Assembly: GCA_947488305.1 (NCBI GenBank)
Contig: CANKZM010000001.1
Span: forward strand, 186,001-250,000
DNA: 64,000 nucleotides
Reading direction: 5' to 3'
Source of the DNA: an uncultured Roseobacter sp.
Lineage (GTDB): Bacteria; Pseudomonadota; Alphaproteobacteria; Rhodobacterales; Rhodobacteraceae
The notes beneath the pieces are model-generated. The model had not been told where the DNA came from and made no database searches. It saw only the letters and a list, made by a program, of their open reading frames with translations. Position numbers and translations under genes: made by a program. Position 1 is the first letter of the stretch. Each line of letters opens with the position of its first letter. Shown here in pieces: positions 1-64,000 of this stretch.

Positions 1-480
1 GTGGCGGCACTAGCTGCCGGACACAAACGCCATCATGCGGCGGCTGTTGCTCTGCGCGAGTTGCAGGCATTTGATCTGGCAGAGTTGGCAGCGACCCCTG
101 CCCATTCACTTCCATATGGCGCGCGCAAGCGGCTGGAGGTTGCGCGCGCCTTGGCGCAAGAGCCTGTCATTCTGCTGCTGGATGAGCCTGCGGCGGGAAT
201 GAACCCGGCTGAGACCGATGATCTGGCAGACCGGCTGACACGAATTCGCCACGAACGCGGCATTGGGATTTTGCTGATCGACCACGACTTGCGGTTCGTT
301 AATCGTCTGTCTAGCTGGACCGTCGTGATGAACCGAGGCACGCTGATCGCGCAGGGCACGCCGGAAGATGTCCGTGCCGATCCCGCTGTCATCGAAGCTT
401 ACATCGGACGGGGCCGCACCGCAGCGGCCGTTACACATTCACAAGAAGAAACCACGTTAAAACAAGGAGTAAGACCATGA
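1..480 (+). CDS. livG: Branched-chain amino acid ABC transporter ATP-binding protein LivG, 5'-truncated by window edge
   Basis: This is the C-terminal 159 residues of an ATPase that powers import of branched-chain amino acids or amides across the inner membrane. Visible are the ABC signature variant LPYG (37-40) followed by a KRLEVARAL helix, Walker B LLLDEP (58-63), and the H-loop histidine in LIDHD (94). Walker A is absent, and LivG proteins are about 250 residues, so roughly 95 residues lie left of the window. The GTG at base 1 is therefore not a believable start. The TGA overlaps the next start (ATGA), showing translational coupling to the binding protein. The Leu-Pro-Tyr-Gly signature is typical of LivG rather than LivF. 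Confidence 0.9.
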   Translation: MAALAAGHKRHHAAAVALRELQAFDLAELAATPAHSLPYGARKRLEVARALAQEPVILLLDEPAAGMNPAETDDLADRLTRIRHERGIGILLIDHDLRFVNRLSSWTVVMNRGTLIAQGTPEDVRADPAVIEAYIGRGRTAAAVTHSQEETTLKQGVRP

Positions 481-1628
481 TTATGAGAAAGTTGCTATTG
501 ACCACCACCAGCGCGCTCGTCGTTGCGGGTGCCGTGCAGGCCGAAGACTACGTGATCGGTGTGATGTCCGCCCAGTCCGGGTATCTCGCCCCCTATGATG
601 GACCTGCCTATGCAGGGTTTCAGTTTTGCATTGACCAGAAGAACGCGGGTGGTGGGCTGAATGGTGAGTTAATGGTCAAGACTATCGTCAAGGACACAAG
701 GTCTGACATCGCCGAGGGCGTCAAGGTCGTGCAGGAAATGATCGACGACGGCGCACAGTTCATCGTTTCTTCTGCCGATGCAGACCCGACGATTGCTGCG
801 GCGCAGATTACCATGGCGGATGGGATTCCCACCATGACCTTCGCCGGGACCGCACCTGTCCTGACCCAGGTTGGTCCCCATGTGTTCGGTAGCTACCCGG
901 CTGACAACCAGCAAGGGGCCGTGCTTGCGGCTTATGCGCGGGAGCAGGGGTTGGAAAACGTCTACCTCGTGAAATCACCTGACAGTGCCTATACGCTCGG
1001 CGGTCCAGAATACTTCGGAGAAGTGTTTGAGAGCCTGGGCGGCAATATCGTCGGCACCTCGAACTATTCGCTGAACCAACCTGACTTTTCTGCGATTGTG
1101 ACAACAATCAAAGCGGCAGAGCCCACGCCTGACGTGATCGTCACATGGGCTTGGGAGCCTGATTTCCCTGCTTTCATCAAGGCGTTGCGCGGTGCGGGGC
1201 TCGACACGCAGGTCATGGGAGGCGATGTGCTTGATACCCCAACGGTGCGTGGCCTGGGGGATGTTGTCGATGGTGTCGTGCACACCTCAGGCGGCTTCCC
1301 TGACGAAGGGTCAGACTACGCCAAGTTCATCGACGACTTCAAAGCGGCCACTGGTACGACGCCTGATAACAACTACTACGTCAATGGCTGCGACATCGCG
1401 AACATGATCGAGCAGGCCGTGGCTGCGGCCGGCTCAACCGACCCAGCTGCGGTAGCGGAGGCAATGGCCGAAATCGAGAACGGCAAAGGCATCATGTCCG
1501 ATTTCACGTTCAAAGGGACAGACAGGATGCCATTGCGTGATGTTGTGGTGGCGCGGATCACAGGTGCGGGTGAGAAAGAGTTTGTCTTGCGCACAACTGC
1601 GGATCCGGACCTGTTGCCGCAACCGTAA
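477..1628 (+). CDS. Branched-chain amino acid/amide ABC transporter periplasmic binding protein
   Basis: A 383-residue periplasmic ligand-binding protein of the LivK/AmiC (Peripla_BP_6) type that delivers ligand to the Liv permeases. It has a Sec signal peptide (RKLLLTTTSALVVAGAVQA, then EDYVIGV) and the usual opening GVMSAQSGYLAPYDGP. An AAGG AG-type ribosome site lies just before the ATG. A second ATG two codons later (483) is an equally possible start. It overlaps livG by four bases and sits between the two ATPase genes, which is common in these operons. The specific ligand cannot be told from sequence; the downstream amidohydrolase hints at an amide or N-acyl amino acid. Confidence 0.9.
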   Translation: MIMRKLLLTTTSALVVAGAVQAEDYVIGVMSAQSGYLAPYDGPAYAGFQFCIDQKNAGGGLNGELMVKTIVKDTRSDIAEGVKVVQEMIDDGAQFIVSSADADPTIAAAQITMADGIPTMTFAGTAPVLTQVGPHVFGSYPADNQQGAVLAAYAREQGLENVYLVKSPDSAYTLGGPEYFGEVFESLGGNIVGTSNYSLNQPDFSAIVTTIKAAEPTPDVIVTWAWEPDFPAFIKALRGAGLDTQVMGGDVLDTPTVRGLGDVVDGVVHTSGGFPDEGSDYAKFIDDFKAATGTTPDNNYYVNGCDIANMIEQAVAAAGSTDPAAVAEAMAEIENGKGIMSDFTFKGTDRMPLRDVVVARITGAGEKEFVLRTTADPDLLPQP

Positions 1629-1641
1629 AGGGTCTCCGGGG

Positions 1642-2355
1642 ATGGAAACTGCACTCCAAATCAAAGGGCTGGATGTCCGCTACGGTCCCGTTCAGGCCGT
1701 GCGGGGCATTGATCTGATCGCAGCTAAAAGCGGCGTGACGGCTCTTTTGGGGGCAAATGGCGCAGGCAAGACGTCAACCGTCATGGCGATTGCCGGTGCG
1801 CGAAAGATCTCTGCCGGATCGGTTTCCATCTTTGGGCAAGATATGACAGGGGCTGCACCCGACGCGATTGTGCGGGCGGGTGTGGCCATTTCGCCGGAAG
1901 GACGGCGCGTATTTGCCGCTCTTTCGGTCGAAGACAACCTGACACTCGCCGGGTCCGTTCTGGGGGATGCCGCCCGGGCAAATGCACAAAAAACCGCAAT
2001 GATGGAGCGGTTCCCGATATTGGGGGATCGGCGCAAGCAACTTGCGGGCCTGCTTTCGGGAGGAGAGCAACAGATGTTGGCGGTCGCCCGGGCGTTGATG
2101 AGCGAGCCTCGCCTGTTGCTGATGGATGAGCCATCGCTGGGCCTCGCGCCGCAGATGGTCGATGCAATTTTTGGCATTGTCGAGGAATTGCGCGATGAGG
2201 GGATTTCAATCTTGCTGGTCGAGCAGAACGCGACGCTGGCGCTTGATGTCGCCGATCACGCTGTTGTGCTGGCAAATGGTGCTGTGGCAGCCGCAGGCGA
2301 TCCGGAGGATCTGAAGAATGACAAGCTGCTACAAGCAGCCTACCTGGCGGCCTGA
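1642..2355 (+). CDS. livF: Branched-chain amino acid ABC transporter ATP-binding protein LivF
   Basis: 237 residues, the usual LivF length. Walker A is GANGAGKT, the signature LSGGEQQMLAVARAL and Walker B LLLMDEPSLGLAP, followed by ILLVEQNA in the switch region, where LivF carries Gln instead of His. The frame is open upstream to 1537, but ATG 1642 (METALQIKGLDV) gives the family N-terminus and clears the preceding gene. It pairs with LivG as the second nucleotide-binding subunit. Three bases separate its stop from livH. Confidence 0.92.
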   Translation: METALQIKGLDVRYGPVQAVRGIDLIAAKSGVTALLGANGAGKTSTVMAIAGARKISAGSVSIFGQDMTGAAPDAIVRAGVAISPEGRRVFAALSVEDNLTLAGSVLGDAARANAQKTAMMERFPILGDRRKQLAGLLSGGEQQMLAVARALMSEPRLLLMDEPSLGLAPQMVDAIFGIVEELRDEGISILLVEQNATLALDVADHAVVLANGAVAAAGDPEDLKNDKLLQAAYLAA

Positions 2356-2358
2356 ATA

Positions 2359-3246
2359 ATGGATCTGATCGTTCAACAGTCCATCAATGCCATCAGCCTT
2401 GGCGGGGTTTATGCGATGCTGGCTTTGGGGCTGGCGATCGTGTTTTCAATTGTCGGGCTGATCAACTTTGCCCATGGCGACATCATGACATTCGGCGGTT
2501 ACGGCATCTTTCTGGCGCTTGTCTTTGGCTTTTCACCGGTGGCGGCCCTGGCCATTGGGATCGGGGCTGCCGTGATTATGGCCCTGACCCTGGAACGTAC
2601 GGCATTTCGTGCGATGCGGGGGGCCGATGTCGTGACCTTGCTGATCACGAGTTTCGCGGTATCTGAAATTCTCAAGGTCCTGTTTCAGAATGGAATATCC
2701 GCCCGCCCGGTGCCCATTTCCTTTCCCGCCGGTTGGTCCGGCACCTATGAGGTTGCAGGTGCAACCATTGGGGTCGTGCCGACCGTTTCGATCATTGTAG
2801 CCTTTGCATCGCTGACGGGCCTGACGCTGGTGTTGCGGCGCACGGCCACCGGAATGGCCATGCGGGCAGCGGCGGAAGACATCGAGATGCTCAAGCTATT
2901 GGGCGTTCGGGCCAACCGGGTGGTGGCCATTGCGTTTGCCATCTCTGGCCTGCTGGCCGGGGTTGCGGCCGTGATCTGGACCGCTCAGCGGGGGTCTGTT
3001 GACCCGATGATGGGATTTTTTCCGGTGTTGAAAGCCTTTATCGCGACGGTGCTGGGGGGGCTGGGCAGCCTCGGCGGTGCTGTTTTGGGAGGGTTTGTCA
3101 TCGGCATACTCGAAGTGTTGACGCAGGCCTTCTTACCTGACGGTCTTTCCCCCTACCGTGATGCCATCGTTCTGGCACTTGTTATCGCGGCCTTGCTCTG
3201 GCGGCCAGACGGCTTGCTGCCAGCGAAGAACGCAAACCGCTCATGA
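2359..3246 (+). CDS. livH: Branched-chain amino acid ABC transporter permease LivH
   Basis: A 295-residue inner-membrane permease with about eight hydrophobic helices and the LivH hallmarks GLINFAHGDIMTFGGY near the N-terminus and VLGGLGSLGGAVLGGFVIG near the C-terminus. It forms the translocation pore, normally with LivM. No livM is seen in the window, and it probably lies upstream of livG. It is part of the operon livG'-binding protein-livF-livH and is followed after 40 bases by the amidohydrolase-like gene. Confidence 0.92.
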   Translation: MDLIVQQSINAISLGGVYAMLALGLAIVFSIVGLINFAHGDIMTFGGYGIFLALVFGFSPVAALAIGIGAAVIMALTLERTAFRAMRGADVVTLLITSFAVSEILKVLFQNGISARPVPISFPAGWSGTYEVAGATIGVVPTVSIIVAFASLTGLTLVLRRTATGMAMRAAAEDIEMLKLLGVRANRVVAIAFAISGLLAGVAAVIWTAQRGSVDPMMGFFPVLKAFIATVLGGLGSLGGAVLGGFVIGILEVLTQAFLPDGLSPYRDAIVLALVIAALLWRPDGLLPAKNANRS

Positions 3247-3286
3247 CATTGGAGCTGCCCTTCAACGAGATTACCGAGGATGGCAC

Positions 3287-4063
3287 GTGACCGCTCCGGC
3301 AGAGGCTGACGGGCTTGTCGGACCCGACGATCCCATGCCCGTTGAATGGGTGAACCGGGACAGCAAAAGCCCGATCTTGCTGCTCTGCGAGCATGCCGGG
3401 CAAGCAATACCAACCCGCCTTAATGGACTGGGCCTTCCTGATGGGGCGATTGATTTGCACATCGGATGGGATATCGGGGCAGAACGACTGGCCGTTGCGA
3501 TTGCCGAGAAGTTGAATGCCCCGCTTATTTTGCAGCGTTACAGCCGCCTCGTGCTTGATTGCAACCGACCATTGTCTTCAGAAAGCTCGATCCCGGAAGT
3601 GAGCGATACTGTCGTTGTCCCAGGCAACCAATTGTTGGAGGATGAGCAGCGACACCTGCGTGCGCATCTGATCTTTGACCCTTTGAACGATGCGATTGAA
3701 GAGGGATTTGCACACGCCCCCAGGCGCGCTGCTTTTTCGATCCACACGTTCACCCGACAGTTGCAGAATAGCCCGGAACGGAAATGGGATGCGGGTATTC
3801 TGTGTCGCAACGACTTATCTACAGCTCAAACGATCCTACGGTGCATTAGCCGGGCCGATCCGACGCTCGCTGTTGCGATAAACAAACCCTACCAGATCGA
3901 AGAAGATGGCGATTGGTTCATTCCACACCATGCAGAGCCACGTGGCGTGCATCACAGTCTGATCGAAGTCTGCAACGACCAGCTATCAACGGACGCACAG
4001 GTCGAGACATGGGCAAATATGCTGGCAGAGGCCTTTCAGGCTGTTCTCGAAGAAAACTCATGA
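3287..4063 (+). CDS. N-formylglutamate amidohydrolase family protein
   Basis: A 258-residue cytoplasmic hydrolase of the FGase (HutG-like) family. These zinc enzymes cleave N-formyl-glutamate or related N-acyl amino acids. Family landmarks are LLLCEHAGQAIP (metal-binding region), HIGWDIGAERLA, SRLVLDCNRP and SIHTFTRQL. The frame is open back to 3158 inside livH. GTG 3287 is chosen because GAGGA lies six bases upstream and the protein then starts just before the conserved core. An ATG at 3334 is an alternative. Position at the end of a liv operon suggests that an imported amide or N-acyl amino acid is hydrolysed. The histidine-pathway role is not supported, because no other hut gene is present. 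Confidence 0.82.
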   Translation: MTAPAEADGLVGPDDPMPVEWVNRDSKSPILLLCEHAGQAIPTRLNGLGLPDGAIDLHIGWDIGAERLAVAIAEKLNAPLILQRYSRLVLDCNRPLSSESSIPEVSDTVVVPGNQLLEDEQRHLRAHLIFDPLNDAIEEGFAHAPRRAAFSIHTFTRQLQNSPERKWDAGILCRNDLSTAQTILRCISRADPTLAVAINKPYQIEEDGDWFIPHHAEPRGVHHSLIEVCNDQLSTDAQVETWANMLAEAFQAVLEENS

Positions 4064-4084
4064 ACTTTGGTTGCCTGCATCGCG

Positions 4085-7000
4085 CTATGCCCGCCAGCGG
4101 GTCACTTCTGCCAGCACCTTGTCCAATGTCGATGCGATGGTGTCGACGGCTTCTTCGTCAATTGTGAGGGGCGGACGGATTTTCAAAATGTTGTCCTTTG
4201 GGCCTTCGCTGCCGATCAGAATGCGGTAATCCCGCATCCGGTTTTTGACATAAGAACAGATCTCGGTGCTTTCGCTTCCGTCCCCATTGACGAGTTCGAC
4301 ACCCATAAACAGCCCCATGCCGCGCACATCGCCGATGCACTCGAATCTCTGCATCAGGCCTTGCAACTGCCCAAACAACTTGTCGCCCATGACTTTTGCG
4401 TTCTCTTGCAGCCCTTCGTCATCAACGATGTCCATCACCTCTTTGCCGATCAGGCAAGACAGGGTTGAGCCGCCAAAGGTCGAGAAGAACTCGATCCCGT
4501 TGTCGAAGCTCTCAGCGATGTCCTTCGTGGTGGCCACGACGCCAATCGGATGTCCATTCCCGATGGGTTTGCCAAGCACGACGATATCGGGGATCACCTC
4601 TTGTTGCTCGAAACCAAAATAGAAATCTCCCAGACGGCCCAGCCCGGTCTGCACCTCATCCGCGATGCATACGCCGCCAGCCGTCCTGACTTTTTCATAA
4701 ACCTTTGCGAGATACCCAATGGGCGGAATGATCTGACCCCCGACGGAGGGAAAGGTTTCGGCGATAAAGCCTGCAAGCCCGTGGCCGCTTTCTTTGAGTG
4801 TTGCGATTGCCGGATCAATCAGGTCAGCAAAGCGCCCTGCGCGCTGTGGGTCATCTCGGCGGTATGCGCCGCGGTAGTCATCCGCCACATCGACCAGTTC
4901 GACCCAATCAGCTTTGCCGACGCCGCCGGGTTTGGCAAACTTATAGGCCGAAATGTCAATCGCGCCCGTCGTATTGCCATGGTATCCGTGATCTGGAGTG
5001 ATCATCCCCCTGTCACCGGTATGAGCGCGGGCCAGCCGCAAGGCCAGCTCGTTGGCTTCCGAGCCTGAGTTGACAAAGAAACACTTTTGAAAGCGTTGGG
5101 GCAGTTTCGACAGGATCTTTTCAGCAAATTTGGTCTGCGCAGGATGCAGGTAGCGTGTGTTGGAGTTGATGCGTTTGAGTTGCTCTGCTGCCACGGCCTG
5201 AATGCGAGGGTGCGCATGACCAACATGCGGAACGTTGTTGTACGCATCAAGATACACCCGACCCCATTCATCGAAAAGGTGATGCCGCCACCCCCGCAAT
5301 AGCATTACCGGCTCGGCGTAGGTCAGGCTGAGATTTCCGGCGAAGTGCTCTTGTCGCTTGGCATGAATGATGTCTTTTTGAGGTGCTCTATATTGTACCT
5401 TCTCGTTGGGCAGGTTGAGCAGGCAGGCCGGGTTAGGGCACAACCTCTGCCACAAGCCCAGATCATCAGGGTCCGCAACACCCGGCCATGACGGGGCCAT
5501 ACCGTCGGCAGTCATCAGAAGTTGGAAGTGCAGATGCGGCGCCCATCCACCGTTCACGGGCTGCGCGCCAAGCACGCAAAAGGCGGCACCGGCTTCGACC
5601 ATATCGCCGACCTTGAGCTTTTGGAGAAAACCCGGATCGAGATGCCCATAAAGCGTGTAGAAGCAATCGCCTTGTGGCGTCTCATGCTTGAGAATGATCA
5701 TGCCGCCGTAGTCAAGCGGACCTGTGCGGTTCTCTGCCACGACGACCTCACCCTTTAGAGGAGCATGAACTGTGGTTCCTGCCGGGGCGAAGATGTCGAC
5801 GCCCAGATGCACGCTGCGTCGATCATCGATCTTGCTTGGCCCTGCACGGAATGCTTCGTCCGTGTAGATCAGGCGCGGCTCTCGATAATACCCAAGCCAG
5901 ATCGGATTTGACTTTGCCGTTTGGTGACCGAGAGAGGCAGCCTCGGACGGCTGCATTGCAAAGGGGTTTTGCGGTTCCGATGAGCGCTCGACAGACAGGC
6001 TTCCCAAAGGGGCGTCGGAGAGGTCATGTTGTATGATCGGGCTAAATTGGCCTCTGGAGTTCTCCAGCCAGTTTTGTACCCGATCTGCGCCCTCTACTAC
6101 GGGTAATCCACACGCGGTACGCAATCTCGCACGGATCAAAGGGGGATGGCTATGATCCTTTTCCAGGAACCGCCAGGCGGGAGCTTGAGATATCGTGACG
6201 TAAGGATCATCCGGTGTCTCCTGCGCCATAAGCGTCGAATTCACCACGCTGACGGCCAACCTGGTACGGAGAAGCGACCAGAGCAAATCAATTTCGCTGC
6301 TGCTCAACGGACATGCGCTGTGGTAGCCTTCCACAAGGACGCCAAGGGCCCGCTCGGGTCGGTCATGATCCAGAACGATGTAGGCACCAGCAATGGCTAG
6401 ATCGCAGATTTTGGGGGCAGCGCACATGTCGCCAAAATCAATCAGTCCTGAAGCCGACAGCGCCTGGCCCATCTCGCCTTCGACAAGAATATTGAAATCA
6501 TTTGCATCATTGTGGGTCGCCTGTTTCGGCATGTCGGACAAGAGAGGTTTGATCCGCAAAAACTCCGCGCCGATTTCTTCCACAATGCGGCGCCGCGTGG
6601 GGTCATGGATGCAAGCGGTTTGGTCGTTAATCCATTCAGATTGCGTCAGGTCCCATTTGAAGTCGCGTGTCAGGGCACCATGTGTAAAATCCGACAGCAC
6701 GGCTGTGCAACGTCCGAGCGTTTCGCCAACGCCACGGATCAGGTTTGTGGTTTTGGGTGCGACGTGGGCATAGCAGCGTCCGCGCAGCTTCGATAGCACC
6801 CACAAAAGCCTTTCGTCACCATCTGGTCCGACGCTCTTTACGTAGCACTGCATGTTCTGGTCGCGAAGGACCGTTGGAACTGGCAGGCTGGCATCTTTCT
6901 GCGCGAAATGATCCAGCGCCCGGACCTGCAGATCAATCAAGCTTTCCATGCATCCGGGGCGCATAACCTTGAGGATATACTCCCGCCCATCCACTGCGCT

Positions 7001-7099
7001 GGCCAGAAAGTTCAGGTCGTACTCTCCATCAAGCGGATGTAATTGCGCCTCTATCCGCCAATGTCGCTGAAGTTCTTTCGTCCAATATTCTATCGACAT
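4085..7099 (-). CDS. Three-domain protein: APH-type kinase, M23 peptidase fold, class III aminotransferase/phospho-lyase
   Basis: 1004 residues, no signal peptide, so cytoplasmic. Residues 1-340 are an aminoglycoside/choline-kinase fold with the Brenner motif HNDANDFN (H196, D198, N203) and DFGD (221-224). Residues 425-530 are an M23 (LytM) fold with its full zinc set HLGVD (H431, D435) and HLH (H522, H524). Residues 585-1004 are a class III PLP enzyme with NSGSEANE (677-684), IADEV (D814) and PLP lysine in LGKPIGNGHP (K844). Kinase plus class III phospho-lyase matches the two steps used on hydroxylysine and phosphoethanolamine (kinase HYKK; lyases PHYKPL/ETNPPL), so an amino-alcohol degradative role is likely. 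The role of a cytoplasmic M23 fold is unknown. Convergent with the preceding operon. Confidence 0.88.
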   Translation of the reverse strand: MSIEYWTKELQRHWRIEAQLHPLDGEYDLNFLASAVDGREYILKVMRPGCMESLIDLQVRALDHFAQKDASLPVPTVLRDQNMQCYVKSVGPDGDERLLWVLSKLRGRCYAHVAPKTTNLIRGVGETLGRCTAVLSDFTHGALTRDFKWDLTQSEWINDQTACIHDPTRRRIVEEIGAEFLRIKPLLSDMPKQATHNDANDFNILVEGEMGQALSASGLIDFGDMCAAPKICDLAIAGAYIVLDHDRPERALGVLVEGYHSACPLSSSEIDLLWSLLRTRLAVSVVNSTLMAQETPDDPYVTISQAPAWRFLEKDHSHPPLIRARLRTACGLPVVEGADRVQNWLENSRGQFSPIIQHDLSDAPLGSLSVERSSEPQNPFAMQPSEAASLGHQTAKSNPIWLGYYREPRLIYTDEAFRAGPSKIDDRRSVHLGVDIFAPAGTTVHAPLKGEVVVAENRTGPLDYGGMIILKHETPQGDCFYTLYGHLDPGFLQKLKVGDMVEAGAAFCVLGAQPVNGGWAPHLHFQLLMTADGMAPSWPGVADPDDLGLWQRLCPNPACLLNLPNEKVQYRAPQKDIIHAKRQEHFAGNLSLTYAEPVMLLRGWRHHLFDEWGRVYLDAYNNVPHVGHAHPRIQAVAAEQLKRINSNTRYLHPAQTKFAEKILSKLPQRFQKCFFVNSGSEANELALRLARAHTGDRGMITPDHGYHGNTTGAIDISAYKFAKPGGVGKADWVELVDVADDYRGAYRRDDPQRAGRFADLIDPAIATLKESGHGLAGFIAETFPSVGGQIIPPIGYLAKVYEKVRTAGGVCIADEVQTGLGRLGDFYFGFEQQEVIPDIVVLGKPIGNGHPIGVVATTKDIAESFDNGIEFFSTFGGSTLSCLIGKEVMDIVDDEGLQENAKVMGDKLFGQLQGLMQRFECIGDVRGMGLFMGVELVNGDGSESTEICSYVKNRMRDYRILIGSEGPKDNILKIRPPLTIDEEAVDTIASTLDKVLAEVTRWRA

Positions 7100-7256
7100 A
7101 GGGTTTGCCCGGCTGGAGACTCATTACCCTATGGATGCCGTATTTTAGATTGCGGGCAAAGCGGCAAGTGTAGACGTTGATGAAGGTTGATCCGTCGCGC
7201 AGACAATCCGGCGCAAGCGGCCTGCAACTGTGCGGCATAAACAACTTGACGTCCGA

Positions 7257-7270
7257 TGTTACCGCGAACA
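7257..7270. promoter_or_regulatory. Putative LacI-family operator upstream of the LacI-type gene
   Basis: TGTTACCGCGAACA is an imperfect palindrome closely matching the two operators at 8359-8394 (TGTTACCGGTCACA and its reverse complement). It lies 11 bases before the regulator ATG and just after a TTGACG hexamer (7246-7251), suggesting negative autoregulation. Confidence 0.55.
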
Positions 7271-7281
7271 CCCTAAGCAAC

Positions 7282-8313
7282 ATGAGCGATCCAACAGCAA
7301 AATCGAACGGTCCCGTCACAATGCGGGACGTGGCCCGTGCCGCCGGTGTATCGCGCATGACTGTCAGTCGCGCCTTGAAAAAAAACAGTCCCGTATCGCA
7401 GGAGACCCGAGAGCGCATTCTGAAGGTTGTTCGCGAAATGAATTATGTGCCGGACTACATGGCAGGTAGTTTGACCACGGGGCGTTCGGGATTTGTCGCC
7501 GTTCTGGTGCCTTCGCTCAACAACCTGCATTTCGCGGAAACCGTGCAGGCATTGACCGAAGAGCTTGAAAAAGACGGTCGGCAGATATTGCTCGGGCATA
7601 CAGATTACTCGGCGGAACGGGAAGAACGCATGGTCGAAGATATGTTGAAGCGGCGACCTGAAGCGATCGTGCTTTCCTATGACGGCCATTCGGACCGAAC
7701 AGTAGCGCTGTTGGGTGATGCACATGTTCCGGTGATCGAGCTTTGGGAAAGACCCGAGGAGCCGATCGGGCACACAATCGGTTTTTCGAACTGCGATGCC
7801 GCCGCTGAAATGACCCGGGCATTGATTGCGAAAGGGTATTCGAAAATCGCTTTTCTTGGTGAAGCGGACGATGACTGGACCCGAGGTGGAGCGCGTCGCA
7901 AGGGGTTTTTGATCGCGATGGAGGAAGCTGGTCTGTCTTCGCACAGGGTGTTGCGGACAGGTAAGCCACCATTATCGATCGAGGAAGGAGCTGCTGCCGC
8001 TCCAAAGTTATTGACCGCTTTCCCCGATACCGATTGTGTGTTTTGCGTGTCCGATGCCCCGGCGTTTGGCATGCTGTCTGCCTTGCCGGGCCTCGGAAAA
8101 TCTGTGCCGGACGACATCGGCGTCGTGGGGTTCGGCAATTTCGAAGTGGGGCGTTTTGCGCACCCGACGATTTCCACCGTTTCAATTGATCCCAAAACGA
8201 TTGGGAGGGAGACCGGCCGGCTAATCGCGGAGCTGTTGGCCAACCCGCAAAGCGAAGGGCGTCGGTTTGTCCCTGTGTCGGTGGATCTGACCTTCCGCGA
8301 AAGCTCCAGATAG
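7282..8313 (+). CDS. LacI-family transcriptional regulator
   Basis: 343 residues: an N-terminal helix-turn-helix (TMRDVARAAGVSRMTVSRAL) and hinge region, then a periplasmic-binding-protein-like effector domain containing GFVAVLVPSLNN and DIGVVGFGNFE. The frame is open to 7177, but ATG 7282 gives the standard LacI length, and the operator-like palindrome 7257-7270 would otherwise be inside the gene. It is placed directly before a sugar ABC operon whose leader carries two matching operators, so it most likely represses that operon until the sugar binds. The ribosome site is weak, so the start is not certain. Confidence 0.88.
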   Translation: MSDPTAKSNGPVTMRDVARAAGVSRMTVSRALKKNSPVSQETRERILKVVREMNYVPDYMAGSLTTGRSGFVAVLVPSLNNLHFAETVQALTEELEKDGRQILLGHTDYSAEREERMVEDMLKRRPEAIVLSYDGHSDRTVALLGDAHVPVIELWERPEEPIGHTIGFSNCDAAAEMTRALIAKGYSKIAFLGEADDDWTRGGARRKGFLIAMEEAGLSSHRVLRTGKPPLSIEEGAAAAPKLLTAFPDTDCVFCVSDAPAFGMLSALPGLGKSVPDDIGVVGFGNFEVGRFAHPTISTVSIDPKTIGRETGRLIAELLANPQSEGRRFVPVSVDLTFRESSR

Positions 8314-8358
8314 ATGTTCGGTCGGTCCTGAAGGACAACGCATAGCAATTTTTTCTTG

Positions 8359-8394
8359 TGTTACCGGTCACAATCGTTAATGTGACCGGTAACA
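8359..8394. promoter_or_regulatory. Paired LacI-type operators before the sugar transport operon
   Basis: TGTTACCGGTCACA (8359-8372) and its exact reverse complement TGTGACCGGTAACA (8381-8394) are centred 22 bases apart, about two helical turns, and each is nearly palindromic about the CG centre typical of LacI-family sites. A GTTAAT hexamer (8376-8381) lies between them and could be the -10 element. Confidence 0.72.
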
Positions 8395-8409
8395 AGGATG
8401 GATTTGCTT

Positions 8410-9498
8410 ATGCCGACTATTCGCCTCGACAGTTTGGTCAAACGCTACGGCGACGTCGAAGTGCTGCATGGAATCGATCTGGAAATGGCAGATAATGAGT
8501 TCACCGTTCTGGTAGGGCCATCTGGGTGCGGAAAGTCGACCACGCTACGTATGATTGCAGGCTTGGAAGATGTCTCCGACGGCGAGATCTTTGTGAATGA
8601 CAATCCGGTCAGCCATTTGGAGCCAAAAGAGCGCGACCTGGCCATGGTTTTTCAGGATTATGCGCTCTACCCCCATATGAATGTGGCGCAAAATATTTCC
8701 TTCGCGCTCAGACTTGCACGTCGTCCAAAAGCCGAAATTGACGCCAAAGTGAAAGAGGTCGCGGATATGGTGGGCCTTACGGAGTTTCTGGCGCGCAAGC
8801 CGGGCGCTTTGTCCGGTGGGCAGCGGCAGCGGGTTGCAATGGCGCGTGCATTAGCGAAAGACAGCGGTATTTTTCTGTTTGATGAGCCCCTGTCCAATCT
8901 GGACGCCAAACTCCGGGGGCAGATGCGGGCTGAACTGGCGATGATGAGCCAGCGGGTCGAGAAAAACATGATCTACGTGACCCACGACCAGATTGAGGCC
9001 ATGACGCTGGCCGACCGGATCGTGGTGATGCACGGTGGATACATTCAGCAGCAGGGCACACCCGAGGAACTCTTCAAGCGGCCCGTGAACAAATTTGTCG
9101 CCGGTTTCATGGGAATGCCGCCGATGAATTTTCTCGATGGTGAGTTTGTCGAACGAGACGGCGAAATTTTTGTGTCCGGTCAAGGATTTGATGTTCGGTT
9201 GGAGGGCGAAGTGGCCCGCAAGGCATCTAGCCACGGCAACAAAGCCGTCACACTTGGTGTCAGGCCATCGGATTTAAGTTTTGACGGCGCAGCAGAGCCT
9301 GCGCGGTCGCTGACACTGGACGTGCTGGTGTCGGAATATGTTGGCGCCCAATCCGTACTGCTCTGCAAATGCGGAGCGGCACAGGTGATGGTGGAGATCA
9401 ACTCCGAAACGCCTGTGGCTTTGGGCCAAACGCTGATATTTGCGGTCAATTCGGGAGGCATACACCTCTTTGACCGTGCAAGCGAAGTGGCTCTTTAG
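8410..9498 (+). CDS. Sugar ABC transporter ATP-binding protein (UgpC/MalK type)
   Basis: 362 residues. Walker A GPSGCGKSTT, Q-loop MVFQDYALYPHM, signature LSGGQRQRVAMARAL, Walker B FLFDEPLSNLD and switch TYVTHD-like VTHDQIEA are all intact, followed by a C-terminal regulatory beta domain, as in MalK/UgpC. ATG 8410 (MPTIRLDSLVKRYG) fits the family and has AAGGA eight bases upstream. The in-frame ATG at 8398 sits almost on the operator and is less likely. It is the first gene of the LacI-controlled operon and energises the two permeases encoded downstream. Confidence 0.93.
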   Translation: MPTIRLDSLVKRYGDVEVLHGIDLEMADNEFTVLVGPSGCGKSTTLRMIAGLEDVSDGEIFVNDNPVSHLEPKERDLAMVFQDYALYPHMNVAQNISFALRLARRPKAEIDAKVKEVADMVGLTEFLARKPGALSGGQRQRVAMARALAKDSGIFLFDEPLSNLDAKLRGQMRAELAMMSQRVEKNMIYVTHDQIEAMTLADRIVVMHGGYIQQQGTPEELFKRPVNKFVAGFMGMPPMNFLDGEFVERDGEIFVSGQGFDVRLEGEVARKASSHGNKAVTLGVRPSDLSFDGAAEPARSLTLDVLVSEYVGAQSVLLCKCGAAQVMVEINSETPVALGQTLIFAVNSGGIHLFDRASEVAL

Positions 9499-9529
9499 TC
9501 ATTTCGATTCAAAAAGTGGGAGGAACCAA

Positions 9530-10858
9530 ATGAAGAATAGACTTGTAACCACGGCGCTTGGCGTATCCGTTGCCGCGCTGATCGCGGGGGCGGCCTCTGC
9601 CAATCCATATGCGGAATATGAAGGCACGACGCTGATCGTGAACTTTCCTGCGCACCCTCATTACAACGCCGCCATGAAAGTGTTGCCTGAATTTACGCGC
9701 GAAACCGGTATTGAGGTCGAGGTTGACCAATTGCCTTACCTCAAGATGCGCGAACGGCAGACACTGGAGTTGACGCAAGACGAAGGCGAATATGACCTGA
9801 TTTCATATGTCGTGTTTTCCAAAGCGGACTATGTTTTTGCCGATCAGCTGGAGAACCTTGCCAAGTATTTTATGAATCCGAAGCTGGCTGATCCTAACTA
9901 TGACGCCGGCGATCTGATCGACGGCTATGTGCAGAATATCGGCGTTGCCGGTGGCACCAAGGGGTACTTGCCGGGACCGACCGGGTCGCTTTTCGGCATT
10001 CCGTTCGGGTCGGAAACCAGTGTTTTGGCCTATCGCAAGGACGTCTTTGAAAAACACGGCATTGCTGAACCTGAAACCTATGACCAGCTTCTGGATGCAG
10101 CCTGCAAGATCCCGGAACTTGAGCCGGGCATGGGCGGTATGGCATCTCGCGCGGCGTCAGGCCACCAGGCCAGCCACGCGTTCCTGTTGCATCTGGCCCC
10201 GCTAGGTGGTCGTGTCTTTGACGATCAGTGGAACCCGATCATCAACAACGAAGCAGGTGTTGCTGCGGCTAACGCTTTAAAAACCATCGTGGATTGTGGT
10301 CCGGAAGGCGCAATGAGCTTTGGTCCTTCCGAGGCGGCAAACGCATTTGCGAACGGGGATGCTGCCATGTTCATGGACTCCATCGCCTTTATGCCAGGGT
10401 TTGAGAACCCTGAGCGCAGCCAGGTTGCGGGCAAGGTCGGCTACGCAATGCACCCGATGGGCGTGCGTCGCGGCAGCCAGACCGGCGGCTTTGGAATCGC
10501 GATTCCGAAAAACGCGGAAAACAAGGAAGCAGCCTTCCTTCTGATGCAGTGGCTGACGTCCAAAAAAGGCGACTTGATGGTGGCGATGGAGGGTGGCAAC
10601 CCGTCCCGCTTCTCGACCTATCAGGATGCCGGGCTGAACGAGAAATACCCGTTCTCCGCGACTTTTGGTGAGGCGTTGAAATATGCTGACCCCGACTGGC
10701 GCCCGATCATCCCCGTCTGGGGCAAGATCAATGCGGACATCGGCACCACCATGTCCAAGGTGCTGACCGAAGGCCTCGACATTCAGGAAGCACTCGACGG
10801 GGTGGCCGAACGTACCCGCGCCGTGATGGAAGATGCCGGTTACTACACCTGGCAGTAA
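9530..10858 (+). CDS. Sugar ABC transporter extracellular solute-binding protein (family 1)
   Basis: A 442-residue periplasmic binding protein with a Sec signal peptide (MKNRLVTTALGVSVAALIAG, cleavage near ASA-NPYAEYEG). The mature part has the bilobal family 1 layout, with TTLIVNFPAHPHYNAAM at the start of lobe 1 and GTKGYLPGPTGSLFGIPFG later. ATG 9530 is preceded by GGGAGGA; the longer open frame to 9440 has no such site. It is followed by a strong hairpin that probably protects its transcript. The ligand is probably a sugar, sugar acid or polyol. Confidence 0.92.
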   Translation: MKNRLVTTALGVSVAALIAGAASANPYAEYEGTTLIVNFPAHPHYNAAMKVLPEFTRETGIEVEVDQLPYLKMRERQTLELTQDEGEYDLISYVVFSKADYVFADQLENLAKYFMNPKLADPNYDAGDLIDGYVQNIGVAGGTKGYLPGPTGSLFGIPFGSETSVLAYRKDVFEKHGIAEPETYDQLLDAACKIPELEPGMGGMASRAASGHQASHAFLLHLAPLGGRVFDDQWNPIINNEAGVAAANALKTIVDCGPEGAMSFGPSEAANAFANGDAAMFMDSIAFMPGFENPERSQVAGKVGYAMHPMGVRRGSQTGGFGIAIPKNAENKEAAFLLMQWLTSKKGDLMVAMEGGNPSRFSTYQDAGLNEKYPFSATFGEALKYADPDWRPIIPVWGKINADIGTTMSKVLTEGLDIQEALDGVAERTRAVMEDAGYYTWQ

Positions 10859-10869
10859 AGTGACCAATT

Positions 10870-10899
10870 CGGTGCGCGAGGACGTTCCCTCGCGCACCG
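10870..10899 (+). promoter_or_regulatory. Intercistronic hairpin after the binding-protein gene
   Basis: A perfect 12-base stem (CGGTGCGCGAGG, 10870-10881, with CCTCGCGCACCG, 10888-10899) and a six-base loop. No T-run follows. It probably acts as an mRNA-stabilising or attenuating element that keeps the binding protein more abundant than the permeases. Confidence 0.7.
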
Positions 10900-10935
10900 G
10901 GCAACCCGAAACCTTGCACCACTGAAGGATTTGTC

Positions 10936-11847
10936 ATGCGCACGGCGATGGCCAACCGGTTGACACCTTACCTCTTCATGGCGCCTGCGGCGATCATCAT
11001 GGCGCTCGCCCTGATGTATCCGCTTGGTTACATGATCTGGGGCAGCTTCAGGGAATGGAACCCCAGCCAGACCATCGGCGAGGCGGAGTTCGTCGGGCTC
11101 AAGAACTATATCTTTCTGTGGAACGACCCGAATTTTCACGAAAGTCTCGGCGTCACGTTGAAATTTGCGTTTTTCGTGGTGACGATTGAGATGGTGATCG
11201 GCGTCGGACTGGCGTTGCTGCTCGACCGTGACATCCGGGGCATGTCTTTCCTGCGCACCATGTTCATTTTGCCGATGATGATTGCGCCCGTCGTTGTCGG
11301 CCTGATGTGGCGGTACATGTACCATCCGACCGTTGGCACCTTTAACCGGACGCTCGACGGTCTGGGCATTCCGACCGTCGACTGGCTGGGCCAATACGCG
11401 CTGATGAGTGTTATCATCGCCGACATCTGGCAATGGACGCCCTTTATCTTCATTCTCGCGCTGGCCGCGTTGCAGTCGCTGCCGCGCTCGGCCCTTGAGG
11501 CGGCACGCATAGATGGGGCAACGCCCTGGCAACAAATCATCCACATCAAACTGCCGCTGATGATGCCGGTTTTGATCGTTACGGCGCTTTTGCGGCTGAT
11601 TGATGCCTTCAAGGTGCTTGAGGTGATCCTGGTGATGACCGAAGGCGGCCCGGGTCTGTCCACAGAAATCCTCGCACTGCGCATTTCCCGCACGGCCACC
11701 GAGTTCCGCGAGCTTGGCGTGGCCGCGGCCATGTCCAATTACCTGCTGATCCTGCTCTTGCTGCTGACCGTAGGCATGTTCGCATTCAATCGCTGGCAGG
11801 AAGCACGTGCGGCAAAGCTGCATGCCCAGGTGGAGGAGGAAGCGTAA
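10936..11847 (+). CDS. Sugar ABC transporter permease (MalF/UgpA type)
   Basis: 303 residues, six predicted membrane helices, with the EAA loop ALEAARIDGATPWQQIIHIK that docks the ATPase. AAGGA lies before the ATG. Its stop shares one base with the start of the next permease (TAATG), so the two halves of the pore are translated together. This is the first of two binding-protein-dependent transport (MalFG superfamily) permeases in the operon. Confidence 0.93.
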   Translation: MRTAMANRLTPYLFMAPAAIIMALALMYPLGYMIWGSFREWNPSQTIGEAEFVGLKNYIFLWNDPNFHESLGVTLKFAFFVVTIEMVIGVGLALLLDRDIRGMSFLRTMFILPMMIAPVVVGLMWRYMYHPTVGTFNRTLDGLGIPTVDWLGQYALMSVIIADIWQWTPFIFILALAALQSLPRSALEAARIDGATPWQQIIHIKLPLMMPVLIVTALLRLIDAFKVLEVILVMTEGGPGLSTEILALRISRTATEFRELGVAAAMSNYLLILLLLLTVGMFAFNRWQEARAAKLHAQVEEEA

Positions 11848-12782
11848 TGGCGGCACCAACCGCAAAACAAAACTCCGCCTTCTTCGCAGTTATTGCGGTG
11901 CTGGTGTTCATGTCTGTTGGCCCCGTGCTGTTGATGTTCGTCAACTCCTTCAAGCTGGATGTGGACATTATTTCCGGCAGCACCGGGCTGATTTTCCTGC
12001 CCACGATCCAGAACTATGAAACCGCCCTCTGCGATGTTTTATGGTATGAGCCGGAGCACCTCGATTTCTGTGCTTTGAAATTCGGCGGAGCGTTTATTAA
12101 CTCTTTGATTATTGCGCTTATCTCGACGGTCCTGACGCTGATTATTGGTTGCATGGCAGCCTACGCGCTTGTGCGCTTTCGCTTCATGGGGCGTGATACG
12201 GTTTCTCTCTCCACTTTGATGGTGCGGATGGTCCCGCCCGCAGTTTTGCTGGTGCCGGTTTTTGGCCTTTGGAACAACGAGTTCTGTCTGGATCGGGACG
12301 GTCTGGTTGGTGGAGCGATCCGCGAGGCCTTTGGGGGCAGGGGCGACGTGTGCCTTGCCGGGACCCATTCCGGCATCATCCTGATTTATGTGGCAATGAA
12401 CCTGCCCTTCGTGATCTGGATCCTGCAAAGCTTCATCGTGCAGGTGCCCCGGAGCCTCGAAGAAGCCGCCCGTGTGGATGGGGCTGGGCCGTTTCAGGTG
12501 TTCTTCAAGGTGGTGTTGCCGCTCATCAAACCTGGCCTCGCGGCGGCTGCGATTTTTACGTTCCGCATTGCGTGGAACGAATACCTGCTGGCCTCGGCTC
12601 TCAGTGACCGCGATACCAAAACCGTGCCGATCCTGATCGTGAACAACATGTCTGAATTCAACGTGGAATGGGGGGTCATTATGGCAACCGGTATGTTGCT
12701 GGCAATTCCACCCATCATCTTCACCTTGCTGGCCTCCAGGCAGATCATAACGGGTATGACGGCGGGCGCCGTCAAAGGGTGA
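11847..12782 (+). CDS. Sugar ABC transporter permease (MalG/UgpE type)
   Basis: 311 residues, with membrane helices and EAA loop LEEAARVDGAGPFQVFFKVV. Compared with typical MalG-type permeases, it has an enlarged segment around residues 145-175 (WNNEFCLDRDGLVGG region) between helices, likely periplasmic. Its TGA overlaps the next ATG by one base, tying the cytochrome b561 gene to the transporter at the level of translation. Confidence 0.92.
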   Translation: MAAPTAKQNSAFFAVIAVLVFMSVGPVLLMFVNSFKLDVDIISGSTGLIFLPTIQNYETALCDVLWYEPEHLDFCALKFGGAFINSLIIALISTVLTLIIGCMAAYALVRFRFMGRDTVSLSTLMVRMVPPAVLLVPVFGLWNNEFCLDRDGLVGGAIREAFGGRGDVCLAGTHSGIILIYVAMNLPFVIWILQSFIVQVPRSLEEAARVDGAGPFQVFFKVVLPLIKPGLAAAAIFTFRIAWNEYLLASALSDRDTKTVPILIVNNMSEFNVEWGVIMATGMLLAIPPIIFTLLASRQIITGMTAGAVKG

Positions 12783-13537
12783 TGGAATGGTTGCTCGCAC
12801 CGATTGACCCCAGCCGCGCACATGACGTGGGGCTCGCCGTGTCCTGGCATGCGCGCATCATGGTGTTGGGGTGGGGTGTATTGGCCCCTTTGGCGATCCT
12901 GATGGCACGGTTCTTTAAAGTGATGCCTGGCCAGGATTGGCCGCGGGAGGTCGACAATCAAACCTGGTGGCGCAGTCATTGGATGGGGCAGTCCTTTGTC
13001 GTGATCCTGTCGCTTTTGGGGCTTGTACTGGTTCTTCCCAGCGATTTATCCGCCATGACTGCGCATAACTGGATGGGATACGCGGTCTTGAGTGGCGCAT
13101 TTATCCAGGTCGTTCTCGGGTTCTTCCGAGGCTCGAAAGGCGGGCCAACAGCGCCCGCTGCGGATGGATCGTACCGGGGGCACCACTACGACATGACATC
13201 TTGGCGGCTCGCATTCGAGTGGCTGCATAAGGCGATCGGGTACGCCACGCTATTACTGGCCATCGTAACGATCCTGTTTGGTCTGTGGAAAGCAAATGGA
13301 CCGGTCTGGATGTGGGGGGTATTGATCATCTGGTGGACGGCGCTGACGATCATTTTTATTGTGCTTCAGAAACGGGGCATGGCTGTCGATACCTATCAGG
13401 CGATCTGGGGAACAGATCCGGTGCACCCCGGCAACCAAAGACCCGCACCCGGTTGGGGCATGCGCCGCGCGGGTGCTCAAGACGAAGGAAAAAGCAATGT
13501 ACGGGATCATCGAGGGGACAGGGTTCGAGGTCATTGA
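12782..13537 (+). CDS. Cytochrome b561-family di-heme membrane protein
   Basis: 251 residues with about five hydrophobic helices. H23 (WHARIMV), H66 (RSHWMGQ), H95 (AHNWMGY) and H149 (WLHKAIGY) sit in four separate helices, as expected for two b-type hemes. This fold passes electrons across or within the inner membrane and is often partnered with periplasmic oxidoreductase or DOMON domains. The start overlaps the permease stop by one base, and the 3' end overlaps the SMP-30 gene by 41 bases, so it is a true operon member. A redox role tied to uptake or periplasmic oxidation of the sugar is inferred, not shown. Confidence 0.85.
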   Translation: MEWLLAPIDPSRAHDVGLAVSWHARIMVLGWGVLAPLAILMARFFKVMPGQDWPREVDNQTWWRSHWMGQSFVVILSLLGLVLVLPSDLSAMTAHNWMGYAVLSGAFIQVVLGFFRGSKGGPTAPAADGSYRGHHYDMTSWRLAFEWLHKAIGYATLLLAIVTILFGLWKANGPVWMWGVLIIWWTALTIIFIVLQKRGMAVDTYQAIWGTDPVHPGNQRPAPGWGMRRAGAQDEGKSNVRDHRGDRVRGH

Positions 13538-14420
13538 ACCAGAGTTTGCGGAGTGCTTTGTAGGCCATGCCCGTGTCGAACGGCTTTGGACCGGCGCCAG
13601 GTGGTCCGAGGGCCCGGTCTGGTTTGCGGCGGGGCGTTATCTGCTGTGGTCCGATATTCCCAACAACCGCATCCTGAGATTTGATGAAACCGGTGGATCG
13701 GTTTCGACCTTCCGGCAGCCGTCCAATAACTCGAACGGGCATACGGTTGACCGGCAAGGGAGGCTGGTCAGTTGCGAACACCTGGCCCGCCGCGTCACGC
13801 GCACCGAGCATGATGGCTCCATTACTGTTGTCGCCGACCGTTACCAAGGCAAACGGCTGAATTCGCCCAATGACGTGGTGGTGAAATCCGATGGGTCTAT
13901 CTGGTTCACAGATCCCAGCTACGGTATTCTGATGGACTATGAGGGTGACAGAGCCGATAGCGAAATCGGCGCTTGTCATGTTTACCGCGTGGACCCGTCA
14001 GGCGATATCAGCATTGTTTCGGACAGCTATATGAAACCGAACGGTCTGGCGTTTTCCCCGGACGAGAGCCTCCTATACATTGCGGACACTGGGATCACCC
14101 ATGACCCGGATGGACCAAAGCACATCCGGCGTCACAAAGTGAACGCCGATGGCTCCCTTTCGGGTGGAGATGTCTTTGCAGAATGTACCGAAGGCCTGTT
14201 TGACGGATTTCGGCTGGACCGGGATGGTCGTATTTGGAGCTCCGCCGCAGACGGTGTTCATTGCCTAGACTCAAGCGGCAAACTGATTGGCAAGGTTCAC
14301 ATCCCCGAACTTGTGGGCAATGTGTGCTTTGGAGGGCCCAAGCTAAATCGCCTGTTTATCGCTGGCACCACTTCGCTTTACTCCGTGTTTCTGAACGTAA
14401 ATGGTGTTGCACCTGTCTAA
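13497..14420 (+). CDS. SMP-30/gluconolactonase family lactone hydrolase
   Basis: 307 residues, a six-bladed beta-propeller metallo-lactonase that opens sugar lactones to aldonic acids. The predicted divalent-metal ligands are in place: E38 (WSEGPVW), N125 in NSPNDV and D197 in YIADTG. ATG 13497 (MYGIIEG) follows GAAGGA; the longer open frame from 13359 lies mostly inside the b561 gene. As last gene of the sugar operon, it implies that the imported sugar is oxidised to a lactone by a dehydrogenase encoded elsewhere. Confidence 0.9.
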   Translation: MYGIIEGTGFEVIEPEFAECFVGHARVERLWTGARWSEGPVWFAAGRYLLWSDIPNNRILRFDETGGSVSTFRQPSNNSNGHTVDRQGRLVSCEHLARRVTRTEHDGSITVVADRYQGKRLNSPNDVVVKSDGSIWFTDPSYGILMDYEGDRADSEIGACHVYRVDPSGDISIVSDSYMKPNGLAFSPDESLLYIADTGITHDPDGPKHIRRHKVNADGSLSGGDVFAECTEGLFDGFRLDRDGRIWSSAADGVHCLDSSGKLIGKVHIPELVGNVCFGGPKLNRLFIAGTTSLYSVFLNVNGVAPV

Positions 14421-14440
14421 CGACCCGTCAGGGCGAAATG

Positions 14441-15373
14441 CTAGAATCCAACCTGGTCACCGCCTTTCAGCGCAAGGCGGGCGCGCGCTTCCTCCGGCGT
14501 GGCAACGGTGAGGCCAAGCGCCTCGATAATACCGCGAATGCGCGATACCTGCTGCGCGTTTGACGTGGCAAGCTCTCCCTTCCCGATGAAAAGACTGTCT
14601 TCCAGTCCCACCCTGAGGTTACCGCCCAGCATCGCACTTTGTGTTGCAAACGGCATTTGGTGTCGGCCCGCAGCCAGCACCGACCATTCGTAGTTTTCCG
14701 GGCCGAAGAGCGCGTCGGCCTTCTGGTGAAGGTGCATGAGATTATCAAGTTCCGCGCCCATTCCACCAAGAATGCCAAAGACCATCTGGATGAAAAAGGG
14801 AGGTTTGATCAGCCCTTTGTCCACGAACCATTTAACGTTGTAGAGATGTCCCAGATCGTAGCATTCAAACTCGAACTTGGTGCCGTGTTCCTGGCCCAGA
14901 GTTTCGATAGCATAGCGGATGGTCTTGAACGTGTTGGGAAAGATGAAGTCTTCCGTCATCTCCAGAAAAGGGCGTTCCCAGTCATGTTTGAAGGTCTTGT
15001 ATTTCTCGAGCATGGGAAAGGTGCCAAAGTTCATCGACCCCATGTTCAAAGATGCCATTTCCGGGCTGGCGGATACTGCGGCGCGCAACCTGTCATCCAT
15101 GCTCATGCCGAGACCGGCGCCCGTTGAGATGTTGATGACAGCGTCCGTTGATTGTTTGATCACCGGAAGAAATTGCCTGAAGGTTTCGGGCCGGGGATCA
15201 GGCTTGCCTGTGTCAGGATCACGCGCGTGAAGATGAATGATCGAGGCCCCGGCTTCTGCGGCATCATTACTGGCTTTGGCAATTTCTGTCGGCGTTATCG
15301 GCAGATGAGGTGACATGGAAGGCGTGTGAATGCCACCGGTGGGGGCGCAGGTAATGATGACAGGTCTTTGCAT
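14441..15373 (-). CDS. Beta-keto acid cleavage enzyme (BKACE, DUF849)
   Basis: 310 residues, a zinc-dependent TIM-barrel enzyme. BKACE proteins (such as Kce) condense a beta-keto acid with acetyl-CoA and cleave it to acetoacetate plus a new CoA ester. Landmarks are VIITCAPTGGIHTPSMSP, GASIIHLHARDPDTGKPDP (zinc-binding HxH) and the glycine-rich NISTGAG. ATG 15373 is used; the frame could be read from a TTG at 15394 but with no better ribosome site. It converges on the SMP-30 gene with a 20-base gap and no terminator. The beta-keto acid used cannot be predicted. Confidence 0.88.
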   Translation of the reverse strand: MQRPVIITCAPTGGIHTPSMSPHLPITPTEIAKASNDAAEAGASIIHLHARDPDTGKPDPRPETFRQFLPVIKQSTDAVINISTGAGLGMSMDDRLRAAVSASPEMASLNMGSMNFGTFPMLEKYKTFKHDWERPFLEMTEDFIFPNTFKTIRYAIETLGQEHGTKFEFECYDLGHLYNVKWFVDKGLIKPPFFIQMVFGILGGMGAELDNLMHLHQKADALFGPENYEWSVLAAGRHQMPFATQSAMLGGNLRVGLEDSLFIGKGELATSNAQQVSRIRGIIEALGLTVATPEEARARLALKGGDQVGF

Positions 15374-15934
15374 GCCTTGGATTTCTCCGATCAATGGAAG
15401 TCTTTTGCCGACAGGATCACAGGATTCGTTCTGCCATCTTCAACGATAGGCGTCCTTCACGGCAAGAAGCAGTTTGCGCAGCAGTATTCCCACAGCATCG
15501 CGATTCAGGATATGCTGAAGTCAGGTGACGTCATGCTGTCGTTTTGCAGCCATCCAAATGGATTGCGATGCCTGAATCGAGGGCCGTTTTCTGGGTCGCG
15601 TGAATTCAGCAGGAGAGGGGAGACGGCAATTCCTGTCGATGGTGTTAGTGTTCTTTTCGATTGAGGTGACCACCCGCCCGTTGACGCATTCCCTTTTGTC
15701 ATTTGCGCGAGGCGAGGCAACAAAACTTTGCGCTGTTGGCTGACGTGGCGAACGCTTATGTCACATAACCTGAATTTGCGGGGCTAAAGGGAGCAACAGG
15801 AAGTCGGTGAAATAATTTTATAAATCAGTGCGATATAGAATACTAAAAATTTAGTTTGACAACTTGGTCCGATAGCTCCCACAGTTTACGGGCTCGGGCT
15901 CATTAATTTCTGAGCACATCTAGGGAGGAAACTT
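15374..15934. other. Long intergenic region upstream of the glycerol transporter
   Basis: Between the divergent BKACE and glpV genes. Short open frames at 15326-15664 (+) and 15505-15723 (-) have no ribosome site or family resemblance. From about 15780 the region turns AT-rich and holds the palindrome and TTGACA hexamer listed separately. Otherwise I see nothing recognisable. Confidence 0.6.
15842..15861 (+). promoter_or_regulatory. Palindrome and TTGACA element in the glpV leader
   Basis: ACTAAA-AA-TTTAGT (15842-15855) is a perfect inverted repeat, directly followed by TTGACA (15856-15861). No clear -10 lies 17 bases on. It may be an operator for a regulator encoded elsewhere (GlpR of the DeoR family would be expected for glycerol uptake) or part of the promoter itself. 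Confidence 0.45.
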
Positions 15935-17671
15935 ATGAAAAACTATTTGCTTTCCGCGGTAGCGGCAGGCGCGTTGATTGCTGCGTCTGGCACTGCATGG
16001 GCGGACGAAGCTGCGGCACAGCGCTGGGTCGATGAAGAATTCCAGCCGTCAACACTGTCAAAAGATGAACAGCTCGCAGAGATGCAGTGGTTCATCGAGG
16101 CGTCTCAGCCTTTCTCCGGCATGGAAATCAACGTCCTGTCTGAAGGTATTCCAACGCATTCTTACGAGTCAGAAGTACTGACGAAAGCGTTTGAAGAAAT
16201 CACGGGCATCAAGGTCAACCACCAGATTCTGGGTGAGGGCGAAGTTGTTCAGGCTGTTCAGACGCAGATGCAAACTGGCCGGAACCTGTACGACGGGTAT
16301 GTGAACGACTCCGATCTGATCGGGACACATTCGCGTCTGCAGCTGGCGTATCCGCTGACGGACATGATGGGCGGAGACTGGTCTGCCACCACGTCTCCTA
16401 CGCTCGATCTGGACGATTTCATGGGCATCCAGTTCACAACTGGTCCGGATGGGAAGTTGTACCAGTTGCCGGATCAGCAGTTTGCGAACCTCTACTGGTT
16501 CCGCAAGGACTGGTTTGATCGCGAAGACCTGCAAGCCGCCTTCAAAGAGAAATACGGCTATGATCTGGGCGTGCCGGTCAACTGGTCCGCTTATGAGGAC
16601 ATTGCCGAATTCTTCACCAATGATGTGCAGGAAGTCGATGGCACACGCATCTATGGCCACATGGATTACGGCAAACGTGCGCCTGATCTTGGCTGGCGGA
16701 TGACAGACGCATGGCTGTCGATGGCCGGCGCGGGCGATGTGGGGGAACCCAATGGCATCCCTGTGGATGAATGGGGCATCCGCATGGAAGCGGGCACCTG
16801 TAATCCAACTGGTGCGAGCGTCACACGCGGTGGGGCGGCCAACGGGCCTGCGGCGGTCTACGCGATCCGCAAGTGGGACGAATGGCTGCGGAACTATGCG
16901 CCTCCCGGGGCGGCATCCTACGACTTCTACCAATCCCTGCCGGCACTTAGCCAAGGCAACGTGGCCCAGCAGATCTTCTGGTACACCGCCTTCACCGCAG
17001 ACATGGTGAAACCACAATCCGAAGGCAACAATACGGTTGATGCTGACGGCAACCCACTGTGGCGGATGGCCCCCAGCCCGCATGGTCCTTATTGGACCGA
17101 AGGGCAGAAGGTCGGATACCAAGACGTGGGGTCCTGGACATTCCTTAAGTCCACACCTTCAGATCGTGCACAGGCGGCCTGGCTCTATGCGCAGTTCGTG
17201 ACCTCCAAAACCGTGGATGTGAAGAAAAGCCATGTGGGTCTGACCTTCATCCGCGATTCATCGGTTAATCACGAATCCTTCACCGAGCGGGCACCGAAAC
17301 TGGGCGGATTGGTTGAGTTTTACCGCTCACCGGATCGTGTAGCGTGGTCGCCAACCGGGATCAATGTGCCTGACTATCCTAAGCTGGCGCAAATCTGGTG
17401 GCAGCAGATCGGTGACGTGAACTCCGGTGCCTTCACACCGCAAGAGGCGATGGATCGTCTTGCCGAGGAGATGGATATCACCATGGCGCGCATGCAAGCC
17501 GCTGATGAAGGTGCGAGCGTTTATGGCGGATGTGGTCCACGCCTCAACGAAGAGCGAGAGGCGGAATACTGGCTGAGCCAGCCAGGTGCGCCGAAAGCAA
17601 AGCTCGACAATGAGAAGCCGCAGGGCGAGACCGTCAACTACGACGAGCTGGTCGCACGCTGGCAACAGTAG
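15935..17671 (+). CDS. glpV: Glycerol ABC transporter substrate-binding protein GlpV
   Basis: 578 residues, much longer than ordinary family 1 binding proteins, as is usual for GlpV of the GlpSTPQV glycerol importer described in Rhizobium. Signal peptide MKNYLLSAVAAGALIAASG, cleaved near AWA-DEAAAQ. GGGAGGA precedes the ATG. The mature protein begins with a family-specific helical extension (QRWVDEEFQPSTL) before the canonical fold at NVLSEGIPTHSYES. The glycerol assignment rests on gene content: two ATPases with the right degeneracies, two permeases and DUF2160. Here the binding-protein gene comes first, and no glpD is present. Confidence 0.83.
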   Translation: MKNYLLSAVAAGALIAASGTAWADEAAAQRWVDEEFQPSTLSKDEQLAEMQWFIEASQPFSGMEINVLSEGIPTHSYESEVLTKAFEEITGIKVNHQILGEGEVVQAVQTQMQTGRNLYDGYVNDSDLIGTHSRLQLAYPLTDMMGGDWSATTSPTLDLDDFMGIQFTTGPDGKLYQLPDQQFANLYWFRKDWFDREDLQAAFKEKYGYDLGVPVNWSAYEDIAEFFTNDVQEVDGTRIYGHMDYGKRAPDLGWRMTDAWLSMAGAGDVGEPNGIPVDEWGIRMEAGTCNPTGASVTRGGAANGPAAVYAIRKWDEWLRNYAPPGAASYDFYQSLPALSQGNVAQQIFWYTAFTADMVKPQSEGNNTVDADGNPLWRMAPSPHGPYWTEGQKVGYQDVGSWTFLKSTPSDRAQAAWLYAQFVTSKTVDVKKSHVGLTFIRDSSVNHESFTERAPKLGGLVEFYRSPDRVAWSPTGINVPDYPKLAQIWWQQIGDVNSGAFTPQEAMDRLAEEMDITMARMQAADEGASVYGGCGPRLNEEREAEYWLSQPGAPKAKLDNEKPQGETVNYDELVARWQQ

Positions 17672-17686
17672 CAGCCGATCAAACAA

Positions 17687-17714
17687 CCGGGCCATCGTTT
17701 TTGCGGTGGCCCGG
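17687..17714 (+). promoter_or_regulatory. Intercistronic hairpin between glpV and glpS
   Basis: CCGGGCCATCG (17687-17697) pairs with CGGTGGCCCGG (17704-17714), an 11-base stem with one G-U pair around a six-base TTTTTG loop. There is no trailing T-run. It lies 16 bases after the glpV stop, so it probably stabilises glpV mRNA or reduces read-through into the membrane-component genes. Confidence 0.68.
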
Positions 17715-17770
17715 GACAGGAGAAAGCGCGACACGGTGAGACGGGTCGCGTACTGGGGGAACTTTCCGGC

Positions 17771-18832
17771 ATGATCGAACTTCAAGACGTGACAAAACGC
17801 GTCGGCAATGTTGTGCACATCAAACCGACGAGCCTGAAACTGGCCAAAGGGCATTTCAATGTTCTGCTGGGGGCCACTGGATCTGGGAAAACCTCGCTGA
17901 TCAAATTGATGGCAGGTCTGGACCCGATGGCCAGCGGACGCATCCTTCTGAACGGCGAAGACGTGACGCGGTTGAACACACAAAAAAGGCAAATCAGCCT
18001 CGTGCATCAGTTCTTTGTGAATTATCCGCATATGACAGTATTCGATAACATTGCGTCGCCCCTGCGTGTCGCCGGAATGACCAGAAGCGAAATTCAGGGC
18101 CGGGTGGAGGACGCCGCCGACATCCTGCAATTGCGCCCCATGCTGAACCGACGTCCGCAAGAATTGTCGGGGGGACAACAGCAACGTACTGCTTTGGCTC
18201 GGGCGATCGCAAAAGACAGCAAGGCCGTCTTTCTGGACGAGCCGCTTGCGAACCTTGATTACAAGCTGCGCGAGGAATTGCGCGAACAACTGCCAGAGCT
18301 TTTCGCCGGGCGAGGGGCAGTCGTGGTCTATGCAACCTCCGAGCCGGAAGAGGCCCTGATGCTGGGCGGTGAAACGGCGCTGATGCACGACGGGTCCGTT
18401 ACGCAATTCGGGCCCACGTCCGAAATTTACCGCCGTCCGAACAATCTGATGGCAGCTCACGTGTTTTCTGACCCACCCATCAATACAGCCCCGGTCACAA
18501 AGCAAGGAAACGAGGCGCAACTGGAAAACGGTGCCCGCTGGTCGCTGGAAGGTGCACCTGCAGCGTTGTCAGATGGGCACTATACAGTCGCCATCAGACC
18601 GCACCGGGTCTTGCCAGTGCGTCAGTCCGACAATGACGTCGAACTCAAGGGTCCCGTTCTGGTGACAGAGCTTTCAGGCTCCGATTCGAGTGCACATTTT
18701 CGGCTGGGGGAGGTTGATTGGGTGTCGTTGTCTTTGGGCGTGCACCCCTACAACGTTGGTCAGGAACACTCCTTTTTCATGGACCCGTCCCATTGCCGGT
18801 ACTTTGGCGAAGACGGGAAATGGGTAGCGTAA
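17771..18832 (+). CDS. glpS: Glycerol ABC transporter ATP-binding protein GlpS
   Basis: 353 residues. Walker A GATGSGKTS, signature LSGGQQQRTALARAIAKDS and Walker B VFLDEPLANLD are intact, but the switch (H-loop) reads ATSEPEEA: Ser190 replaces the catalytic histidine. Its partner GlpT has the opposite defect, a degenerate signature. These two defects fall on the same composite ATP site, so this importer likely hydrolyses ATP at only one site. A C-terminal regulatory domain of the MalK type follows. It ends three bases before glpT. Confidence 0.87.
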   Translation: MIELQDVTKRVGNVVHIKPTSLKLAKGHFNVLLGATGSGKTSLIKLMAGLDPMASGRILLNGEDVTRLNTQKRQISLVHQFFVNYPHMTVFDNIASPLRVAGMTRSEIQGRVEDAADILQLRPMLNRRPQELSGGQQQRTALARAIAKDSKAVFLDEPLANLDYKLREELREQLPELFAGRGAVVVYATSEPEEALMLGGETALMHDGSVTQFGPTSEIYRRPNNLMAAHVFSDPPINTAPVTKQGNEAQLENGARWSLEGAPAALSDGHYTVAIRPHRVLPVRQSDNDVELKGPVLVTELSGSDSSAHFRLGEVDWVSLSLGVHPYNVGQEHSFFMDPSHCRYFGEDGKWVA

Positions 18833-18835
18833 AAT

Positions 18836-19907
18836 GGCCGAAATCAAACTATCAAATCTCAAGCACAGCTACTTCCCCGCGCCCAAGGGCCCGGACGATT
18901 TTGCACTGAAAGAGATTGATGTGACGTGGCGCGATGGGGGGGCCTATGCTTTGCTGGGGCCATCCGGATGTGGAAAATCCACGTTGTTGAACATCATTTC
19001 GGGCCTGCTGACCCCGTCCGAGGGCCGCGTCCTTTTTGGGGATCAGGATGTGACGGAATTGGAGCCGGACAAGAGAAACATCGCTCAGGTTTTTCAGTTT
19101 CCCGTGATCTACGACACGATGACGGTTCGCCAGAACCTGGCCTTTCCGCTTAAAAACCGTGGTGTAGATGAGGCAACGATCGCGCGTCGCGTGGCTGAAA
19201 TTGCTGAAATGCTGGATGTAACCGAAATGCTCGATACCCGTGCCGCTGGGCTCTCGCCAGACAACAAGCAAAAGATTTCTATGGGTCGGGGTCTTGTTCG
19301 GGATGACGTCAACGTCGTCATGTTCGACGAGCCTTTGACCGTGATTGATCCGCATCTGAAGTGGAAGCTCCGTTCCAAGCTCAAGGAGTTGCATCAGCGT
19401 ATTGCCGTCACGATGATCTACGTCACGCACGATCAAACCGAGGCACTGACATTCGCCGATGAAGTGGTAGTCATGCAGGATGGGGTAGTGGTTCAGATCG
19501 GCACACCGGTAGAGCTTTTCGAACGGCCACAGCACACCTTTGTCGGTCATTTCATTGGATCACCGGGCATGAATATCCTGCCTTGTGAGGCCCGGGGCGA
19601 CCATGCGTCCTTCGCCGGCCACAGCGTTAACCTCGAAGGCCCGGTGCAGGGCGCTGGCGGATCTACCGAACTGGGTATCCGTCCTGAGTATGTTTCGGTT
19701 GCGGACCAAGGGGTTCCCGCGACGGTGACAAAAGTATCTGATGTCGGTCGGCATTTCGTCATTGACGCAATGGTGGGTGAGACGCGTCTGAAGGTTGTTT
19801 CGGAACACTCTGCACCAGAGCAGGGCAGCGCGGTCCATCTTGCATTTCGACCTGACCAGACGCGCGTATACCGGGATGGCTGGATCGCAACGGAGGCACG
19901 CTCATGA
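18836..19907 (+). CDS. glpT: Glycerol ABC transporter ATP-binding protein GlpT
   Basis: About 357 residues (ATG at 18834, given within two bases). Walker A GPSGCGKST, Walker B VVMFDEPLTVID and the switch YVTHDQTEA are normal, but the ABC signature is LSPDNKQKISMGRG (L140-S141-P142-D143-N144) instead of LSGGQ. This is the complement of the GlpS defect and marks an asymmetric heterodimer. A MalK-like C-terminal domain follows. The TGA overlaps the glpP start (ATGA). Not to be confused with the unrelated E. coli GlpT glycerol-3-phosphate antiporter. Confidence 0.87.
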
Positions 19908-20764
19908 AAACAGAAAATCAACGCGCATGGTTTTTTGTCCTGCCTGTGTTGTTCCTCGTGGCCTTCAATGCGCTGGTTCCGATGATGACGGTGGTCAACT
20001 ATTCGGTGCAGGAGACCTTCGGCAACAACCAATTCTTCTGGCAGGGCCTAGACTGGTTTGAACAGATCCTGAGGTCGGACCGTTTTCAAGCCGCACTTGG
20101 ACGGCAATTTCTGTTTACCGGTATCATTCTGGCCATAGAAGTGCCGCTGGGAATCATCATTGCGCTCTCTATGCCTCGCAAGGGTTTCTGGGTGCCAGTG
20201 TGTCTGGTCTTGATGGCCCTGCCGATGTTGATCCCGTGGAACGTTGTCGGTGCCATGTGGAACATCTTTGCTCTGCCCAAGATTGGTATGCTGGGATACT
20301 TCATGAACGATGTCCTCGGCGTGAACTACGATATGACCCAGGATCCGCTCGCGGCCTGGATCACGATCATCGTAATGGATGTCTGGCATTGGACATCACT
20401 GGTTGTCCTTCTGTGTTATGCGGGCTTGGTGTCGATCCCGGATGCCTATTACCAAGCGGCCAAAATCGATGGAGCGTCAGCCTGGTCGGTCTTTCGATAT
20501 ATCCAGCTGCCAAAGATGAAGACGGTGCTGACCATCGCGATACTCCTGCGGTTTATGGACAGCTTTAATATCTATACGGAACCCTTTGTTTTGACTGGGG
20601 GAGGACCTGGTAATTCGACGACCTTGTTGTCGATTGATCTGGTAAAAATCGCCTTGGGGCAATTTGACCTTGGTCCGGCCGCTGCGATGAGCCTCATCTA
20701 TTTCGCAATCACGTTGCTGGTCAGCTGGGTTTTCTATGTTGTGATGACAAAGGACGATCAATGA
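19904..20764 (+). CDS. glpP: Glycerol ABC transporter permease GlpP
   Basis: 286 residues, six membrane helices, MalF-type. The EAA loop around YYQAAKIDGASAWSVFRYIQ contacts the GlpS/GlpT pair. Start overlaps glpT (ATGA) and its own stop overlaps glpQ (ATGATG), so the whole string is translationally coupled. Forms one half of the pore for glycerol. Confidence 0.88.
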   Translation: MKTENQRAWFFVLPVLFLVAFNALVPMMTVVNYSVQETFGNNQFFWQGLDWFEQILRSDRFQAALGRQFLFTGIILAIEVPLGIIIALSMPRKGFWVPVCLVLMALPMLIPWNVVGAMWNIFALPKIGMLGYFMNDVLGVNYDMTQDPLAAWITIIVMDVWHWTSLVVLLCYAGLVSIPDAYYQAAKIDGASAWSVFRYIQLPKMKTVLTIAILLRFMDSFNIYTEPFVLTGGGPGNSTTLLSIDLVKIALGQFDLGPAAAMSLIYFAITLLVSWVFYVVMTKDDQ

Positions 20765-21561
20765 TGAGAAAACGGTCCATAATACCCATCGTCTATATCG
20801 TCTTCCTGATGCTGCCGATCTACTGGCTGGTGTCGATGAGCTTCAAGACGACGAATGAGATCCTGTCGGGTTTCTCGCTCTTTCCGCAAACCTTCACTGT
20901 GGACAGCTATGTTGCGATCTTTACGGATCCAACGTGGTACTGGGGGTACATAAACTCCATCATCTATGTCTCTCTGAATACAGTGATTTCCATCTTTGTA
21001 GCGCTCCCAGCAGCCTATGCGTTTTCGCGCTATCGGTTTTTGGGAGACAAACAGCTTTTCTTCTGGCTGTTGACCAACCGAATGGCTCCGGCAGCCGTCT
21101 TTGCCTTGCCGTTTTTCCAGCTCTACTCGTCGATCCAGATTTTTGACACGCATCTAGCGGTGGCCTTGGCGCATACGCTTTTTAACGTGCCCCTGGCAGT
21201 CTGGATCCTCGAAGGGTTCATGCGCGGCATTCCCAAGGAGCTGGACGAAACCGCCTATGTGGACGGGTATTCTTTCCCGCGATTTTTCACGACAATTTTC
21301 CTGCCCAACATCAAGGCCGGCGTTGGTGTCGCGGCATTCTTCTGCTTCATGTTTTCCTGGGTTGAGATGCTGCTGGCCAAGACCCTGACAGCGGTCGAAG
21401 CGAAGCCCATCGCTGCTGTCATGACACGGACGGCGTCGTCCGCTGGATACGAGTTGGGTCTACTCGCCGCGGCGGGTACCCTGACGATTATCCCGGGCGC
21501 AATCGTGATCTGGTTCGTGCGCAATTATATCGCGCGCGGCTTTGCGATGGGGAGGGTTTGA
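20761..21561 (+). CDS. glpQ: Glycerol ABC transporter permease GlpQ
   Basis: 266 residues, MalG-type permease with EAA loop ELDETAYVDGYSFPRFFTTI and a final WFVRNYIARGFAMGRV tail, typical of this subfamily. It pairs with GlpP. Starts inside the glpP stop. The DUF2160 gene begins three bases after its stop. The name follows the Rhizobium glycerol importer and is distinct from the glycerophosphodiesterase also called GlpQ. Confidence 0.87.
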   Translation: MMRKRSIIPIVYIVFLMLPIYWLVSMSFKTTNEILSGFSLFPQTFTVDSYVAIFTDPTWYWGYINSIIYVSLNTVISIFVALPAAYAFSRYRFLGDKQLFFWLLTNRMAPAAVFALPFFQLYSSIQIFDTHLAVALAHTLFNVPLAVWILEGFMRGIPKELDETAYVDGYSFPRFFTTIFLPNIKAGVGVAAFFCFMFSWVEMLLAKTLTAVEAKPIAAVMTRTASSAGYELGLLAAAGTLTIIPGAIVIWFVRNYIARGFAMGRV

Positions 21562-21564
21562 TCC

Positions 21565-21966
21565 ATGCGGTATCTTGTTCTTTTCCTCATGCTGCCGGGA
21601 TCGGCTTTGGCACAGGCTCAAGCAGGTTGGGGGAACGTCGGGCAGCAAGAAGAGAAAGGGTTCTCCTGGACAGATCCGCTTTGGCCGGATTTCTGGATGG
21701 CATGGACACCGGCAACGCTTGCGGTCTTCATCGGTATTTTCTCTGCCATCGCGGTGATTGGCCTGCTGGAGGGGTTTCGTTTTCGCGATGGGATTGAACG
21801 CAAAGGCTGCCTGGGTTTGACAACGACTTTGGGTGATCGGCTGTTTATCTCATTGCTGGGTTCTGTCTTTATTTTCCTTGCTTGGCTGGGCTTTGTCGGA
21901 CAACCCGTTTGGGTCCCGCTGTTCATCGCGATCGGGTGGGGTGCGTTTGTCTTTTGGAAGGTCTGA
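21565..21966 (+). CDS. DUF2160 small membrane protein of the glycerol transporter
   Basis: 133 residues with an N-terminal signal-like segment (MRYLVLFLMLPGSALAQAQ) and about three hydrophobic helices; the conserved part contains DPLWPDFWMAWTPATLAVF. DUF2160 proteins accompany the GlpSTPQV-type importer, and their exact function is not established; accessory subunit of the permease is the simplest idea. It begins three bases after glpQ and ends the transporter string. Confidence 0.83.
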   Translation: MRYLVLFLMLPGSALAQAQAGWGNVGQQEEKGFSWTDPLWPDFWMAWTPATLAVFIGIFSAIAVIGLLEGFRFRDGIERKGCLGLTTTLGDRLFISLLGSVFIFLAWLGFVGQPVWVPLFIAIGWGAFVFWKV

Positions 21967-22032
21967 GCGTTGTAGCGTACCGATTATCCGCGCTTGACGC
22001 ACTGGCCGGAGAAACCTGAAGGTAAAGTGGTA

Positions 22033-22440
22033 ATGAGAAAAAAGAAGAACCGAAACCTGCTGACCGAGGTCGAACTGGAATTCATGAATGAACTCTGGGC
22101 GATCAACGAAGGTTCGGTAAAGGACGTTTTGCAACGCCTGCCAGCCGATCGAAATCTGGCCTACACCTCTGGCGCGACCATTCTGCGTATCCTTGAAGAG
22201 AAAGGGTTCGTGAAAAGTCGCAAGGATGGCAAGGCATTGATTTACACGCCGCTCCTGGCGAAAGATAAGTATCAGACGCGCTCGTTGCAGAACCTCTCGC
22301 GCACTCTTTTCGATGACACCCCTGCGACCCTTGTTGCACGTCTGGTCGATGACGCAGGGTTGACGGAGGCTGATCTGGCAGAAATTCGGGCACTTGTGGA
22401 CAGGAGGCTCCGCGATGATCGGGATGAAACCGGTACTTGA
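22033..22440 (+). CDS. BlaI/MecI/CopY-family transcriptional repressor
   Basis: 135 residues with a winged helix (LTEVELEFMNELWAINEGSVKDVL, then YTSGATILRILEEKGFVKSR) and a C-terminal dimerisation segment, the full BlaI length. ATG 22033 is preferred to the open frame from 21994. It overlaps the M56 peptidase gene by 26 bases, the standard repressor/sensor pairing. BlaI-type repressors are inactivated by cleavage triggered by the partner. No beta-lactamase, penicillin-binding or copper gene is adjacent, so the regulated gene is unknown. Confidence 0.86.
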   Translation: MRKKKNRNLLTEVELEFMNELWAINEGSVKDVLQRLPADRNLAYTSGATILRILEEKGFVKSRKDGKALIYTPLLAKDKYQTRSLQNLSRTLFDDTPATLVARLVDDAGLTEADLAEIRALVDRRLRDDRDETGT

Positions 22441-23515
22441 TGCTGTCATAGACGCGAACGCAATTTTCTTTGTCGCCTTTTTGCTTTGGAGCATTGTAAA
22501 TCTGGCGCTGTCTCGCAGTTCACTAAGGGCTGACTATGCGCTTCAGCTTCGGCTCTTACGGTCGGTTCTGCTGGTTGTCGCCCTAAGTCCCTTGCTTTCC
22601 TACGTTGCTATAAGCGCAAGCCAGTTCCTTTGGCCTGAAACGCCGGTTACCGTCGGCGATCTCGCAGTGGCGGCCTATTTGCGTGGCGACATTTCGATGT
22701 CAGCCGTGCACTTTGAAGAATTACTCAATTTGCGCAGCCGCTTTCTGGAGCTGATTTTGAGCGGCGACAATATGTGGCTGACGACTGTCTTGGTCGCGAT
22801 CCTGTCTGGGTCTTTGTTTCTGGCGTTGCAGACCGCAAATCAGGTTGTCCGGGTACGCGGTATCTTGCAGCGGAGCTTTGTTTGGCGGCGTTCCGGATCA
22901 ACGTATATTCACTTGTCCGACACGATCTCGGTGCCCTTTGCGACGCGTGGTTTGCGGCGGCGTCATGTTGTGGTGCCCTCGCATCTGCTGATGCATCCGC
23001 GAGAACTCAAGATTGTGCTGGCGCATGAATTTGAACATCTTCGGCAAGGAGATGTGGAATGGGAAATCGTATTCGAACTCCTGCGGCCACTCTTGTATTG
23101 GAACCCGGTATTTTTGCTGTGGCGTCGCGCTTTCGGCCAGCTCCGGGAGTTGAATTGTGACCGAGCCGTATTGCGCGCGTTAAAGGTATCACCGCGCGAA
23201 TACGCCCGTTGCCTGATCTCTTTTTGCGCTGCGGGTCAGGAGCGCGCAATGCCAGAGCGAATGAATGTGGCCTTACTGCGTTTGGGGAGCAAAGGCGCTC
23301 GGAAAGCGTTGGAGACACGCGTGCTGGCCTTGCAGACCTCTTTGCCTGAAAGGCACAGCCCGGTTTTGTTGTGGGCCACCACGGTCGTCATGATCATTGG
23401 TATCGTGCTCGCTGCGGCCTCTGTCCGGAACTCAGGCGATTGGAGCCAGGATCGGCTGATGCTTTCAACAGTGGTGAACCTTGAGCGTCTCGAAGCCATC
23501 AACAGAGGCAACTAG
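22415..23515 (+). CDS. BlaR1-like M56 membrane metallopeptidase without a sensor domain
   Basis: 366 residues with hydrophobic helices at about 14-34, 48-70, 122-140 and 325-350. The zinc motif HEFEH (204-208) lies in LAHEFEHLRQGDVEWE, with the downstream ELNCDRAVL that carries the further zinc ligand in M56 enzymes. AGGAGG precedes ATG 22415. True BlaR1/MecR1 carry a C-terminal penicillin-binding domain of about 250 residues; here the protein stops soon after the last helix. The inducing signal must therefore be sensed in another way. Likely cleaves or releases the BlaI-like repressor. Confidence 0.83.
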   Translation: MIGMKPVLDAVIDANAIFFVAFLLWSIVNLALSRSSLRADYALQLRLLRSVLLVVALSPLLSYVAISASQFLWPETPVTVGDLAVAAYLRGDISMSAVHFEELLNLRSRFLELILSGDNMWLTTVLVAILSGSLFLALQTANQVVRVRGILQRSFVWRRSGSTYIHLSDTISVPFATRGLRRRHVVVPSHLLMHPRELKIVLAHEFEHLRQGDVEWEIVFELLRPLLYWNPVFLLWRRAFGQLRELNCDRAVLRALKVSPREYARCLISFCAAGQERAMPERMNVALLRLGSKGARKALETRVLALQTSLPERHSPVLLWATTVVMIIGIVLAAASVRNSGDWSQDRLMLSTVVNLERLEAINRGN

Positions 23516-23532
23516 AACTCCTTTCAATCGGA

Positions 23533-25416
23533 TCAGAAAACCACGTTCATCACGAACAGGGAGACGACCAGGAACAGGATTGTCATGATACCGCCGCTCT
23601 TGATGAAATCCGTCACCTTGTAGCCGGCAGGTCCCATAATCAGCGCGTTGACCTGATGTGTTGGAATCAGGAACGAATTGGACGTGGAAATCGCAACCGT
23701 CAAAGCAAATACAGCAGGGTCCCCTCCGGCTGCCAATGCGATAGAGACGGCCAATGGGACCAGCAGGACTGTCGCCCCAACATTTGACATGATGAGCGTG
23801 AAGACGGTTGCCAGAATGGCGACACCCGCTTGCAACGACCAAAGCGGCCAGCCATCCAGCAAGGCAAGGATCTGCTGAGCGATCCACCCCGCCGTGCCGG
23901 TCGTCTGCACCGCCTGTCCAAGAGGGATCAAGCTGGCGAGCAGAAAGACCGTGCTCCAACTGACGGCGCCATAGGCGTCATCAATGTCCAATACGCCGGT
24001 CAGGATCATGCCAACCGCGCCGGTCAGAAGGCAGAGCGACAAGCGCAGGTCCGTGAAAAGGATCAAAGACAGGGAAATGATGAAGAATACCAGTGCCCAG
24101 CCAACCTTGGTCGGGCGCAGCTCTTCTTGCGGAAAATCCGTCGTGACAACCACAAAATCACGGTCGCGGGTGAGGCGGGTCAGGGCTTCCCATGTGCTGT
24201 GAATGACCAGTGTGTCACCCGCATGAAATGGAACCTCGCCGACAGCAGTGGGCTTATGCTCCTCTGTCTCGACGTAGCTTAGGGTTTCTTCGTCGCGATG
24301 AATCGCGAGCAGGCTTGCGCCGTAGGTTTTGCGAAACACCAGATCATGCGCGCACTTTCCGATAACCGAAGACCCCGGCGGGACAACCATTTCGGCGACA
24401 CCTGATTTTGTCGCTGCGTAGTCTTCTGCGAAAACATCCAATTCCCGATGCCGGATAAACCCGCCATCTTCCACCATTTTCTGGATGACCTTTTCGCGCC
24501 CCAGGACCGCGATCCTGCAAGGCGCCGTGATTTGGGTTTGTATGACCGGCGCAAACCAGCGCTTTCCCCGGTGCGCACTGCCAATGATGTAAACGTGATA
24601 GCGCTGCATGATGTCATCAAAGGTCTGGCCTTCACAGGGATGTCCCTCAGGAATAGAGATTTCGAAAATATCGGTTTTCAGCCCGTAAATATCCTTGAGA
24701 TAGTCCTTGAGCGACTGTGCACTGGTACCGTCGCCGGACTTTTTTCCTTTCGGCAGAACCCAGCGTCCCAACAAGGTGAAATACAAAATGCCGGTCAAGA
24801 CGAGACACACCCCGACTGGCGTGACAGAAAAGAGCCCAAAGGTCTCCATCTGTTGATCCGCGGGCAGGGATTGGTTGGCGCTCAACAGCAGATCGTTCAA
24901 GAGGATCAGCGGGGAAGATCCGACCATTGTCATCGTGCCGCCCAGAATTGCGCAGAAGCCCATCGGCATCAACAAACGGCTGAGCGGTATTTCAGTGCGG
25001 ACGGAGATCCGGCTCACCACCGGCAAAAACAGGGCGGCTGCACCGACGTTCTGCATGAATGACGATATGACACCGACGGTGCCGGAAACGATGGGGATTA
25101 TTCGCGTTTCTGTCTTGCCGCCCCTTTGCAGGATAAGCGCGGCAACCTTTCCCATCAGCCCCGTCTTGTCCAACCCGGCGCCGATGATCATCACGGCTAT
25201 GATCGAAACAACCGCATTAGATGCCAATCCATCGAACAATCGACTGACATCGGCCAGACTGGACAGTCCGGGAAGCTGACTCAACAACCCCAGCAACACC
25301 ATTACAAGGATTGCTGCGAAATCAATCCGCACGATTTCCGAAACAAAGAGGAACACCGTGAAGGCCAGCAACCCAAGCACCACAGACATTTCAAGCGTCA
25401 GACTTATATTTTCCAA
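23533..25416 (-). CDS. SLC13-family transporter with internal RCK_C (TrkA-C) domains
   Basis: 627 residues. Two blocks of hydrophobic helices (about 10-220 and 435-627) flank a soluble middle with two TrkA-C domains, of which MVVPPGSSVIGKCAHDLVFR is the clearer. Conserved loops FMQNVGAAALFLPVV and TMTMVGSSPLILLND fit the anion:Na+ SLC13/DASS superfamily, which moves sulfate or dicarboxylates. The first codon shown is TTG; ATG 25389 (MSVVLGLLAF) is an alternative that loses nine residues. Convergent with the M56 gene. The substrate is uncertain. Confidence 0.85.
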   Translation of the reverse strand: MENISLTLEMSVVLGLLAFTVFLFVSEIVRIDFAAILVMVLLGLLSQLPGLSSLADVSRLFDGLASNAVVSIIAVMIIGAGLDKTGLMGKVAALILQRGGKTETRIIPIVSGTVGVISSFMQNVGAAALFLPVVSRISVRTEIPLSRLLMPMGFCAILGGTMTMVGSSPLILLNDLLLSANQSLPADQQMETFGLFSVTPVGVCLVLTGILYFTLLGRWVLPKGKKSGDGTSAQSLKDYLKDIYGLKTDIFEISIPEGHPCEGQTFDDIMQRYHVYIIGSAHRGKRWFAPVIQTQITAPCRIAVLGREKVIQKMVEDGGFIRHRELDVFAEDYAATKSGVAEMVVPPGSSVIGKCAHDLVFRKTYGASLLAIHRDEETLSYVETEEHKPTAVGEVPFHAGDTLVIHSTWEALTRLTRDRDFVVVTTDFPQEELRPTKVGWALVFFIISLSLILFTDLRLSLCLLTGAVGMILTGVLDIDDAYGAVSWSTVFLLASLIPLGQAVQTTGTAGWIAQQILALLDGWPLWSLQAGVAILATVFTLIMSNVGATVLLVPLAVSIALAAGGDPAVFALTVAISTSNSFLIPTHQVNALIMGPAGYKVTDFIKSGGIMTILFLVVSLFVMNVVF

Positions 25417-25598
25417 TTCAGTTCTTTCTTCATTCCTGTTGCGCCCGGCGCGTGCGTTGCAAAGCCAAGCTGCTGCTTCCTCAAGGTTGGGACAAGGTGT
25501 TCTTCATGCTCCCGTCCGCATAGCTGGAGAATGCACACCCGAGATAGCCTGTGACAACTCATTGAGCATATTTGATGGGAAAAGTTCAAAATCGCGAC

Positions 25599-25631
25599 GG
25601 GGCAGTGATGTTTGGATATTATCACTGCCCC
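25599..25631 (-). terminator. Hairpin downstream of the BCCT gene
   Basis: GGGGCAGTGAT (25599-25609) and ATCACTGCCCC (25621-25631) form a perfect 11-base stem with an 11-base loop, starting seven bases after the BCCT stop. Only a loose T-rich tract follows, so termination is likely but not textbook. Confidence 0.6.
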
Positions 25632-25637
25632 TGATGA

Positions 25638-27239
25638 TCAGAGCTTTGCGTGCTCAGCGCGCAGCGCCAGCCAGAGGCAGTAACACATCATCAAAACAAC
25701 CAGCGTGAACGGAATGCCAGTCGAGACCGCAGCGCCCTGCAGGGCTGAGAGACCGCCGCCCAGTAACAATGCGATGGCCACCAAGCCTTCCAGAGTACAC
25801 CAGAATATCCGCTGTACGACTGGCGCATCCATCTTCCCGCCCGCTGTAATTGTATCGATCACAAGCGACCCGGAATCTGAGGATGTCACGAAGAAGATTA
25901 CAATGAGTAACAACGATATGGGAGCTACGATCGAATAGAGTGGAAGCTCTTTTAGGAACCCGAAGAGCGCACCTTCAGGCTTGTACGCGTCTATCACGGT
26001 GGCTTTCACGCCTTCCGCTCCGCCGACGTTCAGCATGTCGATGGCCGCACCGCCAAAGGTGGACATCCACAATGCGCAAACGGCGGTCGGGGCGATCAGT
26101 GCACAAAGCACGAACTCGCGTACGGTGCGTCCCTTGGAAATGCGGGCGATGAACATGCCGACAAAAGGCGACCATGCGATCCACCACGCCCAATAGAAGG
26201 TAGTCCAGCCGTGGAAGTAGCTTGTATCTTCGCGCCCAAACGGGTTGGAGAGGGCGGGCAATATCTGCACGTAGTCTACCATTACCGAGAAATACCGCGT
26301 TATTGCGGTGCCGACGCCTGTGACCAGGATGACGAATACAAAGAGCCCTACGGCCATGATCATATTGATTTCTGACAGTCGTTTAACCCCGGCATCCATG
26401 CCCATCAGGACGGACCCCAATGCGATCAGAGTGATGCCAATGATGATAAGTACAACCACGGTAGGCGTCGGTTCGATCCCGAAGACTTCATACATGCCCG
26501 CAGCGACCTGCTGCGCGCCGAGCCCCAGCGATGTGGTAAGACCGAACAACGTTGCAAAGACAGCCAACGTATCGATCATGTGACCCCACCAGCCCCAAAC
26601 CCGTTCTCCGAGGATCGGGTAAAACGCGGATCTAAGGGTGAGCGGCAAGTCGAGGTTGTAGCAGAAGATCGCAAGAGACAAACCAACAGCGGCATATATT
26701 GCCCAGCCTTCAAGTCCCCAATGGTGGATTGTGCCGACAACACCGATGTATTCGTTGCCAGGCTGGGTGATGTCTATCCCCAATGGGCTTGCGCCGCCGC
26801 TTTCAGCGAAATTGTAATAGACTGGTTCAAGAACACCAAAGAACAGCAAACCAATACCAATGCCTGCTGCAAACATCATCGCAATCCAGCCCGCATAGGA
26901 GTAGTCGGGTTTTGCGTCCTTACCACCGATCCTGACCGACCCGACCGGCAGGACAATCAGCGCGAGGCAAAACAGAGTAATCGCATTTACGGATAGCACG
27001 AGGAACCAGTCAAAAGTGCTTGTCAGCCAGGGCCTCAACCAGCCAAAGAAGGTTGCGGCGGCCTCCTGGTTTGCAAGCGAGATCAAAACGAAACCGGCGA
27101 TCAGGATACTGGAGATTAGAAAGACCGGGTTATGAATATCGAGCCCGAATGGCCTGATGTTGTCCTGACCCAGCTCGTATTCAGTTTCAAAATCCCAAAC
27201 CCTGGGATCTGGATCGAGCATTTTTTTTGTCTCTGGCAT
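25638..27239 (-). CDS. BCCT-family betaine/choline/carnitine transporter
   Basis: 533 residues, twelve expected membrane helices. The family signature segment WAWWIAWSPFVGMFIARISK and the glycine stretch GIGIGLLFFGVLEPVYYN are present, as is the aromatic substrate box around HHWGLEGWAIY. Imports quaternary ammonium compounds such as glycine betaine, choline, carnitine or DMSP with Na+ or H+, for osmoprotection or nutrition in a marine cell. GAAGGA precedes the ATG. The C-terminal tail is short, so the osmosensing extension of BetP is missing. Confidence 0.93.
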   Translation of the reverse strand: MPETKKMLDPDPRVWDFETEYELGQDNIRPFGLDIHNPVFLISSILIAGFVLISLANQEAAATFFGWLRPWLTSTFDWFLVLSVNAITLFCLALIVLPVGSVRIGGKDAKPDYSYAGWIAMMFAAGIGIGLLFFGVLEPVYYNFAESGGASPLGIDITQPGNEYIGVVGTIHHWGLEGWAIYAAVGLSLAIFCYNLDLPLTLRSAFYPILGERVWGWWGHMIDTLAVFATLFGLTTSLGLGAQQVAAGMYEVFGIEPTPTVVVLIIIGITLIALGSVLMGMDAGVKRLSEINMIMAVGLFVFVILVTGVGTAITRYFSVMVDYVQILPALSNPFGREDTSYFHGWTTFYWAWWIAWSPFVGMFIARISKGRTVREFVLCALIAPTAVCALWMSTFGGAAIDMLNVGGAEGVKATVIDAYKPEGALFGFLKELPLYSIVAPISLLLIVIFFVTSSDSGSLVIDTITAGGKMDAPVVQRIFWCTLEGLVAIALLLGGGLSALQGAAVSTGIPFTLVVLMMCYCLWLALRAEHAKL

Positions 27240-27511
27240 GTCCCTGTCCTTCGTTTTTTGTAACTAATGTGCTCGCGAGCTTTGCACATACCATACGCTC
27301 GAGTCCAATTTCAGCGGGGCGCGCTGGCGTTCAGACACGGCAGGAAATGGCGTATGATATGCGATGAAGGCGTCGGCAGGCGGCTTCAAAATTCGGATGA
27401 GTCTGCCGCTGTTTTTACATCTTCGAGTTTCGGAGCAGGCGTTTCCAACCTTGTTCGGTTAAATCCTTATTGATTTAATTTCGGTCCTTACTGCATTGAA
27501 TAAGATTAATT

Positions 27512-28147
27512 TTACACCTTAACCAACCGCATTACTGTATCGATGTTGAAGGCCAACCTTTCTTCAAGGGCGTCTTTTGCCATCATGTCACGCTCAAAAA
27601 CAATTGCGGCCGTGAAGCGGTTGGTCAGGTAGTAATACCCGATGGCCGCTATTGTGATATTGAGCTGTGTCGCGTCAATTCCCGGGCGGAAAACACCTTC
27701 CTTGACGCCCCTATCAAGCAAACCATCCATCATGCCTACGAATTTGCGGCTGGCGATCTTGATCCTCTCGGATTTCTTGAGATGCCGGGCGCGGTGCAGG
27801 TTCTCGCTATTCACCAACGTAATGAATTCAGGGTTCTTCAAATAGTAATTCCAGGTGAACCTTACGAGCCGCTCAAGAGCTTCATCTGGCGGTAAAGCCT
27901 CAAGGTCCAGCTTTTGCTCGGCCGTTCTGATGTCGAGGTAGGCTTCCTCCAGAACGGCTTGGAAAAGATCCTCTTTGGAACCGAAGTAATGGTAGATCAT
28001 GCGCTTGTTGGCCTTGGCGCGCTCTGCGATCTCGTCAACGCGTGCACCAGCCAACCCATGTTTGGCAAACTCCTTTTTTGCAGCCTGCATGATTCGCTTT
28101 TTTGTGGCTTCTGCGTCTCTTGTTTTTCGTTTTTCCTGGCCTGACAT
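27512..28147 (-). CDS. TetR-family transcriptional regulator
   Basis: 211 residues from ATG 28147 (the frame is open to 28210). Helix-turn-helix GLAGARVDEIAERAKANKRMIYHYFGSKEDLF at the N-terminus, then an all-helical ligand domain of the TetR_C type seen in RutR-like regulators. It is divergent from the sugar-type ABC operon that starts at 28407. The GTAAC-N6-GTTAC-like repeat at 28276-28291 lies between the two genes and recurs at four other promoters up to 43.2 kb. It is the only regulator in that region, so it is the best candidate to bind them; ligand unknown. Confidence 0.87.
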   Translation of the reverse strand: MSGQEKRKTRDAEATKKRIMQAAKKEFAKHGLAGARVDEIAERAKANKRMIYHYFGSKEDLFQAVLEEAYLDIRTAEQKLDLEALPPDEALERLVRFTWNYYLKNPEFITLVNSENLHRARHLKKSERIKIASRKFVGMMDGLLDRGVKEGVFRPGIDATQLNITIAAIGYYYLTNRFTAAIVFERDMMAKDALEERLAFNIDTVMRLVKV

Positions 28148-28275
28148 ACCTGCTTCTTCATCCTTCACATACACCAAATAAACCCTATTCGATGCGGGTT
28201 TGCCCGTCAAAGACCGCTCCAGGCCAATGCTGTCGATGCTACAGCAAAGAGCTTGACTTGGATGTCGTTAACGAA

Positions 28276-28291
28276 GTAACCAGTTAGTGCG
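28276..28291. promoter_or_regulatory. Operator site 1 (GTAAC-N6-GTTAC family), degenerate copy
   Basis: GTAAC-CAGTTA-GTGCG: left half exact, right half weak. It lies 115 bases before the binding-protein ATG and 128 before the TetR ATG. A TTGACT hexamer (28253-28258) ends 17 bases before it, so a bound protein would cover the -10 region. Confidence 0.5.
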
Positions 28292-28406
28292 TTAATTGGC
28301 AATCACCTGTATTCGGCCCAGCACGGGGTGGCGAGCAGCGGGTCGCTTTAAGTTGTTTCGCAAATGTGCCCGACGGCGGGCGCAAGAAGTGGAAAGGGAG
28401 GACTCC

Positions 28407-29516
28407 ATGTCGTTTATTAAGAAGTTTATTGAGCAAGAGACGGTCAATCGCCGGAATTTTCTGTTCGCCTCGGCCTACGGTGTCGGGGGGGCTGCCGCGA
28501 TGGGAATGTTTGGACCGGGCATGGCCCGCGCTGCACTGACCGATCCGACAATCGCGTGGTCATATCGGAACCGCACAAACCCCTACTGGAACGAGATCGT
28601 TTCTGGTGGTGAGGCTTTTGTGGAAAGCCTTGGGATGTCCAAGGATGCGCTGACGCACCTGATCAATGAAGGGTCATCCGAGAAGTCCCTTGCAGACGTA
28701 AAGGCTCTATTGGCGAAATCGAATGGCAATCTTGCCCTGGCAATAGATACAAACGATGCGCCGAATGCGCGGCCGGTTGTGGAAGCCGTTGCCGAGGCGG
28801 GAGCATACGTCTCGACACTGTGGAACAAGACGGACGATCTGCATCCGTGGGATTTTGGAGACAATTACGTCAGTCACATGTCCTGGTCCGACGAAGGCCC
28901 GGCAGAGCAAACCGCGCGCATTCTCTTGGATGCGATGGGCGGCAAGGGTGGCGTTGTGCATCTGGGTGGGATTGCTTCCAACAACCCTGCCATCGAGCGA
29001 TTGCAGGGTCTTAAGAATGCATTGAAAGACTATCCGGATGTAGAGCTGCTTGCGGCTGAGCCTGCGGATTGGGATACGCAAAAAGCCAACCAGGTCATGT
29101 CGGCCTTCCTGACGCGTTACGGTGATGAAATCACCGGCGTGCATTGCGCGAACGATACAATTGCTTACGGCGTCTTGGAGGCGTTGCGCGCCGAAGGTAT
29201 CGAAGGCATGCCCATCGTTTCATATGATGGCAACCCGCAGGCGGTCGGACTCGTCGCGGAGATGAAGATCCTGGCGACGGTCTTCACCAATCCGCACTGG
29301 GGTGGCGGCATTACTGCCTCGCTGGCCTACCATGCGGCGACAGGGGCTTTCAAACCATCTGACGAGCCGAATGAACATCGCGAGTTCTACGGGCCGACGA
29401 TCATGGTGCAGCCAGAAGACGCACTGGAGTTCAAGGCAAGCTACCTCGACTCCGTGCCGACTTATGACTGGGCAGACTTTTGGGGCCCGTCTAACGGACC
29501 GATTGTCTACAAGTAA
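28407..29516 (+). CDS. Tat-type sugar ABC transporter substrate-binding protein (RbsB-like)
   Basis: 369 residues, Peripla_BP_4 fold (ribose/galactose-binding type; TIAWSYRNRTNPYWNEIV, IVSYDGNPQAVGLVAEM). The N-terminus has a charged region, twin arginines in VNRRNFLFASAYGVGG and an ARA cleavage site, so export folded through Tat is likely, unusual for this family. AAGGGAGGA precedes ATG 28407. First gene of the operon; a hairpin follows the stop. Ligand is probably a pentose, polyol or sugar derivative. Confidence 0.88.
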   Translation: MSFIKKFIEQETVNRRNFLFASAYGVGGAAAMGMFGPGMARAALTDPTIAWSYRNRTNPYWNEIVSGGEAFVESLGMSKDALTHLINEGSSEKSLADVKALLAKSNGNLALAIDTNDAPNARPVVEAVAEAGAYVSTLWNKTDDLHPWDFGDNYVSHMSWSDEGPAEQTARILLDAMGGKGGVVHLGGIASNNPAIERLQGLKNALKDYPDVELLAAEPADWDTQKANQVMSAFLTRYGDEITGVHCANDTIAYGVLEALRAEGIEGMPIVSYDGNPQAVGLVAEMKILATVFTNPHWGGGITASLAYHAATGAFKPSDEPNEHREFYGPTIMVQPEDALEFKASYLDSVPTYDWADFWGPSNGPIVYK

Positions 29517-29524
29517 GTGGACAA

Positions 29525-29550
29525 GGCAACCCGGCGAAATCTGGGTTGCC
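29525..29550 (+). promoter_or_regulatory. Intercistronic hairpin after the RbsB-like gene
   Basis: GGCAACCCGG (29525-29534) pairs with CTGGGTTGCC (29541-29550), ten pairs including one G-U, six-base loop, no T-run. It is the third hairpin in this window placed just after a binding-protein gene. Confidence 0.65.
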
Positions 29551-29617
29551 ATCAGTTTCCAATCAAGCGGACTTTGCGGGCGCCTGAGCGTCTGAGCCAA
29601 GCCATAGGGAGCGTGCG

Positions 29618-30616
29618 ATGGCTGTAACCGGGTCACCTGAAGCGCAAAAGAGCGCAGGCGGGATCAGCCGCGATGTGCTGGTAAGATGGGCGCCCTTATT
29701 GGTTCTGCTGGTCCTCATGGCATTCTTCGCTCTGATGGAGCCCCGGTTCCTGACCGTCCGTAACTTCGCCCGCATCCTGATCGCAGCTTCTCCCGCGCTG
29801 ATGGTGGCGATTGGCGTGACCTTCATCATCATCATGGGGTCGATTGATCTGTCGATGGAGGGAACGGTCTCTGTTTGTGCGGTTTCCTTTGCGTTTTGTT
29901 TCATCTGGCTGGGTGGCACGCTGGCAAGCTGGGCGTGGCTTGCCCTGCCGTTGGCGCTCTTGGTCGGCGCGGTCCTGGGCTTTGTGAATGGCCTGATACA
30001 TGTAAAGCTCAAAATCCCGTCATTCATGGCCTCGCTCGCCATGGGCTTTGTCGGCACGGGGCTGGCCATGGTTATGACGGGTGGCGACCGCATCCGGATC
30101 GAAGATGAGCTTTTCCGGTCGTTGCTTACCGAACGTATCCTGAACTTTCCGCTCATGGTCTATGTGGCTGGGCTGTTTGTCCTGATCGCCTGGTTCATCC
30201 AGTCCCGCACCACGCTGGGGCGCAACTTCTACGCGGTAGGTGGTGGGGAAGAATTGGCCCACGGCTCTGGGTTGAACGTGGACCGGGTGCGGGTCATGGG
30301 GTTCACCTTGGCGGGGGTTTTCTTTGCAGCCGGTGCACTTCTCGCCGTTGGGCGGATCGGCATTGCCGAGACGGCAACCGGTAACAACTTCATGTTTCTC
30401 TCCATCACTGCCGTGGTCGTCGGCGGCACCGCGCTCTGGGGCGGGATCGGTGGCGTGTGGAATACGCTGGTCGGTGTTCTGATCGTCTTTGTCATTGGCA
30501 ATGGCATGGTTGTGATCGGGCTGCCCGGCTACGTGCAGGATGGCGTTTTGGGTCTTTTGGTGATCCTTGCCGTAATCCTGTCCACCGACCGCAAATCCAT
30601 CAGTTTCGTGAAGTAA
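29618..30616 (+). CDS. Sugar ABC transporter permease (RbsC/AraH type)
   Basis: 332 residues with eight or more hydrophobic helices; family marks are GVTFIIIMGSIDLSMEG near residue 70 and ALWGGIGGVWNTLVGVLIV near the end. The start ATG follows GGGAGCG and lies 101 bases after the binding-protein gene. Works with the second permease of the operon and the dual-domain ATPase. Two different RbsC-type permeases in one operon suggest a heterodimeric pore. Confidence 0.9.
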   Translation: MAVTGSPEAQKSAGGISRDVLVRWAPLLVLLVLMAFFALMEPRFLTVRNFARILIAASPALMVAIGVTFIIIMGSIDLSMEGTVSVCAVSFAFCFIWLGGTLASWAWLALPLALLVGAVLGFVNGLIHVKLKIPSFMASLAMGFVGTGLAMVMTGGDRIRIEDELFRSLLTERILNFPLMVYVAGLFVLIAWFIQSRTTLGRNFYAVGGGEELAHGSGLNVDRVRVMGFTLAGVFFAAGALLAVGRIGIAETATGNNFMFLSITAVVVGGTALWGGIGGVWNTLVGVLIVFVIGNGMVVIGLPGYVQDGVLGLLVILAVILSTDRKSISFVK

Positions 30617-30626
30617 GGGCGGCACG

Positions 30627-32132
30627 ATGTACCAGCTCAAAAAGGTCGACAAGAAATTCCCCGGGGTTCATGCGCTCAAAGCTGTCGATTTCACGATTGG
30701 GCGTGGCGAGATCGTCGGGCTGGTGGGGGAGAACGGGGCTGGAAAGTCCACGCTAATGAAAGTGATCTACGGGGCCTACCAGCCTGATGGCGGCACAGTC
30801 ACGATTGACGGCAAGACAGTTCGTTTTCAAAACCCGCGCCAGGCGATGGAACACGGGATCGGCATGGTGTTTCAGGAGCAGTCGCTCATCACCAACCTGA
30901 CCGTCATGGAAAACGTTTTTCTCGGCTTTGAGCAGCAGTTCGTCAGGTTTGGCGTTATTGACTGGAAGGCAATGGCGGCCGCCGCGCGACACCAGTTGCA
31001 GAAGGTCAAGCTTGATATTGATCCGGCAATGACAACGGCAAAGCTGTCCTTTGCGCAGCGGCAGTTGGTCGAACTCGCCAAAGTTCTGACGCTTGAAGAA
31101 CGCATCGATGGGGATCTGGTGATCCTGCTCGATGAACCGACATCCGTTTTGGCCAAGGAAGAGGTTGAGTTGTTATTCTCACTGGTACGGGAGCTGACCA
31201 GCCGTGCCTCCTTCATCTTTGTGAGCCACCGCATAGACGAGGTCTTGGAGCTTTCGGATCGCATCTACGTCATGAAGGATGGCGAGGTGGTGGACGTGGT
31301 CGATCACGATGCCGCCGAAGTTGATGCCATTCAACGCAAGATGGTAGGGCGGGATGTCGACAAGGAATACTACCGGGAGCAAAAGCAAAAGCCTTTCGAC
31401 CCGTCGTCCGCGCTGGTTCGCTTTGACGCGGTATCCGTTGCGGGCAATTATCAGAATATCTCGTTTGACCTGCACCCTGGGGAGGTTCTTTGTCTGGTTG
31501 GGACAGAAGGATCAGGCCGGGAAGCCATTTTACGCACGATCTTTGGGTTGGAAAAACCGTCATCAGGCTCGGTGATCGTTAAGGGCAGTCCCTACAGCAA
31601 GGCAACCGCTCGCGCTGCGGTCGAACGCGGCGTGGGGTATGTCCCGCGGGAACGCAAGATCGAAGGCATCGTGAATGGCATGAACGTCTATGAGAACATG
31701 ACGCTGAGCCAGATGGCCAACTATGCGTCCAACGGCGTTCTTAAGATCGCGGAAGAAAAGGCGCTGGCCCGTCAGTGGATTGAGCGGCTGTCGATCAAGA
31801 CACCTGATGTCTACAAGGACTGCGGCGGGCTTTCAGGGGGCAATCAGCAAAAGGTCGTGCTCGCCAAGTGGCGGTCAGGGGGCTCGGACGTGATCTTGTT
31901 GGACCACCCGACCCGTGGCCTCGATATCGGGGCCAAGGAAGACGTCTACGATATGGTGCGCGAGATGAGTGACGCCGGTGCCGGGATCGTATTGGTGGCC
32001 GATACGCTCGAAGAGGCAATCGGCCTGTCGCACACGATCATCGTGCTGAAGGACGGTGTGTTCCAAAAGCGATTTGACGGGTCACCGGGGGACAAACCTT
32101 CGCTTTTTGACCTCGTGCACCACATGATTTGA
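30627..32132 (+). CDS. Sugar ABC transporter dual ATP-binding protein (RbsA/MglA type)
   Basis: 501 residues, two nucleotide-binding domains in one chain. Domain 1 is canonical: Walker A GENGAGKST, signature LSFAQRQLVELAKVL, Walker B LLDEPTSVL. Domain 2 has GTEGSGREA in place of Walker A, as is normal for this family, the signature LSGGNQQKVVLAKW, and LLDHPTRGLD as Walker B: His427 replaces the catalytic Glu. So site 2 is probably non-hydrolytic. The TGA overlaps the beginning of the next permease gene. Confidence 0.9.
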   Translation: MYQLKKVDKKFPGVHALKAVDFTIGRGEIVGLVGENGAGKSTLMKVIYGAYQPDGGTVTIDGKTVRFQNPRQAMEHGIGMVFQEQSLITNLTVMENVFLGFEQQFVRFGVIDWKAMAAAARHQLQKVKLDIDPAMTTAKLSFAQRQLVELAKVLTLEERIDGDLVILLDEPTSVLAKEEVELLFSLVRELTSRASFIFVSHRIDEVLELSDRIYVMKDGEVVDVVDHDAAEVDAIQRKMVGRDVDKEYYREQKQKPFDPSSALVRFDAVSVAGNYQNISFDLHPGEVLCLVGTEGSGREAILRTIFGLEKPSSGSVIVKGSPYSKATARAAVERGVGYVPRERKIEGIVNGMNVYENMTLSQMANYASNGVLKIAEEKALARQWIERLSIKTPDVYKDCGGLSGGNQQKVVLAKWRSGGSDVILLDHPTRGLDIGAKEDVYDMVREMSDAGAGIVLVADTLEEAIGLSHTIIVLKDGVFQKRFDGSPGDKPSLFDLVHHMI

Positions 32133-32143
32133 GGGATTGGACA

Positions 32144-33085
32144 TTGCGTTTTGAAAACCTGAAACCTTACTTCCCATGGATCACCCTCGTGGCGCTTGTC
32201 CTCTTGGTGGGCGCTTTCAACCCATCCTTCCTGAGCCTTTCCAGCATGGTGTCACTGGTGGCGGATATCGTGCCGCTGTTCATCATGGCATTGGGCATGA
32301 CCTTTGCGATCTACATCGGCGGGATCGATCTGTCGATGCAGCAGGTGGCTAACCTCGTGACTGTTGTCGCCACGGTGTACCTGATGCAATTCGGTGTGTT
32401 TGTCGGGCTCATCTGTGTGGCAGCGGGCTTTTTGATCGGTGCCGCTTCAGGATGGATCACGACACGCCAGTTCGTGCCGTCCTTTGTCGCGACGCTGGCG
32501 ATGGGTTTCATCGCGCTGTCAGGTGCGCGTTTCCTGTCAGGGGAGCGTGCCCTTTCGATGAACGCCGAAGCCCGCGATGCCAGCTTTGCCTGGATGTTTG
32601 GCAACACGGGTGGCGTGCCCCATGAAATGGTGATTGCCGGAGTTCTTCTGGCGCTTGCGTGGTTCTTGCAGACCCGGACAACCTTTGGTCGAGCGCTCAA
32701 GGCGGTGGGCTCTGGTGAGTTGGCAGCTATTTCGTCGGGGCTGAACGTGGACCGTATCAAGATTCTCGCCTTTGCTCTGTCGGGCACCTTTGCGGCCATT
32801 GCGGGCCTGATGTTCTCAGTCAAGCTGTCAGGCGGGGACGCCAATCTGGCCAATGGGTTTCTGATCCTCGCGATTGTCGCTGTCTTGGTGGGCGGTACGC
32901 CGCTGACCGGGGGCGTTGGCGGTGTTATCAATACACTGGTTGGCACTCTGATCGTCGTGGTGATCCGATCTGCCATGGTTTACCTCGAAATTGACGCAAC
33001 GATGCAGCAGATGGTGTTTGGTGTCATCCTCATCGTTGCCATCGCTCTAACCATTGACCGTTCAAAAATGCGGATCGTGAAATGA
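32144..33085 (+). CDS. Sugar ABC transporter permease (RbsC type), second copy
   Basis: 313 residues, RbsC-type helices with GMTFAIYIGGIDLSMQQV and VGGTPLTGGVGGVINTLVG. There is no ATG at the 5' end. TTG 32144 (MRFENLKPYFPW) is chosen because GAGGGA lies eight bases before it; a TTG at 32129 that overlaps the ATPase stop is the alternative. Its stop overlaps the zinc dehydrogenase start (ATGATG), which ties the transporter to the catabolic genes. Confidence 0.87.
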   Translation: MRFENLKPYFPWITLVALVLLVGAFNPSFLSLSSMVSLVADIVPLFIMALGMTFAIYIGGIDLSMQQVANLVTVVATVYLMQFGVFVGLICVAAGFLIGAASGWITTRQFVPSFVATLAMGFIALSGARFLSGERALSMNAEARDASFAWMFGNTGGVPHEMVIAGVLLALAWFLQTRTTFGRALKAVGSGELAAISSGLNVDRIKILAFALSGTFAAIAGLMFSVKLSGGDANLANGFLILAIVAVLVGGTPLTGGVGGVINTLVGTLIVVVIRSAMVYLEIDATMQQMVFGVILIVAIALTIDRSKMRIVK

Positions 33086-34110
33086 TGCGCGCGGGGGTCT
33101 TAGAGGCGCCGGGCCGCTTTGCGCTCGAAGAGCGCCCGATCCCGGAACCGGGTCGAGGTGAAGTGTTGATCCGGGTCGCCCGGGTGGGAATCTGCGGTAC
33201 CGACGTTCATATCTTCAACGGCCATTATGCCGCTGACAGTTTGCCTATGGTTCCGGGCCACGAATTCACCGGGGCAATTGATGCTCTGGGCCTGGATGTC
33301 AGTGGGTTGCGGGTGGGCAGCAAAGTGGTCGTTGATATGAACATCGGCTGCACACAGTGTTTCTGGTGCCGTCGCAATGAAATCCTAAACTGTCCTGACA
33401 TGCAGCAAATGGGGATCACCATGGACGGGGCGTTCGCTGAATATATGGTAGTTCCTGCCCGCCTTGTAATCCCCGCACCTGAGAAGATGCCCTTCGATGT
33501 TCTGGCGCTGACCGAACCTCTGGCATGTGTCGTGCGCGCCGCGCGCAAGGCGGACGTTTCTTTCGGACAGTCCGTAGTGGTTATGGGGGCCGGGCCGATC
33601 GGCCATTTGCATGTACAGCTTATGCGCGCGATTGGGGCGGCACCAATCATCGTGTCGGACCTGTCAGCAGAGCGCGTGGCGCTCGCGCTGGACCATGGCG
33701 CGGATGTTGGCGTCACGGACCCGCAGGCATTGCAGCCCGCCGTCATGGAGGCGACGCAGGGCCGCGGGGCGGATGTGGTGATCGAAAGCGTTGGTCTGCC
33801 GGCTTTGTACCAGCAAGCCACACAGCTGATCCGGAAAGGCGGACATGTTGCCGCTTTCGGGCTTACCGGCGCAGGCGAAACGCTCCCCTTGGATATCCTG
33901 ACGACGATCTTGCAGGAGAACTCCATCAAAGGGTCCGTCGCGGGTATGGGTCAGGACATGCATGATGCGCTGACCTTATTGGTTCATGGTCGAATTGATC
34001 CTGCGCCCTTTCTGGGCGCGGAATATCCACTTGCGGACATCCAGATCGCCTTTGACACATTCAAAAACCGCCCGGGCGATCTGAAGACCCAGATCGTGAT
34101 GTCACATTAG
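33082..34110 (+). CDS. Zinc-dependent alcohol/polyol dehydrogenase (MDR family)
   Basis: 342 residues, NAD(P)-linked oxidation of a secondary alcohol. Catalytic zinc ligands C38 (GICGTD) and H60/E61 (PGHEF), structural zinc cysteines C90, C93, C96 and C104, and a Rossmann GAGPIGHLH. The family includes sorbitol, threonine and butanediol dehydrogenases. Overlap with the permease gene argues that the imported substrate or its first product is oxidised here. Confidence 0.9.
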   Translation: MMRAGVLEAPGRFALEERPIPEPGRGEVLIRVARVGICGTDVHIFNGHYAADSLPMVPGHEFTGAIDALGLDVSGLRVGSKVVVDMNIGCTQCFWCRRNEILNCPDMQQMGITMDGAFAEYMVVPARLVIPAPEKMPFDVLALTEPLACVVRAARKADVSFGQSVVVMGAGPIGHLHVQLMRAIGAAPIIVSDLSAERVALALDHGADVGVTDPQALQPAVMEATQGRGADVVIESVGLPALYQQATQLIRKGGHVAAFGLTGAGETLPLDILTTILQENSIKGSVAGMGQDMHDALTLLVHGRIDPAPFLGAEYPLADIQIAFDTFKNRPGDLKTQIVMSH

Positions 34111-34127
34111 CCTGACGGAGAAAGCAG

Positions 34128-34697
34128 ATGTCTATTCAAACCGAACATTATACCTCCAAGCCGCAAGGCAAGATTCCAAACAGCCGGTTTCCGTTGCTTG
34201 TCCATCGGGGAGCCGTTCCAGGTGGTGGTGCTGACGCCATCAAGAACCGCTTCCGGTCGAACGGATGGTCGAATAACTGGGACTACCCCGGCGTTTATGA
34301 ATACGCCCATTTTCATTCGACAACACACGAATGCCTTGGCTGCGCAAACGGATGGATGGAGTTCAACCTTTCGGTCGGCGAGAGCGGTTGGACCAAGGTT
34401 CGGATAGACGCAGGTGACGTGATCGTCATGCCTGCGGGTGTCAGTCACGAGATGGTCGGCCAATCCGAAGACATCCATATGTGTGGCGGCTATCCGGATG
34501 GACGCGACTGGGATGACATTCAGGAGGAGTTCCTGACGGACGAGGATTACAAGCGCGCCTGCAAGCGCATCATGATGCTGCCGATCCCAGCTCAGGATCC
34601 AGCAACCGGCGAAGCCATGCCGCATTGGCACGCAGCGTTGTCTTCAGTGGATGGCGGTTGGAACGACTGGCGTCACGCGCTGGACGCGCGTGGTTGA
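34128..34697 (+). CDS. Cupin-domain protein (YjlB-like)
   Basis: 189 residues with a single cupin barrel. Metal ligands are H61, H63 and E68 in HFHSTTHE and H107 in GVSHEMVG. The family resemblance is to YjlB-type cupins, whose reactions are not known; isomerase or dioxygenase activity on a small sugar-like molecule would be compatible. 17 bases after the dehydrogenase, same operon. Confidence 0.78.
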   Translation: MSIQTEHYTSKPQGKIPNSRFPLLVHRGAVPGGGADAIKNRFRSNGWSNNWDYPGVYEYAHFHSTTHECLGCANGWMEFNLSVGESGWTKVRIDAGDVIVMPAGVSHEMVGQSEDIHMCGGYPDGRDWDDIQEEFLTDEDYKRACKRIMMLPIPAQDPATGEAMPHWHAALSSVDGGWNDWRHALDARG

Positions 34698-34799
34698 CGG
34701 CCACGGCGTTTGCCCGAAAGCCCGTGTGCCAAAAGCCGCGAAGAACTGGAACTGAAACGACGGTGAATTGCTGAGCCGTCAATGAAATGGGAGGGTCCC

Positions 34800-36302
34800 A
34801 TGGACGCCGTATCGAAAAAACTCATGCCGCCTACGCAGCCTCGGGAATTTGGGTTCTACGTGGATGGTCGGTTCATTCCCCCCGGCAAGCGGGAGGTCTT
34901 TGAACGGGCTTCACCGGGGCACGACGTACCTGTCACACGCATCCCGAAATGTACCGAAGATGATCTTGACGTGGCTGTCGCATCCGCCCGCCTGGCCTTT
35001 GAGGATCGCCGGTGGTCCGGGTTGGCTGGCGGTGACCGCGCAGCGGTGCTGTTGAAGGCAGCGGAGATCATTCGCGCGCGCCACGAGGAAATCGCCTATT
35101 GGGAATGCCTGGAAAATGGCAAACCCATCGCACAAGCCCGCGCGGAAGTCGGTGGGTGCATTGGCATGTTCGAATACGCCAGCGGGCTTGCACGCGCCCT
35201 GCACGGCGACAGTTTCAACAACCTCGGCGACAGCATGTTCGGCATCGTGACCCGCGAACCCGTGGGCGTTGTCGGACTGATTACGCCCTGGAACTTCCCC
35301 TTCCTGATCCTATGCGAGCGCGTGCCCTACATTCTGGCCTCTGGCTGTACCTTAGTGGTCAAACCCTCTGAGGTGACCAGTGCAACGACGCTAATCCTTG
35401 CGGAAATTCTGTCAGAGGCGGGGCTGCCGGATGGGGTGATGAATGTGGTGACGGGATCAGGCAGCACCATTGGGCAGGCAATGACGGAACATATGGACAT
35501 CGACATGTTGTCTTTCACCGGGTCAACCAATGTGGGGCGCTCCTGCGTGGCGGCCTCGGGCAAATCGAACTTCAAGAAACTGGGGCTGGAACTTGGCGGA
35601 AAGAACCCGCAAATCGTCTTTGCCGATGCGGATCTTGAGGATGCAGCGGACGGCGTTGCCTTCGGGATCGCCTTCAATACAGGGCAATGCTGTGTCTCGG
35701 GCTCACGTCTCATCGTCGAACGGTCCGTCGCGGATGAATTTGCAGGTATGGTCGCAGACAAACTAGCAAAAATACGCGTGGGGGATCCACTGGATGAGCA
35801 AACGCAGGTGGGGGCGATCACGACAGATGCTCAGAACCGCACGATCATGTCTTACATCGAGCGGGGGCAGAAGGAGGGAGCCACGCTTGTCTGTGGCGGC
35901 GTGCAACTGGACTTTGGACAGGGGCAATATATTGCGCCGACGCTCTTCAAAGACGTGGACAGCGACATGGCGATTGCAAAGGACGAGATTTTTGGACCAG
36001 TCCTGACCGTACAATCGTTTGAGACCGTGGATGAGGCAATCCAGATGGCGAATGATACGGTCTACGGTCTGGCTGCTTCTGTCTGGACAAAAAACATTGA
36101 TAAGGCCTTGATGGTGACGCGGCAGGTTCAGGCTGGTCGTTTCTGGGTCAATACGACGCTTTCGGGTGGTCCTGAATTGCCACTTGGGGGCTTCAAGCAA
36201 TCGGGCTGGGGCCGCGAAGCAGGGATGATGGGTGTGGAGGAGTACACACAGGTGAAATCGGTTCACATAGAGATCGGCAAACGCAGCCCTTGGGTTGCGT
36301 GA
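34800..36302 (+). CDS. NAD(P)-dependent aldehyde dehydrogenase
   Basis: 500 residues. Cofactor and catalytic marks: TPWNFPFL, FTGSTNVGRS, LELGGKNPQIV (catalytic Glu), FNTGQCCVSGSRL (nucleophilic Cys) and EIFGPVLTVQSF. GGGAGGG before ATG 34800; an in-frame ATG at 34782 is upstream of that site. It probably oxidises an aldehyde formed by the zinc or GMC dehydrogenase to the acid that then enters the CoA module. Confidence 0.93.
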   Translation: MDAVSKKLMPPTQPREFGFYVDGRFIPPGKREVFERASPGHDVPVTRIPKCTEDDLDVAVASARLAFEDRRWSGLAGGDRAAVLLKAAEIIRARHEEIAYWECLENGKPIAQARAEVGGCIGMFEYASGLARALHGDSFNNLGDSMFGIVTREPVGVVGLITPWNFPFLILCERVPYILASGCTLVVKPSEVTSATTLILAEILSEAGLPDGVMNVVTGSGSTIGQAMTEHMDIDMLSFTGSTNVGRSCVAASGKSNFKKLGLELGGKNPQIVFADADLEDAADGVAFGIAFNTGQCCVSGSRLIVERSVADEFAGMVADKLAKIRVGDPLDEQTQVGAITTDAQNRTIMSYIERGQKEGATLVCGGVQLDFGQGQYIAPTLFKDVDSDMAIAKDEIFGPVLTVQSFETVDEAIQMANDTVYGLAASVWTKNIDKALMVTRQVQAGRFWVNTTLSGGPELPLGGFKQSGWGREAGMMGVEEYTQVKSVHIEIGKRSPWVA

Positions 36303-36303
36303 G

Positions 36304-37908
36304 ATGGCGGAAGGGTACGACTATATCATCGTGGGGGGCGGTTCTGCGGGCTGCGTATTGGCCAATCGGCTGACCGAGGTTCCATCCGTGCGCGTGTTGC
36401 TGTTGGAAGCAGGCGGCAAAGATCGCCATCCATTGATCCATATGCCCGTTGGCTTTGCCAAGATGACAACCGGGCCACACACCTGGGGTCTGACCACAGC
36501 GCCGCAAAAACATGCAAACAATCGCGAAATTCCCTATGCTCAGGCGCGGGTGATCGGGGGTGGATCGTCGATCAACGCTGAAGTCTTCACGCGCGGGCAT
36601 CCAAGCGACTACGACCGCTGGGCGAATGAGGAAGGCTGCGATGGCTGGGCTTTCGAAGACATCCGCGAGTATTTTATCCGCTCGGAAGGCAACACGGTTT
36701 TCGCCGGAGAATGGCACGGGACAGACGGCCCATTGGGCGTCTCCAGCCTCAATGCGCAGCCGATGACCCTTGCCTTTGTGCAGTCCTGTCAGGAGCGCGG
36801 GATTCCCTACAATCCTGATTTCAACGGGGCAGTGCAGGAAGGGGCGGGGGTCTATCAGACCACCACGAAAAATGCCCGGCGCTGTTCGGCGGCAGTTGGC
36901 TATCTCAAGCCTGTGATGCACCGGAAGAACCTCACCGTGCGCACCGATGCCTTTGTCAAACGTGTGGACATCAAGAAGGGTCGTGCGACTGGCGTGGATG
37001 TCTGGTCGGACAAGACCGGTGACGAAACGCTGACGGCGGATCAGGAGGTTTTGCTGACCACGGGCGCCATCGGAACGCCCAAACTGATGCTACTTTCCGG
37101 TCTGGGGCCCGCCGCTCATCTGCGGGACATTGGCATTGACGTGGTGCAGGATTTGCCCGGTGTCGGCGAAAACCTGAACGATCATTTCGGTATCGACATC
37201 GTGGGCGAACTTAACGGGCATTACAGTCTGGACAAATACAACAAGCCGCATTGGGCGCTTTGGGCCGGGCTGCAATATCTGGCGTTCGGGTCAGGACCCG
37301 TTGCGTCGAACGTTGTGGAAGGTGGAGCATTCTGGTACGCAGACGAGGCTGCCGCATCACCTGACCTACAGTTCCACTTTCTTGCCGGGGCAGGGGCTGA
37401 GGCGGGCGTGCCTTCGGTGCGGCCCGGTGCATCTGGCATTACGCTGAACAGCTATACGTTGCGGCCCAAGACTCGGGGAACCGTCAGGTTGCGGTCTGCG
37501 GATCCCAAAGCGCTCCCCGTCGTTGATCCGAATTTTCTGGGCCACCCCGACGACCTCAAAATCTCGGTGGAAGGGGTCAAGATCAGCAGAGAGATCTTTA
37601 GCCAGCCCAGCTTGCAAAAATTCATCCGCGCTATTCGCTTTCCCGATGACACGGTAAAGACCCAGGAAGACTACGAGAATTACGCCCGTCAGTACGGCCG
37701 CACATCCTATCATCCGACATGTACCTGCAAGATGGGCGCAGATTCGGATCCAATGGCGGTTGTTGATCCTCAACTTCGCGTGCGCGGGGTGGATGGTCTC
37801 CGGATTTGTGACAGCTCTGTTATGCCGTCCCTGATCGGCTCAAACACCAATGCGCCAACGATCATGATCGGAGAAAAGGCCGCCGATATGATCCGGGGCA
37901 ATCGTTGA
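36304..37908 (+). CDS. GMC-family FAD oxidoreductase (choline dehydrogenase-like)
   Basis: 534 residues, FAD-linked alcohol oxidation. N-terminal FAD motif YIIVGGGSAGCVLANRL, second GMC signature TTGAIGTPKLMLLSG, and the C-terminal catalytic segment YHPTCTCKMG with SNTNAPTIMIGEKAA. ATG 36304 is one base after the ALDH stop; the TTG nine bases earlier is less likely. Paired with ALDH it can turn an alcohol into an acid, as choline and polyethylene-glycol oxidising systems do. A strong terminator follows. Confidence 0.92.
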   Translation: MAEGYDYIIVGGGSAGCVLANRLTEVPSVRVLLLEAGGKDRHPLIHMPVGFAKMTTGPHTWGLTTAPQKHANNREIPYAQARVIGGGSSINAEVFTRGHPSDYDRWANEEGCDGWAFEDIREYFIRSEGNTVFAGEWHGTDGPLGVSSLNAQPMTLAFVQSCQERGIPYNPDFNGAVQEGAGVYQTTTKNARRCSAAVGYLKPVMHRKNLTVRTDAFVKRVDIKKGRATGVDVWSDKTGDETLTADQEVLLTTGAIGTPKLMLLSGLGPAAHLRDIGIDVVQDLPGVGENLNDHFGIDIVGELNGHYSLDKYNKPHWALWAGLQYLAFGSGPVASNVVEGGAFWYADEAAASPDLQFHFLAGAGAEAGVPSVRPGASGITLNSYTLRPKTRGTVRLRSADPKALPVVDPNFLGHPDDLKISVEGVKISREIFSQPSLQKFIRAIRFPDDTVKTQEDYENYARQYGRTSYHPTCTCKMGADSDPMAVVDPQLRVRGVDGLRICDSSVMPSLIGSNTNAPTIMIGEKAADMIRGNR

Positions 37909-37931
37909 AACCGTGATACCTCCCCTGACTG

Positions 37932-37964
37932 GCGGCCCCTCGCTTTAGGGGCCGCTCTTTTTTT
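37932..37964 (+). terminator. Rho-independent terminator of the transport/dehydrogenase operon
   Basis: GCGGCCCCT (37932-37940) and AGGGGCCGC (37947-37955), nine perfect pairs, six-base loop, followed by a run of eight T after TC. It lies between the GMC gene and the convergent aldo/keto reductase. Confidence 0.9.
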
Positions 37965-37968
37965 GGGA

Positions 37969-38787
37969 TTAGTCGAAATCGGGTGCCCAAGGAACAAGAT
38001 CCTTACCTACAATCCGATAGTTGGTCCGTGTCATCTCTTCAATGCGGGCCATGTCGATTGACGACAGGGCAAAGTCCATCAGATCAAAATTGGCGGTGAT
38101 ATTCTCGCGCTTTGTGGACATGGTGTTGATGCTCACACCCTTTTGCAAAATCCAGCGCAGCACGATCTGCGCGGCGGTCTTGCCGTAGCCAGCCCCAATC
38201 TCGGCAAAGATTGGATGTTTGAACACTTCGCCCCGCGCGACGGAGCAGTAGGAGGCAAGCGGGATACCGGTCTCAGTTGCAGCCCCCAGGAGAATGTCCT
38301 GATTGAGCAGTGGGTGGAATTCCACTTGGTTGGTGACAATCGGTGCCTCGACGATCTTGACAGCATCACGCATCATCTGTGCTGTGTAGTTGGAGACACC
38401 GATGTTCTTGGTCAATCCGCGCTTGTAGGCTTGCTCCAGCAGATTGAGCGAGCTTTCGATCTGGAAATCAGCCGGCGGCCAATGCAGCAGGAGAACATCC
38501 GTATACTCGATTTGCAGAGCTTTCAGGCTGGCTTCGACCGACGACAGAAACCTGCTCTCGTCGAAATTGTCGTTCTCCACCTTTGTCGTGATGCACAGGT
38601 CGCTTCGCGCGATACCGGTTTCTTTCAGGGCAGCGCCTGTCTCGGTCTCATTGCGGTACATTTGAGCGGTATCAAAAGCGCGATATCCGACTTCAGCAGC
38701 GATCAACACAGCATCCCGGCACGCGGCATCCCGCAATGGAAAAGTACCAAAAGAGCGCTGATGGGTTTTTTGGAAATAGATGTTCAT
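37969..38787 (-). CDS. Aldo/keto reductase
   Basis: 272 residues, a TIM-barrel NADPH-linked reductase with the catalytic tetrad D39, Y44, K69 and H102 (DTAQMY, TTKVE, LLLHWP). The C-terminal loop is that of the short AKR3/AKR5-like prokaryotic forms (2,5-diketogluconate reductase type). Divergent from the CoA-transferase gene, with an exact GTAAC-N6-GTTAC site 28 bases upstream. The substrate is not predictable. Confidence 0.9.
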   Translation of the reverse strand: MNIYFQKTHQRSFGTFPLRDAACRDAVLIAAEVGYRAFDTAQMYRNETETGAALKETGIARSDLCITTKVENDNFDESRFLSSVEASLKALQIEYTDVLLLHWPPADFQIESSLNLLEQAYKRGLTKNIGVSNYTAQMMRDAVKIVEAPIVTNQVEFHPLLNQDILLGAATETGIPLASYCSVARGEVFKHPIFAEIGAGYGKTAAQIVLRWILQKGVSINTMSTKRENITANFDLMDFALSSIDMARIEEMTRTNYRIVGKDLVPWAPDFD

Positions 38788-38814
38788 GATATTTCTCCCG
38801 TTGCTGGGTCTTTT

Positions 38815-38830
38815 GTAACCTTTTGGTTAC
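38815..38830. promoter_or_regulatory. Operator site 2 (GTAAC-N6-GTTAC)
   Basis: GTAACC-TTTT-GGTTAC, a perfect inverted repeat 28 bases upstream of the aldo/keto reductase start, in the same position relative to its gene as the other sites. Confidence 0.7.
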
Positions 38831-38853
38831 TTAATGGGAAGCCGGAATCGGGC

Positions 38854-38901
38854 TTGATTCAGCTAAATTTTCCAGTCATATTGTGATAACCAATTAGTTA
38901 C
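38854..38901 (+). promoter_or_regulatory. Promoter and operator site 3 before the CoA-transferase gene
   Basis: TTGATT (38854-38859), 17 bases, then CATATT (38877-38882) is a fair sigma-70 promoter. ATAAC-CAATTA-GTTAC (38886-38901) follows directly, over the expected start point, 26 bases before the ATG. The arrangement suits a repressor. Confidence 0.65.
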
Positions 38902-38927
38902 TTAATGACGCATCTGAGGAAGACGTA

Positions 38928-40511
38928 ATGCCCAAGATCATGTCACCGCGCCAGGCGGCGGAACTCATACCAGATGGTGCCATGGTTGCGGTGAACTCCT
39001 CAAGCGGTTTGTGCTGTCCAGATGCGGTTCTGGAGGGTATTGGTGCACGTTTCGATGAAACTGGCTACCCTCAGAACCTCACAACTGTTCATCCGATCGC
39101 CGCCGGGGACTTTTTTGGAACTAAAGGGGTGGATCATATTGCCAAGAAGGGGTGCCTCACGCGTATCCTGGGCGGATCATACCCCTCCGGTCCGACGAAG
39201 GCGGACCCACCGTTGATTTGGCAAATGATCGTCGCCGAAGAAGTCGCCGCTTATAATGTGCCCTCGGGCATCATGTTTGATATGTTGCGGGAAGGGGCGG
39301 CCAAGCGACCGGGGGTGCTCACCAAGGTCGGTATGGACACCTTTGTCGATCCACGTCTTGAAGGATGTGCGATGAACGATACCGCACGCAAGACCCCGAT
39401 CGTCGATGTTCGGCAGTTTGAAGGGGAAGAATGGCTTTACTTCAAGGCGTTGCAACCGGATGTGGCGATCATCCGTGCAACAACATCCGACACGCGCGGA
39501 AATCTGAGTTTCGAACAGGAGGGCGCTTACCTGGGAGCGATGGAAATGGCACTTGCCGCCCGCAACACCGGCGGCAAGGTTATCGCACAGGTGAAAAGGG
39601 TGGCTGCTGCCGGCTCGATCCGGCCACATGACGTACATGTGCCAGGAATATTGGTGGATGTCATTGTCGAGGCACCGGAACAATTGCAAACCACCGCAAC
39701 AGCCTACGACCCTGCAATTTCAGGCGAATTGATCCGCCCGATGGACAGCTTTCGATCGGCGGATTTCAACATCGGCAAAGTTATTGCACGCCGGGTCGCC
39801 CTTGAAATGCAGCGCGGCTGGGCGGTCAACATTGGTTTTGGCATCTCAGCAAACGTGCCGCGCATCTTTGTCGAGGAAGGTTGCCACGGAGATGTAACCT
39901 GGATGATCGAACAGGGTGCGGTGGGCGGCGTGCCATTGCTGGATTTCAAATTTGGCTGTGCGGCAAATGCAGAAGCCTTCGTCGCGTCACCGCATCAGTT
40001 TTGTTACTTTCAGGCGGGTGGTTTTGATTGCTCGCTGTTGTCTTTCCTCGAAGTTGGGGCAGACGGGTCGGTGAATGTCTCGCGGCTCTCGGCAGTGCCA
40101 CACAGAACCGCCGGAGCAGGCGGGTTTGTTGACATCACTGCACGGGCCAGGAAGATCGTGTTTTCAGGGATGTTTAACGCGGGTGCCAAAATACGCATCG
40201 AGGGAGGCGGCATCGTGATCGATCAGGAAGGCAAAGTCGCAAAATTCGTGGAGAAGGTGGATCAGGTGTCCTTCTCCGGCAAACGTGCCATCGCGCAAGG
40301 GCAGGATATTACCTACATAACGGAACGTTGCGTGCTCAGGTTGGAAGATCGTGGACTTGTCGTGACCGAAATCGCACCGGGTGTGGAACTGGAGCGGGAT
40401 ATTCTTGACCAGGCGGCTGGTGGATTGCATGTGGCGAACGATTTGAAGGTGATGGATGGGACGCTATTTGAGGAAGCGCCCATCGGCCTTGCAGCGCGAT
40501 TGTCCGCATGA
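38928..40511 (+). CDS. Fused family I CoA-transferase (acyl-CoA:acetate/3-ketoacid type)
   Basis: 527 residues, alpha and beta halves in one chain, as in propionate CoA-transferase and YdiF. The covalent-catalysis glutamate is E328 in TWMIEQGAVGG, and NIGFGISANVP is the oxyanion region. It would move CoA from acetyl- or succinyl-CoA to a carboxylic acid. The position fits activation of the acid made by the ALDH of the upstream operon. Overlaps the enoyl-CoA hydratase (ATGA). Confidence 0.9.
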   Translation: MPKIMSPRQAAELIPDGAMVAVNSSSGLCCPDAVLEGIGARFDETGYPQNLTTVHPIAAGDFFGTKGVDHIAKKGCLTRILGGSYPSGPTKADPPLIWQMIVAEEVAAYNVPSGIMFDMLREGAAKRPGVLTKVGMDTFVDPRLEGCAMNDTARKTPIVDVRQFEGEEWLYFKALQPDVAIIRATTSDTRGNLSFEQEGAYLGAMEMALAARNTGGKVIAQVKRVAAAGSIRPHDVHVPGILVDVIVEAPEQLQTTATAYDPAISGELIRPMDSFRSADFNIGKVIARRVALEMQRGWAVNIGFGISANVPRIFVEEGCHGDVTWMIEQGAVGGVPLLDFKFGCAANAEAFVASPHQFCYFQAGGFDCSLLSFLEVGADGSVNVSRLSAVPHRTAGAGGFVDITARARKIVFSGMFNAGAKIRIEGGGIVIDQEGKVAKFVEKVDQVSFSGKRAIAQGQDITYITERCVLRLEDRGLVVTEIAPGVELERDILDQAAGGLHVANDLKVMDGTLFEEAPIGLAARLSA

Positions 40512-41263
40512 TCGAGTTTGAGGTTTCAGATGGTATCGCCCGGTTGGTTCTCAATCGGCCCGAAAAACTGAACGCGCTCACTGCTGAAATGTGCGAACAG
40601 CTCGCCGATTGTTGCGGTGAAATCGAACGCAGTGACGCAAGGGTTGTGCTACTTTCGGGCGCTGGAAAGGCTTTTTGTGCTGGCGGCGATATTGACGGAT
40701 GGTCGGCGCAGACACCGGAACGTTTTGCCGATCACTGGGTGCGCGATGGCCATAAATCGTTTGATGCTTTGGCACGGCTGACCGCCCCGGTCATCGCTGT
40801 GTTGGATGGTCACGCACTTGGTGGCGGGTTGGAACTGGCAGCCTGTGCAGATCTTCGAATTGCGGAGGACCACATCAAGATCGGACAACCGGAAACGGGG
40901 TTGGGCATTATCCCGGGGTGGTCCGGAACTCAGCGGACTACACGTCGGTTCGGTGCGCAGGTCGTGCGTCGCATGGCGCTGTTTGGCGAGGTCTTCTCTG
41001 CCGAGGAGGCGCGTGGTCTGGGGCTGGTCGACCATGTGACCGAAACTGGGAAAGCGCACGAATTGGCCCGGTTGATCGCACAAAAGGTTCTGGGTCGTGC
41101 ACCGCAGGCAACCAAACTGACAAAAATGCTGATCAACGCAGCCGAAGGTGAAGACAACGAACGTGTCTTAGAGGCTTTGGCGGGCCGTATCGCGGCTGGC
41201 ACCGATGAGCTGCAGGAGGGCCTTGCAGCTTTCCGCGAAAAACGAAGCCCCGATTTTTCCTGA
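40508..41263 (+). CDS. Enoyl-CoA hydratase/isomerase (crotonase family)
   Basis: 251 residues. Crotonase marks: oxyanion-hole AFCAGGDIDGW, ALGGGLELAACADLRIAE and QPETGLGIIPGWSGTQR. It adds water to an unsaturated acyl-CoA or carries out related chemistry. Coupled to the CoA-transferase by ATGA overlap. Twelve bases separate it from the Dabb-domain gene. Confidence 0.9.
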   Translation: MIEFEVSDGIARLVLNRPEKLNALTAEMCEQLADCCGEIERSDARVVLLSGAGKAFCAGGDIDGWSAQTPERFADHWVRDGHKSFDALARLTAPVIAVLDGHALGGGLELAACADLRIAEDHIKIGQPETGLGIIPGWSGTQRTTRRFGAQVVRRMALFGEVFSAEEARGLGLVDHVTETGKAHELARLIAQKVLGRAPQATKLTKMLINAAEGEDNERVLEALAGRIAAGTDELQEGLAAFREKRSPDFS

Positions 41264-41275
41264 AAGGACCCGCAC

Positions 41276-41587
41276 ATGATACGTCACATTGTACACCTCC
41301 GATTCAAATCCGGGGTTGCCCGTGCCGAGAAAGAGCTGCTTTACAGCGACCTGGCAAATCTTTCGGGCCATATTGGGGGTATCGTGGATTTTCAACATCG
41401 CGAAAACATCTCGGTCGAGACCCCATTGGTGCGCGATTTTCTCGACATGTTCTGGTTCGACTTCAAGGATATCAGCGTGCGAGATGCCTATCTCGTCGAT
41501 TCCGCCCATCAGGCCATCGGCGCGCGTATCGTCGAAAAGCTGGAGGGCGGCGCCGATGGTGTATTTGTCTGTGATGTCGAGCTTTAA
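41276..41587 (+). CDS. Stress-responsive alpha/beta-barrel (Dabb) domain protein
   Basis: 103 residues, starts MIRHIVHLRFK, which is typical of Dabb dimers (ferredoxin-like alpha+beta barrels). Such small proteins occur in catabolic operons as cyclases, cleavage enzymes or of unknown use. Last gene of the CoA-transferase operon, only six bases from the convergent MaoC gene. Confidence 0.82.
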   Translation: MIRHIVHLRFKSGVARAEKELLYSDLANLSGHIGGIVDFQHRENISVETPLVRDFLDMFWFDFKDISVRDAYLVDSAHQAIGARIVEKLEGGADGVFVCDVEL

Positions 41588-41593
41588 GCGACG

Positions 41594-42040
41594 TCAGAGG
41601 TCGAAGATCAGCGTGTTCTGGCCGGATTGGACGGTTTCGTTTCGCTGATTGAACACCTCTGCCTGATTGATCATGATCCCACGCGCACCTGGCCGTGTCA
41701 GCCGCTTTTCCTGAACTGTGAAACGTGCAGAAACTTCGTCTTGTGAGAGGACCGGCAATTTGAAATCCCAGCGCCACCCGAGCGACGCGAGCGCGTCAAA
41801 ACGGGCGGGGGCGGAATTTTTCAGGCCGTCAATGACGCTGAGCACAAGCAATCCATGCGCCACGCGCCTTTCGAACCCTTTGGCCTGCGCTGCGCTGTCA
41901 CTCATGTGGATTTCATAGGTGTCGCCGCTGACCCTTGCAAAATCGTCAATTAAGGCTTCGCTAACGATACGCGTTGCAGTCTCAAGGCAGTCACCCACCT
42001 TGAGATCTGAAAACCCGTAGAGGCCGGGCGCAAGCGTCAT
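41594..42040 (-). CDS. MaoC-family (R)-specific hydratase-like protein
   Basis: 148 residues, hot-dog fold. The active-site segment is DFARVSGDTYEIHMSDSAAQ (Asp and His of the MaoC dyad, with Asn/Thr variation), followed by RVAHGLLVLSVIDGL. Hydrates enoyl-CoA with R stereochemistry or acts as a thioesterase-like protein. Its ATG overlaps the upstream aldo/keto reductase stop, forming a two-gene unit. Confidence 0.85.
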   Translation of the reverse strand: MTLAPGLYGFSDLKVGDCLETATRIVSEALIDDFARVSGDTYEIHMSDSAAQAKGFERRVAHGLLVLSVIDGLKNSAPARFDALASLGWRWDFKLPVLSQDEVSARFTVQEKRLTRPGARGIMINQAEVFNQRNETVQSGQNTLIFDL

Positions 42041-43053
42041 TGCGGCACCGGGGCATCCTCACGCAGCAGGCCCTTGTGTTTGAGCTCTGCCCAAAAATCT
42101 GACGGGATCGAGTGACGGAACCACGCGAGGTTTTGCTGCAACTGCTCGACGGTGCGCGTTCCGGCAATAAACGAGGGAATGGCTGGGTGTGCCACGACAA
42201 ATTGCAAAGCCGCTGCCGGCAGCGGGACACCGTGATCGGCACATACCGCCTCGATTTTCGAAACCCGATCCATGATTTCCGCGGGCGCGGGCGCGTAATT
42301 GTATTTCGCGCCTTCTTTAGCACCTGTTGCGAGGATGCCGGAGTTGAAGCCACCGCCTACGACAACGGCGGCCCCCCGTTCCTCACACATTGGCAGGAAG
42401 GTGTCCTGCGCGTCCTGTTCAAGCAGCGTATAGCGTCCGGCAAGCAGGAAGCAGTCAAAATCGCGGGCCTCAAGCGCGGCCTGGCACACTTGCCATTCGT
42501 TCACGCCGACCCCGATGGCCTTGACCACACCTTCATCGCGCAGCTTTGACAAGGCTCTCCAGGACCCGTCCATCGCTTGTTTGAAGACCTCTGGCTGTTC
42601 ATCCCCACGGGTAAAGACGTCGATGTCATGGATAAAACATATGTCCATGCGCTCCAGGGCGAGCCTTTGCAGGCTGTCTTCAAGGGCCCGCATGGTCCCG
42701 TCGTATGAGTAGTCGAATTCCATGTTGAATGGGGCGGCATTGGTCCAGGGCGCAAAGTCGATACTGCTGCGTCTGGCAGGGACCAGCCGACGACCAACTT
42801 TCGAAGACAAAACGAGTTCGTCGCGGTTCTTCCAGCGCAGTGATTGGCCGGTTCTCAGTTCAGATAACCCATGCCCATACATCGGCGCTGTGTCGTAGTA
42901 ACGAACACCGGCCTCCCACGACGCCTGAAACATGGCATCCGATGTTTCTTCGTCGATTTCACGAAAAATGTTTCCGACCGGCGCGGTGCCGAATCCGAAG
43001 GCGGTCACGTCCAGATCGACACGGCCAAATCTGTTTTTTGTTGAGGGGTCCAT
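42037..43053 (-). CDS. Aldo/keto reductase (L-fucose/pyridoxal dehydrogenase-like)
   Basis: 338 residues. Tetrad D54, Y59, K85 and H142 (YYDTAPMYG, SSKVGRRL, ICFIHDID). The overall build, with VGRRLVPARR and WFRHSIPSDFW, resembles L-fucose (D-threo-aldose) 1-dehydrogenases and pyridoxal 4-dehydrogenase, which oxidise sugar-like ring hydroxyls to lactones. If so, it could be the first oxidative step on an imported sugar. An operator site lies 20 bases upstream. Confidence 0.88.
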   Translation of the reverse strand: MDPSTKNRFGRVDLDVTAFGFGTAPVGNIFREIDEETSDAMFQASWEAGVRYYDTAPMYGHGLSELRTGQSLRWKNRDELVLSSKVGRRLVPARRSSIDFAPWTNAAPFNMEFDYSYDGTMRALEDSLQRLALERMDICFIHDIDVFTRGDEQPEVFKQAMDGSWRALSKLRDEGVVKAIGVGVNEWQVCQAALEARDFDCFLLAGRYTLLEQDAQDTFLPMCEERGAAVVVGGGFNSGILATGAKEGAKYNYAPAPAEIMDRVSKIEAVCADHGVPLPAAALQFVVAHPAIPSFIAGTRTVEQLQQNLAWFRHSIPSDFWAELKHKGLLREDAPVPQ

Positions 43054-43072
43054 CCCGTTTCCTCCACATTAA

Positions 43073-43088
43073 GTAACTAATTAGTTAT
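43073..43088. promoter_or_regulatory. Operator site 4 (GTAAC-N6-GTTAC)
   Basis: GTAAC-TAATTA-GTTAT, 20 bases upstream of the aldo/keto reductase start; one mismatch in the right half. Confidence 0.65.
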
Positions 43089-43128
43089 TTGTTGCGTACC
43101 TCGCACTGCAAATCAAGCACTGAATCGC

Positions 43129-43172
43129 TTGACGGAGGGCGATGCAGTTTCTACAAGTAACTGAATGGTTAC
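43129..43172 (+). promoter_or_regulatory. Promoter and operator site 5 before the acyl-CoA dehydrogenase
   Basis: TTGACG (43129-43134), 17 bases, then TACAAG (43152-43157). GTAAC-TGAATG-GTTAC (43157-43172) overlaps the last base of the -10 and covers the start region, 24 bases before the ATG. Confidence 0.68.
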
Positions 43173-43196
43173 CTTGTTGGGTGAAAGAGGCCTTTT

Positions 43197-44342
43197 ATGT
43201 ACTTCACGGAACTGCACGAACAGGTTCGCGACATGACGCGTCAGTTTGCAAATGACGTGATCCGTCCGGTTGCGGAAGAGTTGGATCGTGAAGAGCGTTT
43301 TCCCGAAGAGATATACGCGCAAATGGCCGAACTGGGATTATTTGGCATTTCTGTCCCGGAAGAGATGGGCGGCCCGGGTTTTGATACGCTTGCCTATGCG
43401 ATTGTCATGGAAGAACTGTCGCGGGGCTATGCCTCGGTCGCGGATCAATGTGGGCTGGTTGAGCTGATATCGACGCTTCTGGTCCAACACGGGACAACCG
43501 ATCAGCGTGCGCAATGGTTGCCGGGAATTCTGACGGCGAAGACCAAGGTAGCCTACTGCATTACCGAACCTGAAGCTGGCACAGATGTCTCTGGTATCCG
43601 CACCACGGCCAAACGGGACGCAGACGGATGGGTGCTGAATGGCGGAAAGATCTGGATACACAATGCGCCTGTCGCTGACGTTGGTTTTGTCCTGGCGCGG
43701 ACAGACCCAGAAGCCGGGCACCGGGGCATGTCAATCTTCATCGTCGATTTTCACGCCAAAGGTGTTACGCGCGGTCCCAAAGAGCATAAGATGGGCCAGC
43801 GTGCGTCTCAGGTTGGGCCGATCAGTTTCGATGATGTCCAACTGCCGGCAGGGGCACTGCTGGGTCAGGAGGGGCGTGGCTTTCACATGATGATGTCCGT
43901 CCTTGATAAGGGGCGCGTCGGCATCGCTGCGCTCGCCGTGGGGATCGGACAGGCAGGCCTTGAAGCGGCAGTCGAATACGCGGAACAGCGGAAACAATTC
44001 AAGAAAGCGATTGCGGAGTTTCAGGGGGTGCAGTGGCTGCTTGCAGATATTGCCAAGGATGTGGAAGCGTCGCGGCTGCTGGTTCATTCGGCAGCGCATA
44101 AGATCGACACCGGGGCAGATGCGACCAAGGCCTGTTCGATGGCCAAATGCTTCGCCGGGGATATGGCGGTTGCACGATCGGCAGATGCGCTGCAGGTTTT
44201 TGGTGGATCAGGTTACATCAAGGGGTTCGAGGTCGAACGTCTTTACCGTGACGCGAAGATTACGCAGATTTATGAAGGAACAAATCAGATTCAGCGCATG
44301 ATTATCGCAAGGGAACTTCTGGCGAAGGGTGCTGCGGCATGA
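43197..44342 (+). CDS. Acyl-CoA dehydrogenase
   Basis: 381 residues, FAD enzyme that introduces the alpha,beta double bond in an acyl-CoA. Marks: CITEPEAGTDVSGIRT, RKQFKKAIAEFQGVQW and the catalytic base in IYEGTNQIQRM. Full length. No electron-transfer flavoprotein gene is nearby. Overlaps the SDR gene (ATGA), so oxidation of a CoA ester is linked to the next steps. Confidence 0.93.
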   Translation: MYFTELHEQVRDMTRQFANDVIRPVAEELDREERFPEEIYAQMAELGLFGISVPEEMGGPGFDTLAYAIVMEELSRGYASVADQCGLVELISTLLVQHGTTDQRAQWLPGILTAKTKVAYCITEPEAGTDVSGIRTTAKRDADGWVLNGGKIWIHNAPVADVGFVLARTDPEAGHRGMSIFIVDFHAKGVTRGPKEHKMGQRASQVGPISFDDVQLPAGALLGQEGRGFHMMMSVLDKGRVGIAALAVGIGQAGLEAAVEYAEQRKQFKKAIAEFQGVQWLLADIAKDVEASRLLVHSAAHKIDTGADATKACSMAKCFAGDMAVARSADALQVFGGSGYIKGFEVERLYRDAKITQIYEGTNQIQRMIIARELLAKGAAA

Positions 44343-45106
44343 GGCAAGCGGTCCTTGTGACAGGCTCATCGCGGGGGATTGGCCTGGCTGCGGCGACGGC
44401 GCTGGCGCAGCAGGGTTTTGCTGTCGCGCTGAATGGCCTTGCAGATGATGATGAGTTGGGCGCGGCCGTCCAACAGGTACAGTCCCTTGGCGTTCCATGC
44501 GTGGCCGCCCCATTCGATGTGGCGGATCTGACAGCCCACCAGGGTGCACTGGCCGACATCGAAAGGTCTATCGGTCCGCTCACGACGTTGGTCAATAACG
44601 CCGGTGTAGGCGTCTTGAGCCGCGGCGATATGCTGGATGTGACCGAGGAAAGCTATGACCGATGTATGGCCGTAAATACCAAAGCCATGTTCTTTCTCTC
44701 ACAAGCTTTTGCCAAACGTCTTGTGGGTCGTACACGGCCGGCGGATTTGTTCCATTCCATCGTAAATGTGACGTCGTCGAACGCGGTAGCGGTGGCCGCA
44801 CCCCGAACCGAATATTGCGCGTCAAAGGCGGCTGCTGCGATGGTCAGTAAGGCGTTGTCGGTTCGGTTGGGACCAGAAAACATTGCCGTTTACGATGTGC
44901 AACCCGGCTTGATTGCTACCGAAATGACCGCTCCGGTGATCGCTGACTACGAAGCGCGCGCGAAAGAGGGGCTCACGCTCCTGCCGCGCGTCGGTCAACC
45001 AGAGGAAATCGGCACGATCATTGCGTCTTTAGCCGCCGGGAAATTGCCGTATACGACCGGGCAAGTTATCGCCGCCGATGCGGGGATGCTTGTGCCGCGT
45101 TTCTGA
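44339..45106 (+). CDS. Short-chain dehydrogenase/reductase
   Basis: 255 residues. NAD(P) motif TGSSRGIGLA, NNAGVG, catalytic Ser around VTSSNAV and YCASKAA (Tyr-x3-Lys). Resembles 3-oxoacyl reductases. Overlaps acyl-CoA dehydrogenase and would oxidise a 3-hydroxyacyl intermediate or a sugar hydroxyl. Confidence 0.9.
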   Translation: MRQAVLVTGSSRGIGLAAATALAQQGFAVALNGLADDDELGAAVQQVQSLGVPCVAAPFDVADLTAHQGALADIERSIGPLTTLVNNAGVGVLSRGDMLDVTEESYDRCMAVNTKAMFFLSQAFAKRLVGRTRPADLFHSIVNVTSSNAVAVAAPRTEYCASKAAAAMVSKALSVRLGPENIAVYDVQPGLIATEMTAPVIADYEARAKEGLTLLPRVGQPEEIGTIIASLAAGKLPYTTGQVIAADAGMLVPRF

Positions 45107-45116
45107 GGATTGAACC

Positions 45117-46268
45117 ATGAAAATTGCCTTGCCTGATGCCTCAGGAGTACTGAATGACTACCAGCTGGAGGGAACACCCATTGCGCAGGCCCGCTTGGCG
45201 CAAAACGCATCGCGCGTTGTTTTTTCTGCGGCACATGTCGTGGCGGACCCGTTTAGCGAAGCGGACCCTTTTGGGTCAGCCGCAGTGGATTGGAGTGCGA
45301 CAATGTCCTTCCGCCGTTACCTGCATGATCTGGGGTTGGGCATTGCTGAGGCCATGGATACGGCGCAACGCGGCATGGGACTTGATTGGAACGGTGCGTT
45401 GGAGTTGATCACACGTACCCGACAGGAACTGCCGGATGCACTGGTATTCAACGGATGCGGAACGGATCAACTTGATCCGAGTGAGGCCCATTCGGTCAAT
45501 GACGTAGTCGCAGCCTATCTTGAACAGGTTGAAGCCATTCAGAGAGTTGGCGGGCGGATCATTTTGATGGCAAGCCGGGCGTTGGCGCGTGTCGCCAAAG
45601 GGCCAGAGGACTACCATTTGGTATATGAAAGGGTGCTGTCTGCCTGCGACCAGCCGGTGATCCTGCATTGGCTCGGGCCCATGTTTGACCCACAACTGGC
45701 CGGGTATTGGGGGAGCGATACGTTCGAGGCGTGCTTAGAGACCTGTTTAACGATGATTGAGGCGAACCAATCCAAAGTGGACGGCATCAAAATATCGCTG
45801 CTGGATAAGAAAAAGGAAATCCTGATGCGGCGTCGGCTGCCTGCTAGTGTCAAAATGTATACCGGAGATGACTTCAATTATCCCGAATTGATCGAAGGCG
45901 ATGCCCACGGATATTCCCACGCTTTGCTCGGCATCTTTGATCCCTTGGCACCGGCGGCGGCGGCGGCTGTCTCAAGGCTATCAGATGGCGATGCAGAAGG
46001 TTTTCGCGCAGTCCTTGACCCGACTGTACCGCTGGCCCGGCAGATATTCCGTGCCCCGACGCAATACTACAAGACGGGGGTGGTTTTTCTTGCCTGGTTG
46101 AACGGGTTCCAGGATCATTTCGTGATGTTGAACGGCGCGCAGGCAGCGCGGCCGTTGCCTGATTTTGTCACGATCTTCAAACAGGCGGATTCTTGTGGTC
46201 TATTGCGTGATCCTGATCTGGCCATTGCGCGTATGAAACGCCTGCTCGCGATCTACGGCGTCGCCTGA
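45117..46268 (+). CDS. DUF993 family protein (DapA-like TIM barrel)
   Basis: 383 residues, DUF993. These proteins are distantly related to dihydrodipicolinate synthase/aldolases and sit in sugar catabolic clusters. Visible are the hydrophobic barrel strands and conserved VILHWLGPMFDP, SKVDGIKISLLD and MYTGDDFNYPELI, the lysine in GIKISL being the likely Schiff-base residue by position. Its role might be retro-aldol cleavage of a keto-sugar acid. Overlaps the next gene by one base. Confidence 0.85.
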   Translation: MKIALPDASGVLNDYQLEGTPIAQARLAQNASRVVFSAAHVVADPFSEADPFGSAAVDWSATMSFRRYLHDLGLGIAEAMDTAQRGMGLDWNGALELITRTRQELPDALVFNGCGTDQLDPSEAHSVNDVVAAYLEQVEAIQRVGGRIILMASRALARVAKGPEDYHLVYERVLSACDQPVILHWLGPMFDPQLAGYWGSDTFEACLETCLTMIEANQSKVDGIKISLLDKKKEILMRRRLPASVKMYTGDDFNYPELIEGDAHGYSHALLGIFDPLAPAAAAAVSRLSDGDAEGFRAVLDPTVPLARQIFRAPTQYYKTGVVFLAWLNGFQDHFVMLNGAQAARPLPDFVTIFKQADSCGLLRDPDLAIARMKRLLAIYGVA

Positions 46269-47125
46269 TGCGGGACTTTTCGCAGAATCATTCGGCTCTT
46301 GCCCTCAACACAGCATCTTTGGGACATAATCTTGAGGGGTACGGGGCAGGATGGTCGCCTGAGCAGGTTATCGATGCATGTGCGGCACGTGGATATGGTG
46401 GAATCGTTTTTTGGCGGCGTGAGATTGGCGCACGCGCTCAGGAAATCGGTGATCGGGTTCGGGCTGCGGGGCTGCAGGTGGCAGGACTGTGCAGGACACC
46501 GTTTCTTACCGGTCCTCTCGTGCCCGGAGACGACGCAGCAATCATGGATGACTTTCGGGCTTCCATTGATATGGCTGCGGCGCTTGGCACGCGGGTTCTG
46601 ACGATTGTGACCGGCGGGATTGAGCCCAACACCAAAGGTCCGATTGAAAGCCAGAAAACCCTTGCAGACCGGATTGCGCGGGCGGTGGACTATGCCGCGC
46701 AACGTGAGGTGAGTTTGGCGCTCGAACCTCTCAACCCGGTCTACGGTGGCGATCGCACCTGTGTGATGACGACCCAGGACGCGCTGAACGTCTGCGATAT
46801 GGTTGGATCCGACAGGCTGGGGATTGCAGTAGATGTCTATCATGTCTGGTGGGACACGACATTGCCCGACGCGCTTGCCAAAGCGAAGGGACGCATTTTG
46901 GGATATCACCTGTGCGATTGGCTTGCAGAGACAAACGACATGTTGCTGGACCGCGGCATGATGGGCGATGGCGTGGCGGATTTGCGCGCGATCCGTGGGT
47001 GGGTAGAAGACGCAGGTTACACCGGTCTTTGTGAGGTGGAAATCTTCAGCGCGGACAATTGGTGGCAGCGTGACCCCGAGGATGTCTTGGATATCATTGT
47101 TGACCGGTTCCGGACCGTCTGTTGA
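46268..47125 (+). CDS. Sugar phosphate isomerase/epimerase-like (xylose isomerase-like TIM barrel)
   Basis: 285 residues, AP-endonuclease-2 superfamily fold as in IolE, IolI and hydroxypyruvate isomerase. Metal ligands likely include the Glu of SLALEPLNPV, the Asp/His of IAVDVYHVWWD and the Glu of GLCEVEIFS. Shares one base with DUF993 (TGATG), so they work together. Its presence supports a carbohydrate-like substrate for this region. Confidence 0.86.
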   Translation: MRDFSQNHSALALNTASLGHNLEGYGAGWSPEQVIDACAARGYGGIVFWRREIGARAQEIGDRVRAAGLQVAGLCRTPFLTGPLVPGDDAAIMDDFRASIDMAAALGTRVLTIVTGGIEPNTKGPIESQKTLADRIARAVDYAAQREVSLALEPLNPVYGGDRTCVMTTQDALNVCDMVGSDRLGIAVDVYHVWWDTTLPDALAKAKGRILGYHLCDWLAETNDMLLDRGMMGDGVADLRAIRGWVEDAGYTGLCEVEIFSADNWWQRDPEDVLDIIVDRFRTVC

Positions 47126-47149
47126 AACCAACATACCTATTTTGGTTTC
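47124..47149 (+). terminator. Hairpin after the sugar isomerase gene
   Basis: GAAACCAA (47124-47131) pairs with TTGGTTTC (47142-47149), eight pairs, ten-base loop, starting at the stop codon. No T-run. A second stem GAGTGAC/GTCACTC (47189-47208) lies further on, near the end of the convergent gene. Together they may separate the two transcripts. Confidence 0.4.
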
Positions 47150-47215
47150 GAACCAAGCCCTTTGCATCTGGAAGTGAGCTGCCGATTAGAGTGACACCTT
47201 GGTCACTCGAAAAAC

Positions 47216-48313
47216 TCAGCCAGAGACGCGGGAAATAACCTCTTTGGTTACCGCCACGGTGCCCATGTCGCCTCCAAACTCCATTGGGCGCAGTGCGTTT
47301 TCTTCGAATCCCTCTGCGACAGCATTCTCGATAAGAACGGCGGCGTCTTCGAAACCAGAGTTCTCCGTCTTTTCCGCCAGATAGTCGAGCATCATCGCCC
47401 CTGACAGGATCGCGGCAAGCGGATTGGCTTTGTCCTGACCCATAATATCCGGGGCACTTCCATGTGCCGGTTGGAAAAGGGCAGTTTGGTCCCCAATTTC
47501 ACCGCAGGCAGCCATGCCCATCCCCCCGACAAGACCGCCCGCAAGATCCGACAGGATGTCGCCAAACATGTTCTCCATCACGAGAACATCAAAATCCCAT
47601 GGGTTGCGGACAAGGTTCAGAGCTTGAGCATCAACGTAAGCGTAACCGGTTTCGACGTCAGGGTAGAACCCTGAAATCTCATCATAGATCTTTCGGAAGA
47701 ATGCCATTGAGGTAAAAACATTCGCCTTGTCGACGCAGGTCAGCCGTCCGGGATGTCCACGCGTTTTGCGTTTCTCGGCCAGCCTAAAGCCGAAGTGATG
47801 CAGTTTCTCTGTCGTCGTGCGGGTAATCCGCAATGTGTCCCGAACTTCCTCGTCACCAATCACCTGGCTACGACCATGAACAGCGGCAGAGTAAAACAGC
47901 CCTTCGGTGGATTCGCGCAGGATGACCAGATCAATTGCGCGGGCTCTTGGATCCGCCAGGCGCTGCGGTACGTTGGGGTAGGCTTTTACAGGGCGGACGC
48001 CAGCGTACAGACCAAACTGGTCCCGCAATCGCAGATGAGGGCTGATTTCCGTCCCATCTTCATGACGTACGGATGGCAATCCTATTGCGCCCAGAAAGAT
48101 CGCGTCGGCCTTGCCAACTTTTTCCTCGCCGCCAGGTTCGATATCGCGCCCGGTCTCTTTATAGAAACCGGCTCCGGCGAGTGTTTCTTCTACGGCCAGA
48201 GCACATCCGCCAATCCGTTTTGTCGCAGCATGCACAACTGTAAGCGTGGCATCTGCCACGTCCTGACCGATCCCGTCGCCTTTGATGAGGGCGATCTTTG
48301 CTTGATGGGTCAT
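47216..48313 (-). CDS. Isocitrate/isopropylmalate dehydrogenase family protein (tartrate dehydrogenase-like)
   Basis: 365 residues, beta-decarboxylating dehydrogenase fold: [25 protein letters not shown], the substrate lysine and tyrosine region and the metal aspartates in [20 protein letters not shown]. Not a standard LeuB, because the N-terminal loop and [11 protein letters not shown] segment fit tartrate/3-isopropylmalate-like subgroups. The frame extends to 48430, but ATG 48313 gives the family N-terminus. Acts on an unknown malate-like hydroxy acid. Confidence 0.87.
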
Positions 48314-48632
48314 GACATGCTCTCGCTCGCTCGTAGCGTAGCCGTCCGGGAAGACTTTAAGCTGCAATGCGATGAGATGAACTTGATGCTGTGCGAGCAG
48401 CCCTCTCGAACCCAGCGCCTGTTTGCGCAAAATACTACTGCGACCATCTGAGCCCTCATGAAATCAGCCATTAACCTCACAAACCAGTACTTGTCGTTTC
48501 AGAATTTCACCAGCAATTTTTGATGAATTTCAGGTGTATAGCTCGCTTGGCGCCGGTTGGCTGTCTTACCTGCTGGCCCGCTCTCGGAGAGCGAGGAAAA
48601 CAGGATGTGTTCGATTGTCGCAAAGCGCGGGC
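48314..48632. other. Intergenic region between oxyR and the dehydrogenase gene
   Basis: About 320 bases upstream of the dehydrogenase and downstream of oxyR. A short stem CGCTCT/AGAGCG near 48580-48593 could end the oxyR transcript. No gene with a ribosome site is seen; open frames here are extensions or antisense of the neighbours. Confidence 0.5.
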
Positions 48633-49541
48633 TTACCCGACCTCGACACTGCTTTGTTTGCAGTGTGTTCGAACAATTGCACCAATTTGCATCAGTTGCT
48701 CTGACAGCGGATTGGTTTTGCGCCAAACCAGACCGATGGTGCGCGCGGGACGGGGGGGTGGGAATCTGGAAATTGCGACCCGTGCGGAACGTGTTTCCAA
48801 ACTGACTGCCATGTCGGGGATGAGGGTCACGCCCATTCCCGCACCTACCATTTGTACCAGCGTCGACAACGAGCTTCCTTCCATGAGCTTGTAAGGTTGT
48901 GCGTTTCCAATCTGGCAGAAAGAAAGCGCCTGATCGCGAAAACAATGACCTTCTTCGAGCAAAAGCAACCGCATGGTCTGAAGGATCTCGGGCGAGGGCA
49001 CTGGATTGCAAGCGTCTTCCGGCGTGCGGACCAGAACAAACTCTTCATCAAACAGCTCAAATTCTCTTAGCGCAGGCTCCGAGATGGGCAGGGCGACCAT
49101 GGCAAGATCCAGGTGTCCCGCCTGTAGCTCGTCGATCAAGGTGCCGGTGATCGCTTCACGCAACTCCACGTCCAGATCAGGCAACCTCTGCGAAAGGGTT
49201 CTGACAACATCCGGCAAGAAATAGGGGGCGACCGTCGGGATGATCCCGAGCCTTAGCCTGCCAGTAAGCGGACCCTTTGCTGCGCGTGCCAGATCTTCAA
49301 GCTCATCTACCGAAAGCAGGATCTGTCGCGCTTTGCGTGCGAGGTTCTCTCCAACCGGTGTCAAACGCACCTGACGGGCGTTGCGTTCAACCAAAGCTGT
49401 GCCAAACATGGCCTCCAGCTCCTTTATCTGCAGTGACAAGGCCGGCTGGGAAATCGAGCAGGCGTTGGCAGCATGCCCAAAGTGCTTTTTTTGAGCCAGA
49501 GCTTCGAAATATCGAAGCTGTTTCAGAGTGAGTCCTTTCAT
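48633..49541 (-). CDS. oxyR: Hydrogen peroxide sensor OxyR (LysR family)
   Basis: 302 residues. N-terminal winged helix (LKQLRYFEALAQKKHFGHAA) and a LysR effector domain. The redox cysteines are C200 and C209 in EEGHCFRDQALSFC, eight residues apart as in E. coli C199/C208, so peroxide can form the disulfide that activates the protein. Divergent from katG, the usual target. Confidence 0.93.
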   Translation of the reverse strand: MKGLTLKQLRYFEALAQKKHFGHAANACSISQPALSLQIKELEAMFGTALVERNARQVRLTPVGENLARKARQILLSVDELEDLARAAKGPLTGRLRLGIIPTVAPYFLPDVVRTLSQRLPDLDVELREAITGTLIDELQAGHLDLAMVALPISEPALREFELFDEEFVLVRTPEDACNPVPSPEILQTMRLLLLEEGHCFRDQALSFCQIGNAQPYKLMEGSSLSTLVQMVGAGMGVTLIPDMAVSLETRSARVAISRFPPPRPARTIGLVWRKTNPLSEQLMQIGAIVRTHCKQSSVEVG

Positions 49542-49550
49542 AAGTTCAGC

Positions 49551-51835
<2,285 letters not shown>

Positions 51836-51842
51836 GAATTCT

Positions 51843-51874
51843 GATGCGGGCGGGTTTTCCGCCCGCATCTTCTT
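51843..51874 (+). terminator. Terminator of katG
   Basis: GATGCGGGCGG (51843-51853) and CCGCCCGCATC (51859-51869): 11 perfect pairs, loop GTTTT, then TTCTTG. It starts seven bases after the katG stop. Confidence 0.82.
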
Positions 51875-52034
51875 GTCCATAGCGCAAGCACAACCTCCTA
51901 CAAACGCTACAGATTTTCGCTTTCTTGTCGGAAAGCGCCCATCCGCCTGAACTCCTGTTGAGCAGTCCCCCAGACAGTTTCCCGGAAGTGTGGTACAATA
52001 TCTCGTAGGTAGTCAGAAATCTCGGGGGGCTGAA

Positions 52035-52343
52035 ATGCATTCTGATCTGCACACCAGACGAAAACTCTGCTTCGTTGCTTATGCGGAGTATCTAAAGGCT
52101 GACAAGGCGTGGACAAGCGCGCTGGCCGAGGCATCAGACCTTGTCCCCGATGTCGTCGGACATGGGTATTGGCGGCTGGGTGACCGTGGCTCGCCGATAC
52201 GCATCTTGTATGAACGTCGCGACCGCGCCTTGCAAAAAATGGTCGTCGCGCATGGAAAGTTCAAAACGGCGAAGACACGGCTGGCTGAGCAGTCGCGCGA
52301 CATATCGGGTGCCTTTCGGGGCCGGGTAACAATGGACGGGTGA
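52035..52343 (+). CDS. Hypothetical protein, small, charged
   Basis: 102 residues, no family recognised. Mostly helical by composition (Lys, Arg, Ala, Leu rich), with no signal or membrane segment. GGGGGG before ATG 52035 (MHSDLHTRRKLCF); the frame is open to 51990. The gene lies alone, convergent with the FAD monooxygenase; the opposite strand also has an open frame here (52134-52595), but it overlaps the monooxygenase gene. Moderate confidence that it is a gene. Confidence 0.5.
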   Translation: MHSDLHTRRKLCFVAYAEYLKADKAWTSALAEASDLVPDVVGHGYWRLGDRGSPIRILYERRDRALQKMVVAHGKFKTAKTRLAEQSRDISGAFRGRVTMDG

Positions 52344-52365
52344 TCTTGGGCGAGCCATCCTGTCC

Positions 52366-53643
52366 TTAGTCCGCAACTCTTTCGCAGGGCAAAATCGTAG
52401 GCGGCGCAGCGTTAAGCTGTTCGACTGCAAAACCTGCGGCTTCCTTGTAGGACGCCATGAACTTTTTTCGTTCCGGTGCCGGAATGACAGTTTCGATATC
52501 GTCAAAGATGCCGCCACACCTTGCATGGAGGAGATCCAGCAAGCCAAACGGTCCTGCTTCGCGATTGCGCAAGACCAGTTTTGACACAGGTGCACAAAGC
52601 TCTGAATCGTAGGCGGCTAACGCCTCTGGCGACACGCCATGGCGGATGAATTTCGCGCCAAGAACTCTGGCATCTACAACGGCTTGGCTCGCGCCGTTAG
52701 ATCCGGTTGGGTACATCGCATGCGCCGCGTCTCCCATCAACGCAACCGGTCCATCAACCCAGGTGGCGACCGGGTCGCGGTCGATCATCGGATTTTCATA
52801 GACGCAATCAGCGGCGGAAAGAAACGCCGGTACGTCAAGCCAGTCATACCTAAACTTGTCGAAATGATGGATGAAATCATCCAATTGGGCCGAGCGGAAC
52901 CAGCGATCTGGTTGCCAGCCGCTTGTGTCCTCCGCTGTCACTTCCGCGATCCAATTGATCAGCACCATGCCTTTGGCATCCGGAGGGGAAATTGGATAGA
53001 TCACCATGCGCTGCTGATGGGTGCCAAGACCCACGAATGATCCGCTCGTGCGTAGCGGTTTGGCCCGGACAGTGCCGCGCCACATAAGCGCGCCTCCCCA
53101 GTGGATTGGGGGTTGCTTCGGATGCATCTGCGCGCGAACAGAAGAATGAATGCCGTCAGCACCAATCAGCAGGCGGGCCATAAGCGTCTTTGTCTGACCA
53201 TCAGACTCTGTCACTTGAACACCGACGCCGTCCTCAAGGCGCTGGTATCCTGTCACTTTTTGCCCAAACAAGACGGCCTGCGATCCCAGACGATCTTGCA
53301 CCGCCGCATAAAGAGCCATGTGTAACGCGCCGCGATGAACAGCGTATTGCGGCCATTTATATCCAGCGGCAAGACCACGCGGTTCAACATGGACCTCTTT
53401 GCCGTTCAGGCCCAGAAGCGCCCATTCACTGGCCTCGACTCCGACGCGGTCCAGGACATCTTGGTCGAGGCCGAGGTCAAAAAGTTCGCGGACAGCATTA
53501 GGTTGCAGGTTGATACCGACCCCTAAAGGGCGCATCTCGCGCGCGCTCTCCAATACAATGCAGGATACGCCGATCTGGTGCAGTGTCAGGGCGAGCGTCA
53601 ACCCGCCAATACCGCCACCAGCGATGACAACTGGTTTGGTCAT
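52366..53643 (-). CDS. FAD-dependent monooxygenase (salicylate hydroxylase-like)
   Basis: 425 residues, class A flavoprotein hydroxylase. GxGxxG motif VIAGGGIGGLTLALTL, DG motif LLIGADGIHSSVR and GD motif ALMGDAAHAMYPTGSNGASQ. The family hydroxylates aromatic or polyene-type compounds using NAD(P)H and oxygen. No ring-cleavage gene is next to it, so the substrate is open. Faces away from the puc cluster and has a large hairpin in its leader. Confidence 0.9.
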   Translation of the reverse strand: MTKPVVIAGGGIGGLTLALTLHQIGVSCIVLESAREMRPLGVGINLQPNAVRELFDLGLDQDVLDRVGVEASEWALLGLNGKEVHVEPRGLAAGYKWPQYAVHRGALHMALYAAVQDRLGSQAVLFGQKVTGYQRLEDGVGVQVTESDGQTKTLMARLLIGADGIHSSVRAQMHPKQPPIHWGGALMWRGTVRAKPLRTSGSFVGLGTHQQRMVIYPISPPDAKGMVLINWIAEVTAEDTSGWQPDRWFRSAQLDDFIHHFDKFRYDWLDVPAFLSAADCVYENPMIDRDPVATWVDGPVALMGDAAHAMYPTGSNGASQAVVDARVLGAKFIRHGVSPEALAAYDSELCAPVSKLVLRNREAGPFGLLDLLHARCGGIFDDIETVIPAPERKKFMASYKEAAGFAVEQLNAAPPTILPCERVAD

Positions 53644-53669
53644 TTTTGCAAGTTAGGTCGAAACATCAC

Positions 53670-53701
53670 GACGGTCACGCGGGAATTTCCGGGTGACCGT
53701 C
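53670..53701. promoter_or_regulatory. Inverted repeat between the FAD monooxygenase and the repeat-protein gene
   Basis: GACGGTCAC (53670-53678) and GTGACCGTC (53693-53701), nine perfect pairs, 14-base centre. It lies 27 bases upstream of the monooxygenase ATG and downstream of the puc operon end. Either a puc terminator without T-run or an operator for the monooxygenase. Confidence 0.4.
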
Positions 53702-53808
53702 ACAGCACAATCGAGTTTAGGTTCAGGAGCTTGCCGTAGTGAAGACCGGCATTCAGTGTACTCATCCAAAGCAAGCTCTGCTTTCAAATACCCTTACCGT
53801 ACAATCGC

Positions 53809-54903
53809 CTAGGCCGCGTTTGTTTTGGTATGTGGAAAGATGAAGTTCGCCATGTACTTATGCCCCGGCACGATATGTCCGAATGGGAAGTTCGCCATGT
53901 GCTTATGCCCCGGCACAATATGTCCGAAGGGGAATTTCGCCATGAACTTATGCCCGGGCACGATATGTCCGAAGGGGAATTTCGCCATAAACCTATGCCG
54001 CGGTACAATGTGGCCGAACGGGAATTTCGCCATGAACTTATGGCCCGGCACGATATGGGCGAAGGGGAATTTCGCCATGTATTTGTGACCAGGCACCAGC
54101 GAGTTCTCGCCCTGTTTGCCGTTGATGAGGAGAGGGAAGGGCCAGTTCGCCATGCGCTTGTGACCGGGTACGAGATGCGCGAAGGGGAACTTCGCCATGA
54201 ATTTGTGCCCCGGTACGATATGACCGAATGGGAACTTGGCCATGAACTTGTGGCCCGGAATCAGCAAGCCGAAGGGAAAGCGGCCGTAACGTTTGTTTCC
54301 GGGCAACAACAGGCCAATAGGCTTATCCGCCTGATGCTTATGATCAGGAATCAGGAAGTCGAAAGGAAAGCGGCCATAGCGCTTAGTCCCCGGCAACAAC
54401 AGCCCTATCGGCCAGCTCGCCATGCGTGCGTGTCTCGGGAAAACGAAACCATCTGGTGGAGGTCTGCGGATGATCAGCGGAAGCGGCCAATCCGCCATGT
54501 AATACCCGGTCGGGTTACGATCACGAGACCGGCTGAGGATCAGCGGGTGGTCCGTCAGGATAAAGTCTTTCTTGCCGGGTCTGTCTTTAACATAGACTTC
54601 CTCGACAGTATCGCCCATGTCGGCAGCGCCCATCTCAGCGGTGACCTGCCTTGTCAGTTTGGCAGCGCCGAGGGGCTTGTAGGTCGCTTTCGCAAGGAAC
54701 ACCGCACCGCCGGATTCGAGCTTTTTGGCATAGGCTTCTGCGGCTGCCTTATCAACATTCTCCGCCGTCAACTTGTCCACAAGACCATCTGGATCCGTGA
54801 AAACGCGCATGTCCTTTCTTGGGAACCGCTCGAATTGCAACCGTCTCTTGGTGGATAAGGCTTTGGATTCGCTTTCAAAATAACGCGTGATGACTTGAGT
54901 CAT
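53809..54903 (-). CDS. Repeat protein of the puc operon, 15-residue repeats, family unknown
   Basis: 364 residues, no signal peptide or membrane helix. Residues 1-115 form a soluble alpha/beta domain that loosely recalls YflT-like stress domains (YAKKLESGGAVFLAKATY, low certainty). Residues 133-358 are about thirteen tandem 15-residue units, consensus HKFMAKFPFGHIVPG, with Pro-Gly every 15 residues (216, 231, 246; 271, 286, 316, 331, 346). Early units are divergent (NKRYGRFPFGLLIPG), later ones nearly identical; one unit carries a ten-residue insertion (262-271). His occurs at positions 1 and 11 of most units. The ATG overlaps the pucC stop (ATGA), so it is coupled to LH2 assembly. Function unknown; a pigment, metal or membrane-surface binding scaffold is possible. 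Confidence 0.85.
   Translation of the reverse strand: MTQVITRYFESESKALSTKRRLQFERFPRKDMRVFTDPDGLVDKLTAENVDKAAAEAYAKKLESGGAVFLAKATYKPLGAAKLTRQVTAEMGAADMGDTVEEVYVKDRPGKKDFILTDHPLILSRSRDRNPTGYYMADWPLPLIIRRPPPDGFVFPRHARMASWPIGLLLPGTKRYGRFPFDFLIPDHKHQADKPIGLLLPGNKRYGRFPFGLLIPGHKFMAKFPFGHIVPGHKFMAKFPFAHLVPGHKRMANWPFPLLINGKQGENSLVPGHKYMAKFPFAHIVPGHKFMAKFPFGHIVPRHRFMAKFPFGHIVPGHKFMAKFPFGHIVPGHKHMANFPFGHIVPGHKYMANFIFPHTKTNAA
53830..54507 (-). repeat. 45-bp coding tandem repeat array
   Basis: Roughly thirteen 45-base units in phase with the reading frame of the puc-linked repeat protein. Neighbouring units differ mainly at third codon positions (for example gccccggcacgat against gcccgggcacgat), so the protein sequence, not the DNA, appears to be kept. 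The stretch of near-identical units covers about 53854-54252, with one longer unit. Confidence 0.88.
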
Positions 54904-56390
54904 GATACCTCCATCGGTTTTGAATGCGACTCCGTCGAGTCCATTCGACCAGCGTCCGCGTGAGACGACATGCTTGTTCCGGTGCGGTTTTTCAAAAATG
55001 GCAATGTCACGACAAGCGCGGCTGCCAGAAAGAGAACCTCAACCGAGAATACGAAATTGTAGGGCGTTTCAGGGGCGTTTCCAGTGATATGCTGCAAGCC
55101 CACGATCAAATCCCTGACGATGCCGGCAAGGGCAATACCAATGCCCGCAGCGGTCGCCTGCACAGCCCCCCACGCGCCTAGAGCCAACCCGATCTGATTT
55201 GCCGGGGCTGAGCGAATTGTTGCCGTCAGCGTCGCGTGTCCGAAAAGTCCGGTGCCAAGACCTGTTGCGAATGTCCCTGCCAGAAACAGGATGATGCTGG
55301 CCGACAGCGACGAAAGGATTATCGCGAGAAATCCGGGCATCCCGATCAAAGCGCCGACAATTGCATAGTGGATTGGAGAAGCACCCCGGCCCAAAACGCG
55401 CGAAGCGATGCCAAAGCCGATCAAGGTGCCGAGCGCAAAAAGCGCGGTCAGCTTCGTTGTGCTTGCGACAGAAAGACCAAGCACTTGGCCTCCGTAGGGC
55501 TCAAGAAGGACATCCGCCATGCCAAAGCCGAAGGTGCCAAGACCGATCACGACGAGCAACCGTATCATGCCGGGACGTCTGATAAGTGAGGTCCATGCTT
55601 CGGTAAATTGTATGGGGCGCGCAGCCTTCATTTGCTGTGCACGCGTCCGGTCTCGGGCCTCCTGTTGCCACATTGCCAGAAGATTGAGGACTGCCGTTAC
55701 GACGGCGGCGCCCTGAATGACCTGGATCAGTCGACCTGGGGTGTAATCCTCCAGTAAAGTGCCGAAGATAAGAGCGCTGAAAACCATGCCAAACAGGAGC
55801 ATGACATACATAAGCCCGACGACCTTTGGCTGGTCTTCTTCACGCACCAAGTCCGTGGCCAGCGCAAGCCCCACTGTTTGTACCGTATGGATGCCGGCAC
55901 CGACTAAAAGAAAGGACAATGCCGCTGAACCGTAGCCAAGCCAGAGCGGGGCGTCTACCGCTTCGCCATACCCGGACAGGACCAGGAGTGAAAACGGCAT
56001 GATAGCAAAGCCGCCAAACTGGTACAGAGTGCCTTTCCAGATGTAAGGCACGCGTCTGAGGCCCAAAGCAGAGACATGTACGTCAGATTTGAAGCCGATC
56101 AGGGTTCTGAAAGGCGCGAAGATCAGTGGTAGTGCAAGCATGACGGCGACCAGACTTGCAGGCACTTCAAGCTCTACAATCATCACTCGGTTGAGAGTTC
56201 CCACGATGAGAACCAGTGCCATGCCCACGGTAATTTGGAATAAGGAAAGCCGCAGCAGGCGAGACAGTGGGACCTCATCGGTCGCTACGTCGGCAAAGGG
56301 CAAGTACTTTGGCCCGATGGTTGCCAGTTTTCGCGTTGCGAATGCCCGATAGTCAAACACGTCTGATGCCATAATCCGCGCCAAACGCAT
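54900..56390 (-). CDS. pucC: Light-harvesting complex 2 assembly protein PucC
   Basis: 496 residues, about twelve membrane helices, BCH/PucC branch of the major facilitator superfamily; needed for assembly of LH2, possibly by delivering bacteriochlorophyll. Marks: LSLFQITVGMALVLIVGTLNR in helix 1, FAPFRTLIGFKSDVH, GLRRVPYIWKGTLYQFGGFA and GHATLTATIRSA. ATG 56390 (MRLARIMASD) is used; ATG 56372 is close behind, and the frame is open to 56450, across the terminator. Its final residues are polar (SHADAGRMDSTESHSKPMEVS), and the stop overlaps the repeat-protein start. Confidence 0.93.
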   Translation of the reverse strand: MRLARIMASDVFDYRAFATRKLATIGPKYLPFADVATDEVPLSRLLRLSLFQITVGMALVLIVGTLNRVMIVELEVPASLVAVMLALPLIFAPFRTLIGFKSDVHVSALGLRRVPYIWKGTLYQFGGFAIMPFSLLVLSGYGEAVDAPLWLGYGSAALSFLLVGAGIHTVQTVGLALATDLVREEDQPKVVGLMYVMLLFGMVFSALIFGTLLEDYTPGRLIQVIQGAAVVTAVLNLLAMWQQEARDRTRAQQMKAARPIQFTEAWTSLIRRPGMIRLLVVIGLGTFGFGMADVLLEPYGGQVLGLSVASTTKLTALFALGTLIGFGIASRVLGRGASPIHYAIVGALIGMPGFLAIILSSLSASIILFLAGTFATGLGTGLFGHATLTATIRSAPANQIGLALGAWGAVQATAAGIGIALAGIVRDLIVGLQHITGNAPETPYNFVFSVEVLFLAAALVVTLPFLKNRTGTSMSSHADAGRMDSTESHSKPMEVS

Positions 56391-56415
56391 CGCGCCTGCA
56401 CGTTCCCCTGCGGTG

Positions 56416-56448
56416 AAAAAGAGGGCCCGCCGAAATCTCCGGCGGGCC
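56416..56448 (-). terminator. Terminator/attenuator between pucA and pucC
   Basis: GGCCCGCCG (56424-56432) pairs with CGGCGGGCC (56440-56448), nine perfect pairs, seven-base loop. Read in the puc direction it starts five bases after the pucA stop and is followed by CTCTTTTTC. It should end most transcripts after pucBA and let a minority reach pucC, matching the need for much more antenna peptide than assembly factor. Confidence 0.82.
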
Positions 56449-56453
56449 AACTG

Positions 56454-56807
56454 CTATTGCGATACTATCGAATAGGTCTCGGCCGCTGATGCGGCCGCAT
56501 GAACTTCTGGCGGTTGCAGGATCGCCTTGACCGGCGTTCCGTCCGACAGAATGATGGTCACTTCGCGTGCGCCATCTGTTCCATCCATTGTGTAAGAGGC
56601 TTTCGCCGCATCCGGATTGTCCAGAAGCGTCGCTGACGCTGTCTGCTCACCGGATCCAAGCTCTTGACCTGACAAGAAGTCGGATACCCAGGTGGTATTG
56701 CTGAGCACCGCAACGTGTACGGCAAAGGAGCCGACAGCAACTGCACTCAAGAATAGCGGCACACCTACGGTCGGCTTAACAACGAGCCACATCTTTGCAT
56801 TATTCAT
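56454..56807 (-). CDS. pucA: Light-harvesting 2 alpha polypeptide PucA with long C-terminal extension
   Basis: 117 residues; typical LH2 alpha chains are 50-60. Residues 1-47 are a classic alpha subunit: MNNAKMWLVVKPTVGVPLFL, bacteriochlorophyll ligand H31 in AVHVAVL, and TTWVSDFL. Positions 44-45 are Phe-Leu, where B850 proteins have aromatic pairs (Tyr-Trp or Tyr-Tyr) that hydrogen-bond the pigment; the same Phe-Leu pair occurs in the blue-shifted B800-820 complex of Rhodoblastus/Rps. acidophila. Residues 48-117 are an acidic, Ala/Thr-rich periplasmic tail with an amphipathic beta stretch (REVTIILSDGTPVKAIL). AAAGGAG before ATG. Confidence 0.93.
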   Translation of the reverse strand: MNNAKMWLVVKPTVGVPLFLSAVAVGSFAVHVAVLSNTTWVSDFLSGQELGSGEQTASATLLDNPDAAKASYTMDGTDGAREVTIILSDGTPVKAILQPPEVHAAASAAETYSIVSQ

Positions 56808-56820
56808 GAAGTGCTCCTTT

Positions 56821-56976
56821 CTATCCCAACCAAGGTGTCGCCGCAGCGACCAATACATGGGCTAGCAACGCGATCGCGCCAAAAACGCGCGTTCCGTCGA
56901 TGAGGTAGCTATGCACCTCTTCAGCCTCTTCCAAGGTCAGACCTGTCGGCCATACCTTGTCTTCATTCTCCGCCAT
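56821..56976 (-). CDS. pucB: Light-harvesting 2 beta polypeptide PucB
   Basis: 51 residues, short single-span antenna peptide: [20 protein letters not shown], then H22 in EVHSYL and H40 in LLAHVLV, 18 residues apart as in canonical LH2 beta (pigment contacts of B800 and B850), ending TPWLG. GGAGG precedes the ATG. 13 bases separate its stop from pucA. Together with PucA it forms the ring antenna in the photosynthetic membrane. Confidence 0.95.
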
Positions 56977-57278
56977 ATCCGGTCCTCCGCTAGCGACGTA
57001 AGAAAGCGATCCCGAACATCATGCCATGTTCGCCCGCCCGAAATATGCGCACTGTTCAAAAGATGTCATGCAAAGTTGACATTATCAAGTGTAAATTTAA
57101 TATTACATATTTGCTTGATGCCGGTTTTGTCGCCCAATGACCAAAAAATTGGCATCCAGGAAGTCCTCTCTCACTGAAATTTAGACAGTTAATTCAGAGC
57201 ACTGAACGCAGGCTTGGCCAGTCGAGCTGCCGAGTATCTGAGGTTAGACTTCTACGTGGCCTACAAATCTTTGTGGTG
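56977..57278. other. puc promoter region
   Basis: About 300 bases between pucB and the lipoprotein gene. 56977-57063 is the pucB leader; 57064-57107 holds the PpsR sites and a possible -35. From 57108 to 57278 I see no gene; it is the region downstream of the Mla operon and would also hold upstream puc elements. Confidence 0.7.
57064..57107 (-). promoter_or_regulatory. Tandem PpsR/CrtJ binding sites at the puc promoter
   Basis: Two perfect TGT-N12-ACA palindromes: 57064-57081 (TGT CATGCAAAGTTG ACA) and 57090-57107 (TGT AAATTTAATATT ACA), eight bases apart. On the puc strand a TTGATA hexamer occupies the spacer (57088-57083) and CATCTT follows 17 bases later, a possible promoter covered by the repressor. 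PpsR/CrtJ represses photosystem genes in oxygen and light. Confidence 0.85.
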
Positions 57279-57977
57279 CTAGTTCGGCGCCGGCAAGGAT
57301 TCGGGAGGGGCCGCGAAGGGGTCCACTGCCTTCGGACGGGCGCTCGCGTGCGCATGAACGCGTCGGATGCTCCATTCCACGGCGTCCCGCATGACATCCC
57401 CCAAGGCTTCATCGAATGACTGGACGATATCCGCTGGCGCATCACTCTGGGAGCGGACCTTCTCCTCAAAGCTTTTGGACGCAATGATTGCGTCGTCCAG
57501 ATCGTAAACAATCTTGAGGTTGATGCCGACAAGCACGTCCAGTGCTTCGTCCGGTGTGTCATCGCGCGGCAAGATCGCTTGAAATTCACGCACGTCGGTG
57601 ACGATGACGTAGTCGGCGCGGAGCGCCACAGAGGATTTGCCAATGGCAGTTACACGTCCAGTGTTTTCAAAACTCTCGACCAAAAGCGCCTGAACGATCA
57701 GCGGTGCGCGGTCGACCCAACGCGCCTGTGGCAGATATTGCACCTGCAAGGGTGTCGGCTGGATGACAATCTGATCGGTGTCGACTGCTGCTGTAGCCGT
57801 CGGCTCGTTTAACACAATCTGCTGACTGATGCGCGGAAGTGAAGATGAAAACGTGCTCTTGGGTGTTAATGCGTAAAGATCGTAGGGCTGCGCTGCTCGA
57901 TTCAAAGTACCCAAACCCGTGCAACCGGATGCGACAAGACCAGCGGCGATTGCCATAGTCAGCAGCATTTTTTTCAT
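57279..57977 (-). CDS. ABC-type transport auxiliary lipoprotein (PqiC/MlaC-like component)
   Basis: 232 residues with a lipoprotein signal peptide (MKKMLLTMAIAAGLVASG, lipobox VASGC, lipidated Cys 19). Belongs to the ABC_trans_aux family, outer-membrane or periplasmic lipoproteins that accompany MCE transporters. C-terminus is proline- and alanine-rich. The ATG overlaps the MCE gene stop (ATGA). Last gene of the operon; no clear terminator seen. Confidence 0.86.
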   Translation of the reverse strand: MKKMLLTMAIAAGLVASGCTGLGTLNRAAQPYDLYALTPKSTFSSSLPRISQQIVLNEPTATAAVDTDQIVIQPTPLQVQYLPQARWVDRAPLIVQALLVESFENTGRVTAIGKSSVALRADYVIVTDVREFQAILPRDDTPDEALDVLVGINLKIVYDLDDAIIASKSFEEKVRSQSDAPADIVQSFDEALGDVMRDAVEWSIRRVHAHASARPKAVDPFAAPPESLPAPN

Positions 57978-59689
57978 CTGTTGAACTCCGATCCTTGTGT
58001 GCCCAAAAGAAACCGTGCGGGGTCTCGTTCCACCCGGTTGACCAAACGCTCAAGATTTACGACGAGACGGCGGCTTTCTTCGATGAAGCGTTGAAACTGG
58101 GGCAAACCAACACGGAGGAAATCAGACGCCTGGCGTCTGTTTTGCTGCACAATGCCGCTAACAGTGCCTAGCAGCTCAGCTGCAGATTGCGACGCGCTGA
58201 GCACTTCGGTCGAAATGGTTTCTGCGTTCGCTGAAACGTTCTCCATGGTGGTGGAAAAAACATCAACTGCGGACCTGACATCTGTGATGATGGTGCTGAA
58301 GTCCTGATCCACGACACGGTTGATCGAAGAGAAGGCACCGTCGGCGGTGGTCAGCGTTGCTTCGGCCGCGGTCATTGCACCGGTTATGGCTGTAAGCGTT
58401 TCGTTAGCGGTTGCGAATGTCTCTGTCGCAGTGGTGAGCGTTTCGCGCCCCACGTCCGTAAGGGCTGATACGTCGCTCGCCGTGTTTGACACGTCTTCGC
58501 CAACATTGGTGATCACGCTGTTTGCATTCTGGGCAGCTTCACGCAACTCATCGAACAAGGCCGGCAAGTCATCTTGAACGGTGGTGTTGATCGTCCCCAG
58601 AGCCTTCGCAGCCTCGGTGCTGGCGGCTTCAAATGCTGCCAATGCGCCCTCGCTTTGTTGCAACCGTTCCTGAGCTGTGACGCCCACCGCTTCATATTGG
58701 GTGATCAGGGTCGAGGCGCGATCCCCCAACGTATTGACTTGCGTTTCGACCGAGGCTGCTGCCCTTTTCAGTTCATTCGTAAGATCAGGTATTCTGGTGT
58801 CCAAAAGGTCGCGCGCCGCCGCTACAGCCTCAGTTGCTGTTGGGCCGATCTCGTTGACCGTAGTGTTGATCGCTTCGACGGCCTCGCGACCTGAGGCGAT
58901 GATTTCCGCGATTTCGTTCTGCATGAGGGCATCGGCTGTGGCAAAGGCCGCGCTGGCTGTGTCGAGTGTACCGACCGCCGTTCCGGCGGCATCCTGCACG
59001 ACGCCAAGAGACTGCGTGGCGGTTTTCAAAGTGGTATCCGCTGTATCTGCGAGCTGATCCAACCTGTCCGTGAAAGCCGCAATACGTTGCGCAGCGCCTC
59101 CGAGGTCAGCCGACAGCGATTCAAAGTCTTCCAGCGTGCGATCCAACCTGCCGGACGCGCGCGCCAGATTTTCCAACAAGGCATTGACCGCTGCGCGGTT
59201 GTCATCATTTACAACGGTTTGCAGATCTTCGAGCAGTCGCACTGCGCGATCCAATACGGCGGGCGCGCCCTCAAAAATGGTTTGCAAGGCGCTCCGTTCA
59301 CTCCGGATGACACCAAAAGGTTCAAGGGCAGGGGCATCGGCCGAGCCCCCTGTCAGTCCCACAAAGTTTACGCCCGTCACCCCCTGTCCCTGCAGCTGCG
59401 CAACGGTATCCGAATTGATCGGCGTCTCAGCATTCACTTCTATCCGGACGCGCACCTTTGACGGATCGTCTTCATCCAGATCAAGTGCGATGACCTGACC
59501 CACTGGCAGCCCGTTGAACCGCACATCGCTTGCGGTTCCCAGACCGGAGACACTATCAAAAAGAATGTCGTAATAACTGTACTGCCGACTGACTTCGGCA
59601 TTTGCGAGCCACAATAGAAAGCCGAAGATCGCAACGATCCCCGCAATCGTGAAGGCCCCAATAAGGATATAGTTGGCTCGTGTTTCCAT
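57974..59689 (-). CDS. MCE-domain protein of a lipid ABC transporter (MlaD/PqiB-like), long coiled coil
   Basis: 571 residues. One N-terminal membrane helix (NYILIGAFTIAGIVAIFGFLL), one MCE domain at about 40-115 (ILFDSVSGLGTASDVRFNGL, then GVTGVNFVGLTGG), and roughly 400 residues of Ala/Thr-rich helical heptads ending near 530. The long helix may form a periplasmic tube or needle that spans toward the outer membrane, as in PqiB-type proteins. ATG 59689 (METRANY) chosen over 59707. Carries lipids between membranes. Confidence 0.87.
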   Translation of the reverse strand: METRANYILIGAFTIAGIVAIFGFLLWLANAEVSRQYSYYDILFDSVSGLGTASDVRFNGLPVGQVIALDLDEDDPSKVRVRIEVNAETPINSDTVAQLQGQGVTGVNFVGLTGGSADAPALEPFGVIRSERSALQTIFEGAPAVLDRAVRLLEDLQTVVNDDNRAAVNALLENLARASGRLDRTLEDFESLSADLGGAAQRIAAFTDRLDQLADTADTTLKTATQSLGVVQDAAGTAVGTLDTASAAFATADALMQNEIAEIIASGREAVEAINTTVNEIGPTATEAVAAARDLLDTRIPDLTNELKRAAASVETQVNTLGDRASTLITQYEAVGVTAQERLQQSEGALAAFEAASTEAAKALGTINTTVQDDLPALFDELREAAQNANSVITNVGEDVSNTASDVSALTDVGRETLTTATETFATANETLTAITGAMTAAEATLTTADGAFSSINRVVDQDFSTIITDVRSAVDVFSTTMENVSANAETISTEVLSASQSAAELLGTVSGIVQQNRRQASDFLRVGLPQFQRFIEESRRLVVNLERLVNRVERDPARFLLGTQGSEFNR

Positions 59690-59693
59690 GCTC

Positions 59694-60500
59694 TTATCCG
59701 CCACCATAGACTTTTTTCTGGGCAGCGCGAGCCCGCGGTCCGGTGAAGTATTCCTTTATCCATGGATGATCAATTGATGTCATGGTGTCGATCGGACCTT
59801 CGATCAGTACCTTACGTTCAGCCAGCACGGCAACACGGTCACAGATCGCATAAAGGCTATCAAGATCGTGCGTTACCATGAAGACAGTCAGTCCAAGCGA
59901 GCCCTGCAACTCCTTGATCAGTTCATCATATGCAGCGGCACCAATGGGATCGAGTCCAGCGGTGGGCTCATCCAAAAAAACGATCTGTGGGTCCAGGGCG
60001 AGGGCGCGGGCAAGTGCTGCACGTTTCACCATGCCGCCCGACAATTCGGATGGGTATTTGCTGCAACTGTTCATTGGCAGACCGACAAGATCCATCTTCA
60101 GTTTGCCCAAGGACTGCATCAGCCCTTCGGAGATTTTCAGATGTTCGCGCATCGGGGCCATGATGTTCTGCAAGACCGTCAGCGATGAAAACAGAGCCCC
60201 GTTCTGAAACGCCACGCCCCAGGCTTTTTCGATTTGATTCCGTTCCAGTTCAGAGCCGTTCACAACATCGACACCCAACACCTCAATACTGCCCTTTGCC
60301 GGTGTGTTTAACCCGACGATGGTCCGCAGCAGAACCGATTTGCCGGTCCCGGACCCGCCGACAACTCCAAGGACCTCACCGCGCCACACATCAAGGTTCA
60401 GATTGTCGTGGACAACTTGCGGCCCGAAAGCGTTTCGCAATCCACGCACCTTGATGATCGCATCCTGCCGATCTGCTGGGTTATCGGAGCGGTCAGTCAC
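59694..60500 (-). CDS. Lipid ABC transporter ATP-binding protein (MlaF-like)
   Basis: 268 residues. Walker A GGSGTGKSVLL, signature LSGGMVKRAALARAL (Met-Val-Lys is the MlaF/MKL type), Walker B IVFLDEPTAGLDPIG, switch MVTHDLD. N-terminal MTDRSDNPADRQDAIIKV. Overlaps the permease (ATGA) and lies four bases upstream of the MCE gene. It drives retrograde or anterograde phospholipid movement with the permease. Confidence 0.9.
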   Translation of the reverse strand: MTDRSDNPADRQDAIIKVRGLRNAFGPQVVHDNLNLDVWRGEVLGVVGGSGTGKSVLLRTIVGLNTPAKGSIEVLGVDVVNGSELERNQIEKAWGVAFQNGALFSSLTVLQNIMAPMREHLKISEGLMQSLGKLKMDLVGLPMNSCSKYPSELSGGMVKRAALARALALDPQIVFLDEPTAGLDPIGAAAYDELIKELQGSLGLTVFMVTHDLDSLYAICDRVAVLAERKVLIEGPIDTMTSIDHPWIKEYFTGPRARAAQKKVYGGG

Positions 60501-61621
60501 ACGCCAATCTCCGAGAAGAAAATGGAGAATAACGCATCAACAAAAATGACCGCGAAAATCGCTTGTACCACGGATGTGGTCGTTCTGGACCCAAGGCTTT
60601 GAGAGGAGCCTTTCACCTGCATCGCCTGGTAGCAGGAAATCACGCCAATAATGAAAGCAAAGAACGGCGCCTTGATCAGCCCCACAGCAAGATGCCAGAC
60701 GCCGACCGTTTCCTGCAATCGACTGAAAAACAAACCGGGACTCACACCAAGATCGATCCAGCTCATCAATGCGCCACCGACGAGGCCTGCAAAGTTTGCA
60801 ATCATGGCCAGTAAGGGCAGAACCAACAGCAGGGCCAATGTCCGTGGGACCACCAGTACGTCAATCGGATCGAGCCCGAGAGCGCGCATCGCATCGATTT
60901 CTTCCTGGACCTTCATTGAGCCGATAGAGGCCGTAAACGCGGACCCGGAGCGCCCCGCAACGATGATCGCGGTAAGCAAGACCCCCAGTTCGCGCAGGAT
61001 GGAAATCGCGATCAATTCCACCACGAATACCTCCGCGCCGAACTGCTTGAGCTGTGTTGCGCCTTGGAACGCCAGAACAATCCCGATCAGGAAACCCATG
61101 AGTGCAACAATGGGGATGGCTTTGAACCCGGCTTCTTCCATTTGGGTGAACAGGGACGCCGGGCGCAGATGCCGGGGTTTGATCAGGGATCGCACAAGCC
61201 GGTGAAGAGTCAATCCGAGAAAGTCGAGAATACGCAACGTATCCTTCCAGGCACGCACAGTGGCTGCGCCGACGGCGGCGACCCATGCAACAAAGCCCCT
61301 TGGCGGCGCTTCGGGTTCTTCGGTATCCGGTGCGTGCCGCGCCACGGTTTCCAGCAAGGACATACGTTCGTCAGTGGCTCCAGAGATCGAGACCGTCGCA
61401 CCGCCAGCCTCCAGCCTCCGCTGCAGATCGGTCAAAATCCATGCGCCGCCGGTGTCCAATGCGTCAACTTCCGAAAGGTCGAGGTGCACATTGGCCAGAT
61501 CGGTTGTGATCGACGCGACAGTTGCCTCGATCTGGTCCAGCGCCTGTACTTGCAGCGCTCCAGCGAACTGCACGTTCAGGTCAGGCGGTGTGCTTGTCAG
61601 TGTAACCGAAGGGCGTTTCAT
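60497..61621 (-). CDS. Lipid ABC transporter permease (MlaE-like) with N-terminal STAS domain
   Basis: 374 residues. Residues 1-95 form a STAS-like domain (VHLDLSEVDALDTGGAWILT), in E. coli a separate protein (MlaB). Residues 115-374 are the MlaE permease: LMGFLIGIVLAFQGATQLKQFGAE, ELGVLLTAIIVAGRSGSAF and EIDAMRALGLDPIDVLVVPR. ATG 61621 used; a TTG at 61669 is an alternative. First gene of the lipid transport operon, divergent from the secretion ATPase. Confidence 0.87.
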   Translation of the reverse strand: MKRPSVTLTSTPPDLNVQFAGALQVQALDQIEATVASITTDLANVHLDLSEVDALDTGGAWILTDLQRRLEAGGATVSISGATDERMSLLETVARHAPDTEEPEAPPRGFVAWVAAVGAATVRAWKDTLRILDFLGLTLHRLVRSLIKPRHLRPASLFTQMEEAGFKAIPIVALMGFLIGIVLAFQGATQLKQFGAEVFVVELIAISILRELGVLLTAIIVAGRSGSAFTASIGSMKVQEEIDAMRALGLDPIDVLVVPRTLALLLVLPLLAMIANFAGLVGGALMSWIDLGVSPGLFFSRLQETVGVWHLAVGLIKAPFFAFIIGVISCYQAMQVKGSSQSLGSRTTTSVVQAIFAVIFVDALFSIFFSEIGV

Positions 61622-61923
61622 CAAGCGAATAAGAAACACAGAGTTTGCCGCGCGCAACGGTTTATTCAATATTGGGCGACAGATAGTTCGAACTGAACAC
61701 GGCGAGAGGCAACCGCGCTTGATCAGGGACGCACCGTTGGGTGGCGTTCTTGAACCCGTGGCCGCGGAAACACCTGTATAGGGAACTCTCCTTAAAATTG
61801 TAGCGACATGGGCGATTTTCGCCTACGCTGGTTTGCTTTCTACTGGAAATATGCGAACAGACCCGCACATAGAGATCGGTACCTTCCAAAAGAGCGCACT
61901 ACGCACATACGGACCAACCGCAC
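61622..61923. other. Divergent intergenic region between the lipid and secretion operons
   Basis: About 300 bases. No ribosome-site-bearing gene or strong palindrome is seen. It must contain the promoters of the two divergent operons. Confidence 0.5.
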
Positions 61924-63609
61924 ATGAAACTAAACGTAACCCCCCTTATTCTGACGGTCACGGTTTTCAGCATCTTCTCTAACGCTTTGATGCTCACAGG
62001 CCCATTGTTCATGCTGCAGGTCTATGATCGTGTCCTGGCGTCGCGATCGGAGGAAACACTGGTCGCGCTATTTGCCTTGGTTGCTGGCCTTTTCGCACTT
62101 TACGCCTTGTTCGAATATGCTCGTCGGCGGGTTATGGCGCATGTGGGGGCAAAGCTGCAGTCAGGATTGAGCGGGGATGTCTTCCGGGCCATTTTGCAAA
62201 AGGCCGCATTGAAAAAGCACGGCATACCAGGGTCGGTGCAAGACCTTGATAGCGTTCGGTCGATTCTCGGGTCTCCCGTCGCCATGGCGGTATTTGATTT
62301 GCCGTGGACTCCGATCTTTGTCGCGGCAATTTTTATCTTTCATCCCTTTCTTGGATGGCTGGCGGTTGCCGGGGCGACCATTCTGCTTGTGGTTGCGGTT
62401 TTGAACCAGCTTCTGACGTCCCGCAAGACGGCGACTGCGGCGGCAGGAAACAACGCTGCGCAATTGTTTGCCCGGCGTGCAGAGGATCGAAGCGAGTACA
62501 TATGGGCTCAGGGCATGCAGCAAGCAGCGCTTGATCGCTTTGAGCGAACGCAGAACGAGGCAATCGATCTTTCGATGAATGCCAATGACTGGACAGGCTC
62601 GTTTTCGTCTTTCACCAAGGCATTCCGCTTGTTTCTGCAATCGGCAATGCTGGCGCTTGGTGCCTGGCTTGTACTGCAGCAGCAGTTGACGCCTGGTGCA
62701 ATGATTGCAGGGTCCATTCTGCTCGGTCGGGCGCTGGCTCCAATCGATCTGGCCGTTGGGCAATGGCAGACAGTTCAACGGGCGCGGCGTGCCTGGCGGA
62801 ACATAAAAACGCTACTTGCGGAAGTGCCCGAGGTCGAAAAGCCAACCGAACTCCCGGTGCCCGAGGGTAATCTCTCTGTTGTCGGTGTGACGGTAGCCTT
62901 TAAGCAAGGCGACAAACCTATATTGAGCCAGATCGCCTTCTATGTTGGTGCCGGTGAAGCGCTTGGTGTCATCGGGCGCAGCGGGTCGGGCAAAAGCACG
63001 CTTGCCCGGGTGCTTACGGGGCTTGTGAAGCCGAACGTGGGCGAGGTCCGTCTTGGGGGTGCGATGCTGTCGCAATACGGGCCGGAAACGCTGGGCCGTC
63101 ACATTGGCTACCTGCCGCAGGATGTACCGCTTTTTGAAGCAACCATTGCAGAGAATATCGCCCAACTTGCACCTCAACCTGACGCCGTGCGCATTGTCGC
63201 GGCTGCAAAGAAGGCGCGTGTCCATGACATCATTCTTGCGTTGCCTGACGGTTATGACACCGTGATCGGCCCGCAGACGACGCAAATGTCGGGCGGGCAA
63301 AGACAACGTCTGGCACTTGCCCGGGCCCTGTATAACGATCCGGTCCTTCTGATCCTTGATGAGCCAAACTCGGCGTTGGATTCCGAAGGCTCAGAGGCAC
63401 TGAACGAAGCGGTGCAGGCCATGAAGTCCGAAGGCAAAAGCGTAATAATCATGACCCACAGACCAGTTGCGATCCAGTCGTGCGACAACCTCTTGGTGCT
63501 TGATGGCGGGCGCGTGTCAGGGTTTGGACCGCGGGACGAGATCATAAAATCAATGCTAGCCAATGCAGATCAGGTGACCAAAACGCTGCGGTCCGGAGGG
63601 CAGAAATGA
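61924..63609 (+). CDS. Type I secretion ABC transporter (PrtD/HlyB-type permease-ATPase)
   Basis: 561 residues. N-terminal membrane domain (NALMLTGPLFMLQVYDRVLASRSEETL) with the LPWTPIF segment typical of PrtD-type exporters, then an ATPase: Walker A GRSGSGKST, signature MSGGQRQRLALARAL, Walker B LLILDEPNSALDSEG, switch MTHRP. No peptidase C39 domain. Overlaps the HlyD-family gene (ATGA). Exports RTX-type proteins with C-terminal signals; the cargo is not in the window. Confidence 0.9.
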   Translation: MKLNVTPLILTVTVFSIFSNALMLTGPLFMLQVYDRVLASRSEETLVALFALVAGLFALYALFEYARRRVMAHVGAKLQSGLSGDVFRAILQKAALKKHGIPGSVQDLDSVRSILGSPVAMAVFDLPWTPIFVAAIFIFHPFLGWLAVAGATILLVVAVLNQLLTSRKTATAAAGNNAAQLFARRAEDRSEYIWAQGMQQAALDRFERTQNEAIDLSMNANDWTGSFSSFTKAFRLFLQSAMLALGAWLVLQQQLTPGAMIAGSILLGRALAPIDLAVGQWQTVQRARRAWRNIKTLLAEVPEVEKPTELPVPEGNLSVVGVTVAFKQGDKPILSQIAFYVGAGEALGVIGRSGSGKSTLARVLTGLVKPNVGEVRLGGAMLSQYGPETLGRHIGYLPQDVPLFEATIAENIAQLAPQPDAVRIVAAAKKARVHDIILALPDGYDTVIGPQTTQMSGGQRQRLALARALYNDPVLLILDEPNSALDSEGSEALNEAVQAMKSEGKSVIIMTHRPVAIQSCDNLLVLDGGRVSGFGPRDEIIKSMLANADQVTKTLRSGGQK

Positions 63610-64000
63610 CAAAGATCCGCACCACACCCCGCATGCCTTTGGTGATTGGATATGCTGCCGCCGTCTTCTTGGTCGGTGGCATTGGTTATTGGTCTGTCGC
63701 GACCGAAATCGCAGGCGCTGTTGTGTCGAGCGGCGCGATCGAAGTCGAGAGCGAAAGCCAGGTGGTGCAGCACCCAGACGGTGGAGTTGTAGAAGAAATC
63801 CTGGTGCGCAATGGCGATAAGGTTGCAGCTGGCGATCTTCTGGTTCGGCTTGATGGCACTTTTCTGAGGTCTGAGCTGACGGTCATCGAGGGACAACTGG
63901 CGGAGATTTTTGCCCGTAAACTGCGGTTTCGTGCCGAACGGGATGACGAAGCGGATGTGGCGGACGAGGCTTACCCCGCGCTTTACTCGCTGCCTGAAAG
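63606..64000 (+). CDS. Type I secretion membrane-fusion protein (HlyD family), 3' truncated
   Basis: First 131 residues; cut off by the window. One inner-membrane helix (PLVIGYAAAVFLVGGIGYWSV) and the start of a lipoyl/beta-barrel hybrid (VSSGAIEVESESQVVQHPDG, then VEEILVRNGDKVAAGDLLVRLD), followed by the helical arm. Partner of the ATPase, spans the periplasm to a TolC-like pore. Confidence 0.92.
   Translation, partial: MTKIRTTPRMPLVIGYAAAVFLVGGIGYWSVATEIAGAVVSSGAIEVESESQVVQHPDGGVVEEILVRNGDKVAAGDLLVRLDGTFLRSELTVIEGQLAEIFARKLRFRAERDDEADVADEAYPALYSLPE

Follow-up and report, generated by a model that had tools for sequence, protein, structure and literature searches.

A PucDE-type protein with an expanded repeat tail, encoded directly after pucC, is a likely strap of the LH2 antenna

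Introduction

Two described systems come closest to the gene studied here. The first is the gamma polypeptide of the LH2 antenna of Rhodopseudomonas palustris. In the excerpted text of PMC9618040, gamma is an extended ribbon within the plane of the membrane that covers six of the nine alpha/beta units, and each of its repeats ligates a bacteriochlorophyll (BChl) through a Ser, with a mean spacing of 27.6 Å. The same excerpt reports this ribbon solely in Rhodopseudomonas and leaves its partial cover of the ring unexplained. The gamma chain (RPA1495; PDB 7zcu_S, 7zdi, 7ze3, 7ze8) has 97 residues and six repeats. The second is pucDE, which is named within the Rhodobacter capsulatus puc operon in the parts of PMC9603517 and PMC4634722 that deal with it. 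For Dinoroseobacter shibae, the portion of PMC10890935 concerned also describes a puc operon, made up of four loci (Dshi_2897-2900).

The present gene lies in a 64,000-nucleotide stretch of an uncultured Roseobacter sp. (contig CANKZM010000001.1), hereafter the window. An earlier note, made from the letters alone, had proposed an undescribed repeat protein linked to LH2. The gene is real, conserved and linked to LH2, and its product is an expanded version of the PucDE kind. Genomes and loci of our sets are cited below by G and L numbers.

Genomic context of the fourth puc gene

The long-form pucDE-type gene (53809..54903, minus strand) is a 364-residue open reading frame, preceded by GGAGG, that encodes a small folded N-terminal domain and a repeat tail. 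It overlaps by ATGA with pucC (54900..56450, minus strand), the LH2 assembly protein gene (PF03209), whose start codon is putative. Further upstream are pucA (56454..56807, minus strand), encoding a 117-residue LH2 alpha, and pucB (56821..56976, minus strand), encoding a 51-residue LH2 beta, both with start codons set by eye. The order on the minus strand is pucB, pucA, pucC, 364-residue gene; the reading frame, its overlap with pucC and its place as fourth gene of the operon are as first proposed.

Two tandem TGT-N12-ACA sites of the CrtJ/PpsR type are located upstream of pucB (57064..57107), following the consensus in the cited portion of PMC10890935. The whole window holds 10 such sites against 11.3 expected by chance, and the tandem placing alone is notable. 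An inverted repeat with 16-nt arms, 88% complementary (53670..53701), follows the 364-residue gene and is the likely end of the operon; the 61 nt around this hairpin have a folding z of -3.45. The operon's neighbours, a katG-like peroxidase (49592-51832), an FAD monooxygenase (52369-53643) and a pair of MlaD and ABC auxiliary lipoprotein genes (57282-59707), have no apparent link to LH2.

The LH2 alpha of the window (56454-56807) carries F44-L45 and a C-terminal extension. We take F44-L45 to be the mark of the LH3, B800-820 type. F-L is the commonest pair at alpha residues 44-45 among the named loci with a readable alpha, and its occurrence with both long and short tails rules out a tie between tail type and these residues.

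Organization of the repeat tail

The tail comprises residues 136-364 (53812..54498, minus strand) and contains 14 units, near the count of about 13 given earlier, arranged as one of 25 residues, six of 15, one of 25, five of 15 and one of 14. The central 25-residue unit, MANWPFPLLINGKQGENSLVPGHKY (54079..54153, minus strand), is found mid-array in the window protein and in all 20 other long members scanned. From the unit sequences, we read the 15-residue unit as the 25-residue unit of the relatives minus about ten residues (ISRRKPFTGS-like).

The Pro-Gly pairs, previously called strict, are regular and are replaced in places by PD, PR or NG. Likewise, the pairing of His holds for seven of the eleven 15-residue units, which have two (GHIVPGH type); of the first four, the first and third lack His, the second has two, both at its end, and the fourth has one. 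Ser is present in 1 of the 11. Residues 136-364 contain 21 His and 31 Lys or Arg against 6 Asp or Glu, residues 116-364 have a pI of 11.0, and the mass of the whole protein is 41 kDa. No LHC domain (PF00556) was detected in the window protein, and its highest 19-residue hydropathy is 0.75.

Comparison of the eleven 15-residue units with one another (825 codon comparisons) gave differences of 0.27, 0.25 and 0.57 at codon positions 1, 2 and 3, and a median dN/dS of 0.22 in the 29 of 55 pairs that were computable, the other 26 being saturated. Between the tail of the window and that of L105, which has an identical unit layout, dN is 0.17 and dS 2.9. The tails of the closer pair L105 and L081 give a dN of 0.030 and a dS of 0.785, with gene conversion possible. 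The third-position divergence noticed earlier is thus borne out, and the amino-acid pattern of the tail is under purifying selection.

Predicted structure and N-terminal domain

An AlphaFold prediction was made for the single chain on 50 sequences. Residues 1-110 (54574..54903, minus strand) form a predicted alpha/beta domain, with block means of pLDDT of 92-98 for residues 1-100 and 86 for residues 101-110. Its elements follow the order strand-helix-strand-helix-helix-strand-helix-strand. A Foldseek search with the predicted model returned no match at E≤0.001, and calling the fold ferredoxin-like is thus our own reading of the element order. In the tail, pLDDT is mostly below 50, and the model places only three helices of 4-5 residues there and no strand. 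As modelled for the isolated chain, the tail shows no regular repeated secondary structure, which does not support the regular solenoid or beta-hairpin stack of the earlier note. A tail that lacks a predicted fold is as expected of a ribbon ordered only on its partner; the same prediction could also mean plain disorder.

We searched for families related to the N-terminal domain. The window protein fits none of the Pfam and NCBIfam models (best Pfam E-value 0.72, far under the cut-off) and has no match at the gathering cut-off of YflT (PF11181). A Pfam search with 36 homologues at E≤0.1 found YflT in four members (best 0.0029); four families with a single member each (best 2C_adapt, 1.8e-4) were taken as chance. 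NCBIfam gave three single-member matches among 50 members, with a best E-value of 0.025. A profile of 36 members, A1, matches Pfam-called YflT proteins in parts of its positions 1-100, and two of the four of these tested pass the Pfam cut-off. These proteins differ from the family by a glycine-rich insert and by having no repeat tail. By sequence, the N-terminal domain thus looks distantly YflT-like.

At class level, A1 matched 17 of 385 genomes. Apart from G000, these are six in which puc genes adjoin the match (L150, L151, L152, L153, L155 and L158) and ten in which the match is short, N-terminal and in a protein of different make-up. One genome, G392 (L151), has a pucA-like gene and no reaction-centre match at 84% completeness. 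Reaction-centre genes are present in 8 of 17 matched genomes (the 16 class-level genomes without G000, plus G058). Taken alone, the N-terminal domain is thus not confined to phototrophs.

Sequence searches of the PDB with the window protein, A1 and the R. capsulatus protein returned nothing relevant; the best matches of A1, designed TIM barrels (1.7e-4 over 26-27 positions), were discarded. In a plasmid collection, 561 records matched the window protein, all below 60% identity, and were taken as repeat-on-repeat noise; the 20 listed have 19-23% identity and are mostly LPD7/TraC proteins of Enterobacteria. No record of that collection matched the R. capsulatus protein.

Distribution and gene order

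Among 295 Rhodobacteraceae genomes, 35 match the window protein, its own genome included, and 36 match A1. Homologues mostly away from phototrophs would have spoken against the earlier proposal; reaction-centre genes occur in 122 of the 295 genomes, including all 35 with a window-protein match (hypergeometric P 1.4e-15). We also searched the 295 genomes with the PucC of the window, keeping matches at E≤1e-100, a threshold at which short LH2-type pucC fragments could be missed. Among the matches listed, an LH2-type PucC scoring at least 544 bits was found in 38 genomes, and the paralogue scored at most 452 bits. G126, with a broken pucC (77% identity over 271 residues), was counted as the 39th LH2-type genome. 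The family is present in 35 of these 39 genomes and in 1 of the 256 others, as judged among the PucC matches listed. In this single genome, G058, the match is weak, N-terminal and without adjoining puc genes. The family therefore follows LH2 and not phototrophy as such, in agreement with the link to LH2 first proposed.

All 35 genomes matched by the window protein carry a copy immediately 3' of pucC, which in G022 is seen only as a fragment at a contig end. Of the 38 regions examined, 34 have the member immediately 3' of pucC and in the same orientation; these include L058, where pucC is a contig-end fragment, and L044, where it is broken. L032 and L041 have their members elsewhere, in genomes that also carry pucC-adjacent copies (L066 and L067), and L065 and L068 are contig-end fragments. 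We then counted members at 80 named pucC loci, the top-ranking of at least 581 confirmed candidates; this set is biased to close relatives and overlaps the 295 genomes. The count of homologues beside pucC, which the earlier note had suggested, came to 75 of these 80, with 68 following pucC in the same orientation and 7 upstream on the other strand.

No member was found near pucC in four of the 39 LH2-type genomes (G051, G091, G111 and G252), or in the stretches examined at five of the 80 loci (L084, L137, L141, L147 and L148), which are three Rhodovulum loci, Tateyamaria pelophila and one Woeseiaceae MAG. These memberless genomes and loci indicate that LH2 can probably dispense with the protein.

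The seven members on the other strand (L117, L119, L120, L122, L124, L134 and L143) come from loci most of which are titled outside Rhodobacteraceae, and several have PFSSLFGxPLL-like units. Short and long members occur together in three genomes, G235 (L039), G001 (L066/L032) and G185 (L067/L041), and in G235 they stand in tandem after pucC. At L044 (G126) and L107 (Rhodobacter aestuarii), the member is split by a frame change, as is pucC in G126; the split members could reflect decay or assembly error.

Relationship to R. capsulatus PucDE and divergence of the tails

In R. capsulatus SP108 (L095), a 232-residue member is found directly after pucC; from its position, this reading frame would be pucDE. 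Profile A1 matches its product at 1.7e-57 over positions 1-226, L095 not being among the A1 rows listed. A two-sequence blastp comparison with the window protein gave 30% identity over 220 columns (E 2e-18), the tail part being weak. An internal Met115 in the L095 protein would yield a 118-residue tail of 13.5 kDa. PucE is reportedly a 14-kDa third polypeptide, or gamma, in purified R. capsulatus LH2, and the loss of pucDE is said to lower LH2 in this species. The size of the Met115 tail matches that of PucE, which points to the R. capsulatus tail as the LH2-bound part, if these data hold. No paper dealing with the long form, or with the biochemistry of PucE, came up in our search of the open-licence literature. 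The window gene is thus undescribed in the sense of having no Pfam or NCBIfam match, and less so in view of this homologue, pucDE by position.

In a tree of the N-terminal domains of 83 sequences, the 28 long members form one clade (FastTree support 0.96), so that the expansion arose once in this sample. All 18 complete pure 25-residue arrays have nine units each (14 as counted by script; L077, L033, L036 and L041 after one missed unit was read by eye), and all five complete 15-residue arrays have fourteen. Hybrid arrays occur in L086, with ten units, and in L133, with thirteen. Whatever the unit length, 82-95 residues follow the central unit in 19 of the 21 long members scanned, with 73 in L086 and L088 cut by its contig. 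In the excerpt of PMC9618040, the LH2 rings have nine alpha/beta pairs, a number that agrees with the nine units and not with the fourteen, which is a lead and not a proof; the constant unit number may be explained by shared descent.

The two parts of the window protein have different closest relatives. Its N-terminal domain is closest to 25-residue members, with 73.6% identity to L033 of the same genus and 43.2% in the tail. Its tail is closest to 15-residue members, with 78.8% identity to L105 (N-terminal domain 41.3%) and 76.0% to L032 (42.5%). In the tree, members of the 15-residue type are scattered over several separate positions, a pattern that points to exchange of tails or to repeated compaction.

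Discussion

The gene probably encodes an extended LH2 strap of the PucDE/PucE kind, in which the tail has expanded from about four units to fourteen. The strap mechanism itself is likely, by inference from the data above. The N-terminal domain would stay on the cytoplasmic side and would help to deliver the protein, together with PucC, to nascent LH2. The repeat tail would lie along the LH2 ring and would hold or stabilise it, perhaps seating extra bacteriochlorophyll.

A more general picture is tentative, and we regard it as doubtful. A family of straps would sit on the rings of most LH2-bearing Rhodobacteraceae and other Alphaproteobacteria, PucE and Rps. palustris gamma being two of its forms. 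The strap of the long clade would round the whole ring, its nine 25-residue units against nine alpha/beta pairs, and the 15-residue form of the window, with His for Ser, would carry a belt of extra ligated bacteriochlorophyll.

An assembly chaperone or scaffold seems an unlikely role. Such a protein would act with PucC, its tail aligning several alpha/beta units before ring closure, and would be absent from mature LH2. The translational overlap with pucC and the near-constant place beside it agree with this role, and a near-fixed array of nine 25-residue or fourteen 15-residue units could serve as a ruler. However, purified R. capsulatus LH2 is said to contain PucE as a 14-kDa polypeptide, which agrees with the size of the tail in this species. 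We consider it improbable that the protein organises the membrane, its basic tail binding lipid head groups and tethering neighbouring LH2 rings or shaping the membrane. The very basic composition is in line with this, as are the fourteen units, which exceed the nine alpha/beta pairs in the PMC9618040 excerpt and could let one tail span more than one ring, but such a role is not required by the short homologues, which have about four units. Finally, a pigment or metal store independent of LH2 structure, with the His ladder binding bacteriochlorophyll, haem or metal, would use the 21 His of residues 136-364 but is very improbable, since His is missing from the units of short homologues, that of R. 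capsulatus among them, and the matching place is mostly taken by Gly, so that His cannot be the general function of the family.

If pucDE-type proteins are gamma-like straps, most LH2 complexes of the group have an uncounted subunit. Unit number could then be compared with ring size, and the named gene of R. capsulatus would offer a ready genetic test.

The comparison with Rps. palustris gamma supports the preferred strap reading in some features and not in others. Both chains are built of tandem repeats, 16 residues in gamma and 15 in the window, with an x-P-L-I/L core. Both genes are associated with puc genes, RPA1495 being near a puc pair by locus number (pucBAe RPA1491/1492). Gamma is an extended chain, and the window tail has no predicted fold in a low-confidence model. 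In contrast to the window protein, gamma has no N-terminal domain, and the Ser that ligates BChl in each of its repeats (SGxPLI) is absent from 10 of the 11 15-residue units. The likeness of motif was spotted before being tested. Of 2000 shuffles and 2000 period permutations, 1 and 5, respectively, scored as well against gamma with a first unit profile (38 and 12 for the best single unit). With a second profile, from tails outside Rhodobacterales, 1137 and 640 of 2000 were as good (64 and 40 for the best single unit). The two profiles disagree and the Ser ligand is missing; membership of the gamma family by sequence is not claimed. PDB sequence searches with the window protein or A1 did not match gamma, and a search for a gamma gene in the family of G441 found it in 0 of 17, with no known Rhodopseudomonas among the 17.

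The likeness to PucDE/PucE extends over the whole protein. In both species, the gene directly follows pucC and encodes an N-terminal domain followed by tail units of the W/F-x-x-P-L-L type, with homology over both parts. The R. capsulatus protein has about four irregular units, counted by eye, without His and a mass of 25 kDa, whereas that of the window has fourteen, mostly of 15 residues with two His, and 41 kDa. Thus, the gene is new in part: a divergent homologue after pucC was already known in R. capsulatus, and what is added here is the expanded, many-repeat tail.
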